A stretch of DNA of 64,000 bases from Paenibacillus amylolyticus (GTDB lineage: Bacteria > Bacillota > Bacilli > Paenibacillales > Paenibacillaceae): assembly GCF_029689945.1 (NCBI RefSeq), contig NZ_CP121451.1, forward strand, positions 6,262,001-6,326,000, given 5' to 3'. The notes under the pieces are model-generated. The model was not told the DNA's origin. It searched no databases and saw only the letters and a list, made by a program, of their open reading frames with translations. Made by a program: the position numbers and the translations under genes. This document shows, piece by piece, positions 1 through 64,000 of this stretch (the first letter of the stretch is position 1; every line of letters starts with the position of its first letter).

Positions 1-869
1 AAAATGTTCTCGGCTTTCTCCGAGATCAGCATTCGCTTCAGGTACACCCGGTGAGAACGCTTGGCATTCAGATTCACTGCATGTGGCAGCACATACGCAA
101 TGCCTCCCGTACGACCGGAAGCCGTTGTCAGCGGGATGAAATCCTGGAACTTCTCCCCCAGCAGACGTTCACCAAAAGCAAGCACGTCCGCTCGGCAGGA
201 ACGGGCAAGCTCCGGGCGTGTAAGCCAGATCGGAGAATCCTGATTGACAACAGACTGCACCCCATCATGTATCAACGTGACCGGATAAGGAAGCAAAGCA
301 CCGTAGTAAAATAAAGCTTCTTTTACATACTCCGCTTCAAAATAATGTGCTGCATCCGGCGTACAACGCAGATATACTTTCGTTCCGGGAGACAACTGTG
401 TGTCCAACTGTCTAATCGTATATGTACCATCCGGCTTGCCTCTCCATTCCATCGAAGGGCCGCCCTTAATCGATTGCGTCAGCATAACGATCTCATGACT
501 GACCATGAAACAGCTTAGCAGACCAATACCGAAACGCCCAATAAACGATGTCTCGCCATCCAGCAGTGCCTGTTGTCCCCGCTTCGAGGATTGTCCAATC
601 ATCGCCAGAAACTCATGGATGTCCGCTTCGGTCAGTCCAACTCCGTTGTCCTCCACCATCATCGTCAATTGATCACCGGTTCCTGTCAGCTCAATCCGTG
701 CTTCGCCCTGATATCCCGGCTCCACTTCCTTGCGTGCCGTGATCGCATCTGTTGCATTCTGCATAAGTTCACGCAAGAACACCTTGGGACTACTATATAG
801 ATGGTTGGATAAAATCTGGATCATCCCGCTCAGGTTCACTTGAAAACGATATTCATTGGATGCTGTCAT
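1..869 (-). CDS. HSP90/HtpG-family chaperone, N-terminal part (runs off window)
   Basis: The minus strand is open from an ATG at 869 to the window edge, about 289 residues with no stop. A GGAAGGTGAG ribosome site precedes the start. The protein opens MTASNEYRFQVNLSG and shows the GHKL ATP-binding signatures of HSP90: FLRELMQNATDA, VEDNGVGLT (the DNG acting on nucleotide), GQSSKRG, and FIGRFGIGLLSCFMV as the lid and glycine loop. HSP90 proteins are cytosolic ATP-dependent chaperones. The sequence has RELMQN where classical HtpG has RELISN, so I think it belongs to the shorter HSP90-like group common in Paenibacillus and not to canonical htpG. The middle and C-terminal domains are outside the window. 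Confidence 0.85.
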   Translation of the reverse strand, partial: MTASNEYRFQVNLSGMIQILSNHLYSSPKVFLRELMQNATDAITARKEVEPGYQGEARIELTGTGDQLTMMVEDNGVGLTEADIHEFLAMIGQSSKRGQQALLDGETSFIGRFGIGLLSCFMVSHEIVMLTQSIKGGPSMEWRGKPDGTYTIRQLDTQLSPGTKVYLRCTPDAAHYFEAEYVKEALFYYGALLPYPVTLIHDGVQSVVNQDSPIWLTRPELARSCRADVLAFGERLLGEKFQDFIPLTTASGRTGGIAYVLPHAVNLNAKRSHRVYLKRMLISEKAENI

Positions 870-1315
870 GATTCACTCACCTTCCTCTACGCCCGAAACA
901 CAATATGTACCCATACGATGTATTCGTATGGATGTGTTAGACGAATTCATTATGTAATCGATAAAAACAGACGTTTCCCTTGCAGGTACGCCAAAACATC
1001 ACGTCAAATCGGCCCTGTGTTAGCAAGACCGGCGTTAGATGAATATTACAGGCATTCATGAGACGTATGGCCTTATCTTTCATTACCACATTATGAATAG
1101 CAATGAAACGGATGTTCTACCCTAAAATAAGGATACATGTTACACGCCATAGTGAAAACAAACCTGAGACCCGATTTCAGACAGACTTCAGGGTAAATAT
1201 GCACCCTACATTCGGGACTATTGAAGCAGGAATAGATCTTTTTTGTCGTCCATTTGAACGATATCTGCCTACCGTACGTATAATCTCCAAAACTCAGATC
1301 GGATGGTGAATATAT
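870..1315. other. intergenic region, no gene recognised
   Basis: About 450 bases between the divergent chaperone gene and the ABC ATPase gene. The open frames here lack ribosome sites and resemble nothing known to me. A possible promoter for the rightward genes is TTGAAC at 1254-1259 with TATAAT at 1279-1284; its 19-nt spacer is longer than ideal. Nothing else stands out. Confidence 0.4.
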
Positions 1316-2219
1316 ATAATTAAAGCACGCAACATATCCAAGCAATTCAAGGTGCATCAAGCACTGCATGATGTCAGCTTCACAGTTAAACAAGGCAGTG
1401 TCACTGGGTTAATTGGCCCAACGGTTCAGGCAAAACAACACTGATCCGCATCATGAATGGGGTCTTGGGTGCTTCCGGTGGACAGGTAACCATTAACGGA
1501 TTGGATGCGGCTCTTGAATCGGAGAAAGTACTGGCCATGTGTGGCACCCTTACCGAACAAAGTGGACTATATGAAAATAGGAGCGGACGTGACAATCTGA
1601 TCTTCTTCGCAGATCTTTTTGGTCTGAAACATGCCGAAAAAAGGATTGATGAGCTTGTAACGCTGTTCGAATTGCAGGATTATCAGCATCGAAAAGTTGG
1701 CACCTATAGCACAGGCATGAAAAACGCCTGGGCCTTGCACGAGTACTGCTGCACCGTCCATCCATCCTGTTTCTGGATGAACCCACCAATGGTCTGGATC
1801 CGGATGGAATTCAGATGGTGCTGCGTGTGATCCGGCAATTAAATCAGGAAGAAAAGATGACGATTCTGGTCTCATCCTATGTGCTGTCCCAACTGTCAGC
1901 CGTCTGTGATCATTATATTTTCATGGAAAAAGGTCACATCGTTGAGGAAGGTACGGAGCAAGAGATCGTTAGCAGATACCTGTCCACACCGAAGCTCGAA
2001 GTAGAAGCCGATATGCCCCATGGATGGCACACAGCAACCGACTACACACCCGAGTCGATCTCGGCAACTAAAGCAACGTTTCAGCTTACATCTCGTGAGG
2101 ATATTCCATTACTGCTTAAGCAATTAACGGAGCATGGCCAAGTCTATCAGGCCCGCATCATGGGCAGTGATCTGGAGAGCATCTATTTTACCATAAGGGA
2201 GGCACATCACCATGAATAA
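1316..2219 (+). CDS. ABC transporter ATP-binding protein, interrupted by two frameshifts
   Basis: Three frames together encode a roughly 300-residue ABC ATPase: ISKQFKVHQALHDVSFTVKQ, a Walker A motif (GPNGSGKTT once the frame is repaired), GTLTEQSGLYENRSGRDNL, signature YSTGMKKRLGLARVLLH, Walker B ILFLDEPTNGLDPDG, and a C-terminal tail to 2219. The first break lies near 1420 and the second near 1728. Each is repaired by one extra A in an A-run. No normal start codon is present: the natural start position (about 1316, after a GGATGGTGA ribosome site) reads ATA, so the 5' end may also be damaged or mis-sequenced. It overlaps the downstream permease gene by 8 bases, so the two form one exporter. 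NatA-like or antibiotic/bacteriocin export types are possible; the substrate is unknown. Confidence 0.75.
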
Positions 2220-3045
2220 TCGCCAAGCCATCCGTGCGCTGGTACGTAAAGATATCCGGTCCGTCACAGACAGCGTTCAGCTCTGGTTGCCCATGTTAAT
2301 CGTTCCCCTGATTATCGGAATCATCATGCCCTCTGCCCTCCTGTGGGCGGCCTCCAGATTGGAACTTCGTTCTCTGGGCAACATCAGCTTTCTGCTCGAA
2401 TCATTGGATACATTAACCCGTAGCGGACAGATTCCTCAGCTTGCTTCCATGCCGACAGATCATCATCGGATTGTCTATTATTTAGCCATGTATATGTTCG
2501 CGCCCTTGTTCCTCATCATTCCGGTGATGGCCTCCAGTATTCTGACGGCCAATAGTTTCGCTGGTGAGAAGGAACGCAAGACACTGGAAGGATTGTTGTT
2601 CACACCGATCAGCATGGACACTCTTTTTAAAGGCAAAGTATTGGCTGCCCTGATCTCGTCCCTTCTATTATCCTGGGTTACGTTCCTGATCTACGGAATC
2701 ATTGCCAATATTGTGATGTACCCCATGTTTGGAACGTTGATGTTTCCCAATCTGAACTGGAACATACTTATGGTGTGGGTAGTTCCTGCCTGTAGTCTTA
2801 TGGTCATTTTATTAAACGTATTGATCTCGGCCAAGGTCCGTGGATTTCAGGAAGCCTATCAGCTTGGAGGAGTGATTGTCCTTCCCCTGATCGCCTTCGT
2901 TGCAGGTCAAGCCAGTGGCATGCTGCTGATCGGTCCCTGGATGTTACTCATGATTGGAGCTGTGCTCTTGCTCATTAGTTTGGTCCTGCTTCGTCTGGTT
3001 ACCCTGTGGAATAGTCGTCAACAACTGGCGGAAAGTCAGATCTGA
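2212..3045 (+). CDS. ABC-2 type transporter permease
   Basis: 277 residues with about six hydrophobic segments (around residues 25-50, 95-118, 143-170, 185-207, 220-237 and 240-265). The motif AGEKERKTLEGLLFTPIS after the second segment is typical of ABC-2 export permeases of the NatB/CcmB-like kind, in which that cytoplasmic loop contacts the ATPase. The ATG overlaps the last codons of the ATPase gene, indicating translational coupling. The exported substrate cannot be read from sequence. The frame is intact, unlike its partner. Confidence 0.8.
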   Translation: MNNRQAIRALVRKDIRSVTDSVQLWLPMLIVPLIIGIIMPSALLWAASRLELRSLGNISFLLESLDTLTRSGQIPQLASMPTDHHRIVYYLAMYMFAPLFLIIPVMASSILTANSFAGEKERKTLEGLLFTPISMDTLFKGKVLAALISSLLLSWVTFLIYGIIANIVMYPMFGTLMFPNLNWNILMVWVVPACSLMVILLNVLISAKVRGFQEAYQLGGVIVLPLIAFVAGQASGMLLIGPWMLLMIGAVLLLISLVLLRLVTLWNSRQQLAESQI

Positions 3046-3133
3046 GATGTGCAGATTGAGAAATATAAAACCGCAGGTTATGATGTTTGGAGATATATGC
3101 TGGGATGATTATAGAGAGGAATGGAACAACCGC

Positions 3134-3934
3134 ATGGAATCCAAACTGCTTCAAAAATTAAAATATGCTTCACAATTAACGGCACAAGAGAAGCATATTG
3201 TGGACTATATCCTGAACAATCCCGAAGTTGTATTTGATTCTACAGCCCATGAACTGGCTCAGCAGACTTATACAAGCTCCTCCACCATTGTTCGCTTATG
3301 CAAAAAGCTGGGTACCAAGGGGTACCCAGACTTTCAGTTAAAGCTTGCTCTTGAATATCAACAAATACCCTCCGCCTCCGCGATGCAGAAGCAGGATTCT
3401 CCATTCGCAGAACAAGGCAATGTGCTGGCTGCCATCGACTCGGTTCCTTATCTCTATCAACAAGCGCTGGAGGATACGCGCCGGATGTTAAAGGCTCCTG
3501 TTTTGCTACGAATCGCGAACTGGGTCAAAGAATCCGGACGTATCGATATCTATGGCAGTGATATGAATTATTATCTGGCTCAACAGGCTTGTGCCAAATG
3601 GAATGAACTCGGCATATCTGCGATTGCTCACAATAGTCCCAACATGCATTACATGAATACGATGAACCCCAATAGCCATACACTGTCTTTTGTTATCTCG
3701 CACACAGGTGAGAACCAATCGATGATTGAAGCCGCCAAAGTGCTGAGCAACAAACAGATGAAGGTCATCGCGGTCACGGGCAACAACCATTCAACCTTGC
3801 CCAGACATTGTGATGAAACGTTACTGGCTTATGGATACAATGAGCAACTAAGGCTATCCAAAATGTCTTCGATGGTTTCGGTACTTTATATTTTCGACAT
3901 GTTATACATGGGGAGTATTAATGATACGTATTAA
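3134..3934 (+). CDS. MurR/RpiR family transcriptional regulator
   Basis: 266 residues. The N-terminal domain (about 1-77) is the RpiR-type helix-turn-helix, with LTAQEKHIVDYILNNPEVV, a recognition region TSSSTIVRLCKKLGTKGYPDF, and an LKLALEY helix. Residues about 105-235 form a SIS-like sugar-phosphate-sensing fold (GRIDIYGSDMNYYLAQQ, LSFVISHTGENQSMIEAAKVL, VIAVTGNN). The ATG at 3134 is chosen because the HTH domain starts there; an AGAGGA about 14 nt upstream is a distant ribosome site, so the start is not certain. RpiR proteins usually control sugar or amino-sugar use. It ends 3 bases before the convergent oxidoreductase gene, which makes that pair a plausible target. Confidence 0.85.
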   Translation: MESKLLQKLKYASQLTAQEKHIVDYILNNPEVVFDSTAHELAQQTYTSSSTIVRLCKKLGTKGYPDFQLKLALEYQQIPSASAMQKQDSPFAEQGNVLAAIDSVPYLYQQALEDTRRMLKAPVLLRIANWVKESGRIDIYGSDMNYYLAQQACAKWNELGISAIAHNSPNMHYMNTMNPNSHTLSFVISHTGENQSMIEAAKVLSNKQMKVIAVTGNNHSTLPRHCDETLLAYGYNEQLRLSKMSSMVSVLYIFDMLYMGSINDTY

Positions 3935-3937
3935 CGA

Positions 3938-4927
3938 TTACCGCTGATCTGCTGCGAATATGATTCCTGCATCCTTACGTGCACGCATGAGTACATTCAT
4001 CACAGACTGGCTGTGTTCGAGCAGTTCGTAACACCGGTTGTAATCCCCACTTGCATGGATGTCCCTGAACGCTTCCCATTCATAGTACAGCCAATTGGAC
4101 TTGGTCTGGGCATTATACTCCTCAGCAGGCTCATTCCCGATCTGAAGCTTGATCTCCCGGCAACCATTAGCTCCCCCGACAACCTGAAGATAACCTTTCT
4201 CTCCCTGAATGAGTACAAAGTTCATGCTATTCGAGTCTTTGGCACCCACACATTCCGCAATAAACTCCGGATATTGGAGAACGACAACGCCTGACGTATC
4301 AATGCCGTTTGCATGCTGGTTCGCTGTATACGATACGGCATTCGGACTGCCGAACAGGTTCATGACCAGATGAAGATTATAAATATTGATGTCCATCAAT
4401 GCTCCGCCAGAGAATTGTGGATTAAAGACATTCGGTGTTTCCCCTGCAAGCAGATCATTGTATTTGCGCGAATATTGACTGTAGTTACACTGGATGAGTT
4501 TGATCGGCCCAAGCTTGGGTAGTTGCTCCTGAATGATTTTAATATTGGGTAAATGGATGTTGGAGATGGCTTCGAACAGCAACAGATTCTTTTCTTTTGC
4601 AAGTGCAACAAGGATCTCTGCTTCGCGAAGCGTGGACGTGAACGGTTTTTCACAGACGACATGTTTGCCATGTTGAAGTGCCTGATAGGCCTGTTCGTAA
4701 TGCATGCTGTTCGGTGAAGCAATATATATGAGATCTACTTTTTCGTCTGTAAATAGGGATTCCAGATCCGTATAGATTGTACTTACTCCGTATTTGCCTG
4801 CAAGCTCCTGTGCCGTTTCTCTCCTCCGGGAGTACATCGCTGTACAAGTGACATCTTCCAGTTCATTAATCGCGGCTAAAATGGCATCCACAATGGACCC
4901 TGTACCAATCGTTGCTATGTTCATCAT
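3938..4927 (-). CDS. Gfo/Idh/MocA family oxidoreductase
   Basis: 329 residues. An N-terminal Rossmann fold for NAD(P) (IATIGTGSIVDAILAAI) is followed by the family's EKP motif (HVVCEKPFTSTLREAE), where the lysine is catalytic, and a C-terminal alpha/beta substrate domain (SGGALMDINIYNLHLVMNLFG). Members oxidise or reduce sugars, inositols and related polyols; the substrate here is unknown. AGGAG lies about 9 nt before the ATG. It follows another family member by 29 bases and probably forms a two-gene operon with it. A pair of paralogous dehydrogenases next to an RpiR regulator suggests a sugar or polyol pathway. Confidence 0.85.
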   Translation of the reverse strand: MMNIATIGTGSIVDAILAAINELEDVTCTAMYSRRRETAQELAGKYGVSTIYTDLESLFTDEKVDLIYIASPNSMHYEQAYQALQHGKHVVCEKPFTSTLREAEILVALAKEKNLLLFEAISNIHLPNIKIIQEQLPKLGPIKLIQCNYSQYSRKYNDLLAGETPNVFNPQFSGGALMDINIYNLHLVMNLFGSPNAVSYTANQHANGIDTSGVVVLQYPEFIAECVGAKDSNSMNFVLIQGEKGYLQVVGGANGCREIKLQIGNEPAEEYNAQTKSNWLYYEWEAFRDIHASGDYNRCYELLEHSQSVMNVLMRARKDAGIIFAADQR

Positions 4928-4956
4928 ATGCTTTCGCTCCTGTCGTTGGTTGTGTA

Positions 4957-5970
4957 TCAGTCAGCGATCTTCGCTGCCTCAATTCCGTCATGTAAAATAT
5001 CCAATACATATAAGACCTCTTCATCCTTGACCGGTTTATCACCATGATGTCGAATGGCATGAAGCAGTTGATCATATAACATGCCATAGTCCGTTGCTTC
5101 CGAAGGAACGTTCTCCGTATGTGATGTTCCCTCATCGTCCACATAACTAATCGTACCCCAGTTATCCTCTGATTCGGCTTTAATGGATACCCTGGTTCGT
5201 CCATTTCCATTTTTCGTTTGATGTCCGCTGCTATATTTAACGAAGCTTCCCCGATCCCCGTGCACTATGAACTTCGGATGCTCGATCTTCACAAGCAGGC
5301 TGCACTTAATCGTCGCCTTCATTCGTCCATAACGAAAATCAATATCAATATAATCATCAGATTCACCCGGCGCGATCAAACTCCGAACATCATAATCAAT
5401 TCGATCGGCTACGCCATATATGGAGATTAACTGATCGATGGTATGCACTGCCAAGCCATGCAGCAATCCAAATCCGCTTCTGGTGTACTGTGGATGAAAA
5501 TAATCATAATGGGACTGGATTTCAACAATTTTCCCCAGTTTGCCGCTCTCGATCACTTTTTTCAACGTCAGGAAGTCCCCATCATATCTGCGATTTTGAT
5601 TCGCCATGGCGATAAGATTTTTACGTTTCGCCAGTTCAAAGATATCTTTGGCCTCTGCAGACGTGGAGGCAAAAGGTTTCTCCACCAGCACATGTTTCCC
5701 GTGTTCCAATGCCAGCCTGGCGTAAGCTACATGGCTATCCACATGGGTGGCTACAACAATTAATTCAATCTCATCGTCCTGTAATATGTCCTCGATATCG
5801 GTCGAAAAAGTAATCTCGGGATAGAGTGATTCACGCTCGGTATCACCAACCCGATCTTCCTCCCGGCGATATATCGTTTTCACTTTGATATTTTCTTTCT
5901 TGTCCAGATAAGGCAAATGATAATTCACCACTGCGTTCCCGAATCCAATGATCGCCATATTCAACACCAT
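4957..5970 (-). CDS. Gfo/Idh/MocA family oxidoreductase
   Basis: 337 residues. The N-terminus MAIIGFGNAVVNYHLPYL is a Rossmann loop. HVLVEKPFASTSAEAKDIF carries the catalytic EKP lysine, and the C-terminal domain contains SGFGLLHGLAVHTIDQLISIYG. The closest described relatives by motif order are YdgJ/YhhX-like oxidoreductases. An AGAGGAGTGAG ribosome site precedes the ATG. It is the first gene of the minus-strand pair; its promoter should lie in 5971-6200. The paralog downstream is only distantly similar, so the two probably act on different intermediates of one pathway. Confidence 0.85.
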   Translation of the reverse strand: MVLNMAIIGFGNAVVNYHLPYLDKKENIKVKTIYRREEDRVGDTERESLYPEITFSTDIEDILQDDEIELIVVATHVDSHVAYARLALEHGKHVLVEKPFASTSAEAKDIFELAKRKNLIAMANQNRRYDGDFLTLKKVIESGKLGKIVEIQSHYDYFHPQYTRSGFGLLHGLAVHTIDQLISIYGVADRIDYDVRSLIAPGESDDYIDIDFRYGRMKATIKCSLLVKIEHPKFIVHGDRGSFVKYSSGHQTKNGNGRTRVSIKAESEDNWGTISYVDDEGTSHTENVPSEATDYGMLYDQLLHAIRHHGDKPVKDEEVLYVLDILHDGIEAAKIAD

Positions 5971-6210
5971 GATCGCTCACTCCTCTGCTCTGGTTGAGTG
6001 TAATGTTATCATGATCATGTCAGGGGGAGAATGCTTTGGGGCGGGATTGGCAGCATCATGCGCAATTCGATTTCAGGATGGAATGTGCATGAAATTCAAT
6101 TTCATTCTTTGCTTTTTTAATGCTTGTGATCTAACATATCTTCCATAGTTTACCGATATAACATAAGGAAATAACGACATACATACACGAACGAAGGGGA
6201 CGATGAAAGC

Positions 6211-7497
6211 ATGAAAACAGGATATACATACACACTACGCACCATCTGTACATTGCTGTTATTTACACTCATTGCAGCAGTGACATTCGGAGGCGGAAAC
6301 GTAGCGCAGGCAGCTACACTAAGCCAATCCACTGTGTATTATGAGTCTGACGGCGTGTTGTACAAAGTATCCGCGGATGGCAGCAATACAACAGAAGTAC
6401 TCCTTGATTTCCAAGGGGTGGACTTGCTCGCGGCAGGCTCCTATCTCTACTACACTCAGACGGCTTCTTCCACCACGTTACTTCGGGTTCCGAATGACGG
6501 ATCGAGCGATGAGGCAGAGACATTCGCAACGGATGTACTCAGCTATTATACGGATAACGGATTCATCTATTATCTGGATGCTACGGGCACGATTTATCGC
6601 GCTAATGGCAACAGTGACGCTTCAGCTGTTACCAAGATTGCGGACAAGGCCGATACTGATTTCCCGTTTCTCGTGGTAATCAAAGGGCGGGTTTACTATA
6701 ACGCACTGGTTAATGGAAACACATGGATCGTGTCCAAAACATCCAACGGTTCTGGAGCTGTGCAGCGGATTGCCGCAGGCGCAGTGGAAGGTCGTTATTT
6801 TACAAATCAAGCCAAAAACGAACTGCAAATCATGGTCAATACAGATCCATACGAGCAGTACTACTCCACCAATGCTGTTGTCATGTATAAGGTGAATTAC
6901 AACACGGGCAAGGCAACTGCGGTTAATCCCAAAGCCAAATTGGATGTGAATGCTGTATATTCCGGTGGTTGGGCTAACAATCTTTACGTGTATAACAAAG
7001 GGATTGAACTCGACAGTAACAAGGATTACAATTATGCCAAAGGCAAAGCGTTTGCGCTAACGACTTCTGCCAAAACGCTTCAGCTTCATAACAAAAGCGT
7101 GCGGGAAGTAAGTGCCCTGGGTACAGACAAGGTTGTCCTTGTTGATGCAGACAAGAAAGCTTATGCCAAAACGGTCTCGGGTAACAAAGTAACCAAGTCC
7201 GCCAACCTGAACCTGAACAATGTAACGTATGTTGCGAATCAACTGACCAATGGTACACCCACGGCTGCATATATCTCAGGCAACAACGGTCTCTATTCGG
7301 TCAACACATCCCTTAAGGTAAGCAAACTTACAAGTGACGAATGGGATGCATTCCATATCAGGGATGATGTTGCAGGCCTGTTCTACATTAATGCCAAAGA
7401 TCAGTATCGCTTGTATTATGTGCAAACGGGTGGAACCGGCAAGAAAGTCATGAGCGACGTTTTCCTCGACAATATTCTATTGGTGACACCGTACTAA
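6211..7497 (+). CDS. secreted DUF5050-like beta-propeller protein
   Basis: 428 residues with a clear Sec signal peptide: basic start, hydrophobic run about residues 12-27, likely cleavage after NVAQAA near residue 35. The mature part carries repeated short blades such as VYYESDGVLYKVSADGS, LYYTQ..TTLLRVPNDGS, FIYYLDATGTIYRANGNS and GLYSVNTSLKVSKLT. This is the pattern of DUF5050/TolB-like propeller proteins. The function of this group is unknown; an extracellular binding role is my inference. The ATG at 6211 follows AAGGGGAC by about 11 nt. A nearer ATG at 6203 is in another frame and closed after three codons. The gene stands alone and is followed by a hairpin terminator. Confidence 0.7.
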   Translation: MKTGYTYTLRTICTLLLFTLIAAVTFGGGNVAQAATLSQSTVYYESDGVLYKVSADGSNTTEVLLDFQGVDLLAAGSYLYYTQTASSTTLLRVPNDGSSDEAETFATDVLSYYTDNGFIYYLDATGTIYRANGNSDASAVTKIADKADTDFPFLVVIKGRVYYNALVNGNTWIVSKTSNGSGAVQRIAAGAVEGRYFTNQAKNELQIMVNTDPYEQYYSTNAVVMYKVNYNTGKATAVNPKAKLDVNAVYSGGWANNLYVYNKGIELDSNKDYNYAKGKAFALTTSAKTLQLHNKSVREVSALGTDKVVLVDADKKAYAKTVSGNKVTKSANLNLNNVTYVANQLTNGTPTAAYISGNNGLYSVNTSLKVSKLTSDEWDAFHIRDDVAGLFYINAKDQYRLYYVQTGGTGKKVMSDVFLDNILLVTPY

Positions 7498-7556
7498 TTT
7501 ACTAACATATCCTGTTGATTCAAGCATGTAGCTCATTCAACAGACTTGTCCATAAC

Positions 7557-7602
7557 AAAAAGGATTACCTTGTAGCCCTAACGGCTCCTGGTAGTCCTTT
7601 TT
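7557..7602 (+). terminator. intrinsic terminator after the DUF5050-like gene
   Basis: A 13-bp stem (AAAAAGGATTACC pairing with GGTAGTCCTTTTT, one G-T) closes on a 20-nt loop and ends in a T-run on the plus strand. Confidence 0.85.
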
Positions 7603-7644
7603 GTTGTCCAAAACTATTTTTCAAAAAACATCTTCCATATGAGA

Positions 7645-7661
7645 ATGATAATTGTTATCAT
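7645..7661 (+). promoter_or_regulatory. Fur box
   Basis: ATGATAA-TTG-TTATCAT is a perfect 7-3-7 inverted repeat inside GAGAATGATAATTG. It matches the Fur consensus (GATAATGATAATCATTATC type) and lies 30-46 nt before the start of the Btr-like regulator. It predicts iron repression of that gene. Confidence 0.85.
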
Positions 7662-7690
7662 TAAGAAAATAAGACAAAAGGATGGTCCGT

Positions 7691-9315
7691 ATGACTGAAC
7701 AGTTTCCTTTCATTGCTGAAACCTCATCTCTACCGCTCCTCTCCTCCATGTGCCGTGTGCGTCGTGGGGAGAATTTCCGTATGCACGGCAAGACGGTATC
7801 CCGGCCCATGCTCTGTCTTATTTTGCAAGGAGACGGTGTTCTGGTCCTGAATGACACAGTCCATACGGCGCAGGCGGGCAGTTTATTTGTACTGAAGCCA
7901 GGTACAACGATCGAGGCCGCTGCACGCTCAAATGTAACCGAATGTATATTGCTAAGCATGGATACAGTTCGTTTACAGCAGGTGCGCGGTGAGTGGAAAA
8001 TGACCTCTTCACCTGGCTTCCCCCTGGATTGGCAGACAGGCAGATTGCTGGTTCGTCACGAGCAGCAGGCTGTATCACGTATGGAACAACTGTATGAAAC
8101 CTATCGCGGCTGTCAGCCAGATCACTTTATCAGCATACATAGCCAGCTGCATGAACTGCTGCAGTTTCTCTCGGAGAACCGACTGGAGGCCAATCACGAG
8201 AAGGTAGATCCTGCCTTGGAACGCAGCATTAGGTATATGCGACGTTACATGAGTGAAGGAATCAGCATGGACCAGCTTGCCAAGATTGCCGGACTTACAC
8301 CCAGCTCCTATTCACGCAGTTTCAAAAAGGCCAAAGGCATGTCACCGACCGATTACCTGAATCGTTTGCGTATAGACGAAGCCAAAGAACAGCTGACAGC
8401 GAAAGATTGTGTTCTTAAAGACGTCGCGATATCTGTCGGGTATGGTAACGAGTATTATTTTAGCCGCAAATTCAAACAAACCTTTGGGATTGCTCCAAGT
8501 GTATATATGAAAGAGATCAACTTCGGGTAGCTACGGCATCCATCATGGGTTTCCATGACAATCTGGCTTCGCTTGGACTGCACCCGGTAGCTGTGCTGGA
8601 AGGAGTTCTTGACCATGAGTTGGATGAATATGAACAAGAACGCCGATTAAGCAGACAAGTAGATCAACTTCGGCAGGCGAAGCCAGACTTGATCATCGGT
8701 GACTTAACCCACAAGCCCTATTATGATCGCCTGAAAAGTATTGCACCCACCATCATATTGGAGTCCACGGATGACTGGAAAGAGAATCATATTCGCATAG
8801 CGGAACTGGTCGGACGTGAGAAGCAAGCGCTGCTGAATTTCAAAGAACTTGCGTTTCGCAAACTTGAAGCAGGCCATGCTCTGCATGCATTTTTTGGGCC
8901 AAAACGTATAACTCTGATGGAGATTACGAATCAGTTCATCCGCTTCCCCGGGACTGGTGAGCATCCATTACATCAGTTGTTGTATGCTGAATTGGGACTC
9001 CAGCCTGCCCAGATTGTATCTGACGAAAGTTCCAGAAATGAGTATGTAGCCGACAATGTGCCCGTGCTCGACACGGATTATCTGTTGATCCATCGTGCTT
9101 CGCTTCAACCTGCCAGTGAAAAGACTTTCCGACGAATGAAGCAGACTGCATCGTGGAATCGATCCCCTGCCGTATTGCATGGTAACGTGCATGATATCTC
9201 GAATTGGCAACGGTTATGCTGGACTCCAACTGGGCGGTTGCAGATTCTGAACGAGCTGGAACAGATTGTCCAGCAGTCTGTGGTCTTTTCCCGGGCAGGT
9301 CTGATCGGACATTAA
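7691..9315 (+). CDS. AraC regulator with fused iron-siderophore binding domain (Btr-like), one frameshift
   Basis: Two frames make one protein of about 541 residues. The first part (to about 8527) has an AraC cupin-like sensor (PMLCLILQGDGVLVL..AGSLFVLKPG) and a double AraC HTH (YMRRYMSEGISMDQLAKIAG; YFSRKFKQTFGIAPSVYMKEI). The second part (VATASIMGFHDNLASLG onward) is a type III periplasmic-binding fold: LRQAKPDLIIGD, YDRLKSIAPTIILES, DTDYLLIHR. This order is that of B. subtilis Btr, which binds bacillibactin inside the cell and activates its uptake genes. The break near 8532 (TTCGGGTAG) needs one extra base. The ATG at 7691 is preferred, with AAAGGATGG 5 nt upstream. A Fur box lies just upstream. 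No siderophore transporter is adjacent. Confidence 0.85.
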
Positions 9316-9406
9316 CCAAGTCTATCCGCTTATATGAAGTACCGTGCGTATTATTTCATCCATCGCGTTCCTTCATTAATATATAACAAGAATAGATAAC
9401 AAACTT

Positions 9407-9438
9407 AAGGGCCCTCTCCTGTCACGGTAAGGGCCCTT
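9407..9438. terminator. hairpin between convergent genes
   Basis: AAGGGCCCT and AGGGCCCTT form a perfect 9-bp stem with a 14-nt loop between the convergent Btr-like and GbsR-like genes. T-runs are weak on both sides, so it is only a probable terminator. Confidence 0.55.
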
Positions 9439-9447
9439 GGCATGTCA

Positions 9448-10023
9448 TTATGAATGTTCCTTGATTTCTTCCTTCGGAACGAGCTTGTATATCTCTTCAT
9501 CTTCCATGGTATCTATCAACCGATCCAACCATTTGTAATATGCTTCCGCTTGCAAAACCTTATGTTTGTCTTCCATCAGAATGTGGAGAAGTTCAGCATC
9601 TGCCTGTTCATCCAGATCTTCGACTAACCGATTCAGTTCCTCAATCGATTTGCGTAAAACCTGCAGGTTGCTCTCCACCGCTTTTCTCCACTTAATCGCA
9701 AAATAATCCGTAAATGTCTGATGCCAGTCATATTCCACTTCATATAGGTCTTTCCTGGAGCCCTTGCTCCATACTTTGTTTACCATTTTCAAATCCAGCA
9801 GTGTTCGTACACCCGTACTCATACTTGTTTTGCTCATTTCCATTTCCCGTCCCATATCGTCAAGGGTCATTGGTTTGTCTGCAAAAAATAGCAATCCATA
9901 TAAGTGTCCCGTAGACAACGTAACGCCGTAAAGATCCATATTACGTCCAATGGCTTCAATAACGCGTTTACGAATTCTCAGCACGGTTGCCTGCTGTTCC
10001 TCTTGTAAATGGTCCAAGCCCAT
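9448..10023 (-). CDS. gbsR: GbsR/MarR-family transcriptional repressor
   Basis: 191 residues. NMDLYGVTLSTGHLYGLLFF, KPMTLDDMGREMEMSKTSMS and VRTLLDLKMVNKVWSKGSRKDLYE match B. subtilis GbsR, the choline-sensing repressor of glycine betaine genes. A winged helix occupies about 25-110 and a helical C-terminus follows. The frame is open to 10146, but the ATG at 10023 is chosen because GGAGG sits 8 nt before it and because family members begin there. It is divergent from a glycine betaine importer, with a dyad operator in the 500-bp gap. It is therefore probably an OpuAR-type local regulator of that importer and not a regulator of gbsAB, which is absent here. Confidence 0.85.
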   Translation of the reverse strand: MGLDHLQEEQQATVLRIRKRVIEAIGRNMDLYGVTLSTGHLYGLLFFADKPMTLDDMGREMEMSKTSMSTGVRTLLDLKMVNKVWSKGSRKDLYEVEYDWHQTFTDYFAIKWRKAVESNLQVLRKSIEELNRLVEDLDEQADAELLHILMEDKHKVLQAEAYYKWLDRLIDTMEDEEIYKLVPKEEIKEHS

Positions 10024-10318
10024 GCTTGCAACCTCCATTCTGAACATTCCACAGTCTTGGCAAAATAATTGCAACACTTTAAAAGTCCTGCTTACATGGG
10101 AAAGCATCCGGCCGGACATCCTATATGCCAGAGGGCTTTCGTTCACCCAATGTATGAAAATGGGAACTTTACCAGGCTACATTTGCCTATGACTATCTTT
10201 TAACCAAAAAATTCAGCTTCAATTCAGCTCATTTTCTATTGTAGAAAAAGCAATATCAAATGTAAAGGAACCTTATCAGGCAGAATAAGGAGAATGACGG
10301 AGCATATGGAAGGAAAAC

Positions 10319-10342
10319 TTTGTACAGTTTTTACTGTACAAA
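10319..10342. promoter_or_regulatory. probable GbsR-type operator upstream of the betaine importer
   Basis: TTTGTACAGT-N4-ACTGTACAAA is a perfect 10-bp inverted repeat. A further half-site, TGTACTGT, follows at about 10349-10356. It lies about 180 nt before the importer and about 300 nt before the divergent gbsR start. Binding by GbsR is inferred from position. Confidence 0.6.
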
Positions 10343-10356
10343 CATTATGTACTGTT

Positions 10357-10523
10357 TATTCGGTTGCTATACGGGGTAAGTATTGTTAGAATACAAAACG
10401 TTACCCAGAAAGACGGGAAGCGAAGCAACAATTACCGGATTTCGTGGCTGGGCGCATAAGTGTATGGGCTTATGGATGCTGAAAGCCGTTCGAAGTGCAC
10501 AACACATCAGAAGGGGTGAAAAC
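10357..10523 (+). other. long leader of the betaine importer operon
   Basis: About 165 nt between the dyad operator and the ATP-binding gene. I could not fit it to a known riboswitch; in particular I do not see the c-di-AMP (ydaO) consensus. It also holds an in-frame extension of the next gene starting at 10383, which lacks a ribosome site. Confidence 0.35.
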
Positions 10524-14307
<3,784 letters not shown>

Positions 14308-14340
14308 ACCAGTTTGAGATGGATAAACCTGTATTTGGCA

Positions 14341-14373
14341 AAAAAACCACCGGAATTTTTCGGTGGTTTTTTT
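14341..14373 (+). terminator. intrinsic terminator of the betaine importer operon
   Basis: AAAAAACCACCG and CGGTGGTTTTTTT form a perfect stem around GAATTTTT, with a long T-run. Confidence 0.92.
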
Positions 14374-14879
14374 GAGTGTAGCTTTTACTTGGGAATGTCT
14401 TCAAACCTAATGAAAGCCTGAATGTACCTGAGCATAACAAGTAGGAGCGCGCTAACGAATCGGAGACGTCTTATTCAAGGATATGAAGCGATTCCAGAAA
14501 TCTTAAGAACCTGAGACACGCTATATCAGAATAAAACCATCGTTTGCAGTGTTTTTGTCAGGGATTCCAGTGATTAACGTGTCTGATGTTCCTTACGTTG
14601 TAAAAAGAAGAGCTGAAGGCGAAATAAGACGTACTGAGTTCCTTAGAGAATTGTCAATGGTCTTCCTTTCCCCAAGGGATAAATGCTTTGGCTTCAAGAC
14701 ATTATATAACGCTAATCTCCACACTCTGACTAATCTCGAAAATCTTAAGCAACAAAGCTAGACATACTAATCGTTACGTTCTACATTAGAGGCTGTGATA
14801 AAGGGTATGAAGCTATATTATGTACTCAAGCTCTACAATTTTTTCTTTTCTCTCTATTCCTCTCTTCTCTTCTCTATTC
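14374..14879. other. intergenic region, no convincing gene
   Basis: About 500 bases between the terminator and the Imm17-like gene. One open frame (about 14549-14761, 70 codons from GTG) has no ribosome site and no recognisable relatives. A pyrimidine-rich tract (TCTTTTCTCTCTATTCC repeats) occupies about 14842-14880, just beyond the end of the next gene. Confidence 0.4.
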
Positions 14880-15098
14880 CTACACTTGACCAATCAGTAA
14901 CAGCAATACACCAATGACAATCAGGACAACACCGAGAATACCATATACCACTCTTGCCCCCTGCCGTCCAATGGTCTTCACAAAGATACCTGCTCGAAAG
15001 CTCTTCATAAACCAGTCCCAGTTGTTCATTCCTCCGAGCAAACTAAAAATGCCTGCCGCGATCGCAAATAGTGCAATTAAAACGGGTTGATCTTGCAT
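14880..15098 (-). CDS. Imm17-family small membrane protein
   Basis: 72 residues: one transmembrane helix at about 6-24, the motif NNWDWFMKSFRAGIFVKTIGRQGARVVYGILG, and a second helix at about 50-70. The NWDWF..RA..F....GR.GAR..YGILG pattern is that of Imm17, named as a polymorphic-toxin immunity family but also widespread as a lone gene in Bacillales. GGAGGGAG precedes the ATG. No toxin gene is next to it, so an immunity role is not supported by context. Confidence 0.65.
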   Translation of the reverse strand: MQDQPVLIALFAIAAGIFSLLGGMNNWDWFMKSFRAGIFVKTIGRQGARVVYGILGVVLIVIGVLLLLIGQV

Positions 15099-15172
15099 TA
15101 CTTCAGCACTCCCTCCATATAATCCTGTCTACTATACCTTCACTTGGTGAAAATGAACAGGCATGAATTAGT

Positions 15173-15210
15173 AAAAAAACAGCTTGCAGATGAAGGTCTG
15201 CAAGCTGTTT
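15173..15210 (-). terminator. intrinsic terminator of the SLH nuclease/nucleotidase gene
   Basis: AAACAGCTTGCAGA pairs perfectly with TCTGCAAGCTGTTT. On the minus strand it ends in seven T residues, 80 nt beyond the stop at 15291. Confidence 0.9.
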
Positions 15211-15290
15211 TCATTAGCGTAAAGGAGTTTAGCGCTTAAAGTTAAAATTGGTTTTAGCTTCCTTTTCATAGGATAATTGAAGAGTCTCTA

Positions 15291-18200
15291 TTATTTCGCC
15301 TGCAACTCACTTGCCGACAAGAGCAAGGTCACCACTTCAGCACGTGTTGCTTCGGCGAGTGGATTAAATCTATTTTGCCCTGTTCCCTTCACCAGCCCTG
15401 CATCATATGCAGCCGCAATATATGGAACAGCCCACGTTGGTACTTTATCTGCATCCGCAAAGCTCAGTGTCGGGTTGGACTGTACCGGAAGACCGAGTGC
15501 TCTCACGAGCATAACTGTCATCTCTACCCGCGATACTTTGCCCGATGAACGGAAGGTATCATCCGTATACCCGCTAATGATGCCTTGCTCCACTGCTTGA
15601 GCAATAAAGGATTGCGCCCACGCAGGTATGCCAGCAACATCCTTAAACGTCAATGCCTTATTGCTGGCTGGAAGTTCAAATGCTCTTGCCAGCATAACAA
15701 TGAATTCAGCACGTGTAGCTGGTGCATTTGGACGGAAGTTACCATCCTGATACCCGTTCACAATTCCCGGGAAATGGCTTGCTCAATGGCAACCGCAACC
15801 CAGTGATTCCCGATATCTTTCAGGTCTACAACCGGAGTGGTTGGATTCGTACCTCCTCCATCACCGGGAACGGTTGGCGTAGTAGGGTTCGTAGGGTTGG
15901 TTGGTGTAGTCGGTGTGGTTGGAGTTACAGGCTGAGTAGGTGTAGTAGAACCTCCACCACTGTTACCACTGCCTGGGTTACTTCCATTATTGCCGCCACC
16001 ATTACCAGGATTACTTCCATTTCCATCCCCAGGAAGTGGCGTTCCCTTCAGATCCGTACTGCGTCCTTCCGTCACTTGATTAACTGTACCTACACGGTTC
16101 AGATGTTCGTGGAAGATTTCATAATCGACCAGATTCAATTCGTAGAATCGATTATCATCTTTCGCCGCTCTCATTGCACGATAGAAGTCTCCACCGTTAG
16201 CCATGAATGAATTGGTAGCAACGATATAATACCCGTTCGGATCGATATCCGAGTACGTCCCATTTGCATTCTTAATCTGAACTTTGACTACACGTTGACC
16301 GACTTGGGTTACGGTGTTGGTTGTGGCATCAATTTTTTCGCCTGGTTTCGTGGAATCGTAATAGAACCGCATGCCTGCCACTTGCGGGAAGCGCCCTTCT
16401 CCCGTTTCCACACCGCTAACCCCATTTTCCAGGGCGGCTATGATCTCCTTGCCCGTCATTTTCAACGCAGACAGATTATTTCCGAATGGCATCACAGTCA
16501 AGAGATTGCCCAGCGTAATATCACCTGTCTGGAATGAAGCTCGAATGCCACCGCCATTCTGGATCGCGACGTATCCTTTGACATCGTTCTCCTGCACAAT
16601 GGATTTCACTTTCTCCAGCATGCCGTCTGTCATCAGATTTCCTAGATTGGTTTCCTGTTTCCGCACACTGCCCCGTTCTCCATCCAGGAAGACATTTGTT
16701 TTACCGATAACCGTTTTCTTGAATTGTTCCAGCTGAGGCGCATATTCTTTCAGCTTGTTGGCGGCTTCCGCATCATCCGCATAGACGAATTGACCGTTAG
16801 CATCTTTGGCATCCAGACTCAACAATTTTCCGTTCCACTTTTTCAATACGCCGGCTTCATCAAACGTAACATCCAATTGACCAAGAGAAACATCATATTC
16901 CCCTGTCTGCACAACCAAAGTTGGGTCCGCATGGGTATCCACTACAACGGGTGCATTCAGAATGGTGTGTGAATGGCCACCTACCACAATGTCGATTCCT
17001 TCTACGGCTTCAGCCAATTTGAGATCCTCTGAGTAGCCCAGGTGAGTCAAAGCAATGATTTTATTGATGCCTTCATGTTGCAGCATCTGTACAGTTGCTT
17101 GTGCACTTGCTTTGTAATCCGTAAACTTCAAGTCATCTCCCGGTGAAGAAAGAGATACTGTGTCCGGTGTCGTCAGTCCGAAAATTCCAACTCGCTCACC
17201 ATTCACTTCCGTAATAATCGCAGGATAAATTCCGGCCTTCTCACCTGGATTCCCGATGTTATTGTTGTACAGACCACTCAAATTCGCATCTTTTGAATAA
17301 TCAATATTGGCGCTCACAAACGGGAACTCTGCTTTTTCAATAAATGCTTTCAGTACGCTTGGACCTTTATCAAACTCATGATTACCAAACGTCATCGCAT
17401 CGTATCCGATCATGTTCATGAACTCCAGATCAGCCAGACCATTAAACAGATTGAAGTACAATGTGCCCGAAAAAACGTCCCCTGCATCCAACACCAACGT
17501 GTTATCATTGCGAGCTTCCTTGATTGCCGTTACACGGCGCGGGATATTATCCAGATGCGCATGGGTATCGTTCGTGTGCAGTACACGCAGGTTGAAGTCC
17601 CCTTCTTCCACTGGCTCTCCAATACTTAATTGTGCGAGCAGTGGATCATGGTCACTCACCCGTCCATCCGCTGTCTCAAAATCGGCATTCACATGTACCA
17701 CTTCGATGGCTGCCGTTTCAGTCAGATTTTTACTCACCAGGATGTGATCCAGTGTCTGGGAGTTGCCGTCATAGATGTAGGAGTACCTCTGATTTTCTGG
17801 CAGTTTGTTTACCAGATTGTCCAGTTCATTACCCTCTACAATGTTCAAGGTATTCGAGAATTGGAAGTCATTGAAATCACCGAGAACAGCCACGTTTACA
17901 TCAGGATCTTTGTTCAGTAAATCTTTTACAAAGCCATTCACCAATGCAGCTTGCTTCGCACGTTGAACTTCACTGCTTCGAGTGGCAGGCTGTATGCTTC
18001 CAAACGGTTTCAGGTCTCCGCCTTTGGAATTGAAGTGGTTGGCAATCACCACCACACGTTCACCATTGAATTCGAATTCCGCGGCAAGCGGTTTGCGAGA
18101 GCTGGCGAACGCCTCGTCTCCCGGTGTAATACGACCCGGATTATTAGAGAGACTGCCGTCTGCTTTGACTGTAATCGCTGTCGTAGCATCTCCCTTAGTT

Positions 18201-20866
18201 CCTTGTTTCAAAGACACACGAGCCTCATTGTACAGGAACCCAACTCGAATGTTGGCACCTGGTGCTCCGCCATCCTTGTTGTTTTCCGGAGCAATATCCG
18301 TGTACTTATAAGTGGGACCACCATTATTAGCAATTGCATTAATTAAAGTCTGGAAGCTCGCATCCGCAGCAGTTGATCCACTGTCGGTTGCTCCATCATT
18401 ATCTTGCACTTCCATAATGCCGATAATATCTGGATTTTTCAGATTATTGACAACAATGCCGCCAATTTTAACCGCTCTAGCCGCATCCTTTTGACTGAAA
18501 TTCTCTACATTGAACGTTGCAATCGTTAATTTGTCATCCGTGGGTTGAATATTTGTTATGGCTTGTGCAAGAGAATTCGGTGTGATTGCCGGAAGATTGC
18601 CCTCAGGAATCACTTTAAAGTTTCCATTGGAGTATGTCATAACCCCTTTAACAGAGCCGTCCAGCTTGTCTCCCGTTTTGACTGCTTGGGATGGTTTTTT
18701 ATTAATGAACAGTCGTTGCGGATTAAGTGAACTCTCAAACGGTTCTACACCATCTCCTGTCAGAATGACGCCTCCTGCGGGAGTTCGCAACGGACTATTC
18801 GGACCATTATCTACAGCAACAGCAAGACCCGGTTCACTGGAATACGGTCCGATAATGGTAGCATTATCGAGTTGCACCCTCATGCCTTCCAAACTCTCGT
18901 AAAAGTCGATTGCATCCACGTCCGGATTAAACTCACCGAATTGATCCGAATCAATGACGTTAGGGATCATGCGGCCATCCTTCCCAAGGATAACAGGTTC
19001 AGGCAGTGTCTGATTCTCACCTTCAACCGTAATCGCTGTAGCCACTATTTCCGTTGTCGCCAGCTCGGTCGTTGCTGTCGCATATTCCTTCACTTGACCG
19101 GATACGCTGACTTTGTTGCCTACCGCCATGCCATGAGTGGATTTATAAATAAGGATACCCTCAGATGTTTTAATATCGTCATCTTCCATGCCAGGAATCT
19201 CCTGCATATAGAACGAACTTGCATTGACAATATGAGTCACGATACCTTCAACATTTTGGACCGCCAGACCATCATACAGGGAGTTATGCGATGCGCCTTG
19301 TATATCGTGAATTCTCAGGTTGTCCAGTTCCTGAAGAACGGTGTACGTAAAGCTATATACATGACTTGCATTACCACCTGATACGGCGATCGCTTTAACA
19401 ACCGTATCCTCGTCTACTGTAATCGGACCACTATAACGTGTAGATGTTTGGGTTGGTTCTGTTCCATCAATCGAATAATAAATTTCGGCTCCTGCTGTTG
19501 GTGAGGATAAGGTCACGGTTGATCCTTTGACAATACCACCCGACGGAACACTAGCTGTAACAGAAAGCAGATTTTCGACAACATCCGCTGCTGTACGCGG
19601 GATTAGTTCCAAACCATAGCTTGTGTGATAAGTCATGACGCCTGTCACTTTTTCGTAGGTTTTGCCCGTTGTTAGTGCAGTGGGGCTATTTTTGGCATAG
19701 ATCGTGATCTCACCACCATCAACATCTGTCGCAAAAAAGGTGGAGCTACTGCTTCTTGTCACTGTAACCCCATTAACTTCGACAAGCATTCCTTCATAAA
19801 TGCCGCCCTCACCCTTACCTCCGCCTTCAGCAGGTGTAAAATCCTTGGAAGTCAATACAAGCGGTTCAGGAATTTCTTGTGCTTTGTCTAAAATCTTGAT
19901 ATATCCGCCTGGAAATCCTGCTTTATCCTTCTCGATCTGGAGTAGACCGTTATACATTGTGAGCGGACCATATGCTTCTATCCGGTCACCGGGCTCCACG
20001 GTTGAATCCGTGCCCCGAATGACGATACCGGCATTCTCATCCTGAATGTATAGATTCGCCATCCCTCCGGATTCCTCTCGGTAGGTGACAATTCCCTGAA
20101 CAGTAACCGAAGCGTTCTCAGGCTTATTTCTGGCATCAGAGATTGAGATTGGTGTATTGTCCACGATGGTGTAATTAAATAAAGCAATTGCACTATCCAG
20201 CAAGCCTTCTTTATGTGCATAAGCTTCAATGTGTATGGCATCATTTACCGTAATGGGAACTGTGTAAGGAAGAAAGGCACTTTCATCATTTAACTTGTAA
20301 TATACGGCAGCACCGACTGTAGTTGTTCCTAAAGTCACCTGTGTTCCTGCCGGAACTTCCCCTGGAGATGGGTTAGCTGTAACATGGGCTACTTCCGTTT
20401 CTGGTGTGTCATCAATGAGTTGAAAGGTTGTTGATGTAACGGAGCGTATACCTTTAGAAGTGAAATATTGAGATAATGTACCGTTGTTAATACGCACTTT
20501 GGATTGATACAAGGAGGGATTGCTTAGTAGCCCGAACGTGCTGCGAGGAGCAGATGTGGGTACTTGAACAGGCATCATTTTGCTAATATCTTTTTCGGTT
20601 GGGCTATCCGCAATAGCAAAATTGGTGTCTACAGTAAAGGGTGGATTCGAATTCACACTAGGACCGTTGCTGTAGGTCCCTACAACATAACCTTCAACTG
20701 TAGCGGTTGAATCATCCGAACCAAGAGCGAGCGCCTGTGTAACCGTTAATGGCTCGTCAGCTGCGGCGGCTTTGCTGTTGAATAAGCCAGCAGGTATAGC
20801 TCCGGTAATCAACAGCACCACAGCTAAGAATAATCGAAGCCAACTCTTTATTTGCTTACTTTGCAT
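15291..20866 (-). CDS. giant secreted nuclease/5'-nucleotidase with SLH anchors (YhcR-like), one frameshift
   Basis: About 1858 residues. A signal peptide (to about 36) is followed by a DUF6359-like domain (about 38-152), a chitobiase-C-like beta module (about 160-233), an OB-fold domain (about 240-330), a second chitobiase-C-like module (about 435-510) and further OB-like sequence (515-770). Next is an endonuclease/exonuclease/phosphatase domain (about 778-1085) with FNVENF, EVQDND, NHFNSKG, GDFND and SDHDP. A UshA-type metallophosphatase follows (about 1092-1600) with HTNDTHAHLD, DAGD, GNHEFD and GGHSHT. A Gly/Asn- and Pro/Thr-rich linker (about 1611-1680) leads to three SLH repeats. The frame breaks near 15770, where one G is missing from a G-run. 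It should degrade extracellular DNA/RNA and dephosphorylate the nucleotides at the cell surface for phosphate or nucleoside salvage. Confidence 0.9.
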
Positions 20867-21240
20867 CTTTCTCCTACCCCCATGTTATGAATTTTCAATC
20901 ATTTGTTCAGACAGCTTGTACATTAGTTCAAATATAAGATAACTGAATAAGTGACCTGTGTAAACAATATTTCTTCGTTATGAAAGAAAATAGAACATGT
21001 ACATTACAAAAATAAACTAAATCGTATCATTCTCTTTCAATCAGGACTAATAATAGGTACTAATCGTGACTTTTTGAACCTTATATCTCTCATACCTGTG
21101 CACAAAAACCCAATTAGCGTCAGTTAAACTAACATAATAGATGCAAAGCATATCTTCTTTCGACATTTTGTGATAACAGCTATGACTCCATACATCATGA
21201 AAAGTGCAACTTAAGTCTCAAAAGTTAACATAACTAAAAT
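20867..21240. other. intergenic region, upstream of the SLH nuclease gene
   Basis: AT-rich DNA that should hold the minus-strand promoter of the nuclease/nucleotidase gene. GTAGGAG lies before the ATG at 20866. I found no clear -35/-10 pair and no gene. Confidence 0.4.
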
Positions 21241-21282
21241 CATAAAGATACGACGATCAGGAATGATCGCCGCATCTTTATG
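21241..21282 (-). terminator. hairpin after the sugar-binding protein gene
   Basis: A 19-nt arm CATAAAGATACGACGATCA pairs with TGATCGCCGCATCTTTATG (two mismatches). The T-run on the minus strand is weak, but the position, 17 nt after the operon end, fits a terminator. Confidence 0.65.
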
Positions 21283-21298
21283 TTGAGTTAGCCTACAA

Positions 21299-22655
21299 TT
21301 ATTGCTTCACCGTACCGTTATACTGCGCAATTTTGTCCGTAATTTGTTTGGCTGCTGCATCCAATGCTTCTTGCGGTGTACCTTGTCCGTTCAGGACCGT
21401 TTCAATCGCTCCTTCGACAAGTTGTCTCGCTTCAGGGAATACACCCATTAATGCCCCGGATGTTGCTGTCGAATCCGCGGAAGCGTGCAATTGATCGACT
21501 GCTGTCTGGAATTGCGGGTACTTCGCCATATTATCCTTTAATACTTGCTCATTGTAGGCTGCTGTCGTAATAGGGAAGTATCCTGTCGCAACGCTCCAGT
21601 TCGCTTGCACCTCTGGTGTAGCCAAATACTTGATGAATTCCCATGCCGCTTGCTGTTGCGCTTCCGATTTGTTATTCATGATGTACAGGCTTGCACCACC
21701 CACCACAACGCCGCCTTCTTTGGCATCTGCTGGACGAGGCAGGAAACCTGTTCCCAGTTCAAACTTTCCACCTGAACCTTCCACGATTTTGCGCAGGCCA
21801 GCCGTCGAATCGAGGGTCATCCCGATCTGCTGAGCGGTAAATGCTGCTGTTGTATCATCTGTACTGCGTCCCAGATTGGAGAGGGTTTTCTCGTCGATCA
21901 TCTTTTTCCACCACGTTAATGTCTTCACGCCTGCTTCGGAGTTCAGCAAAGACTCTGTAGCTGCTTCAGTTCTTCCGTTCCCATTGTTTACATAATCTGC
22001 ATTCTGGTTTGCAAAGAACTGTTCCATAAACCAGCCGTAGATCGCCATGGATGCACCTGGCTTACCATCCTTCGCCAGTGCTTTTGCCGCTTGCTCAAAC
22101 TCTTCATACGTCTTCGGCGGGTTCTCTGGGTCCAAGCCTGCTGCTTTGAACATATCCTTGTTGTAATACAGGATCGGATTGGATGTGTTAAACGGCATCG
22201 CGTTTAATTTGCCATCGATGGTGTAGTATCGGATAATGTTTGGCTCCAGTTGGGACAGGTCGAACTGATCCTTGTCGATGAACTGCTGTACTGGCGTAAT
22301 CATGCCCGAATCAATCATGAACTTGCTGCCGATCTCGTAGACCTGAATAATGTCAGGACCGCTATCTGAACCCATGGATGCTTTAAGTTTGTTCAGACTC
22401 TCATCGTACTTCCCTTGATAGATGGGCTTGACCTGAATGTCCGGATGACTTGCGTTAAAGTCGGAAGCGAGCTGGTTAATGGCTTTCTCCCCGCGCCAGA
22501 CATGGAGTGCCACCACGTCAGTTGTGTTGTTTCAGCGGCAGCCGCTTCGGCTTGAGCCCCACTAGCCGGGCTGCTCGTTTCTGCTTTTGTTCCGCAAGCG
22601 GAGATGACCAACATGAGTGCAGCCAACATTAATGCAAATGTTCCTCTTTTTTCAA
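21299..22655 (-). CDS. sugar ABC transporter substrate-binding lipoprotein, frameshifted
   Basis: About 450 residues of the extracellular solute-binding family 1 (UgpB-like). A lipoprotein signal (LMLVISACG) anchors it by its cysteine. The body has LTWWHSMSG, LASDFNASHPDIQV, MPFNTSNPILYYNKDMF..AGLDP and AAWEFIKYLATPEVQANW. One break near 22488 needs an extra G in GGGG. The best start, TTG at 22655 with AAGGAGAG upstream, is joined to the signal peptide only if one A is added to the A-run at 22647-22652; otherwise the first in-frame start is ATG 22629. It is separated from its permease genes by about 400 nt holding a repeat element. UgpB relatives bind glycerol-3-phosphate or oligosaccharides; the ligand is unknown. 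Confidence 0.85.
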
Positions 22656-22737
22656 ACGAAATCGCTCTCCTTTTATATGGCTCGCGTACAATAAAATCTT
22701 GGGGATGACGCGGTGAGGCCGTTACGGTTACGAATCG

Positions 22738-22855
22738 TTCTTTCGATCGCTGTTATCCCCGGATTTTCTTATTCTCCCCTTCTAAGGGGAAAATCCGGGG
22801 ATAAAGGCGAACGCTTCGCTTCTGCAGAATCGATTTCGTCCCCTCCACTACTACC
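22738..22855. repeat. dispersed hairpin repeat, copy A
   Basis: CGATCGCTGTTATCCCCGG begins a long imperfect palindrome: TTATCCCCGGATTTTC pairs with GAAAATCCGGGGATAA, with an inner CCCCTT/AAGGGG hairpin. GGCGAACGCTTCGCTTCT and TTTCGTCCCCTCC follow. The same sequence blocks in the same order recur at 34325-34470. It lies between a permease gene and its binding-protein gene. Confidence 0.8.
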
Positions 22856-23058
22856 GTCGTTCACCTCAACATCTTTATTGAAAAGCGAGCCTCATTTTAT
22901 TCGCTCCTGGTATCCAATTCCTTGACCTTGTGCGAAGATACAAGGTTTATCCAAAACCTTTATTCACAACCTTTGATTCAGAATCTTTTGGTTAAAAAAC
23001 TTAAGATCAAAACTTTCAGATCTTCCTTTTACTTAAATCCTTGTGAAATCTTCATTCC
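22856..23058. other. AT-rich spacer within the sugar ABC operon
   Basis: About 200 bases between the repeat copy and the permease stop. It contains a degenerate alternation of AAAACTT, TTCAGATC and CAAAACCTTT. No gene or known signal was recognised. Confidence 0.35.
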
Positions 23059-23879
23059 TCACCCCTTCAGCGCGCCTGCGGCCATTCCGCGGACAAGCTG
23101 TTTCAAGCCGAAGATCAAGAGTAGTAAGGAAGGTAGAATCACCATTGCGGTTCCGGCAAATACCAGATTCCACGCGGTGGATTCCTGGAACTCCAGCATC
23201 GAGATTCCGATCTGTGCGGTTCTCATTTCCGGTGTGTTTGTCACCAGCAGCGGCCAGAGATATGAATTGTACATGCTTAAGAATGAATAGATTGCCAGTG
23301 TACCCAGTGCCGGACGGGACAAAGGCAAGACATGCGATATGAAATAGCGAATATGACCACAACCGTCGATCCTCGCTGCTTCGAACAATTCCTTGGGCAA
23401 CTGCATGAAAAATTGTCTTAGCAGGAATGTACCAAACGCCGTTGCCAGAAACGGCACCGTAAGCCCCTGGTAACTATCCAGCCACCCCCAGCTGCGAACC
23501 GTGAGGTAATTCGGGATCATCGTTACTTCCCACGGAATCATCATCGTTGCGACAAACATGCTGAAGATGACGTTTTTGCCTTTGAACTGCATTTTCGCAA
23601 AAGCATAGGCGGCCATACTCGCTGTAATCAATTGACCTAGCGTTGTTAGTCCTGCGACAAAAAGGTATTTCCGATAAATCGACCGATTGGAACAATATCG
23701 AATACTTCGCTAAAGTTGGACAGATCGATGGTGTTCGGAATGATATGCGGCGGATAAGCGCTCGCATCTTCCGGCGTCATCACGGCCATGAAAAAGGTGT
23801 ACATCACCGGATACAGCACCAGTGCCGCACAAATGGTCAGTACTCCATACAACAGCGTTTTGGTCCATGTCGCACTCAT
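23059..23879 (-). CDS. sugar ABC transporter permease (MalG/UgpE-like), one frameshift
   Basis: About 273 residues and six transmembrane segments. The MalG-type EAA loop ELFEAARIDGCGHIRYFISHVLPLSRPALG is near the C-terminal third. The frame breaks near 23645: reading ACCTTTTTGTCGCAGG with one more T gives NTFFVAGLTTLGQLITASM and restores the family sequence. The ATG at 23879 overlaps the stop of the upstream permease (ATGA), with AGAAAGGAAAG before it. It forms the inner-membrane channel together with the 23876-24838 product. Confidence 0.85.
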
Positions 23880-24838
23880 TGGTAATGCACTTTCCTTTCT
23901 ACCCATTTGAACTGGATCAGGGTCAGCAGCATAATCACCACGAACAGGATCAGCGCCTGTGCACTACCTGTACCAAAGCGGAAATTAACGAAGGCTTCCT
24001 GATAGATGGAATAGACGAACACATTCGTACTATCCATCGGGCCACCCCGGGTTAGAATGTTGATCTGACCGAACGATTGAAAAGCACCAATGATCGATAC
24101 GACCGTAACAAAGAATAACGTTGGTGACAGCAGCGGCATCGAGATTTTGCGAAACGTCAGCAATGCTCCTGCGCCATCAATCTTGGCACTCTCGTAGATC
24201 TCATCCGGGATGCCTGCCAAACCACTGGATAGAATAATGTAGTTAAATCCGAGGTTCATCCAGATGGTCATGATGGAGATCGAGATCAATGCCCAGTCCG
24301 GGCTGGTAAGCCAGGGGATTGGGTCAATGCCTACTTTGCCAAGCAGATAATTCAGCATACCCAGGGTCGGATGGAATAGAAACTTCCAGATCACCGCTGA
24401 CGAACCGACAGATAACACCACGGGCAGAGAGAATACAAATTGGAACACACGCATGCCCTTGAACCGGTTGTGAGTCAGCGCAGCCAGAATCAGAGCAGCC
24501 AGCATACCCGTAGGTACTGTAAACAGGACAAATAGTAAGGTCACTTTCATGCCCTGCATAAACAGTCCCGATTGGAACACTGCTTTGAAGTTGTCCAGCC
24601 CCACGTAAGCCGCAATCTGCCCCGTCGGATCTGTGGAATGCAGACTGAGGTACACGGACTTAAACATCGGGTAAAACAGAAACACTGCAAACAAAAGCAG
24701 CGATGGTGCCAGGAAACCATAGGCCAGCAGATTCTCCCGCATTCGCTGCACACGCAGCGAGGCTGTCCGGCGCTCACTCGTACCGGATACATGCCGTTTG
24801 GCGGCGGGCAGGCTGATCCGGTTATCAAGCTCACTCAT
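23876..24838 (-). CDS. sugar ABC transporter permease (MalF/UgpA-like)
   Basis: 320 residues. After a polar N-terminus there are six transmembrane segments and the EAA loop EIYESAKIDGAGALLTFRKISMPLLSPTLFF. It is the first gene of the importer operon (two permeases, then the binding protein). No ATPase gene is present, as is usual in Gram-positives that share an MsmX-type ATPase. The start ATG is preceded by a purine-rich AAGGGGGAAG site. A dyad lies 20 nt upstream of the start. Confidence 0.88.
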   Translation of the reverse strand: MSELDNRISLPAAKRHVSGTSERRTASLRVQRMRENLLAYGFLAPSLLLFAVFLFYPMFKSVYLSLHSTDPTGQIAAYVGLDNFKAVFQSGLFMQGMKVTLLFVLFTVPTGMLAALILAALTHNRFKGMRVFQFVFSLPVVLSVGSSAVIWKFLFHPTLGMLNYLLGKVGIDPIPWLTSPDWALISISIMTIWMNLGFNYIILSSGLAGIPDEIYESAKIDGAGALLTFRKISMPLLSPTLFFVTVVSIIGAFQSFGQINILTRGGPMDSTNVFVYSIYQEAFVNFRFGTGSAQALILFVVIMLLTLIQFKWVERKVHYQ

Positions 24839-24857
24839 CGGATTTTCTTCCCCCTTG

Positions 24858-24880
24858 TTTCACGCATTCAGTGTGTGAAA
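24858..24880. promoter_or_regulatory. candidate operator upstream of the sugar ABC operon
   Basis: TTTCACGCATT and the facing GTGTGTGAAA form a dyad (TTTCAC...GTGAAA) directly upstream of the first permease gene. The regulator is not identifiable. Confidence 0.35.
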
Positions 24881-25032
24881 TGTTACATCCACTTCAGCAC
24901 CACGTTATCTAGTGTAAGAGTCGAATGTCACAGCAAAATTCATTCTGAATCAACGTAACGTTAATCATGGACAAGGGACTTTACGCAAATATGCATCCAT
25001 TCGAAAGCGGTATCCAGACCGGATTTCACGAC

Positions 25033-25080
25033 AAAAAACCGCAAGAACTCACCTTTTGAGGCGAGATCCTTGCGGTTCGA
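25033..25080 (-). terminator. intrinsic terminator of the KimA-like gene
   Basis: Minus strand: AACCGCAAG ... CTTGCGGTT closes on an inner CCT/AGG pairing and is followed by six T residues. Confidence 0.85.
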
Positions 25081-25180
25081 TGTGTTAATGGAATATGAAC
25101 GTTAGCCTATTAAAGAACGCGACTTATTTTACATTAATCTGTAAATCTTCCAAACCGGGTAAAGCCATTAACCGTTCGAG

Positions 25181-27003
25181 TTAACGATTCAAGTGATAGG
25201 GCACCGTGGTGACAATCACGTCTTTGTAATTGATCAGATATGCCCGGATCATGAAGCTGGTCTGGTTGTGCAGTACATTTTGCCACCAGTGTCTGGTAAT
25301 GAATTGCGGAATCAATATGGTGATGTGATCGGTCTCGGCCGTTTTCCACTCTACGGTATCAATGAATTTCTTGAGCGGCCCCATAATGCTGCGGTACCTC
25401 GATTTGATCACGACCAGCCGAACGCCTGGATTCCACTCCTCCCACTTCTGCTCCATCTTGCGTATGGCCTCATCATCAAACCCAATGTACAGTGCGACCA
25501 CGTTTTCCGACATCGTCTGGGCATAACTGATCGTGTTCATGACGACCCGCGTAATGCCCGCAACTGGAATGACAATGGTATTGCCTTTTTTGGCTGGCTT
25601 ATCCACCTGGATATCAATCCGCAGCTCGTCGGCAATGTTGCAATAGTGACGGTGAATGCGCATGAACACATAGACTACGAGCGGCAAAAAGATGAAGATG
25701 ACCCATGTCTGCGTGAACTTGGTGAAAATAAAGATCAGCGTAATCGATAGCGTAGTCAGCATGCCAACGGTATTAACCAGCAGTTTCATCTGCCAGCCCG
25801 AAGGCTTGACTTTGATCCAGCGAATCATCATGCCGAGCTGCGACAGGGTAAACGGAATGAACACCCCTACCGCATAGAGCGGAATCAGGCTCTCCGTATT
25901 TCCTTTGAACCCGACCACCAGTAACGCAGACATCACACTGAGAAAAATGATGCCGTTCGAGAAACCAAGGCGGTCTCCTCTGACCATAAATGCATGCGGC
26001 ATGAACTTATCCTTTGCCATCATGAAGGATAGTAGCGGAAAAGCTGAATATGCTGTGTTGGCTGCCAGGAACAGGATCAGCGCCGTTACACCCTGGATGA
26101 TAAAATACATCGTGCCTCTGCCAAACGTCGCTTCCGCAATCTGGGAAATGACCGTTGCTTTGGGATCAGGCTTCACTCCATACCCATAAGCCAGTAAGGT
26201 GATGCCGATGAACATCGCACCCAATATACAACCCATAAGCAGTAACGTACCCGCGGCATTTTTCTCGGCAGGCTGCTTAAAGTTGGGAATCGCGTTACTC
26301 ACCGCTTCCACGCCAGTCAGAGCCGAACAGCCAGAGCTGAATGCTTTCAGCAACAGAAACATACTTACATGGGATAGACTTGTTCCGAATTCAGGTGCAG
26401 CTGCTTCCATCCCCCGGCAAGAAATTTGACTCCGCCCGAGATAATCAGAACCGCAATCGAAAAGATAAACAGATAGATGGGGATTGCCAGCACAGACGCC
26501 GACTCCGTTACTCCCCGCAAATTCATAATCGTTAGAAATACAATCATAATGAGTGCAATCACAACACTGTAGTCATGCAGCATAGGAAAAGCCGACGTAA
26601 TCGCATCCGTGCCTGCGGACGAACTTACCGCAACGGTCAGAATATAATCGACCAGCAGCGATCCTCCGGCAATCAGACTGGATGTTGTACCCAGGTTATC
26701 CTTGGCTACGATATAAGCGCCGCCCCCTGTTGGATAAGCAAATATCGTCTGGCGATAGGAAAAAATTAAAATGACGAGTAATCCCAGCACGGCGATCGAA
26801 ATCGGAACAGAGTACCACAGGGCGGCGAATCCGGCCGCAACGAGCACCAGCAAAATCTGTTCCGTACCGTAGGCAACGGACGATAGGGCATCCGAGGACA
26901 GGATGGCGAGCGCCTTCCATTTCCCCAATTTTTCTCCATCCAGTTCAGCCGATTTCATTGGCTTGCCTATTAAGATTCTCTTCATTTTGCCAAGCATGAT
27001 CAT
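25181..27003 (-). CDS. KimA-like APC-superfamily potassium permease, one frameshift
   Basis: About 607 residues after joining two frames; B. subtilis KimA (YdaO) is also 607 residues as I recall. The N-terminus (KRILIGKPMKSAELDGEKL) is followed by ALAILSSDALSSVAYGTEQIL, TGGGAYIVAKDNLGTTSSLIAGGSLLVDYILTVAVS, AFSSGCSALTGVEAVSNAIPNF and about twelve transmembrane segments. A soluble C-terminal region (about 450-607) corresponds to the part that binds c-di-AMP in KimA. The break near 26410 is fixed by one G in a G-run (LAGGG-MEAAAPEFG). The start may be ATG 27003 or 26997 (AAGGAAG 8 nt before the latter). No c-di-AMP riboswitch was seen in the leader. Confidence 0.85.
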
Positions 27004-27190
27004 AACTTCCTTCCGTCTCTCATCTGTGAAGCATTGTTATTATGCAAAATCGCAGAGCCATTGACAATACGTCATTTCACCCGAAATTCGCCAGCGCGTG
27101 ATAATGCATTCTACGATTCAATAATTGATAACAAAGCCATCCTTTTTCAGCAATTTGAACTTTTTTGAACCAAAACGACGTTTGCTCGTC

Positions 27191-27240
27191 AAAAAAAAGG
27201 AAATGGCCTTCGGTTCAATGAACCAAAGACCACTTCCTTG
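27191..27240 (-). terminator. intrinsic terminator of rhaD
   Basis: Minus strand: AAGGAAGTGGTCTTTGGTTC pairs with GAACCGAAGGCCATTTCCTT with few mismatches and ends in eight T residues, just after the stop at 27259. Confidence 0.9.
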
Positions 27241-27258
27241 ATCTACGCGTTGACGATT

Positions 27259-28104
27259 TTAACTGCCGAGTATACCGGAACGAGGGGTGACACCAAACGC
27301 TTGCGCCAGGGTAGTCAGCTGTTCATCCGTAATTCTCTGCCGAATCTCATGACCAGCAACCAGCATATATACCTGAGCTGCCTTCTCAATGGTCTCAATC
27401 AGACCAAAAGCCTCGTCAATCGTTGAGCCTGTTCCGAAGATGCCATGTTGCGGCCAGATGACTGCGTGGTATTCTTTCATTTTCTCAGCCGTTTCGCGGC
27501 CAATCTCATTCGATCCAGGAATCATCCATGGAATAATGCCAATTCCGTCCGGGAATACAACCACACACTCCGTGCACATCTGCCACAGGGTCTTAGTGAA
27601 TTTGGCCTCATCCAACTCGTGGATAAAGGTCATGGCTAATACATGAGTGGCATGGTTATGCATAACTACACGGTGGTCCGGGTCCAATTTCAGACGTTCA
27701 ATGTGGCTCATGAAATGCGTAGGTAATTCACTCGTTGGATTCGCCCCCGACTTCAATCCCCAGAGCACTTCCAGCTCCTGACCATCCTGAGATACACGCA
27801 GCAACCCCAAATTGCTTTCGGGATCAGCGAGTACATTTTTGAAATATTTGCCCGATGCGGTCACGATCACATACTTGCCTGCCAGCTCCTGCACCGAAAA
27901 TGCCGGTTTGATCTTGCGAATCACATGATGGATATCGATATATTGGGCTACTTCCTCTTCCTCCAGCAGATAGCTGACATTACCGCCATTGCGTTCATCC
28001 CAGCCATTTTTCCACATATGTTGTGTAATTTCCGCCATCTCTCGGACAAATGGAATATGAAAACCTGCAGCCTGTGTTGTGTCATTCGTAAGGGTCACGT
28101 TCAT
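27259..28104 (-). CDS. rhaD: rhamnulose-1-phosphate aldolase
   Basis: 281 residues of class II aldolase/adducin fold. [38 protein letters not shown] (catalytic Glu), [14 protein letters not shown] (two zinc His) and [21 protein letters not shown] (third His) match RhaD, which splits L-rhamnulose-1-phosphate into DHAP and L-lactaldehyde. ATG 28104 is chosen over the longer frame (28176) because GAGGAGAGA stands 9 nt upstream and the family begins there. Other rha genes are not in the window, so it is transcribed alone, with its own promoter and repeated upstream boxes. Confidence 0.9.
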
Positions 28105-28174
28105 GATCAATCTCTCCTCATATTGAAAATAATATGGATTGCCACGTACAAGGTAAGTTCCTTTTTTCACATTC

Positions 28175-28204
28175 ATTATACCTTTGTTTATCTTTGATAG
28201 TCAA
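28175..28204 (-). promoter_or_regulatory. sigma-A promoter of rhaD
   Basis: Minus strand TTGACT (28204-28199), 18-nt spacer, TATAAT (28180-28175), 70 nt before the rhaD start. Confidence 0.85.
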
Positions 28205-28260
28205 TAATAAACACAGAAATAATCTTTTATTTATTTTTGTTTAGTTTTGTTTATTTGAAA
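28181..28260 (-). promoter_or_regulatory. repeated TAAACAAA boxes around the rhaD promoter
   Basis: The sequence between and upstream of the -35/-10 contains several near-identical boxes: GATAAACAAAGG inside the spacer, GTTTATTATTG over the -35, then AAATAAACAAAAC and TAAACAAAAATAAATAAAAG upstream. Repeats of this kind fit operator sites for a sugar-responsive (DeoR- or LacI-like) regulator, which is not encoded nearby. Confidence 0.5.
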
Positions 28261-28262
28261 AT

Positions 28263-28297
28263 AAAAAAAATACCCCACCGGCGCCCGGCGGGGTCAG
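28263..28297 (-). terminator. intrinsic terminator ending the 76-nt repeat, copy 1
   Basis: Minus strand: ACCCCGCCGG-GCG-CCGGTGGGGT followed by A and eight T residues. Confidence 0.9.
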
Positions 28298-28370
28298 TCA
28301 CACATCTATTTAACACGAGAAGGGGTTTACAAGATTCATCATACCTCTGCTACCTTAATAGAAGCTGAAA
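28295..28370 (-). repeat. 76-nt conserved element, copy 1 (candidate sRNA/3'-UTR element)
   Basis: 68 of 76 bases match the element at 31693-31768, and the 40 bases next to the terminator are identical. Read on the minus strand, it leads directly into a terminator. It contains AGAGGT followed by a ten-codon frame ATGATGAATCTT...TGTTAA (MMNLVNPFSC). Confidence 0.75.
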
Positions 28371-28484
28371 GGTAAATAAAAAAAGCATGAAGAGCAAGCT
28401 AACAACTGTATGGACCGTGTACCTCCGATCTGATTCACCTGAAGAAGAGGCGTTGAGGCCTGTCCATATCGATCGGAAAGACAT

Positions 28485-29006
28485 TTAAGGGCTTTGCAGT
28501 ACATACGATGGATGCATCTTTCCAGTTGGTTCATATCGTTCGTCACCTGTGTACTCGAATCCAAGCTTGATCAAGATGTGACGTGATGGTTCGTTATCCG
28601 GATGATGTCCGGCAAAGAGTGCTTTCACGTTCATCTCGTCAAAGGCATAACTAATTACCGCCCTTGCCGCTTCCTGCGCATACCCTTTGCCCCAGTGATC
28701 CCGGGTTAGATGAAATCCCAGTTCATAGATATCCTCTTCCGGGGAATATGGACGCAGGCCGCAGCAACCAACAAATATCCCAGACTTCTTCTCGAAAAAG
28801 GGCCAATATTGCACCCCTGCTTCCTTGTGCCTTTGAATTTCCTGTGTTAATCGCGCTTCGACTTCATCCTCGCTCAGAAATCCCTTGCTGCTAATCCACT
28901 TGGTAACTTCATGATCGCCCCACAGTGCAAATGCCAGTGCACGATCGCCTTCGTTCCAAGTCGCACATTCCAGTCGTTCCGTTTCAAATAAAATCGTTCT
29001 CTTCAT
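28485..29006 (-). CDS. GNAT-family N-acetyltransferase (RimJ/RimL-like)
   Basis: 173 residues. FETERLECATWNEGDRALAFALWGD at the N-terminus, GCCGLRPYSPEEDIYELGFHL, the acetyl-CoA loop RDHWGKGYAQEAARAVISYAF, and AGHHPDNEPSRHILIKLGFEYTG are standard GNAT motifs A and B. RimJ/RimL-like members acetylate protein N-termini or small amines; the substrate is unknown. AGGAGG is 12 nt before the ATG. The 76-nt repeat and its terminator follow about 115 nt downstream. Confidence 0.85.
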   Translation of the reverse strand: MKRTILFETERLECATWNEGDRALAFALWGDHEVTKWISSKGFLSEDEVEARLTQEIQRHKEAGVQYWPFFEKKSGIFVGCCGLRPYSPEEDIYELGFHLTRDHWGKGYAQEAARAVISYAFDEMNVKALFAGHHPDNEPSRHILIKLGFEYTGDERYEPTGKMHPSYVLQSP

Positions 29007-29138
29007 TATCCACTAACCTCCTGTATGCCACCACAAATCTGCGTGCGCCTATACCTTAAATTAATCGAATGACTGCCAAAGTAAACAAACCTGTATAAAG
29101 ACGCTACTAAGTGTGTAGAGGTAATGCGCTTTTAAGAT

Positions 29139-29492
29139 TTACCAAGAAAAAATTTTGGCTAACACAAACAGTGCAGACCATAGAATGAGCCCAACCAAAA
29201 CAAAAAGCAATAAAATTATAAGTGCATCGGCTACAGATGTAATCGTAAACCAGCCACTGAGTATAAGGATAGGATAAATTGTTACGAGCATCACCATAAA
29301 ATGAACACCGCTTTGTTTAGTCAAACTCCAATGCTCTATGTTATAGATAACGGATGCAGCACCGATAAATAGAGCGATTAGGCTTGCAACAAATGTACCT
29401 TTAGCATCAGAAAACTTCCCTTGAGAATAAAGTAATAGAGCAATCATGCTCATAATGACGAACGGTATTCCACCTCTTAAGAGTGCTTTCAT
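29139..29492 (-). CDS. DUF3021-like four-helix membrane protein
   Basis: 117 residues with four hydrophobic helices (about residues 6-23, 33-52, 65-85 and 88-112 of the short form). The opening MKALLRGGIPFVIMSMIALL and the spacing resemble DUF3021 proteins, which often pair with LytTR regulators; no such regulator is adjacent here. A GTG at 29507 would add five residues, but GAAGGTGAG overlaps that codon and serves better as the ribosome site for the ATG at 29492. Function unknown. Confidence 0.55.
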   Translation of the reverse strand: MKALLRGGIPFVIMSMIALLLYSQGKFSDAKGTFVASLIALFIGAASVIYNIEHWSLTKQSGVHFMVMLVTIYPILILSGWFTITSVADALIILLLFVLVGLILWSALFVLAKIFSW

Positions 29493-29586
29493 AACCAAAA
29501 TTCTCACCTTCTTTCTTGAAGAAAGATCACTTCGTTAATTGAACTTATATAGTACAATATTACTTTAAATCTATGTATATCCATAC

Positions 29587-29628
29587 AAAAAAAAGAAACC
29601 CCCTGCCGACAACATGTCCGGCAGAGGC
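29587..29628 (-). terminator. intrinsic terminator after the 95-residue protein gene
   Basis: Minus strand: CCTCTGCCGGAC pairs with GTCGGCAGGGG around ATGTT, then TTTCTTTTTTTT. Confidence 0.85.
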
Positions 29629-29649
29629 CAATCTGCTGTATTACACCAA

Positions 29650-29937
29650 TTAGAAGTCTGCTACGGCGAATTGAATTGTTCCGGAAGCTGCGCCTCCAAG
29701 GTTCGCTTGTAATGCAAAAACCAGAACATCACCTGCAGAGATCGTAAGACTGCTGTTTACTGGAACCGTGTAAGTGACTACGGGTGCATTAACACGAGTG
29801 ATTACGAGAGATACTGGAAATGGTCCGTAGTTGTTCACTGTAGCGCTGGCATTGGTGCCTCCAGCCAGGTTTTCGTAGTAGGACTTGCCTACACCCGCTG
29901 GAAGATTGTAATACTGTAATGGTAAAAGGATGGCCAT
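29650..29937 (-). CDS. small beta-rich protein of unknown function
   Basis: 95 residues without signal peptide, cysteine or transmembrane helix. Alternating hydrophobic strands (ASATVNNYGPFPVSLVITR, PVVTYTVPVNSSLTISAGDVLVFALQ, ASGTIQFAVADF) suggest a compact beta-sandwich. I do not recognise the family with certainty; the pattern recalls short spore-surface or endospore-appendage subunits. An unusually strong ribosome site (AAGGAGGTGAT) and its own terminator suggest high expression as a single gene. CATAGAATA at 29976-29968 on the minus strand resembles a sporulation sigma (E/K) -10 element. Confidence 0.55.
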   Translation of the reverse strand: MAILLPLQYYNLPAGVGKSYYENLAGGTNASATVNNYGPFPVSLVITRVNAPVVTYTVPVNSSLTISAGDVLVFALQANLGGAASGTIQFAVADF

Positions 29938-30062
29938 TTAAAATCACCTCCTTTTGCTTTAATACGGTATTCTATGCTTGTAATCTATTAAAGCAACGGT
30001 GAATACCCTTGTCATAGTGTCCAATTTTGATAGACTTCATAGATTAATAGACGACTGTACGC

Positions 30063-30094
30063 AAAAAGCCCCACCGGAACGTCCGATGGAGCCA
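30063..30094 (-). terminator. intrinsic terminator of the DinB-like gene
   Basis: Minus strand: GCTCCATCGGA pairs with TCCGGTGGGGC around CGT, followed by TTTTTG. Confidence 0.85.
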
Positions 30095-30121
30095 AAGCTT
30101 ACTTTAATAGTACAAGTTTAA

Positions 30122-30610
30122 CTACGCATACAGCATGAAGAAATTTAATTCATGACCCTGCTGCTTGAGATAGTTATAGAGCTGCGAACGGTGATGGAAC
30201 ACATGTGTCAACGTTTCAATCTGCCATTGCGCCTGCAAATGACCGTGTTCCATATAGAAAGCTTTGGTAGAGCGGTTCAAATAATCGTCTTCGCTCAATC
30301 CTGTGATATAGGCTTTGTAGGATGCAAAATTGCTCCACAACGTTGCTTCCAGCTTCTCGATCTCCTGAATCCCGGACAAGCTATTCTCCACCAGTCCAAC
30401 CTCAGCTTCACCTTGTTCCTGCATGATGGCAAGGTCCGATGCAGTAATCTGGATAAAATGATATACAAGCTCCACCAATGAACGCATATTCTCCTGAGGA
30501 CGATACGACCAATCCTCCGGACGGATCAAACGAATTAACGAAGCCCCCGTCCGTACTCCTGTTTCCAGTTCAGTTAACAAATGATCCCGAATCTGCAATG
30601 TTCCATTCAT
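30122..30610 (-). CDS. DinB-family protein
   Basis: 162 residues forming a likely four-helix bundle. The three metal-ligand histidines of DinB/YfiT-like proteins are visible: LVELVYHFIQITASD, and ETLTHVFHHRSQLYNYLKQQGH near the end. The family includes metal-dependent thiol transferases such as BstA. Start ATG 30610 is preferred over 30640, with AAGGGAG 8 nt upstream. It lies just downstream of an AraC regulator on the same strand (31 bases), so co-transcription is likely. Confidence 0.8.
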   Translation of the reverse strand: MNGTLQIRDHLLTELETGVRTGASLIRLIRPEDWSYRPQENMRSLVELVYHFIQITASDLAIMQEQGEAEVGLVENSLSGIQEIEKLEATLWSNFASYKAYITGLSEDDYLNRSTKAFYMEHGHLQAQWQIETLTHVFHHRSQLYNYLKQQGHELNFFMLYA

Positions 30611-30640
30611 ATATGATGCTCCCTTATCTTGTATTCTCAC

Positions 30641-31576
30641 TCATGATCTTAGTATAACCGAAGCTTCTACAGATCTATTGTACAAATCGGACAACATCCT
30701 GCCATGCTCTCTGGCTGCCGTCAATGGAGTATCTCCATAGAACTTGCGAAATTGCCGAATCAGATGGGCCTGGTCATAAAAACCATGATTCTGGGCTAGC
30801 ATGGCCCAGTCTGCCGTGTTCCCCTGATGAATATCGCTCAGTACACGATGAAAACGAACCACCTCACTGAATCGCTTGGGGCTGATCCCGACCCATTCCG
30901 AGAACTTGCGATGCAACTGCCGCTCGCTAATCACTTCACGCATCGCCAGCTCCTGCACACTCAGACGTCCCCCATCGATAAAGATGCGATGCAGTACGTT
31001 TTTCATCAGATCGTTCTCAGATGTGCTTGTCTGCACGGACAACGGACTCAAGTACGCATTCATAACCTCTACCCGTTCTACAAAACCATTCGTCCTAGCC
31101 ATCCGCTCCTGAAGCTCGTTCAGCTTCGCTGGCCAACACTCCTGAAGCGCAATTCGCTTATCTGTAAACCATTCCAGAGGCATGCCATGGAAGACATGCG
31201 CTCCACCTGGAAAGAACCGCACACCAAAGGTGTAGTCTCCAGCAGGATGACCATCATCGGATGACTCAGGCACAATGAACGGCTGTGTATAATTGCCACA
31301 GTAAGCATAGCTATGCACGGAACAGACCGGGTCATATGTAATCAGCATATCCGTGCAAGCATCCGGCAATACCCGGGCAGGTACTGTCATCACCGATGGC
31401 TCTTGGCCTTCTCCCATAACACCCTGCTCATGTGTGTACGGAAGAGTTCCTGATTCCCAATAACAGGCTACATAAGCCATTAAGCCGGGAGCGGGTATTT
31501 TCTCAACATAATAACTGTTAGAATACGTTCCATTCATCTGAATTGGCTTAAACAACGGGTGCAAGCTGTGATCCAC
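30641..31576 (-). CDS. AraC-family transcriptional regulator
   Basis: 311 residues starting at GTG, with CGGAGG 9 nt upstream. The N-terminal part (about 20-170) resembles the DUF6597-type sensor (LMAYVACYWESGTLPY, PDACTDMLITYDP, FGVRFFPGGAHVFHGMPLEWFTD). The C-terminal AraC double HTH (about 205-295) shows LSVQELAMREVISERQLHRKFSEWVGISPKRFSEVVRF and HGFYDQAHLIRQFRKFYGDTP. Upstream of the DinB-like gene, it is a plausible regulator of that small operon. Effector unknown. Confidence 0.85.
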   Translation of the reverse strand: MDHSLHPLFKPIQMNGTYSNSYYVEKIPAPGLMAYVACYWESGTLPYTHEQGVMGEGQEPSVMTVPARVLPDACTDMLITYDPVCSVHSYAYCGNYTQPFIVPESSDDGHPAGDYTFGVRFFPGGAHVFHGMPLEWFTDKRIALQECWPAKLNELQERMARTNGFVERVEVMNAYLSPLSVQTSTSENDLMKNVLHRIFIDGGRLSVQELAMREVISERQLHRKFSEWVGISPKRFSEVVRFHRVLSDIHQGNTADWAMLAQNHGFYDQAHLIRQFRKFYGDTPLTAAREHGRMLSDLYNRSVEASVILRS

Positions 31577-31656
31577 TATGCAATCCTCCGATCACTAGAG
31601 TTGGTTGGTTACATTTATGTATTCATCTATCATACCATCAACCGGACAAATGAAGA

Positions 31657-31694
31657 AAAAAAGTGCCCTACCGGAGGACAATCCGATAGGGCCA
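31657..31694 (-). terminator. intrinsic terminator ending the 76-nt repeat, copy 2
   Basis: Minus strand: GCCCTATCGGA, loop TTGTCC, TCCGGTAGGGC, then CTTTTTTTC. The stem sequence differs from that of copy 1 while the repeat body is conserved. Confidence 0.9.
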
Positions 31695-31768
31695 GTCACA
31701 CATCTATTTAACACGAGAAGGGGTTTACAAGACTTATCTTACCTCCGTAACCTTAATAGAGACTGAAA
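31693..31768 (-). repeat. 76-nt conserved element, copy 2 (candidate sRNA/3'-UTR element)
   Basis: Eight substitutions and no indels relative to 28295-28370. It starts 26 nt after the stop of the permease gene on the same strand and runs into its own terminator. The small frame of copy 1 continues here as ...SLVNPFSC-stop, but the two ATG codons read AAG and ATA. Confidence 0.75.
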
Positions 31769-31794
31769 TTGGGATGAAAAGAACATCAATTTTT

Positions 31795-32961
31795 CTAAAG
31801 TGTCTTGATTAATATCGACGCAATCAGCACGGATGCCGTTGTGACCGTTGTGAATCCACCCACCAGCATTGGCGTTAAAATCTCATCGAGGATGGCTTTG
31901 CGTTCATTTTCATCACGCCCAACCGAACGGCTTACTTCCTCACAGATAATGTAGTCCCCTGGAAAACCGAATAGGGCGGTCAGTGCGACGGGCAGTCCTT
32001 TGAGCGGGTCCCATTTGAACAGCTTTGAGCCAACAAATCCACCGATTAGCACCCCAATTACTCCGATTGCGATAATGAACAACACCGGAACAATAGAACT
32101 AACCACCGCATCAAAGGTGATCGACTCCATACTTGTCATAACGACTACAATCAGACCTGTCATGGCAATTCCCGATGTACTTGCCTTATCCAGAATGCGA
32201 GATGGGAACAGTCCGCTCAGATGACCCAGAACCCCAAGCAACAGAGCCCAGATACTATAGCTAAGTCCGGTTACATTACCCAGATAAATAGACAGACTGC
32301 CCATAATGAACAAGAGCAACAGCAGAATAGGTGCGGTCTGGAATCGCTGTGGAAGGAATGTTGTGGCATTCGCTTCTTTAATGTTCACATGGCCTTCCCC
32401 TGCAACCTTGTTCTCAAAAGCGCCCTGTTTCTGTAGTTTCAGCGCATATCTGCGTAACATGTTGGTTGCAATCGGCATCCCCACAAGAGAATGAATACCC
32501 AGAATAACAGCCGGAATGGTAATCAGATGACCCAAGTTCATCTCCTGCAGCTTCGTGGTTGTGATCAGATAAGAGATAATGCCGCCGACAACCGGACTTG
32601 ATCCGGCAACAGCCGTAGGATAACCATAGATCGGTGATACGATTAACAGGATTAGACCTGTAGCCGTGAGTGATGCGAACAATGAGATCAGTATCGCTTT
32701 ATATTGGGACCGTATTAATTTCAGCGGTATTAATGTCCCCATGTGTACAATCAGAGGCGCCACCATGAGAGCCCCGAACGCAGTCAGCGCAGAACTGGAG
32801 ACCACGCCTTTGGGAAATAACCCCGCCCAGTTCAGCAGCAAATATCCAATCAGAATCACAAGCAAGGACGGAATTCGCGCTTTGGACCAGATCGAAACCA
32901 GTTCCCCTATGGCTAAAATAACAAGTAATATTGTTGCGATATATATCGGTTGACTAAACAT
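31795..32961 (-). CDS. predicted multi-spanning permease, family uncertain
   Basis: 388 residues with about ten to eleven transmembrane segments. Noticeable motifs are GSSPVVGGIISYLITTTKLQEMNLG about one third in, STSGIAMTGLIVVVMTSMESITFDAV, and LPVALTALFGFPGDYIICEEVSRSVGRDENERKAILDEI in a cytoplasmic loop before the last helix. The overall look is that of GltS/2-hydroxycarboxylate-type carriers, but I cannot place it firmly. It follows the amidohydrolase gene by 62 bases on the same strand, so it probably carries that enzyme's substrate or product. Confidence 0.6.
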   Translation of the reverse strand: MFSQPIYIATILLVILAIGELVSIWSKARIPSLLVILIGYLLLNWAGLFPKGVVSSSALTAFGALMVAPLIVHMGTLIPLKLIRSQYKAILISLFASLTATGLILLIVSPIYGYPTAVAGSSPVVGGIISYLITTTKLQEMNLGHLITIPAVILGIHSLVGMPIATNMLRRYALKLQKQGAFENKVAGEGHVNIKEANATTFLPQRFQTAPILLLLLFIMGSLSIYLGNVTGLSYSIWALLLGVLGHLSGLFPSRILDKASTSGIAMTGLIVVVMTSMESITFDAVVSSIVPVLFIIAIGVIGVLIGGFVGSKLFKWDPLKGLPVALTALFGFPGDYIICEEVSRSVGRDENERKAILDEILTPMLVGGFTTVTTASVLIASILIKTL

Positions 32962-33023
32962 GGTGGCTTCTCCCCATTCTCTATGTTGTCAGTGCAGTAC
33001 ACGTAGAACCATCTTTCTCTTTC

Positions 33024-34244
33024 TTATTTCAAGCGTTCACCTGATAAATAGACCTGTTCGATATTCTCTGTGTTTTCGAGTAGTCCAATATCCGTCAACG
33101 GATTCACTTGCAATACCAGCAGATCAGCGGCTTTGCCAGGCTCAATCGTACCGATCTCCGCTTCCATCTGCATCGCTCTCGCCGCATCTCTGGTGGCAGC
33201 TACGATCGCTTCCATCGGCGTAAATCCAACATCTTCAACAAGCAATCGCAATTCGAGTGCATTCCCGCCATGCTCAACAGGTGCACATGTGCAGAAATCT
33301 GTCCCTACTGCAATGGTTACGCCTGCCTTACGCGCGATAATCATGTTCTCAATATGCTCCTGATATACACTTTTGGCTTTGCGAATGCCAAATTCGGGAA
33401 CACCGTATTTATGCCCTTCCTTGATAATTCGATGTACAATGGCCAATGTTGGAACCAGAACCGCCTTTTGATCCAGCATCATGCCAATGCCTTCTTCATC
33501 AATGTAGATCCCGTGTTCAATGGTGCGTACGCCCGCTTCCAGTGCATTTTTAATCCCCTGTGTGCCTTGCGCATGTGCAGCCACATAAGACTGTACCGCT
33601 TCCGCCTCATACACGATTGCCTTCAGCTCATCCATCCGGAATTGCGACCAGCGTGGGTCATCTTTCTCCGAAAGTACTCCGCCTGTGGAACACACTTTAA
33701 TGAAATCCGCCCCTTCACGGAACTGTGTGCGTGTTGCCTTAATAACTTCCGGAACGCCGTCACACACGGTGAACATATTCAGTTCCGTTGGAATCATATG
33801 AATATCTGCATGTCCACCCGTCTGCGAGAGCAGATGACGGGAGGTTTTAATCCGCGGTCCCTTCACCACACCTTCCTTGATCAGATCACGAATGTATACA
33901 GCAACATGGCTGCCGACATCCCTGACGGTTGTAAAGCCCGCATTAATCAGCTTCGGCAGATCCTGAAGTGCTCTTCCCATCTGAAGTTCATTGGGTTCCA
34001 GCGCCACCGCAGCCATATTCAGATTTTTGGCCCCGTGCACATGGACATGGGCATCAATTAATCCGGGCATCACTGTTTTGCCTGTCACATCAACAATTTC
34101 GGCCATTTCCGGAATTGGAATGCTTGCTTTTGCACCCGCAGCTATGAATTTTCCGCCCTCAACCAGGACCACACTATCGGAAACAGGCTCTCCACCTTGT
34201 CCATCAATCAACAACGCACCTACAAAAGCAGTAATTTGACTCAT
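33024..34244 (-). CDS. amidohydrolase-family enzyme (prolidase/imidazolonepropionase-like)
   Basis: 406 residues. Metal-site motifs in order: PGLIDAHVHVHG (HxH), FIKVCSTGGVLS (bridging Lys region), YVAAHAQG, GVRTIEHGIYIDEEG and VGTDFCTC (Asp). This is the arrangement of binuclear Xaa-Pro dipeptidase/Sgx9260-type amidohydrolases. A GAGGTGGAG site precedes the ATG. It forms a two-gene operon with the permease downstream. The divergent GAF/PucR-type regulator starting at 34729 is the likely controller. Whether the substrate is a peptide, hydantoin or N-acyl compound cannot be decided from sequence. Confidence 0.82.
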   Translation of the reverse strand: MSQITAFVGALLIDGQGGEPVSDSVVLVEGGKFIAAGAKASIPIPEMAEIVDVTGKTVMPGLIDAHVHVHGAKNLNMAAVALEPNELQMGRALQDLPKLINAGFTTVRDVGSHVAVYIRDLIKEGVVKGPRIKTSRHLLSQTGGHADIHMIPTELNMFTVCDGVPEVIKATRTQFREGADFIKVCSTGGVLSEKDDPRWSQFRMDELKAIVYEAEAVQSYVAAHAQGTQGIKNALEAGVRTIEHGIYIDEEGIGMMLDQKAVLVPTLAIVHRIIKEGHKYGVPEFGIRKAKSVYQEHIENMIIARKAGVTIAVGTDFCTCAPVEHGGNALELRLLVEDVGFTPMEAIVAATRDAARAMQMEAEIGTIEPGKAADLLVLQVNPLTDIGLLENTENIEQVYLSGERLK

Positions 34245-34321
34245 CTGTACTCCACCTCATTTTCAGACTTGGTTGTCAGTTCAACTAAAGAATATTTACA
34301 TTCCCACTCCGATGACAGAAT

Positions 34322-34472
34322 AACCTTCCGATCGCTGTTATCCCCAGATTTTTTTAATTCCCTTCTCCAAAGGGAAAATCCGGGGATAGCGTATGCTTCC
34401 GAAGCAGCTTTCTTTCAGAAAGCTTTTAGGCGAACGCTTTGCTTCTTCACGTTATTTCTGTCCTCTCCGTTC
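34322..34472. repeat. dispersed hairpin repeat, copy B
   Basis: It carries the blocks of the 22738-22855 element in order: CGATCGCTGTTATCCCC, an AAAGGGAAAATCCGGGGATA arm, GGCGAACGCTTTGCTTCT and ATTTCTGTCCTCTCC. An extra 35-40 nt, itself a small palindrome (AGCTTTCTTTCAGAAAGCTTT), follows the main hairpin. Confidence 0.78.
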
Positions 34473-34728
34473 TCGTGTAAAAAGTTAAGTTGAACTTCAA
34501 TATTATTGATTTATAACTCTATTGCTGTACTACGATGAAATTGTATTGTGTTAAAGTTAATGACATTATATAAGCTGCAAATGTATAATGTCATTGTTGA
34601 TAACAACAGCATTTCAATATTAATTATGGTGACATACACAATATAGAATATAAATCACACCGTATAGTGAAGGTCATGTTATATATGTAAGGATTTTTCC
34701 ATGTAAATACGAAAGGAGTACGTTGGCT
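34473..34728. other. AT-rich regulatory gap before the PucR-type regulator
   Basis: Strongly AT-rich. Short inverted and direct repeats of AATGACATTATA/TATAATGTCATT (34558-34595) flank CAAATG and may be an operator. No gene was seen. Confidence 0.4.
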
Positions 34729-36781
34729 ATGATTCATGAAGCGGTTCGCTCATTTATGGTTCAGGTCTTTGGATCTGCTTCGTACGGAATCTGGATCAAG
34801 GACGAGTACGATTTCCAATGGAATAACTGGTTGCGTGAAGGAGAGGTACCTGAATATGCAGATCAAGAACAGCTCGAGTCGTCCTGGAAGATTCTCAGGT
34901 ATACGTTTGATTTTTTGTCCAATATCAACATTTGTGTGGTGATCGATACCCAGAAGCAACTTACTCTGCTGCAAAGTGAACGTCTGGAGTCTTTGATTCG
35001 GGAAGGACTGCTGAAGCAGCAGATTGAGATGGAACGTGCGCACAATGATAGATGGTTGACCGGACTGCGGGAGCTGACCTGTTCTCTGGAGTTGAACGAC
35101 TTGTTATTCAAAATCATGGAGAATGCGCTGCATGTCATCCCCTCTCTGTCCTGTGGACTGTTCATGATGGTTGATCCGGACTCGGGCAAGATGATTCCCA
35201 GAGCCAAGGTCGGTTTTCAGGATAGTGTGTATCAATATCAGGGCGAGCTGGATGAGGGCATTACGGGAAAAGTATACGAGGAAGGCATTGGCCGAATGTA
35301 TAGCACACCGGATGATGCTTTTAAAGATATGGGCAATGTGAGTCAGGAGAATGCGGATATCATTGTACGTTCACTGCCTGACGGCATTATGGCGAAAGGG
35401 CTTATCGCCGTTCCCGTGACCATGAATACCCACAAAATCGGGGTAATGCTGGTATACCAATTTGAACAAACAGACGGTTTGCCCCACATGATCTGAATGT
35501 AATGCAGGGGTTTGCGGACCAGGCAGCCATTGCCATCTCCAACGCCACCATGTATTCCGAACTGCTGGAAACGAATCGATATCTCGTTAGCCGCAATGAA
35601 ATCCATAATCAATTCACGGCACTTTCCATTGAACATGTGAGCCTTGGACATATCATTGAGACGGTTGGATCGATGCTGAAGCTTCCCACCTATTATGTGG
35701 ACATGGCCAGAAATGACTGGTACCCGTTCTCCCGGAAAGTGTCTTGCTAAGTGAGCTCGATATCTACACCGTTCTAGACAGTCAGTTTAACCCCGTCACC
35801 TTGTCCGGTGGAACAGATCATAGCGATTATTACCTGTATCCCATTGTGAATGGATCACTGGTGCTGGGCTGTTTTGCCATCCAATTAGATCATCCGTTAG
35901 GTCAGTTGGATCATGTAATTCTCGAACAAGGCGGAGCTATTGTCATGCTGGAGATGGTGAACACCTACTCACTCACCGAGATGTCCTATCGGAAAAACCA
36001 TGATTTCTTCAGTGATCTCGTGCAATATCGAGAACCCCAGCAGTTGGAGGCACGACTTTCCAGCTTCCAGTTGCCCGCCCATCAGTCCTTGTTCGTCGCA
36101 CAATTACAGCTCTATGGGGAACATCCTGATATGAAAACAACTGAAAATTGGGTGCGCAAATTAATTGGATTTATCGAAAAGGAACTAGGCACCCGTGAAC
36201 ATCTATTGTTCAGTGCACATCACAAAATTACGATTTTGGCTGCTGCATCCGAGCCCAACGTCAGACACTGGATCATCAGCAGTCTGGAAATGGCTGTGGA
36301 GAAATGGACTTCTTCCAAAACTCCTGCCTTATCCATCGGTATCGGCGGACTTTATCAAGGGCTTGAATATGTGTCCAAGAGTAATGATGAGGCTACACGC
36401 TCGTTGTCCTTTTTGCTGAAACAAAACAAAGCTGGCCTGATGCTCTACGAAGAAATCGGGATCAATCGGCTGTTTCTGAATCAGGAACCGTCTGATATTG
36501 AGAACTACATTCATGAAATTCTGTCCCCTCTTCAACAGCAAAAATCAGGAGAGCTTGAACTCACACTCAAAACCTATATTGCGGCGAATCGATCGGTGCA
36601 AGCCACAGCAGAACGACTGCATATTCATACCAATACGCTGTATCTGCGCCTGCGCAAAATAGAGGAGATTCTGGGTGTTGATCTGAACGATTCCGAGGGT
36701 TGGATGAAAGTGTATTTGGCATGTCATTTAAGTGAAGTATACTCGGTTGCGCCAACCGCAAGTGGTGCACTGAAGCTGTAA
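34729..36781 (+). CDS. GAF-domain PucR/CdaR-type transcriptional regulator, two frameshifts
   Basis: About 684 residues over three frames. A GAF domain occupies about 110-280 (ELTCSLELNDLLFKIMENALHVIPSLSCGLFM ... DRFAPHDLNVMQGFADQAAIAISNAT after repair). A mid-region follows, then a C-terminal PucR helix-turn-helix (LELTLKTYIAANRSVQATAERLHIHTNTLYLRLRKIEEILG). Break 1, near 35478, needs one base in GACGGTTTG; break 2, near 35733, needs one C in CCC. ATG 34729 is chosen over the TTG at 34723, with AAAGGAG 10 nt upstream. PucR/CdaR proteins activate purine, amino acid or sugar-acid catabolism. Divergence from the amidohydrolase-permease pair suggests it controls them. Confidence 0.82.
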
Positions 36782-36786
36782 CTCCA

Positions 36787-37700
36787 TCAATTCAGTCCAT
36801 GCAGTCTGCGAAAACGCTCGGGACTCATGCCTGTATGCCTTTTGAACATTGCACAGAAATAACTGGCGTTCTCGTAACCCACCCGATCAGCAACTTCATA
36901 TATGCGGAGCTCCCTCTCACTGAACATAAGCTGTTTGCTCCGATTGATTCGTTCCTGGTTCACGTAAAATACAGGTCTGGTGTGGAGCGCCTTCTGAAAC
37001 AGCCTGCACAAATATTGGGAGAGACCACAGCCACATCGGCCAGCTCCTTCAGCGAAAGTGAGCGATCCAGATGCTCTGCGATATAACGCAGCACAGGCTT
37101 CAATCGCTCCAATTCATCATTATAATTGGCGGATTCGATGAGCAGAGGCTTCAGATCCAGCAGCAGGGCATATAATTGTTTGGAGCATTCCACATCGTAA
37201 TCGGCGTAATCCGTCGTATCCCCATTATCTTCTCTAACCAGAAGCTGCTCCAGGCCACGTAGCAGCGTGGCTGTTCTGAGTCTGCATACGCGTGAACCGG
37301 TTATCCCGGCATAAGATAATAACTGGCTGGCCTCTCTCCCCTGAAACGAGACCCATGCCAGCTCCCACCGATCACTGATGGGCATATACCGATGCGGGAC
37401 ATCAGGATACAGGAAGAACACGTCACCTGGTCCGACGATATACTCCTCTTCTTGTAAAATCAGTCTCCCCTGGCCATGAATAATCTGGTGAATCTGATAA
37501 TCGGGAAAACCTTCGGGTCGCTCGGTTTCATATTGATGTTCCCAGTAACCAACCGTGGTCATATAGATCGGCAGACGAGCAGCTTCTTCTGTTTTACCAA
37601 AAAAATCCGGGTATCCATCCAGTACACCACTTTCTCCATCGTTAGTTTCATATTGTAATATATATGGGCAATATTCTTTATTCTCTAAGTCATCATTCAA
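36787..37700 (-). CDS. AraC-family regulator of the beta-galactosidase locus, one frameshift
   Basis: About 304 residues when two frames are joined. The N-terminal cupin (YQIHQIIHGQGRLILQEEEYIVGPGDVFFLYPDVPHRY) is a sugar-sensing AraC domain. The C-terminal HTH pair reads LSLKELADVAVVSPQYLCRLFQKALHTRP and YEVADRVGYENASYFCAMFKRHTGMSPERFRRL after restoring one C in the CCC run near 37012. It is divergent from lacZ with only 44 bp between the annotated starts. The TTG start at 37700 has no ribosome site, so the true start could be further inside. Confidence 0.8.
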
Positions 37701-37711
37701 TTCTATAATGA

Positions 37712-40851
<3,140 letters not shown>

Positions 40852-40871
40852 GACCTGTATAACATCAAGCA

Positions 40872-40906
40872 AGCACTGCTGGCAGTATGCCGGCAGTGCT
40901 TTTTTG
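40872..40906 (+). terminator. intrinsic terminator of lacZ
   Basis: AGCACTGC, 14-nt loop, GCAGTGCT, then six T residues; the stem extends by an inner TGCCGGC-like pairing. Confidence 0.88.
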
Positions 40907-40929
40907 TTGGGATAATGAGCATTGGAAGT

Positions 40930-40957
40930 TTGAACTTTCCCATGGGAACATTATAAT
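40930..40957 (+). promoter_or_regulatory. sigma-A promoter of the 41040 gene
   Basis: TTGAAC (40930-40935), 16-nt spacer, TATAAT (40952-40957). It lies 80 nt before the chosen start. Confidence 0.7.
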
Positions 40958-41039
40958 AAATGAGGAGATAACCTGAACTGTGCCCGTTGACAATGGATTC
41001 AATTCTATTTCAAAAACCAGTCGATTACGAGGTGAGAAT

Positions 41040-41726
41040 TTGCAATACCTTTTCACAGTCCTCTTTATTCTTGGCTTACTTACTTTCTTGGGATTTCTTG
41101 TTCTGATGATCTTATCTATGCGCAAAGGTAATAGGTTGCCGTTCAAATACATTTTTGTAACGGTAGCCTGTTTTGCGATTGCTTCAATTGGGTTGTATGG
41201 CATGCTGATTTTATCTTCGAACTCTGCTCAGTCTGGAGAAGATCAGCCCCCTTCATCTCAGATGGAACTTTCTGGCCTCCATATGACTACCGATGAATTC
41301 CACAACAAGTTTAACAGTGCCGTGGGCAAATACCGATTGAATGGGTTGAGCATTACCCGCTTGGATATACAAGACTCTTCCGAGAAAGGCAATGGTACTT
41401 TCGAATATGCCTTTAATGACGAATTGCGTTTGGTTGGTGTATTGAATGCAGATCGGAGCATTCAGGAAATCAGCCTATACTCAACTGGTGATTCGAGCCA
41501 ACCCACAGGCGGAATTCTGTTGACCGCGATCGCCACACTCATCCTCACAACCCATAGTGAGTACACGTATAACGATGCACAAGATGTCATTCAGGATATG
41601 GGTCTATTGAATCGCGATGTGAATCAGATTGATTTTGATGGGGCGACGGTTCGAAATGGATTCAAATATCGCTTCAGCATCCAGGATCATAATCAATCGA
41701 CTTTTGAAATCTCTGTTGCGAAGTAA
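41040..41726 (+). CDS. membrane-anchored protein of unknown function
   Basis: 228 residues from the TTG at 41040, with GAGGTGA just upstream; a GTG at 40980 would add 20 polar residues. Two adjacent transmembrane helices (about 4-28 and 37-58) are followed by a soluble, presumably external, domain. That domain resembles a small mixed alpha/beta module: MTTDEFHNKFNSAVGKYRLNGLSI, GTFEYAFNDELRLVGVLNADRSIQEI, LTAIATLILTTHSEYTYNDAQDVIQDMGLL, FKYRFSIQDHNQSTFEISV. I do not recognise a named family. It has its own promoter and terminator. Confidence 0.6.
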   Translation: MQYLFTVLFILGLLTFLGFLVLMILSMRKGNRLPFKYIFVTVACFAIASIGLYGMLILSSNSAQSGEDQPPSSQMELSGLHMTTDEFHNKFNSAVGKYRLNGLSITRLDIQDSSEKGNGTFEYAFNDELRLVGVLNADRSIQEISLYSTGDSSQPTGGILLTAIATLILTTHSEYTYNDAQDVIQDMGLLNRDVNQIDFDGATVRNGFKYRFSIQDHNQSTFEISVAK

Positions 41727-41738
41727 GGCGCAATTGTG

Positions 41739-41768
41739 AAAAAGGCCGCTCCCTGAAGGAGCGGCCTA
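41739..41768. terminator. bidirectional terminator between convergent genes
   Basis: GGCCGCTCC-CTGAA-GGAGCGGCC is a perfect 9-bp stem. The T-run is on the minus strand (end of the flavoprotein gene), but the stem would also serve the plus-strand gene. Confidence 0.85.
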
Positions 41769-41828
41769 ACGCATGATATGTACTGTGTACTATGGAAATG
41801 ATGAAGTAATGGCCAACCAACATGGCTT

Positions 41829-42872
41829 TTACCTCTGAATCAGATGATTAACGATCTTCTGAGCATCGTACTTGACCCATCCCAACAATGCAGAACCTCG
41901 TGATGTTTGCCAAGGTAGTCCTACATAGTACAGTCCAGCAACCGATGATACACCTCTCTCGTGTATAATTCCACCTTTGGAATCAAAAGCAGCATCGATA
42001 TCGATCCAACCATCATTTCGCTTAAATCCCGTCGCCCAGATTATATTGTCTATTCGTGTCTCACTCCCATCCTCATATAGGATGCGGTTATCTGTTGCAT
42101 TTACAGCACGTGGGCGCATATTTACTTTTCCCTGAGTCATCAATTCTTTTAACTCATAACCGTAGACGTACTCTGGCTGATTTCGCAACCATTTTCCAAC
42201 CCTACGATCTGCACTTGAACGTAATATTCCGAGCTTATCGAAATACCAGAATATACTTCGTTTCATAATATGCAAAGGCCTAAAGGTAATATTTCGAGCT
42301 ATGGATATGTATACCGTTTGTCTAGTATCTGCTGCTAACTCTACGGCGATTTGGGCACCCGAATTCCCTCCACCTACCACTACTGTTGTCCCAGGGTGCA
42401 ATTGAGAGCTATTTCGATACTCTGATGAATGAAGCTGAATTACACTCTCGGATAATGATTTTGCAAAAGGTGGAACATTTGGGGTCTGGAAAGGCCCTGT
42501 GGCAACGATAATATTGCGCGCTTCAATTATTCCATCATTGGTTTCAGCATAGTACACCTCATCTGGCTTGGAGAGACGGGAGATTAAACAGTTTAACTTT
42601 ATGGAGAGATGCATCTGCTTAGCGTAACTTTCAAAATAATCTGCAATTTCGTCTTTGCTTGGCAGATCATTTTCGTTTCCACCAAGCGGCATTCCCGGTA
42701 ACCCATCATACATTCGTGGAGTAAAAAGACGCAAGGAATCGTACCGTTTACGCCAGGATTCCCCCACAGATGAGGCAGCATCAACGATTAAAAACGTTAA
42801 CCCCGACTGCTGAAGATAGTACCCTGCTGCCAACCCAGCTTGCCCAGCCCCGATAACCAATACATCATACAT
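41829..42872 (-). CDS. flavin-containing monooxygenase-like FAD/NAD(P) protein
   Basis: 347 residues. The FAD Rossmann motif YDVLVIGAGQAGLAAGYYL opens the protein, GESWRKRYDSLRLFTPR follows, and TTVVVGGGNSGAQIAVELA is the NADPH Rossmann motif. IIWATGFK is the conserved ATG-type element. This is the layout of CzcO/YpdA-like monooxygenases, which hydroxylate small molecules, sulfur compounds or siderophore precursors; substrate unknown. ATG 42872 is chosen because GGAGATGAG precedes it; two earlier in-frame ATGs lack a good site. It is a single gene ending at a shared terminator. Confidence 0.85.
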   Translation of the reverse strand: MYDVLVIGAGQAGLAAGYYLQQSGLTFLIVDAASSVGESWRKRYDSLRLFTPRMYDGLPGMPLGGNENDLPSKDEIADYFESYAKQMHLSIKLNCLISRLSKPDEVYYAETNDGIIEARNIIVATGPFQTPNVPPFAKSLSESVIQLHSSEYRNSSQLHPGTTVVVGGGNSGAQIAVELAADTRQTVYISIARNITFRPLHIMKRSIFWYFDKLGILRSSADRRVGKWLRNQPEYVYGYELKELMTQGKVNMRPRAVNATDNRILYEDGSETRIDNIIWATGFKRNDGWIDIDAAFDSKGGIIHERGVSSVAGLYYVGLPWQTSRGSALLGWVKYDAQKIVNHLIQR

Positions 42873-43000
42873 ATATCTCATCTCCAATATCATTTATGTA
42901 TTAATATATGAGCACTTATTCATATGATCATTTTACTTAACAATTGGCTGTTTAGCAAGTGAAGAAATCATCACTGCCTTTTTTCAAAAAAATGATCATT

Positions 43001-43027
43001 AAAAAGACTCCCTCGCGGGAGCCTTTA
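43001..43027 (-). terminator. intrinsic terminator of the 78-residue protein gene
   Basis: Minus strand: GGCTCCC-GCGA-GGGAGTC followed by five T residues. Confidence 0.88.
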
Positions 43028-43102
43028 CACATTTCAGCTGTGGGTTCGATTTAGCGTAACTTTGAACCTAAATATGATGATATTTTGTTTACCCGTTAGT
43101 TA

Positions 43103-43339
43103 TTACCTGGTGTACCGGTCAATGTCATCCATCGCTGACTCGTGCTCTCTTCTATGGTGATCTTCGTGCTGACGGACATCGTTCTTTAACTTCGCTAAGA
43201 ATTCCCAGCCCATAAAAGCAAGTAGCAGCACCGTAATCAGTGCATAAGCAAAGCTATATAGATTCATGAAGAAATTGATAAATATTGCAGCGAGCATTAA
43301 GCCCAGAATCAACAATGTCCATTTCGTACCCTTTCTCAA
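43103..43339 (-). CDS. small two-helix membrane protein
   Basis: 78 residues from a TTG start with a strong AAGGAGG site 9 nt upstream. Two hydrophobic helices (about 8-27 and 30-50) precede a highly charged, His-rich tail (KLKNDVRQHEDHHRREHES). No family recognised. It sits directly behind the remnant at 43352-43620, separated by 12 bases, so it was probably the last gene of that operon. Confidence 0.6.
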   Translation of the reverse strand: MRKGTKWTLLILGLMLAAIFINFFMNLYSFAYALITVLLLAFMGWEFLAKLKNDVRQHEDHHRREHESAMDDIDRYTR

Positions 43340-43351
43340 ATCATTTCCTCC

Positions 43352-43620
43352 TTAATTAGCGTTTGTTTCCAGAGAAACATCCAACGTGCCAGACAAGATC
43401 TTGGCTCCACTAGTTGATCCTTCATTGATCGTAAACGTAAATTTTTCTTCCGGAATATCAAACCGATGCGTATTTGCAGTACCCGCGAAATCCTCATTAT
43501 TAATTACTGTTCATGTCTTTGATGGAGTACTTATAGATTCCTTCGCTTTTACGAACTAACCTTCATCATACAACTGCAAATATCCCTTATGCAATAGGAA
43601 ACCTTTATCATGTTAAACGC
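43352..43620 (-). pseudogene. decayed 3' remnant of a protein gene
   Basis: No start codon is available, but the minus strand reads coherently across frames: KGFLLHKGYLQLYDEG, then LVRKSEGIYKYSIKDMNS, then VINNEDFAGTANTHRFDIP, and finally EEKFTFTINEGSTSGAKILSG to a TAA at 43354-43352. At least two frame changes (near 43577 and 43510) are needed. The parent protein is not recognised. The missing 5' end argues for real decay here, beyond the homopolymer errors seen elsewhere. Confidence 0.6.
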
Positions 43621-43653
43621 TAGTTAATTTAATCAGGAACATATTCAACAACA

Positions 43654-43687
43654 CAAAAACCACTCCTTAATAGATATTAAGGAGTGG
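43654..43687 (-). terminator. intrinsic terminator of groESL
   Basis: Minus strand: CCACTCCTTAAT, loop ATCT, ATTAAGGAGTGG, then TTTTTG, 110 nt after the groEL stop. A second hairpin (GAATTCTCGT/ACGAGAATTC) stands at about 43728-43752. Confidence 0.88.
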
Positions 43688-43795
43688 CCATTGATTTATC
43701 ATTCATAACAGTGGCTGCTTCACGAATTCTCGTCACATCATAACGAGAATTCGCTCTGCCAGGCACATGATGCTTTAAAGGTTTTTACACCATTA

Positions 43796-45445
<1,650 letters not shown>

Positions 45446-45503
45446 CTAGTTTTTGTTGGAAAATGGTATTGCTATATGGTTCGGTTATCCGATTAAATTT
45501 GAA

Positions 45504-45785
45504 TTAGTCGAGAATCGCGTGAATATCGCTTTCTTTCATAATCAAATATTCTTTACCTTCGAACTTGATTTCTGTACCGGCATATTTGGAGAAAATAACG
45601 CGATCTCCTTCTTTCACTTCCAGAGCCACACGTACGCCGTCTTTCAATGCTCCTGCGCCAACTGCAACGATTCTACCCTCTTGCGGTTTTTCTTTGGCGG
45701 AGTCCGGGAGTACGATCCCGAAAGAAGTTGTTTGCTCTTGCTCCAGTGGTTCTACCAATACGCGTTCACCTAAAGGTCTGATCAT
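45504..45785 (-). CDS. groES: co-chaperonin GroES (Hsp10)
   Basis: 93 residues: [20 protein letters not shown], the mobile loop with [16 protein letters not shown], and [29 protein letters not shown]. The open frame continues upstream to 45911, but ATG 45785 with AAAAGGAGG is the real start. GroES caps GroEL. The CIRCE operator lies 60-86 nt upstream. Confidence 0.97.
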
Positions 45786-45844
45786 GAAAAATAGCCTCCT
45801 TTTGAAATTATATAATGTTACATTGTAGGTTGTAGCCATATGTA

Positions 45845-45871
45845 TTAGCACTCGACAGTGTTCAGTGCTAA
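45845..45871 (-). promoter_or_regulatory. CIRCE operator (HrcA site) of groESL
   Basis: TTAGCACTC-N9-CAGTGCTAA matches the consensus TTAGCACTC-N9-GAGTGCTAA with one change (C for G at the first base of the second arm on the plus strand). It lies between the promoter and groES. Confidence 0.93.
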
Positions 45872-45882
45872 CAACCAACTTT

Positions 45883-45911
45883 ATGATACTCAACTTGAAG
45901 CATGATTTCAA
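45883..45911 (-). promoter_or_regulatory. sigma-A promoter of groESL
   Basis: Minus strand TTGAAA (45911-45906), 17-nt spacer, TATCAT (45888-45883). CIRCE begins 11 nt downstream, the usual arrangement for HrcA repression. Confidence 0.8.
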
Positions 45912-46262
45912 GTCCTTTTGACGAATTCCTGCGAGAATTTACGTTAAATTTACATGAACATATCCAAAGTACACGCGCTGCGCCTGGTTCCATGTGGCAA
46001 TTCACTATTCTTATTCTACGAAATTCTTGAGCCCTTCTGCAACGTTAGCAGACAGTCCCTTTCCCATTGTATCCATTGTTGGACATAATATGCCTGCTTG
46101 TCCTGCCTGGCAGTTGAACAATCTACAACAATAGCCCGGAAAAGAACAGACCGTCTTCTCCGGGCACATTACAGTTACAGATCATCCTCATTCACACACA
46201 TACCAGTCATAACCAGCCATGAATGAGATATCCTATGTTCCATTTTGATACCATCTTATGTT
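45912..46262. other. intergenic region between groES and tatC
   Basis: About 350 bases upstream of the groE promoter and downstream of tatC. The only structure seen is a hairpin, GCCCGGA...TCCGGGC (46134-46165), which could end tat transcription on the minus strand but has a poor T-run. Confidence 0.4.
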
Positions 46263-47045
46263 CTAACCCGCATGTTTCTTATCCTCGGCACGAACGTAGC
46301 GGGATTCAATCTCTTGATCGGCTGCAAGCTGCTTGCGGTATACAATGGCGGATAAGAACACACTGATCTCATATAACATAAGCAAGGGAATCATCACCAG
46401 CAGATCGGAAATAAAGTCTGGCGGTGTAATCACCACCGCAATGAAGATCAGAACAAAATAAGCCACTCTGCGCATCTTGCGAAGGCGAACGGGATTCAGA
46501 ATCCGCAGTCCTGTCAAGAACATAATAAGTAAAGGAAGTTCAAATAACAGGGACACAGGCAATACAATGCCAAACAGGAAGCTGAAATACTGTTTCATCC
46601 CGTAGGTCTCCACAAGCCCCATCTTCTCCGTAATCGCTGTTGTGAAGGCGAGTGCCATCGGAAATATGACATAATACGAAAAAGCCATCCCTATAAGAAA
46701 TAACAGAAATACATAAGGTACATACTTCAACGTTGCTTTTCGCTCTTGCTGCTTCAGACCCGGACTAACAAACTTCCAGATCTGATACACCGTAAACGGC
46801 AGCGTAATAATAAGCGAAAACAAACCGGCAATCTTCATGTAGATGCCAATCCCGTCCCAGAACGAGAAGGCATGCAATACAAAACCTTTTGCCGACTCTG
46901 ACTTGGTCAGATATTGGTACACCGGGTCCGCTACCAAAAATCCTGCAATAAGCCCCAGCACAAAAATAATTAATACATAGATCAGCCGCTTCCGCAGCTC
47001 ACTCAGATGCTCCGTAATCGACATTTCTTCCATTTGCTGCGTCAT
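46263..47045 (-). CDS. tatC: twin-arginine translocase subunit TatC
   Basis: 260 residues with six transmembrane helices. The N-terminal SITEHLSELRKRLIYVLIIF with the invariant Glu and the ELRKRL element, FVSPGLKQQERK, and FGIVLPVSLLFELPLL near helix 4 are TatC signatures. TatC binds the RR signal peptide and with TatA exports folded proteins. The open frame extends to 47120, but ATG 47045 with GGGGGCAGG just before it matches the family start. It follows tatA by 77 bases. Confidence 0.93.
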   Translation of the reverse strand: MTQQMEEMSITEHLSELRKRLIYVLIIFVLGLIAGFLVADPVYQYLTKSESAKGFVLHAFSFWDGIGIYMKIAGLFSLIITLPFTVYQIWKFVSPGLKQQERKATLKYVPYVFLLFLIGMAFSYYVIFPMALAFTTAITEKMGLVETYGMKQYFSFLFGIVLPVSLLFELPLLIMFLTGLRILNPVRLRKMRRVAYFVLIFIAVVITPPDFISDLLVMIPLLMLYEISVFLSAIVYRKQLAADQEIESRYVRAEDKKHAG

Positions 47046-47122
47046 GCCTGCCCCCATTATTGCCAGCTTAAAATACAAAACCCTTCCGGCAGGAAGGGAT
47101 TTCTCTTTCATTGCCGTCAAGA

Positions 47123-47371
47123 TTATTCCGGCAGGCGTTTATCAGCAGGCTTGTCTGCAGGTGTGCTCTCAGCCGCCAGCGGTTTCGCTTTCTCCTGCTC
47201 TTTGCGATTGGATGAGTCATCCTCAGAGATAATCTCGCGAGCGCCCTCTTTGAATTCACGGAAGGTACGCCCAACTGCACGTCCCAGTTCCGGAAGTTTG
47301 TTGGGTCCAAACAACAACAATGCAATCACGGCCAGCAAAATAAAACCCGTTGGTCCAATGGAACTAAACAT
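47123..47371 (-). CDS. tatA: twin-arginine translocase subunit TatA
   Basis: 82 residues: one N-terminal transmembrane helix (GPTGFILLAVIALLLFGP), the hinge FGPNKLPELGRAVGRTFREFKEG amphipathic helix, and a charged tail. This is the TatA/TatE pattern. ATG 47371 has GAGGAGG 7 nt upstream. With tatC it forms a minimal TatAC system of the Gram-positive kind, which lacks TatB. Confidence 0.92.
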   Translation of the reverse strand: MFSSIGPTGFILLAVIALLLFGPNKLPELGRAVGRTFREFKEGAREIISEDDSSNRKEQEKAKPLAAESTPADKPADKRLPE

Positions 47372-47579
47372 TGATATTCCTCCTCGTCTCAAGCTTCAAA
47401 GATGCGCATATTCGGCCAGATGTTCGTAGATGTCTCTGCTGCGTTCTTAATTTAAGCCCATCATACCACAGATGTAACCACTTACATAACCCGCAATATT
47501 CACAAATAAGAGATATCACCTTACTAACCCACATTGATTTATGTCTAATCGGATATCATGCCCGAGAGTCCGTACCCGC

Positions 47580-48065
47580 TTATTGCTTGAACTGACCCGT
47601 AACCATCAACAGCGCTTCCGGAAGCTGATCCATAATGGCAGCCAGATGTTCATGCACACCCTTCGGTGTACCAGGCAGATTGACAATCAGCGTGCGTCCA
47701 CGAATGCCACATACCCCACGGAACAGCATGGCAGAGCGGTTTTTGCTCATTACACTGTACCGCATGGCCTCTGCCATACCAGGAACCTCACGTTCAATTA
47801 CCCGCCGGGTCGCTTCCGGAGTAATGTCACGAATGGCCAGCTCCGTGCCACCGGTCGTCAGCACCAGATCGGCGTGAAAATAATCCGTCATCTCAATCAA
47901 AGCTGCAATAATCTCATCGGGTTCATCCGGAACGATGCGGTACTCCACGATTTGACCACCCAGCTCTTCTTCCACCAGCTCCCGAATGACTTGTGCACTC
48001 GTATCCTCACGTTCACCGCGGGCTCCTTTGTCACTGGCTGTCAGGATTGCTGTTCTCCACACCAT
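47580..48065 (-). CDS. moaB: molybdopterin adenylyltransferase-type protein MoaB/MogA
   Basis: 161 residues. WRTAILTASDKGARGEREDTSAQ, DLVLTTGGTELAIRDITPEATRRVIEREVPGMAEAMR and LIVNLPGTPKGVHEHLAAI are the MoCF-binding signatures. The central motif reads TTGGTE where MogA usually has TTGGTG. The enzyme adenylylates molybdopterin during Moco synthesis. ATG 48065 is preferred over GTG 48074 because AAGGGTG gives better spacing. It lies 37 bases after moaC on the same strand. Confidence 0.88.
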   Translation of the reverse strand: MVWRTAILTASDKGARGEREDTSAQVIRELVEEELGGQIVEYRIVPDEPDEIIAALIEMTDYFHADLVLTTGGTELAIRDITPEATRRVIEREVPGMAEAMRYSVMSKNRSAMLFRGVCGIRGRTLIVNLPGTPKGVHEHLAAIMDQLPEALLMVTGQFKQ

Positions 48066-48102
48066 AAAGATCACCCTTCTCCTCTATGAAAATAAATATT
48101 GC

Positions 48103-48606
48103 CTATCGGCTGTAATCACCGTTTTTGCCACCACTCTTGTAATTCAGCATGGTTGGACCGATAATCATATCTTTTTGCATGGCCTTGCACATGTCATAGA
48201 CTGTCAGTGCTGCAGCCGAGGCTGCCGTGAGCGCCTCCATCTCAACACCCGTTTTACCTTCGGTTTTGACAGTAACTTCAATGTGTAATTCATCCACTCC
48301 GTTATCGTGAAAACGAATATCCACACCCGTCAGTGCCAGAGGATGGCACATCGGAATCCAGTCCGATGTTTTCTTCGCGCCTTGAATTCCGGCAATCTGA
48401 GCCACAGCCAGAACATCACCTTTGCCGATTCTGCCCTCCCGAATCGCTTCCAGTGTATCTGGATTCATCGTCACCTTGGTTACGGCCACAGCTGTACGCA
48501 CGGTAACTTCCTTACCCGAAATATCAACCATCCGGGCCCGCCCCTGTTCATTAAAATGGGTCAGTTTGCCACCCGAAGCCTGGCCGTTGTTCACTTCTGA
48601 ACTCAA
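48103..48606 (-). CDS. moaC: cyclic pyranopterin monophosphate synthase MoaC
   Basis: 167 residues. [55 protein letters not shown] (conserved CHPL) and [29 protein letters not shown] are complete MoaC motifs with the catalytic Lys/Asp region near the end. It converts the MoaA product to cPMP in Moco synthesis. The TTG start at 48606 lies 15 bases after the stop of the upstream ligase gene and has only a weak ribosome site, so coupling is likely. Confidence 0.93.
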
Positions 48607-48621
48607 TCACATCACAACCCT

Positions 48622-49260
48622 TTATTCGATATGTAATATACCTTCGGTTGTTATCAACAGATCAATCCGCAGATCGAGCAGCTCCATCGGGATCTCCTCT
48701 TGCAGCTGACCCGGCAATACCATCGCAGCCATCAGCGGTTTCTTGCCCGTCATCGCACATGCTGCTGCAAGCGTCTCGGCAAAACGATCATAATAACCGC
48801 CGCCATATCCAATGCGCCCTCCATGTAGATCGTAACCAAGCCCTGGTACCCATACGAGATCGATATCCGGCCAATCTTCAGGTGACAGCACTTCACAGGA
48901 TTCCCTGGGTTCCGGTATCCCCCATATGCCTGGCTCCAGATCATGTTCTCCGGTCACTCGCCGCAGCTCCATGCGAGGTGGATTCGCCAACACTTTCGGT
49001 GCAAACATCAGATCTCCATGATTCCAGCCCTCTTGAAACAGAAAAGCTGTGGACGCTTCGCTTCCATAGGACAAATAACTGAATATGACGAGTGGTCTGT
49101 TCAAGACCTTGCTCTTAGCCTGTCTAAGACGCTCCAGCTCCCGCCTCACTCCATCGTTAATCTTAGCCATCGCCTGTTGACGTATGCTCACATCCATCAG
49201 ATCACGGCTCTGTCTCAGCCTGGATCGAAGCTGGCTTTTCAGTTCCGCATGATCCTGCAT
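48622..49260 (-). CDS. 5-formyltetrahydrofolate cyclo-ligase
   Basis: 212 residues. The N-terminal LKSQLRSRLRQSRDLMD, VLNRPLVIFSYLSYGSEASTAFLF, DLVWVPGLGYDLHGGRIGYGGGYYDRF (the family signature for ATP/folate binding) and the C-terminal RIDLLITTEG fit MTHFS/YgfA. It regenerates 5,10-methenyl-THF from 5-formyl-THF using ATP. ATG 49260 is chosen over 49317, with AGGAGG 12 nt upstream. It heads the minus-strand moaC-moaB run. Confidence 0.9.
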   Translation of the reverse strand: MQDHAELKSQLRSRLRQSRDLMDVSIRQQAMAKINDGVRRELERLRQAKSKVLNRPLVIFSYLSYGSEASTAFLFQEGWNHGDLMFAPKVLANPPRMELRRVTGEHDLEPGIWGIPEPRESCEVLSPEDWPDIDLVWVPGLGYDLHGGRIGYGGGYYDRFAETLAAACAMTGKKPLMAAMVLPGQLQEEIPMELLDLRIDLLITTEGILHIE

Positions 49261-49538
49261 ATCCTTGAATAACCTCCTGTTGATAGGGAAGGTAAAAAAA
49301 TCTTTCATTAAAAACAAATGTATATGTTATGACCAGTTGTCATCTTGTTGAAATGTTTAAATGATTCATTTTCTGCAAAATCCTCATGTAATAACATGCC
49401 TTCTTTCAGTTTATCATTGATTGATCAAAAAGACTACATGCCCCATGCGTTCCCAATCGGTGCAATTGCTCTGTATTTCATGTAAACTGGGATATAGTTG
49501 TCATATCAAGAACTGGACCTATGGAGGAACTTAATTTT

Positions 49539-51495
49539 ATGCTGCTGCAAGTATCCGGAATTATCAAACGTTTTGGTGTCGATCCAATCCTGGACGGCGT
49601 GAACTTACAAATATTAGAACGCGAGCGCATCGGCCTTGTCGGTGTAAACGGTGCAGGAAAATCCACTTTGCTCAAAATTGTAGCGGGTGAAATGTCCTAT
49701 GACGGAGGACAGATCTTCAAATCCAAAGAAACGACGCTGGGTTACCTGGCTCAGAACAGCGGGCTGCAATCGGATCGCACCATCTGGGAAGAAATGATGA
49801 ACGTGTTCGCTCATCTGACACAGGCAGAAGCCGATCTGCGTCAGATGGAACGCGATATTGCCGACCCTGCCCAGATGGAAGACGAGAAAAGGTACGCGGA
49901 CCTGCTGGAACGTTATGCGAAACGCTCCGACTGGTTCAAAGACCATGGCGGTTATGAGATGGAAACCCGTATTCGCAGCGTGCTGCACGGGATGGGATTC
50001 GGCGAGTTTTCGCCAGACACCCCCATTGCCACGCTGAGCGGCGGGCAGAAGACACGCCTTGCGCTTGCTCGCATTTTGCTTCAGGCACCCGATCTGCTCA
50101 TGCTGGACGAGCCTACCAACTATCTCGATATCGCCACCCTTACCTGGTTGGAAGATTATCTGAGAGGATATTCAGGCGCACTGCTCGTCGTATCCCATGA
50201 CCGTTACTTCCTCGATCGGCTCGTAACGACCATCGTAGAGATCGAACGCCATCGCTCCAAAAAATATACGGGCAATTACAGCCGTTATATGGAACTTAAA
50301 GCTGCCGAATATGAGACGCAGATGAAGCAATATGAGAAACAACAGGGCGAAATCTCGAAGATGGAAGATTTTGTCCAGAAAAATATTGTACGTGCGTCGA
50401 CGACCAAACGGGCTCAAAGCCGCCGCAAGGCCCTTGAAAAAATGGACCGCCTGGATAAACCGATGGGCGACCTGAAAAAAGCCCATTTTTCCTTCGAAAC
50501 AGCCGTTATGTCCGGCAAGGAAGTACTTCGTGTGGATCAACTATCGGTTGCTTATGATGAGGCTTCGCCATTGTTCCGCAATGTATCCTTCGATCTGCGG
50601 CGCGGGGAAACCGTTGCCCTGATTGGTCCAAACGGTATTGGTAAATCCACCATGCTGAAGTGTCTCACCGGAAGTTTACGTCCGGTAACCGGGGATATCC
50701 AGTGGGGAACGAAAGTACAGATTGGCTATTATGATCAGGAGCAGACCGGGCTCAATCCGTCCAACACGGTTCTGGAAGAACTGTGGAGTGCCTATCCCGG
50801 GATGGAAGAAGCACGAATTCGGACTGTCCTCGGAAACTTTTTGTTCAGCGGTGACGATGTGCTCAAGAAAATCTCCTCCCTCAGCGGCGGGGAGAAAGCA
50901 CGCGTCTCTCTCTAAGCTGATGTTGAAGGAAGCCAACATGCTCATTCTGGATGAGCCTACCAACCATCTCGACCTGTTTGCTAAAGAAGTGCTGGAAGCC
51001 GCATTAATGGATTATGAGGGCACCCTGCTGTTCATCTCCCATGACCGGTATTTCCTCAACAAGATGGCTGAACGGATTGTGGAGCTTCATCCAGGTGGAA
51101 CGGAACACTATCTTGGAAATTATGATGATTATGTGGAGAAGAAACAGGAGCTTGAGGACATCGCACGCGAAGCTGCTGAGGCACGTCAGGCTTCATCCAA
51201 GAACTCGTCCAAATCCGATCCGAGCACAGCCACAACCGAGAAATCTGGAGCGGCTTCGTTCGAAGCAGATAAACAAGCCAAGCGTGAAGAGCGGAATCGG
51301 CAACGCAAGCAGGAAGCTCTGGAACAACAGATTGCGGAACTCGAAACAAAGATTACAGCGCTTGAGGAGCAGATGGCTCTGCCTGAGATCTATCAGGATT
51401 ATATGAAGCTGCAAGAACTTCAGCAACAATCGGAGGAACGTAAGGCCAAGCTCACCAAGGCATACGAGGACTGGGAAGAACTAGCTATGGAATAG
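49539..51495 (+). CDS. ydiF: ABC-F family ATPase (YdiF-like), one frameshift
   Basis: About 652 residues with two ABC domains and no membrane segments. Domain 1: GVNGAGKST, TLSGGQKTRLALARILL, LLMLDEPTNYLD. Linker: STTKRAQSRRKALEKMDRLDKP. Domain 2: GPNGIGKST, SLSGGEKARVSL, LILDEPTNHLDL. A basic C-terminal coiled coil follows (about 560-650, QKREERNRQRKQEALEQQIAELE). ABC-F proteins act on the ribosome. The break near 50913 lies in a CT repeat (GTCTCTCTCTAAG); adding one CT restores SLSKLMLKEAN. ATG 49539 has GGAGG 11 nt before it. In B. subtilis ydiF likewise converges on tsaD (gcp). Confidence 0.88.
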
Positions 51496-51563
51496 TACTC
51501 ACTCAGAACATGACTTAATCGCGTCCATACAATATAGCTGTACCTCATAGTTGTACTTCCGGC

Positions 51564-51591
51564 TGATCCCTTATGGGGATCAGTTTTTTGT
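51564..51591 (+). terminator. intrinsic terminator of the ABC-F gene
   Basis: CTGATCCC-TTAT-GGGGATCAG followed by six T residues. Confidence 0.92.
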
Positions 51592-52124
51592 TGAGATCTA
51601 ATATGTTGAAATCATGTTTCCTGGGATTGGACTTTCCTATGAGGAGGATCAGGGCATGTTTTGGTTTTTGTCAAATTTACTCGAATTGAGAAGAAATATT
51701 TTTATGCTCCCCTCTCTTGTTTATCCACAGCAAAGCAAGATAGCAAGCACATTAATAACCTTAATTATACAGCGGTAGAATAGCCTTTTACACACAAAAA
51801 CCATATTTATCCACTAAGTTATCCACGTTATCCACAACTTTGTGGATAGTAAGCAGTCATTCTATCCCCTAAACCCTTTTCGTTTCGAAAACATCACTGG
51901 TTTGACTTTAAGGTGGTTACCCACAATTTACACTGGATATGTGGATAACTATAGTCACACCTTGACAAAACCATATATCCTCCCTTCTTGCTTCCTCCAT
52001 AAAAAGACAAAAGCAGACCTTTGTAGTTCAAGGCCTGCCTGTTGTTACTCAGTTCTTACGATGCGTTTACAGCGATTCGCGATAGTTACTATTGCTGCTG
52101 AACATACGATCTGACCAAGATAAT
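51592..52124. other. gene-free region between ABC-F and leuA
   Basis: About 530 bases with no convincing reading frame. Apart from the DnaA-box cluster it holds a short palindromic stretch, AAAAAGACAAAAGCAGACC ... GGCCTGCCTG (about 52001-52041), which may end leuA transcription on the minus strand. Confidence 0.5.
51721..51948. promoter_or_regulatory. cluster of seven DnaA boxes
   Basis: Matches to TTATCCACA within 228 bp of AT-rich, gene-free DNA: TTATCCACA 51721-51729, TTATCCACT 51807-51815, TTATCCACG 51819-51827, TTATCCACA 51828-51836, TGTGGATAG 51841-51849 (reverse), TTACCCACA 51917-51925 and TGTGGATAA 51940-51948 (reverse). Three are perfect and four have one mismatch. Four boxes lie within 43 bp, two of them directly abutting. 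No dnaA, dnaN or other origin gene is near. Confidence 0.85.
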
Positions 52125-53677
52125 CTACGCGTGTGCTTGTTCATGATGTTCGGAAGTCTCCGCCTTCAAGCCAGCTGCATTACAGGCCGCTACATAAGCC
52201 AAACCGGCAGCCATGACAATATCATTATGTGTTGCCGTTCCTCGGAACTCACGTCCTGCACGCTCCACGGTAACTACAGCCTCTGCACTTGCTCCCTCTC
52301 CCCCGCTCAAGGCATGCATCTCCATATCGACAAAAGCAATATCATCCGAAATGCTCTGACCAATCGCACGAATGGTTGCATCCACTGGACCCCGCCAACG
52401 GCAGAGTAAGATTGTTCTCCTGCACTTGTGCGAATGCGAACAGCGCCATTCGATCCGTCATGCTGCCCGCCGTCACCTGCAATTCAATCAGTTCGTAATC
52501 CTGTGCAGGAATATTCATGGTCTGGCTAACCATCTGCAATAACTGGTCGTCACTGACCACTTTTTGCTGGTCTGCGGTTTCTTTGAACACCTCATACAAT
52601 TGCTCCATCTGTTGCTCATCCGGCTCAAAACCGTATTTGCGAACCCGATCCTTCAGGGCGTGACGACCGGAGTGTTTGCCCAGAATAATCATGCTGCGCG
52701 GGATACCCAGCGCTTCCGGTCCATAATCTCATAGGTATTCCGATTCTTCAGCAGACCATCCTGGTGAATGCCGGATTCATGCTGGAATGCATTACGTCCC
52801 ACCACCGGTTTGTTGTATGCAATCGGAAAATGCATCGCACGGCTAATCTGACGAGAAGTCTCATACAGCTGGTTGAGCTTAATGTTCGTCGTTGCACCAA
52901 TAACATCTCCCGAGTTTCCAGCGCCATGATCAGCTCTTCCAGAGCACAGTTGCCCGTCCGTTCTCCGATACCATTGATCGTCACCTCAATCTGGGAAGCC
53001 CCATTGGCAATGGCTGCCAAGCTATTGGCTACGGCCAGACCCAGATCATTATGACAGTGCGCACTATATCGAACCTGATCCCCACCTCTTGCACCCTCAC
53101 GCACCCGGCGGAACATCTCGCCATACTCATGTGGCAGGGCATACCCCACGGTATCCGGCAGGTTGATAATGCTGGCCCCTGCTTCAACCGCGACTTCGAC
53201 CATCTCGATCAGATCGTCCATCTTCGTTCGAGCCGCGTCCATCGCCGTGAACTCTACGATGTCCGTAAACTGGCGTGCATACGATACCATCTCACGAGCG
53301 GTAGCCACCACTTCACTACGCGGACGGCGCAGCTGATGCTCTATATGAATATCGGAGGAAGAGATAAACAGGTGAATTCGGCGCCGGGCTGCATCTGCTG
53401 TTGCTTGAACCGCTGCATCAATATCACCTTTGACCGCACGTGCGAATCCACAGATCTCCACGTTCTGCAACTGTCTCGAAATCGCCTGAACCGCCGCGAA
53501 CTCACCAGGACTGGAGATCGGGAATCCAGGCTCAATGACGTCGATCCCCAGAGAAGCCAGTTGGTGTGCCAGTTCGATCTTTTGCTCGGGTTGCAGACTC
53601 GCTCCCGGTGCCTGTTCTCCATCGCGCAGCGTTGTATCAAAAATTTCAATCATGCGTTTGTTATTAGTCGTTGTCAT
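52125..53677 (-). CDS. leuA: 2-isopropylmalate synthase, three frameshifts
   Basis: About 517 residues. [17 protein letters not shown] (metal and substrate site), [58 protein letters not shown], then [13 protein letters not shown] sequence and [13 protein letters not shown] after repair. The C-terminal regulatory domain ([50 protein letters not shown]) senses leucine. Breaks lie near 52913 (one G missing), 52714 (one C missing) and 52395 (G-run, two missing or one extra). ATG 53677 is chosen with GGAGG 9 nt upstream. It condenses acetyl-CoA and 2-ketoisovalerate, the first committed leucine step. It stands alone behind two T-boxes; other leu/ilv genes are absent. Confidence 0.92.
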
Positions 53678-53686
53678 ATTCATCAA

Positions 53687-53989
53687 CCTCCATCGATTTT
53701 GTAATCCTTTTTGTTACGATCCACGAGCCACAGAACACCCGCTGATCGCCATCAATGTTGTTATATATTTTGTTTGTAAATGCGTATGTCGTTTGTTGCT
53801 TAGTCCTTGGTCCTTGGTCTCCATAATGCCTGCTGGATATCTAATGGCGATACCTGATGTACGATGTCCATTAGTCGTTGCTGACCCTGCTTGCTTGTGA
53901 CAGGGTGTACGTCGACTTACACCCTGTACTTCTCACTTTTCAATCTCCATATGGTTCATTCCCATGCCCACCCTGCTGCCGGCAGCAAA
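53687..53989 (-). other. leader between T-box 1 and leuA
   Basis: About 300 nt with no gene. It contains a hairpin with arms ACAGGGTGT and ACACCCTGT at about 53902-53930. No additional regulatory family was recognised. Confidence 0.45.
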
Positions 53990-54345
53990 CACAAATAACC
54001 CGCCATCTCTTATAAGAGACGGCGGGTTATTATCCCCTCCGCGGTACCACTCTCGCTTGATGGGCCAGGCTTGCGCCGGACTCCATCCACCTCGTCGTCT
54101 CCGATATCCGCTGGATGTGAGTGCATGCACAACATCACTGGAATTCGGAGAAACACCCTATAACGCGGGTTAACCGTTGCTGTGTAACGCACGTCGTTGT
54201 CCGTTAGGACAACTGGCGATTGATATCGTCCGCACGCTTCCACAACTCCGTTCCCGGGCGAGATTCGAATGACTCAAGCCACTGCGTCGCACCACCCCGC
54301 AGCTCTCTGAGCGCTTTATCATTCTACTGCTCCCGTTCATCACAT
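53990..54345 (-). ncRNA. T-box leader 1 of leuA (leucine specifier CUC)
   Basis: Minus strand: Stem I opens with CGCTCAGAGAGCTGCGG, the specifier region GAATCTCGCC presents CTC (Leu), and the T-box AGAGTGGTACCGCGG is at 54053-54039. A terminator follows: CCCGCCGTCTC-TTATAA-GAGATGGCGGG then TTATTTG. The competing antiterminator uses the TGGTACC element. It binds uncharged tRNA-Leu to allow readthrough into leuA. Confidence 0.93.
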
Positions 54346-54382
54346 TTATCATATGACCTAACATCATTCATTGTTATTTTAG

Positions 54383-54790
54383 AAATCAAAAAAGCCTGCC
54401 ACCTCATGCAATAATGCAAGAGACGACAGGCTGTTCACCTTCGCGGTACCACTCTTGTTGACTTCCTTCCTGTTCACTCAAGACAACCCCTGGATGCTTA
54501 CATACATCCGGATCACTTGAAGCAGCCTGAAAGCCCCCTCAGTTATTGTCGGCCAGTTCCAATCCTAACGATCCATCCGACAACGGCCCATTCACGGAGG
54601 CAACCCGTAACCATGTACTTTGGGCCATAATCGGCCTTCGGATTCTCCCGGGGAGTCACCGTGTTCCATCGTTCCGCTTCCAGGTGAGTTTCAGGTTTCC
54701 TTCGACTGCGTTGCACCATACCGCAGCTCTCTAAGACCGGGATTGACCTTACTGTTCCTGTTCATCGCGTTTAACCATATCAGGAAGATA
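54383..54790 (-). ncRNA. T-box leader 2 of leuA, upstream tandem copy (leucine specifier CUC)
   Basis: Minus strand: CTTAGAGAGCTGCGG opens Stem I, and GAAACTCACC presents CTC at the position matching T-box 1. The T-box AGAGTGGTACCGCG is at 54454-54441. A terminator with arms GCCTGTCGTCTC and GAGGTGGCAGGC ends in TTTTTTT. It lies directly upstream of T-box 1 and downstream of the only clear promoter. Confidence 0.93.
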
Positions 54791-54813
54791 ACTTCCTGTT
54801 TAAATTTGTAACT

Positions 54814-54843
54814 AATATACAATCTTCACATCCAGGCTGTCAA
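54814..54843 (-). promoter_or_regulatory. sigma-A promoter of the leuA leader
   Basis: Minus strand TTGACA (54843-54838, perfect), 18-nt spacer, TATATT (54819-54814). It precedes T-box 2. Confidence 0.85.
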
Positions 54844-54880
54844 CTCTTAATCTCAAACGGCCTGTTTATATAAACTAAAA

Positions 54881-55098
54881 GTGCGCTCAAAAAGATCGGT
54901 TTTCAGTACCGAGAAGATGGGATAAAGCCAGAAATGAAGTAGCGGAGCCTAGTTAAAACTACGTGAGCAACTACAATGTTTCCGAAGGAAACATACTTCG
55001 TAAGCCTCCCCCTTATTTCGGCTGAATTCCAACTTCGATGCTGATGATGCCGCTAGGCATCATTCGTAATCAAAAGCGGGCTTTTTGAACAACCTCTA
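54881..55098. mobile_element. MITE-like repeat, copy 1
   Basis: About 218 bp, aligned along its length with 56683-56906: shared blocks include AGTACCGAGAAGATGGGATA, CAACTACAATGTTTCCGAAG and CTTATTTCGGCTGAAT. The ends are inverted (CTCAAAAAG ... CTTTTTGAAC). It encodes no transposase. Its right end abuts and overlaps the tsaD stop codon. Confidence 0.82.
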
Positions 55099-56149
55099 TA
55101 AGGACTGAACGGACCATTGCTCCAGGGAAAGCCCCGGATCAGCTTTGGCATCAAATTCAGAGATTTCCCCCGCTGCCATTTCAGATACGCAGCCGCTCCA
55201 ATCATGGCCGCATTATCCGTACAATATTCCATTGGCGGGATTAACAGCTCAAGCCCTTCCTTCGCGCAACGCTCCTGTAGTGCTGAACGCAATCCCCGGT
55301 TGGCGGCAACACCACCGCACAACAGCAATTGTTTTGAACCATACTCACGGACTGCTCGTACAGCTTTCTCCACCAGCACTTCTACGACAGCTTCCTGGAA
55401 ACCACGTGCAACCGCAGATGGCTCCAAGGTTTCTCCGCGCATTTTAGCCTGATTGAGCGCATTCAGTACCGCAGACTTCAGACCACTGAGACTGAAATCA
55501 TATGAGCCTGCTTCCAGCCATACCCGAGGCAAAGGCACCACGTTATCCGCTTCAGACGCCATCCGGTCCACATGCGGACCGCCCGGATAAGGACAGCCCA
55601 ATGCACGCGCTACTTTGTCATAGGCTTCACCTACGGCATCATCACGGGTACGGCCAATCAGTTTGAACTTGCCCTCGGATTCCATATGCACGAGTTCTGT
55701 ATGTCCACCGGATACGACCAGTGCCATCGCCGGGTATTGCAGTTCATGCGTAAGCCGGTTGGCGTAGATATGCCCGGCAATATGATGTGTGCCAATGAGC
55801 GGTTTGCCCAGTGCCATTGCCAGCGTTTTGGCCGCAACAATTCCGACCAGCAGCGCCCAACAAGTCCCGGGCCTTGCGTCACGGCGATTGCACTCAGATC
55901 ACGCGGACGAATGCCGGATTGTTCGATCGCCTGTTCCAGCATCAACGTAATGACTTCCACGTGTTTGCGTGAAGCCACTTCAGGAACCACACCACCGAAT
56001 GCCTTGTGCGTCTCGATCTGGCTTGAGATCAGATTGGACAGCACTTCCCGGCCGTCCTTGACTACAGCTACCGATGTTTCATCACAGCTTGTCTCCACCG
56101 CCAAAATGTAGGATGGTGCAGAATTTATTTTTTGATTGAGTTCGTTCAT
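55096..56149 (-). CDS. tsaD: tRNA N6-threonylcarbamoyladenosine transferase TsaD, two frameshifts
   Basis: About 351 residues. [25 protein letters not shown] opens the ASKHA fold, [13 protein letters not shown] provides metal-ligand histidines, and [17 protein letters not shown] and [16 protein letters not shown] follow. The break near 55858 needs one G ([22 protein letters not shown]). A second near 55172 needs one G in GGGGG; the true C-terminus then reads [21 protein letters not shown] with a stop at 55098-55096. Unrepaired, the frame runs on into the adjoining repeat to 55053. TsaD transfers the threonylcarbamoyl group to A37 of ANN-decoding tRNAs. It overlaps rimI by four bases (ATGA). 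Confidence 0.93.
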
Positions 56150-56667
56150 GAATCCAGTACGCTTCCTTCCTCTTCGCCGCTCCGGCCTGCAGACGGCAAG
56201 TTCGCCCACATAATCATCGCATCTTCCCCATTATCGGAGTAATACCCTTTACGAAGACCCGCCGATTCAAACCCTTTTTTCTGATATAAACGCTGAGCTA
56301 TGGTGTTCGAGACTCTGACCTCCAGCGTCATTCGTTCCATTCCGAGATAAGCCGCTGTACTCATTAATTCATCCAGCAGCTTTTCGCCAAGCTTGCGTCC
56401 ACGATACGCACCTCTGACTGCAATATTGGTAATATGGGCTTCATCCATAATTGTCCACATTCCGGCATAACCAATAGCTTTACCTTCCAATTCCATCACC
56501 ATATATTTAGCAAAATGATTGTGTGTCAATTCATTTTGAAATGCTTCTTCCGTCCAGGGCAGGGTAAAGGCCTCATGTTCAATCTCCATCACATCGGGAA
56601 TATCCGCGAGTGTCATGAACCTGAACTGAAGCGATGCTTCCTGCTTGTTATTCGCCACGTTGTCCAT
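56146..56667 (-). CDS. rimI: [ribosomal protein S18]-alanine N-acetyltransferase RimI
   Basis: 173 residues of GNAT fold. [56 protein letters not shown] (acetyl-CoA loop) and [29 protein letters not shown] are RimI motifs. AAGGGGGAAG precedes the ATG. It is flanked by tsaB and tsaD, the usual Firmicute order. A MITE-like repeat now fills the gap to tsaB. Confidence 0.92.
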
Positions 56668-56682
56668 CTGCTTCCCCCTTTA

Positions 56683-56906
56683 GTGCGTGTTCAAAAAGAC
56701 CAGTTATCAGTACCGAGAAGATGGGATAAAGCCAGAAATGAAGTAGCGCAGCGTAGGGAAAACTACGTGAGCAACTACAATGTTTCCGAAGGAAGGAAAC
56801 ATTCTTCGTAAGCCTCCCACTTATTTCGGCTGAATCCATATTCGATGCTGATGATACCCCCAGGCATCCTTCGTAATCAAAAGCTGACTTTTTGAACAAC
56901 CTCTTT
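56683..56906. mobile_element. MITE-like repeat, copy 2
   Basis: About 224 bp, the best preserved copy. The terminal inverted repeats are GTTCAAAAAGAC (56689-56700) and GACTTTTTGAAC (56886-56897). It occupies the whole rimI-tsaB spacer, and its right end touches the tsaB stop. A 83-codon minus-strand frame inside it is not a gene. Confidence 0.85.
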
Positions 56907-57758
56907 TAGCCTTTGCGCAGCAGATTGGCTTCCGCTTCAGACAACTGGGTATAGTTTGGCACCAGTGCATGCACGTCATCACGCTGACCTGCAAGCAGCG
57001 CGGCGGCGCCCAGGCGCCCAACCCAGCGGCCTTCCAGCTCATAAGGTACGAGCTGGAGCGCCGTGCCTGCGGGGCAGCGAAGCTCCGCCGCTGCCGCAGC
57101 ATGAGGGCCCGTCTCGCCGACGATCCAGACGGCTCGGCCGCTCTTCCGGCGCCGCCTCCGCCATGCGGGCGGCGAGGGCTTCCAGCCATCCGTCCATCTT
57201 GCGGATGGCATCAGGCGCCAAACGCCGGGGCACATCGCCCCCGGCGGAGGCAAACAGCGCGGTGCACGCTTGACCGCGCCTTGCATCCACAAGCGGAACG
57301 ATCCAGTGGACAGGGGCAGCATCTATGCTGCCCTGGTCCGCGGATGGCGTTCCGCCAGCCCCTGCTGCGGCATCCTCTGCCGCAGCTTCCGCCTTGGCGG
57401 CAAGGCCGCTGTGCCAGCCGCCCCAGGCGAGGGCCTGAAGGCTGGACACCCCGGCTACGGGGATGTCCCACGCCCAGGCCAGTGTCTTCGCCGCGGTCAC
57501 CGCAATGCGGATGCCCGTGTACGAGCCTGGGCCAACGCCCACGGCAATGCCGTCCAGTTGCCCAGGCTGTGTGCTGCTGGCGGCCAGCAGCTGCTCCATC
57601 ACCGGTACGACGTGTACCGAATGGTTGCGCTCAGCGCGTTCATTGCGTTCTTCCAGAAGCGCATGACCTTCCATCATCGCCGCTGCCATTACTGCGGTGG
57701 ATGTATCCAACGCCAAAAACCGCTGACGCGGCTCTTTTTGTAAATCTTCCATCATCAT
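56906..57758 (-). CDS. tsaB: tRNA threonylcarbamoyladenosine biosynthesis protein TsaB, frameshifted
   Basis: About 284 residues. FLALDTSTAVMAAAMMEG, ERNHSVHVVPVMEQLLAASS, VGVGPGSYTGIRIAVTAAKTLAWAW and VDARRGQACTALFA are TsaB motifs (inactive ASKHA fold, TsaD partner). A frame change near 57120-57140 is needed to reach WIVGETGPHAAAAAE and the C-terminus LVPNYTQLSEAEANLLRKG. It fits two missing bases (for example ERAEPVWIVGETG) or one extra. An Ala/Gly-rich insert (about 125-150) and the 57000-57550 DNA are far GC-richer than the surroundings. ATG 57758 overlaps the tsaE stop (ATGA). Confidence 0.9.
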
Positions 57759-58237
57759 TTGACCCCATTCTGTCTGAACTGTCGGCACAGGGCTGCATAA
57801 GTCTCGCCGTACCCATCCAGTGTAATCGTTCGATCCTCCAGGCCCGTGGTTTCAATCTGCACATGCAAATGCTCTTGCGGCAGCAATTCGGGAATGATAC
57901 TCGACCACTCCACCAGACTGACTCCGGCTCCATAGAAATATTCATCAAGTCCAAGCTCATCGGCTTCTTCCAGCGATATGCGATATACATCCATGTGATA
58001 TAAGGGCAGGCGCCCTTCGTACTCCTTGATTAGTGTGAATGTGGGACTGCTTACCACATCACGTACACCCAAATGCCAGGCAAATTTCTGTGAGAATGCC
58101 GTTTTTCCCGCGCCCAGATCACCATCCAGAGCAATCACCATGCCGGCGTTTGCCTGTCTGGCGAGTGCGGAAGCGAGTGCTTCTGTATCTGCAATGCCAT
58201 GGGATGCATACACCCACTGCTCGTGCGTCTGATTCAA
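57755..58237 (-). CDS. tsaE: tRNA threonylcarbamoyladenosine biosynthesis ATPase TsaE
   Basis: 160 residues. The P-loop ALDGDLGAGKTAFSQKFAWHLG, VSSPTFTLIKEYEG and LYHMDVYRISLEEADELGLDEYF..GVSLVEWSS define TsaE, the ATPase that recycles the TsaBD complex. TTG 58237 is chosen as start, with AAAGGTGG 8 nt upstream; the GTG at 58249 has no ribosome site. It is the first gene of tsaE-tsaB-rimI-tsaD. Confidence 0.93.
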   Translation of the reverse strand: MNQTHEQWVYASHGIADTEALASALARQANAGMVIALDGDLGAGKTAFSQKFAWHLGVRDVVSSPTFTLIKEYEGRLPLYHMDVYRISLEEADELGLDEYFYGAGVSLVEWSSIIPELLPQEHLHVQIETTGLEDRTITLDGYGETYAALCRQFRQNGVK

Positions 58238-58331
58238 TATTCGCCCCACCTTTGGCGGTCCAGCCGCCTGAGTTCACTTTGAACCTTATTATATCGGTCC
58301 CTTTCTTCCCCGCAACAACCCTGGCAAAAAC

Positions 58332-58360
58332 CAAAAACCGGTACCTCTCGGTACCGGCCG
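58332..58360 (-). terminator. intrinsic terminator of the sspH operon
   Basis: Minus strand: CCGGTACC-GAGA-GGTACCGG followed by TTTTTGG. Confidence 0.88.
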
Positions 58361-58425
58361 TGTCATGCATATATCTCAGCTTTTATTCCTTGCCGAATTC
58401 TCAAATAACGATATGCTGCCTGAAT

Positions 58426-58605
58426 CTACTCCTCCAAGCGATCCACACGTACCGTCTGGGTATTCCCTGGTCTGCTGCCAACCTGAACGGTCGCCATCCC
58501 ATTGGCTTCGTCCACGTTCTCGATCCAGACCGGATCTCCTTCCAGCGTGACCGCAATGGTATCCTTGGAATCATATATCGCTTTGGCGCGCTTCGCATCC
58601 ATCAT
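58426..58605 (-). CDS. sspH: H-type small acid-soluble spore protein
   Basis: 59 residues: MDAKRAKAIYDSKDTIAVTLEGDPVWIENVDE, then MATVQVGSRPGNTQTVRVDRLEE. This matches the SspH family (RAK.I..S...I.VT..G.PVWIE.VDE), minor DNA-associated proteins made in the forespore. ATG 58605 is chosen with AAGGGGAG 10 nt upstream. The same frame is open to 59031, but its upstream part belongs to the preceding gene read out of frame. It begins just after the stop of that gene (58607). Confidence 0.85.
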   Translation of the reverse strand: MMDAKRAKAIYDSKDTIAVTLEGDPVWIENVDEANGMATVQVGSRPGNTQTVRVDRLEE

Positions 58606-58606
58606 C

Positions 58607-58902
58607 TTATTCATACTCCCCTTCCGGATCTTCATGTGATTCTCGAACCATGCTATCTGTTGTACTTTCGCCAATATAACCGTTATCTTCCGTAACCTGT
58701 CCCCGCCTAACCCTTCATTTACCATCCGGTCGATGTCAAGCATGAACGATTCCCGATCAAGGGGCAATTCTTCCGAAGTGACCGCTTCCCAATTCACAGC
58801 TGTGGCGGGTGTATAGAATTCTTCAGAACTTTCGGCTTCCGCAAGAGGATACGGAGAAAATGCATGCTTGTGAGCTTCTTCTTCATCACGTCTGTTCTTC
58901 AA
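58607..58902 (-). CDS. hypothetical acidic protein upstream of sspH, one frameshift
   Basis: About 98 residues from TTG 58902, with GGGAGG 7 nt upstream: LKNRRDEEEAHKHAFSPYPLAEAESSEE, FYTPATAVNWEAVTSEELPLDRESF, MLDIDRMVNEGLGGG. Adding one G to the GGGG run near 58709 continues it as QVTEDNGYIGESTTDSMVRESHEDPEGEYE to a TAA at 58609-58607. Without the repair it fuses falsely with sspH. Family not recognised. The operon with sspH suggests sporulation-time expression. Confidence 0.6.
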
Positions 58903-59064
58903 TATTGCACCTCCCGGCATATATGCTTCGAGAATAACTAACCTTTCCACGCCCATCTTCCTGTCGGAATTCAAGCATGTTTCTGTTATCATCCCCGAGT
59001 CTCGCCGAACCATACGAATTCGTTCGTCCATAACACGATTATCCCTTGCGCCAGATGCCCATAC

Positions 59065-59093
59065 TAATCAAAAGCGGAATTTTTGAACAACCT
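59065..59093. repeat. end fragment of the MITE-like repeat
   Basis: 27 of 29 bases match the right end of copy 1 (TAATCAAAAGCGG ... TTTTGAACAACCT). It lies just upstream of ku, whose ribosome site follows by 6 nt. Confidence 0.7.
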
Positions 59094-59111
59094 TACGAAA
59101 GGAGCCGACCT

Positions 59112-60023
59112 ATGCATACCGTCTGGAAAGGTGCAATCAGTTTTGGCCTGGTGCATGTCCCTGTCAAAATGTTCTCGGCTACCGAAGACAAAGACATCTC
59201 CATGCGTTATATCCATAAAGTCTGCGGCAGCCCGCTCGCTTATGTTCGTCAATGTCCCTCCTGTGAAGTGGACGTGAAATGGGAAGAGATCACCAAAGGC
59301 TATGAGTATGAGAAGGGAAAGTTTGTGCTCTTCGAGAAAGAGGAATTGGAAGCGTTGAATGATTCCACCGGCAAAACCATTACCATACTGGATTTTGTCG
59401 ACTTGACTGAGATTGACCCGATTTATTTTCAAAAAACATATTACCTCTCGCCTGATCAGGCTGGGGGAAATGCCTATCAGCTGTTGATGAACGCAATGCG
59501 GGATACCGGCAAGATCGGCATCGCCAAAATCTCCATCCGCTCCAAGAGCAGCCTCGCTGCCATACGCGTGCTGGAAGATTGCCTCTCCATGGAGACCATT
59601 TTCTATCCGGATGAGATTCGACCTGTCTCCCAAGTGCCCAACCTGCCGGAAGTGCAGAACGTGAATGAGAAGGAGCTCACGATGGCAAAATTGCTGATTG
59701 ATCAATTGTCCACGCCTTTTGAGCCGGGTAAATACAACGATGACTATCGCAGCAAACTGCTGGATCTGATCCAGCACAAAGTGGCAGGCGAAGAAATCAA
59801 GATCGCTCCTGCCAAACCTGAAGCCAATGTCATGGATCTGATGGCTGCCTTGCAGGCAAGCATAGAGGCCGTGAAGCCTATCCCGGCTGACCCTGGGACA
59901 ACAACGGCCAAGCCCAAGAAACGCGCACCGCGTAAAGTGCCCGCTCAAGCAGTTGCCGGAGGAGAATCCGATACACCTGAACCAGCCAAAAGAAAAAAAG
60001 CGACGCCCAAGCCAAAAGCTTGA
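59112..60023 (+). CDS. ku: non-homologous end joining protein Ku
   Basis: 303 residues. MHTVWKGAISFGLVHVPVKMFSATED, YIHKVCGSPLAYVRQCPSCEVDV, EKGKFVLFEKEELEAL, YFQKTYYLSPD and ELTMAKLLIDQLSTPFEPGKYNDDYRSKL are complete bacterial Ku motifs. A Lys/Pro/Ala-rich basic tail (about 255-303, KPKKRAPRKVPAQ) binds DNA in relatives. ATG 59112 has AAAGGAG 7 nt upstream; an upstream extension to 59046 would run through the repeat fragment. Ku threads onto broken ends and recruits LigD, important in spores. Confidence 0.95.
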   Translation: MHTVWKGAISFGLVHVPVKMFSATEDKDISMRYIHKVCGSPLAYVRQCPSCEVDVKWEEITKGYEYEKGKFVLFEKEELEALNDSTGKTITILDFVDLTEIDPIYFQKTYYLSPDQAGGNAYQLLMNAMRDTGKIGIAKISIRSKSSLAAIRVLEDCLSMETIFYPDEIRPVSQVPNLPEVQNVNEKELTMAKLLIDQLSTPFEPGKYNDDYRSKLLDLIQHKVAGEEIKIAPAKPEANVMDLMAALQASIEAVKPIPADPGTTTAKPKKRAPRKVPAQAVAGGESDTPEPAKRKKATPKPKA

Positions 60024-60084
60024 ATACACTAAGGCTAAGGCATGAACGACTACATGATATCCTCATGTCATGATCTGTACTCTC

Positions 60085-60111
60085 AATCCGGCTCACAGTC
60101 GGATTTTTTTG
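60085..60111 (+). terminator. intrinsic terminator of ku
   Basis: AATCCG, 9-nt loop, CGGATT, then six more T residues. Confidence 0.82.
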
Positions 60112-60173
60112 TTTTGCAGAACGCTCGGAACCGTTCTTGTCGATAAAGCTCCAGCTATAATTGTAAAATGAGA

Positions 60174-60202
60174 TTGACGAAAGTTGATTTATATTTTATA
60201 TT
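60174..60202 (+). promoter_or_regulatory. possible sigma-A promoter of the VOC gene
   Basis: TTGACG (60174-60179), 17-nt spacer, TATATT (60197-60202), about 145 nt upstream of the start. The remaining leader is AT-rich without a recognised element. Confidence 0.6.
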
Positions 60203-60346
60203 TACTTATGAAAAGTAACTTATTTATGAATATACAGTCATCCTGTAATTCTGCTTCAACAGCATGCCATTCAATACTCCATTTTCAACGCATATACGCA
60301 ATCAAATAATAACCCCTAACTATCTAAGATCAAGGAGGAAACAATC

Positions 60347-61216
60347 ATGAATACAACGTATCAGATCCCTGCCACAACCCATCTGGGTGAAGTGAGTCTG
60401 CGAATTATGAACCTGGACCGTTCGATTAAGTTCTATACCGAAGTGGTTGGATTGAAATTGCTGGAGCGTAGTGGCAAAGTGGCTACGTTGACTGCCGACG
60501 GGAAACAGTCCCTGCTGCGATTGGAAGAACTGACGAATGGAATTACCCTGCCGGAACGCTCACACGCTGGCTTGTATCATTTCGCTATTCTGCTGCCGGA
60601 ACGCAAATCCCTGGGTCTTGCTCTTCGCAATCTGGCTGCATCCGGGATTGATATCGGTCAAGGCGATCACTTGGTCAGCGAAGCCTTCTATATCTCCGAT
60701 CCCGATCAGAACGGAATTGAGATCTATGCTGACCGTGCTCGTGAGACCTGGAAACGCGATAGCGACAATAACTACGTGATGGCAAGTGATCCGGTTGATG
60801 TGGAAAGCCTGTTTGCATTATCCGAGAATGAAACCTGGCAGGGTCTGCCTGCGGGCACCGTTATTGGTCACGTACATTTCCACGTCCGCAGTCTGGAAGA
60901 AGCCCGCAACTTCTACACCGGCATACTCGGTTTTGATATCGTCGGTAACTTCGCCAACATGTCGGCACTGTTTGTATCGGCGGGCGGCTATCATCACCAT
61001 CTCGGACTTAATATCTGGGCAGGAGTGAATGCACCTGTCAATCCGGATAACGCTACAGGAATTGACTACTTCACCATCGTGTACGCCACGAAGGAACAAT
61101 TGGATCAGGCACTTGAACAATTGCGTCAATCCGGCGCAGTCGTTACACAAGTGGAGGATGAGTGGTTTACGGTAGACCCGCAGAATATTCGTATACATCT
61201 GACAATGGAGAACTGA
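60347..61216 (+). CDS. VOC-family protein, catechol-2,3-dioxygenase-like (CatE type)
   Basis: 289 residues with two vicinal-oxygen-chelate modules (about 8-130 and 168-285): LGEVSLRIMNLDRSIKFYTEVVGLKLLER ... HFAILLPERKSLGLAL ... ISDPDQNGIEIYADR, and IGHVHFHVRSLEEARNFYTGILGFDIV ... GYHHHLGLNIWAG. The metal ligands (His, His, Glu) are visible. Closest known type: B. subtilis CatE/YfiE-like extradiol dioxygenases; glyoxalase-like roles are possible. AAGGAGG lies 8 nt before the ATG. Single gene with terminator. Confidence 0.88.
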   Translation: MNTTYQIPATTHLGEVSLRIMNLDRSIKFYTEVVGLKLLERSGKVATLTADGKQSLLRLEELTNGITLPERSHAGLYHFAILLPERKSLGLALRNLAASGIDIGQGDHLVSEAFYISDPDQNGIEIYADRARETWKRDSDNNYVMASDPVDVESLFALSENETWQGLPAGTVIGHVHFHVRSLEEARNFYTGILGFDIVGNFANMSALFVSAGGYHHHLGLNIWAGVNAPVNPDNATGIDYFTIVYATKEQLDQALEQLRQSGAVVTQVEDEWFTVDPQNIRIHLTMEN

Positions 61217-61260
61217 TAGGTTTAGGCGTTGGTATATGTTAGCTTAACTACATTTATGGA

Positions 61261-61314
61261 GCCCGTGTAACTAATTTCTCTATATCCCAGAGAGATCGGT
61301 TACACGGGCTTTTT
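61261..61314 (+). terminator. intrinsic terminator of the VOC gene
   Basis: GCCCGTGTAAC and GTTACACGGGC form a perfect 11-bp stem with a long, partly paired loop (CTCT/AGAG), then TTTTT. Confidence 0.9.
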
Positions 61315-61386
61315 GAGTTGGCTTTTATAAATCTGGCACTATTGGTGCATTCTAACCATAGACAAGATACGTTAAGGAGACACCTC

Positions 61387-62484
61387 ATGATCGAAAAGGG
61401 ACGTTTGACTGTTAGACAGCTTGCTTCACTCCTGTTCCTGTGCACCATTGGGGAGCAGATTCTGGTCTTCCCTTCCATGATTACATCCTACGCCCATCAG
61501 GATGCCTGGTTATCAGCATTATTGGGAGTCGCGGGGGGCCTTGGCATACTTTTCATTATGCTTGCTGCCTACAAACTGCATCCCCGGCTGAATCTGATTC
61601 AAAATGCCCTGCACACACTCGGACCCTGGATCGGGACTTTGTTTGGCTCTTTTTATATTTTTTACTTCCTGATCAGCACCTCCACATTCATTAGGGAGAT
61701 TGGCGATTTCATGTCCACCGAAATTTTGCCGGAATCTCCACTGCTGGTTATGCATTTGGTTTTTGTGTGTGCGCTGATCTGGGGGCTTCTGTCGGGTCTG
61801 GAGAGCATCGGCAGGAGTGCTGAAGTTTTTCTTCCTCTAATCGTGTTGTTTCTGCTAATCTTGACGGTGTGTCTACTCCCTCAAGCACGTTTGACCAACA
61901 TCCAACCTGTGCTTGCACAAGGCTTTCTTGATCCACTCAAAGGTTTTTTCGCTGTACTCACGTATCCTTATTGCGAGCTGTGTATTTTCATGATGCTTTT
62001 TCCCTACACCAAAAAGGAATCCCATCTGGAGAAGGACATCCTGCTATCCGGAATGTTTGGCGGATTGTTGCTTACACTCACGCTGATGATGTGTCTACTC
62101 GTTATGGGGCCATTTATGACACAGCATCACTGGTTCGCCTCCTTCAACCTTTCCCAGAAGATCAATATCGGAAACTTTATACAACGCATCGAAGCGTTCA
62201 TGGCATCGGTCTGGCTTATCGCTGTTTTCTTCAAAGCCGCTCTGTTTTTCTACAGTTTTGTCCTGGGCGTCGCCAACCTGTGTCGCTTGTCCAGTCACCG
62301 TTCTCTGATCCTGCCGGGTTCCATGCTTATTCTCGCCATGTCCATTCTGATCTCACCCGACCAGAACTTTTATCTCAAGGTCATCATTCCCTATTGGATT
62401 GATTGGGATCTGACCTGTGGGATTGCTCTGCCGCTGCTGCTTATTCTGGTGCATCATATGAAGTCTCGCTTTCAAAAAATATAA
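61387..62484 (+). CDS. GerAB-type spore germination permease (endospore APC family)
   Basis: 365 residues, ten transmembrane helices. KGRLTVRQLASLLFLCTIGEQILVFPSM, QDAWLSALLGVAGG, LLSGLESIGRSAEVFLPLIVL and the PYWIDW-like end region belong to GerAB/ArcD proteins, the inner-membrane nutrient-germinant receptor subunits. ATG 61387 has AAGGAG 7 nt upstream; the longer frame to 61318 runs through the previous terminator. The GerAA and GerAC partners are absent, so it is an orphan B subunit sitting between ku and the NHEJ ligase gene. Confidence 0.82.
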   Translation: MIEKGRLTVRQLASLLFLCTIGEQILVFPSMITSYAHQDAWLSALLGVAGGLGILFIMLAAYKLHPRLNLIQNALHTLGPWIGTLFGSFYIFYFLISTSTFIREIGDFMSTEILPESPLLVMHLVFVCALIWGLLSGLESIGRSAEVFLPLIVLFLLILTVCLLPQARLTNIQPVLAQGFLDPLKGFFAVLTYPYCELCIFMMLFPYTKKESHLEKDILLSGMFGGLLLTLTLMMCLLVMGPFMTQHHWFASFNLSQKINIGNFIQRIEAFMASVWLIAVFFKAALFFYSFVLGVANLCRLSSHRSLILPGSMLILAMSILISPDQNFYLKVIIPYWIDWDLTCGIALPLLLILVHHMKSRFQKI

Positions 62485-62537
62485 CCACATTCCAAATTGA
62501 CCTGCGCAGACGGGTTGATGCGAGAGAGGAGTTCTCC

Positions 62538-63488
62538 ATGTTCAAACCGTTGATTCCGTTCGAACCCGTCTCCCGGGATACCCTACCCACCGGACCGCAA
62601 TGGATTGCGCAGGTCAAGTGGGATGGAGTCCGCATGCTTGCCTATGAGGATGGGCAGGAGCTTCGCCTGGTGAATCGCAGATTACATGACCGAACTGCAC
62701 AATATCCCGAACTGGTGACACCACGTAATTTGTGCTCTGGTTCCTCGTATATTTTGGATGGCGAAGTTATTGCGTTGGACCCGGACACGGGAAAACCTTC
62801 GTTTTATCATGTTCTGCGGCGGGATCGCATGAGCAGACCCGAAGGCATCGCCCAAGCCATACATCAGATTCCGGTCACGTATATGGTATTTGATATCCTG
62901 TTCTATGAGGGGAAATGGGTGACGGATCAGCCTTTGGCAGATCGACAGCGCCTGCTGCACGAGGTACTTAACACCGCCCCGCATGTTCAGGAAGTCACCA
63001 ATACACTGGATGCCGCTTCCCTGCTTTCAGTTATGAGACAGCATCAGATGGAAGGCATCGTCTGCAAAGATCTCACCAGCAGTTATGGCATACAGGGTAA
63101 GGACCCGCGCTGGCAGAAGCTCAAAATCATGCATGATGTATATGCCATGATCGGGGGAGTCACCTACCGGAGCGGTATTGTGAATGCTGTCGCGATCGGT
63201 GTATATGATGGGCCCAATTTTGTCTATATTGGTCATGTCGGGACTGGCAGGCTGAACGCCGATACCTGGCGTGAACTCACTCAACAAGTGCAGCCTCTGA
63301 TCACGCAGGACAGACCGTTCCATAATGTACCCGAGCGCAGTGCAGAGACCACCTGGGTGGAACCGCAAATAGGTGTCAAAGTGCAATATATGGAACTGAC
63401 ACATCATCGCACACTACGCCATCCCAGTATCCAGACCTTCGCGGATGTAACCCGTGAGGATTGCTTGGCGAACCAGCTTCTTCATTGA
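62538..63488 (+). CDS. ATP-dependent DNA ligase (LigD ligase-domain protein)
   Basis: 316 residues. Motif I QVKWDGVRMLAYEDG carries the adenylated lysine. Further nucleotidyltransferase motifs are RLVNRRLHD, YILDGEVIALD (III), YMVFDIL (IIIa), MEGIVCKDL (IV) and WQKLKI (V). The OB-fold follows (about 215-316; IGVYDGPNFVYIGHVGTG ... VKVQYMELTHHRTLRHPS). It is a stand-alone NHEJ ligase; the polymerase is a separate gene 38 bases downstream. ATG 62538 has GAGAGGAG 6 nt upstream. It acts with Ku to seal double-strand breaks. Confidence 0.9.
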   Translation: MFKPLIPFEPVSRDTLPTGPQWIAQVKWDGVRMLAYEDGQELRLVNRRLHDRTAQYPELVTPRNLCSGSSYILDGEVIALDPDTGKPSFYHVLRRDRMSRPEGIAQAIHQIPVTYMVFDILFYEGKWVTDQPLADRQRLLHEVLNTAPHVQEVTNTLDAASLLSVMRQHQMEGIVCKDLTSSYGIQGKDPRWQKLKIMHDVYAMIGGVTYRSGIVNAVAIGVYDGPNFVYIGHVGTGRLNADTWRELTQQVQPLITQDRPFHNVPERSAETTWVEPQIGVKVQYMELTHHRTLRHPSIQTFADVTREDCLANQLLH

Positions 63489-63526
63489 ATCAGCACATTA
63501 TTCATTACGTATAGGAGGTGATCTGT

Positions 63527-64000
63527 ATGGCCCCCAAGATCCAGGGAACCATCGTAATCGAAGGCATAGAGCTCACGGTCACGAACCCGGACAAACTGTT
63601 ATGGCCGGATGCGGGTGTCACCAAGGCCATCTATCTGCAAAAGCTGGCTGCCCTGGCCCCCTATCTGCTCACGTATACAAACAATCGATTGCTAACCACC
63701 ATCCGATACCCCCACGGCGCTGGAGGGACCTTTTTCTATCAAAAAAATGCCCCTGAGCCTGTGCCGGATTATGTACGAACCGAAGTCCACGACGGCATCC
63801 GCTATGTAATCATGAATGGACTTCCCGAATTGTTATGGCTTGGCAATCTGGCAGCACTTGAATTTCATCCTTCTCTTCATGCTGTAGGAAGCCATCTGCC
63901 CTGTGAATGGATGATTGATCTGGACCCCTCTCAAGAACATGAGCCCCGAATCATGCAGGCCGCACTCATCGTTGGCGAAACCTTGACTTCACTTGGGTTG
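63527..64000 (+). CDS. LigD-type primase-polymerase, N-terminal part (runs off window)
   Basis: 158 residues to the window edge, from ATG 63527 with a strong AGGAGGTGAT site. VIEGIELTVTNPDKLLWPDAGVTKAIYLQKLAALAPYLL, RLLTTIRYPHGAGGTFFYQKNAP and WLGNLAALEFHPSLHAVG..LPCEWMIDLDPS are polymerase-domain (LigD PolDom/AEP) motifs; DLD is the catalytic acidic pair. It fills and extends broken ends during NHEJ and is co-transcribed with the ligase gene. Confidence 0.93.
   Translation, partial: MAPKIQGTIVIEGIELTVTNPDKLLWPDAGVTKAIYLQKLAALAPYLLTYTNNRLLTTIRYPHGAGGTFFYQKNAPEPVPDYVRTEVHDGIRYVIMNGLPELLWLGNLAALEFHPSLHAVGSHLPCEWMIDLDPSQEHEPRIMQAALIVGETLTSLGL

Follow-up and report, generated by a model that had tools for sequence, protein, structure and literature searches.

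A DnaA-box array between ydiF and tsaD, conserved across the phylum in place, polarity and helical spacing, is probably an old replication-control site

Introduction

What would a tight group of DnaA boxes do in gene-free DNA far from the replication genes? The question arises from a site in the window, the 64-kb stretch of Paenibacillus amylolyticus DNA analysed here, for which the first-pass annotation had pointed to a similar DnaA cluster in the gcp(tsaD)–ydiF gap of B. subtilis. That precedent is confirmed. The B. subtilis region downstream of gcp and ydiF is reported as one of eight high-affinity DnaA regions, with 10 boxes, a Kd of 0.15 uM for ATP-DnaA and of 0.33 uM for ADP-DnaA, and a 16-fold difference between the two forms at 55 nM (PMC4447404). 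Early initiation is reported for B. subtilis without a set of six oriC-distal clusters (PMC13220808, PMC5295017), and the gcp/ydiF cluster of PMC4447404 is taken to be one of these six. Among the literature naming both DnaA and ydiF, PMC4447404 alone treats this site, as judged from titles and abstracts. The literature searched, to which the primary papers Okumura 2012 and Ishikawa 2007 did not belong, contained no earlier remark on conservation of the array and nothing on Paenibacillus DnaA boxes. The B. subtilis site itself is known; new here is the conservation of the array far past neighbouring genera.

A dense array between two convergent terminator-like hairpins

The array spans 51721–51948 of the window and contains seven boxes, three exact and four with one mismatch; all seven matches that the first-pass annotation had placed within 228 bp were recovered. 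The outer box P (51721–51729, + strand, exact) lies 107 bp 5′ of the core box C3 (51828–51836, + strand, exact). C3 is abutted, at a 9-bp step, by C2 (51819–51827, + strand, one mismatch), and C1 (51807–51815, + strand, one mismatch) precedes C2 by 12 bp. A reverse box (51841–51849, − strand, one mismatch), also present in nine other same-genus loci read, completes the four boxes on both strands within 43 bp (51807–51849) that had been described. Box D1 (51917–51925, + strand, one mismatch) lies 89 bp 3′ of C3, and D2 (51940–51948, − strand, exact) follows 23 bp past D1 and 112 bp past C3. Between the core and D1, a degenerate box-like element, CTATCCCCT (51862–51870, + strand), recurs in relatives and is possibly a weak DnaA box.

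The window holds 36 DnaA-box sites at no more than one mismatch, compared with a mean of 16.9 and a maximum of 28 in 100 dinucleotide shuffles. Its densest 228 bp contains the seven boxes, whereas 200 Markov-1 random 64-kb sequences never contained more than three in such a stretch. The Poisson estimate for a seven-box group, based on the window's own background, is about 1.5e-6 per 64 kb and 1.6e-4 per genome.

On one side the array is bordered by ydiF (49521–51495, + strand), read in two overlapping frames with an ABC-F protein as best NCBIfam match, and on the other by leuA (2-isopropylmalate synthase; 52342–53686, − strand) and tsaD (gcp; 55053–56209, − strand), both detected as pieces of a broken frame and named from their best NCBIfam matches. 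The ydiF, leuA and tsaD pieces score below the curated NCBIfam equivalog cut-offs because their frames are broken, whereas moaC scores above its cut-off. An intrinsic-terminator-like hairpin stands 3′ of ydiF, before the array (51561–51585, + strand), and another stands 3′ of leuA, facing the array (52011–52040, − strand), and the array sits between these two convergent hairpins, one on the ydiF side and one on the leuA–tsaD side. The gene names given in the first-pass annotation agree with the best NCBIfam matches. T-boxes, which had been supposed beside leuA, did not appear in the Rfam scan of 51000–56500, where no match reached the gathering threshold. A promoter-linked transcription-factor site was rejected because both flanking genes end at the array; three promoter-like matches were found, compared with a shuffled mean of 1.9.

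In the genome of the window, ydiF, leuA, tsaD and dnaA (the last in locus L019) are each split over frames, which looks like indel-prone sequencing rather than true gene loss. The ydiF, tsaD and dnaA frames of the relatives listed are open, and ydiF of the closest relative is open across 690 codons.

The array corresponds to the B. subtilis gcp/ydiF cluster, with which it is orthologous in position. Both are clusters of many DnaA boxes in gene-free DNA between the 3′ ends of ydiF and tsaD (gcp). They differ in that leuA is inserted on the tsaD side of the window's array, and in box number, with seven boxes at no more than one mismatch in the window and 10 PSSM sites reported for B. subtilis.

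Conservation within the family

Anchored on the C-terminus of YdiF, the family survey searched 98 genomes, from which 87 loci were then examined; left out were G306, with only a weak ydiF match, and G373, G331, G341, G335, G367, G352, G319, G344, G360 and G326. The stretch scanned after ydiF was 3 kb, but only about 1.5 kb in 27 of the 87 loci and 1.2 kb in one. At least four boxes within 300 bp were found no further than 3 kb past ydiF in 74 of the 87 loci, whereas 40 permuted 9-mers reached a mean of 0.03 and a maximum of one locus. The other 13 loci have no array in the stretch read after ydiF. Seven of them show elsewhere, further downstream or on another contig, a strict pattern defined as abutting C2–C3 followed by reverse D2, and six do not. 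In the two surroundings of a displaced array that were read (L236 and L240), leuA is close to the array.

The strict pattern occurs in 47 of the 98 family genomes and in 18 of 20 genomes of the genus, at one place each, with overlapping matches counting double in five of the family genomes; the controls (reversed pattern in the family) gave none in either set. At the loci themselves, abutting C2–C3 with a reverse D2 was found in 68 of 87, belonging to 12 genera. The layout is nearly identical in ten same-genus loci, even where 1.2–1.6 kb of extra DNA lies between ydiF and the array. The boxes are also better preserved than the DNA between them: in four genera the fraction of invariant columns is 0.92, 0.93, 0.81 and 0.81 in boxes versus 0.51, 0.42, 0.19 and 0.15 in the respective spacers. 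By eye, a degenerate TGAAAAA..TATCCCC recurs between C3 and D1 in relatives, and many of them have elements similar to 51862–51870 at a C3 offset of about +26 or +35, often after TGAAAAA. One genome, G309 (L131; C9:20149–20268), has a five-box group right after ydiF and a strict-pattern match about 6 kb downstream, perhaps two copies of the array.

Conservation in the class and across the phylum

For the rest of the class, 6 kb was read at each of 60 tsaD loci, taken from the best-scoring tsaD matches listed and representing 58 genera of other families, with two genera included twice among the loci counted as genera. For other classes of the phylum, one tsaD locus was taken per family from the best-scoring matches listed, giving 60 families, and boxes were sought within 2.5 kb. 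Groups with a lower-scoring TsaD are under-represented in both sets because of this choice.

In the class, at least four boxes lie on the 3′ side of tsaD in 50 of the 60 best-scoring loci listed (permuted-motif maximum, one). Most of these arrays (43 of 50) begin within 300 bp of the tsaD stop, six of the 43 inside the last part of tsaD itself. Named examples with at least four boxes include Neobacillus, Anoxybacillus, Planococcus, Lysinibacillus piscis, Halobacillus, Brevibacillus and Kroppenstedtia. Among the named loci L241–L268, 23 of 28 have an array of at least four boxes; of the other five, two have three boxes, two have none and one offers only 260 bp downstream. On the upstream side of tsaD, at least four boxes occur once (L285) in the 80 named loci.

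Outside the class, at least four boxes were found in 32 of 60 families and at least three in 40 of 60, again among the best-scoring loci listed, with control maxima of 0 and 3, respectively. Of the 40 loci with at least three boxes, 23 have the array starting no more than 60 bp from the tsaD stop and nine have it starting over 400 bp from that stop. Just three of the 60 loci carry an ABC-F gene within 2.5 kb of tsaD, so that outside the class the array accompanies tsaD, not ydiF. Five of the named loci L277–L320 have at least four boxes: Thermincola, Thermosyntropha, Thermovorax, a Firmicutes MAG and a Clostridiaceae MAG. A 30-base triplet pattern was absent from the genomes of all six non-Bacilli loci searched for it, but this pattern is too strict, because it allows its three boxes a single order and a single step. 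In other phyla (Chloroflexi, Actinobacteria, Thermosipho and others), all 18 named loci have at most one box, two of them with less than 200 bp downstream.

Among the named loci, the array is absent at tsaD in Streptococcus (none of four) and lactobacilli (none of two), as well as in Exiguobacterium, Marinococcus and locus L278. None of the eight loci L269–L276 has it; these comprise the four streptococci, the two lactobacilli, Bavariicoccus and an Erysipelotrichaceae MAG, and are likely a set of array losses.

The first-pass annotation had proposed a site that kept its position across genera. The family, the class and other classes of the phylum all conserve its position, polarity and spacing, and the possibility that box number or position would vary freely among relatives clearly fails. 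The array occupies the same place in genera intermediate between the window's organism and B. subtilis, which was not itself among the loci compared. That some lineages have no array would suit a chance cluster or a neutral relic. The permuted-motif and random-sequence controls and the stronger conservation of boxes than of spacers speak against either, leaving this explanation a negligible probability; a chance cluster was rejected by the controls in the window, the family, the class and the other classes alike. The array is probably an old replication-control site.

Comparison with bacterial origins

The array shares clustered DnaA boxes with a bacterial oriC, and these lie in AT-rich DNA, with 36% G+C in the array compared with 47% in the window, as might be expected of a former or cryptic second origin. 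It differs from an oriC in two respects. No DnaA-trio-like triplet run is present near the array, whereas locus L018, beside dnaA, has one; and such runs are rare at the arrays of relatives (1 of 74 in the family, 2 of 50 in the class, 2 of 32 in other classes). Nor is dnaA nearby: it lies at C1:1.060 Mb of the 6.82-Mb contig, 1.57 Mb or 23% of the chromosome from the array if the contig is circular, in keeping with the earlier statement that no dnaA is close. A second origin, for which we see almost no probability, was rejected on the lack of a DnaA-trio-like run at the array and its rarity in relatives.

Helical spacing and polarity

In the family, key distances between boxes step by about one helical turn. 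C3 and D2 are separated by 101–104, 111–115 or 122–124 bp, and the distances from P to C3 cluster at 106–107, 114–117, 126–128 and 135–136 bp, with a few at 103 and 138–139 bp; the latter list takes in every upstream box 95–145 bp before C3 and pools inner and outer P boxes. The best periods are about 10.4 bp for P–C3 and about 10.3 bp for C3–D2, and none of 2000 uniform draws was as strong. The generic period test, applied to the family set alone, gave R of only 0.28–0.30 in the range of 9.5–12 bp (jitter maxima 0.20–0.25), with a peak at 9.1–9.6 bp.

Same-strand spacings in the class peak at 9, 12, 21–22, 42–43, 54 and 63 bp, and those of 9, 12, 42, 54 and 63 bp exceed the jitter maximum, whereas 21, 43 and 51 bp stay below it. 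The corresponding period over 15–120 bp is 10.9–11.0 bp (R 0.60, 28 families, jitter maximum 0.19). Other classes gave a period of 11.0 bp (R 0.51, 38 families, jitter maximum 0.24), although over 25–130 bp their best period is instead 9.2 bp, with R(10.9) of 0.40. Their spacings of 9, 12, 21, 42 and 43 bp lie above the jitter maximum and those of 51, 54 and 63 bp below; in 40 families, the 9-bp step occurs in 32, the 12-bp step in 17 and the 21-bp step in 20. The Rayleigh values have families or genus-values as units but do not distinguish inheritance from repeated selection; they indicate preservation of spacings in whole turns, without telling how often these spacings arose. The best period in the class and other classes is 10.9–11.0 bp rather than 10.5 bp, perhaps owing to supercoiled DNA or to the pitch of a DnaA complex.

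The boxes mostly share one polarity. In other classes, 199 of 217 boxes read against tsaD and form the majority in 39 of 40 loci; in the class, the figures are 242 of 320 boxes and 45 of 50 loci. DnaA boxes in E. coli block transcription in an orientation-dependent manner, and this polarity would suit a transcription roadblock, in which DnaA bound to boxes facing the polymerase would stop or reduce transcription running from tsaD (or leuA) into the gene opposite. Just 2 of 31 other-class arrays near tsaD are preceded by a detectable hairpin terminator, so the array could itself serve as a terminator there, but 21 of 43 class loci have such a hairpin between tsaD and the array (shuffled controls, 0 in both sets), and in the window both neighbours own a terminator-like hairpin. 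Moreover, a roadblock needs neither helical spacing nor a strong preference for ATP-DnaA. We regard it as improbable overall; it may still apply outside the class, where terminators are scarce on both sides of the array (0 of 31 facing, 2 of 31 on the tsaD side).

Proposed function

Place, polarity and helical phase are kept while the spacers drift, which points to a structure assembled by protein, with DnaA the obvious protein. Given the B. subtilis data, the simplest function would be sequestration of ATP-DnaA after the site has been replicated, and we consider it likely that the array is an old DnaA nucleoprotein site that restrains initiation in this way. Boxes of mostly the same polarity on one face of the helix would allow cooperative binding of DnaA, and of ATP-DnaA in particular, in the form of an ordered oligomer. 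The fork would copy the array some time after initiation, doubling the number of such sites, and the doubled sites would draw ATP-DnaA away from oriC and delay re-initiation. For this organism we infer the binding of DnaA, the ordered oligomer and the effect on timing from the DNA and from the B. subtilis precedent. Titration alone explains the conservation poorly, because a pure sink needs no fixed spacing, polarity or place.

An ordered array might instead alter the nucleotide state of DnaA, by hydrolysis or exchange and perhaps with a partner protein, as a switch resembling datA or DARS. IHF or Fis sites lie within these E. coli elements. The E. coli datA, DARS1 and DARS2 are non-coding, oriC-distal regions that act on DnaA and have a conserved relative distance from oriC (PMC5010248). 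The array resembles them as a non-coding, oriC-distal, DnaA-related region, shielded in the window by its two terminator-like hairpins. It differs in that theirs is a nucleotide switch working with partner proteins, whereas such activity of the array is hypothetical, and no shared ancestry is implied. An architecture, position and polarity conserved across the phylum suit a machine better than a sink, and the B. subtilis site strongly prefers ATP-DnaA (PMC4447404). In B. subtilis, which is described as lacking Hda, datA, DARS and also IHF, the ATP/ADP-DnaA balance is left open by the review (PMC13220808). Shielding by terminators also suits a switch, because transcription through datA or DARS harms their function (PMC5010248). 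Such shielding is not general, however: a facing terminator lies within 200 bp of the array in 24 of 74 loci in the family, 5 of 43 in the class and 0 of 31 in other classes (shuffled control, 1 in the family). In addition, YabA and Soj target the assembly of DnaA instead (PMC5295017). A switch is a rather unlikely account of the array, and ATP-DnaA sequestration stays our preferred reading.

With B. subtilis lacking Hda, datA and DARS, its balance of active and inactive DnaA is an open question (PMC13220808), and a non-coding array that has held its place, polarity and helical phase throughout the phylum is a candidate for a missing part of that balance. It is possible, and we put it forward tentatively, that the ancestor of the phylum passed on a single oriC-distal, helix-phased and mostly single-polarity DnaA element 3′ of tsaD that truly regulates the DnaA cycle, as the Gram-positive equivalent of datA/DARS and not just a sink. 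As a single site of 230 bp, the array gives precise and cheap tests of its function.

Distances from dnaA were taken on the anchor gene in 57 genomes, in all of which dnaA was placed, with chromosome lengths partly rounded; in the class genomes G193, G210, G211, G247 and G273 the array itself was not read. In 26 family members the anchor gene (ydiF) and dnaA are 12.7–26.9% of the chromosome apart. The range is 5.3–35.5% in 23 genomes of the class (anchor tsaD), with 18 below 15%, and 7.7–35.0% in eight genomes of other classes. The class exceptions are five genomes of one genus (g12), at 24.9–35.5%. Given these ranges, the site is usually, but not strictly, origin-proximal, and this tendency may simply follow the location of the anchor gene itself.

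Other DnaA-box groups of the genome

A second cluster away from oriC, at C1:434,500–434,750 (L007/L008), has five boxes between genes that by eye are CheW-like and peptidase-like. Twenty genomes were searched for it; among the 11 with the neighbouring gene, own genome included, seven have at least four boxes there and the remaining four at most one. This suggests that the DnaA clusters within a genome are not all of one kind: the cluster at tsaD/ydiF looks ancient, and the one at C1:434.6 kb occurs in part of the genus only.

The box layout at the dnaA-side loci L019 and L022 is unlike that of the tsaD/ydiF array. Between dnaA and rnpA (C1:1,060,000–1,067,400; L018–L023) lie genes that by eye resemble a sugar kinase, a GntR-type regulator and a permease, and with these genes in between, several kb separate the DnaA-box groups around the origin. 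Over the 1.5 kb that precede rnpA, the maximum per 300 bp is 3–5 boxes in 13 of 20 genus genomes, own genome included, and 6–8 boxes in the other seven.
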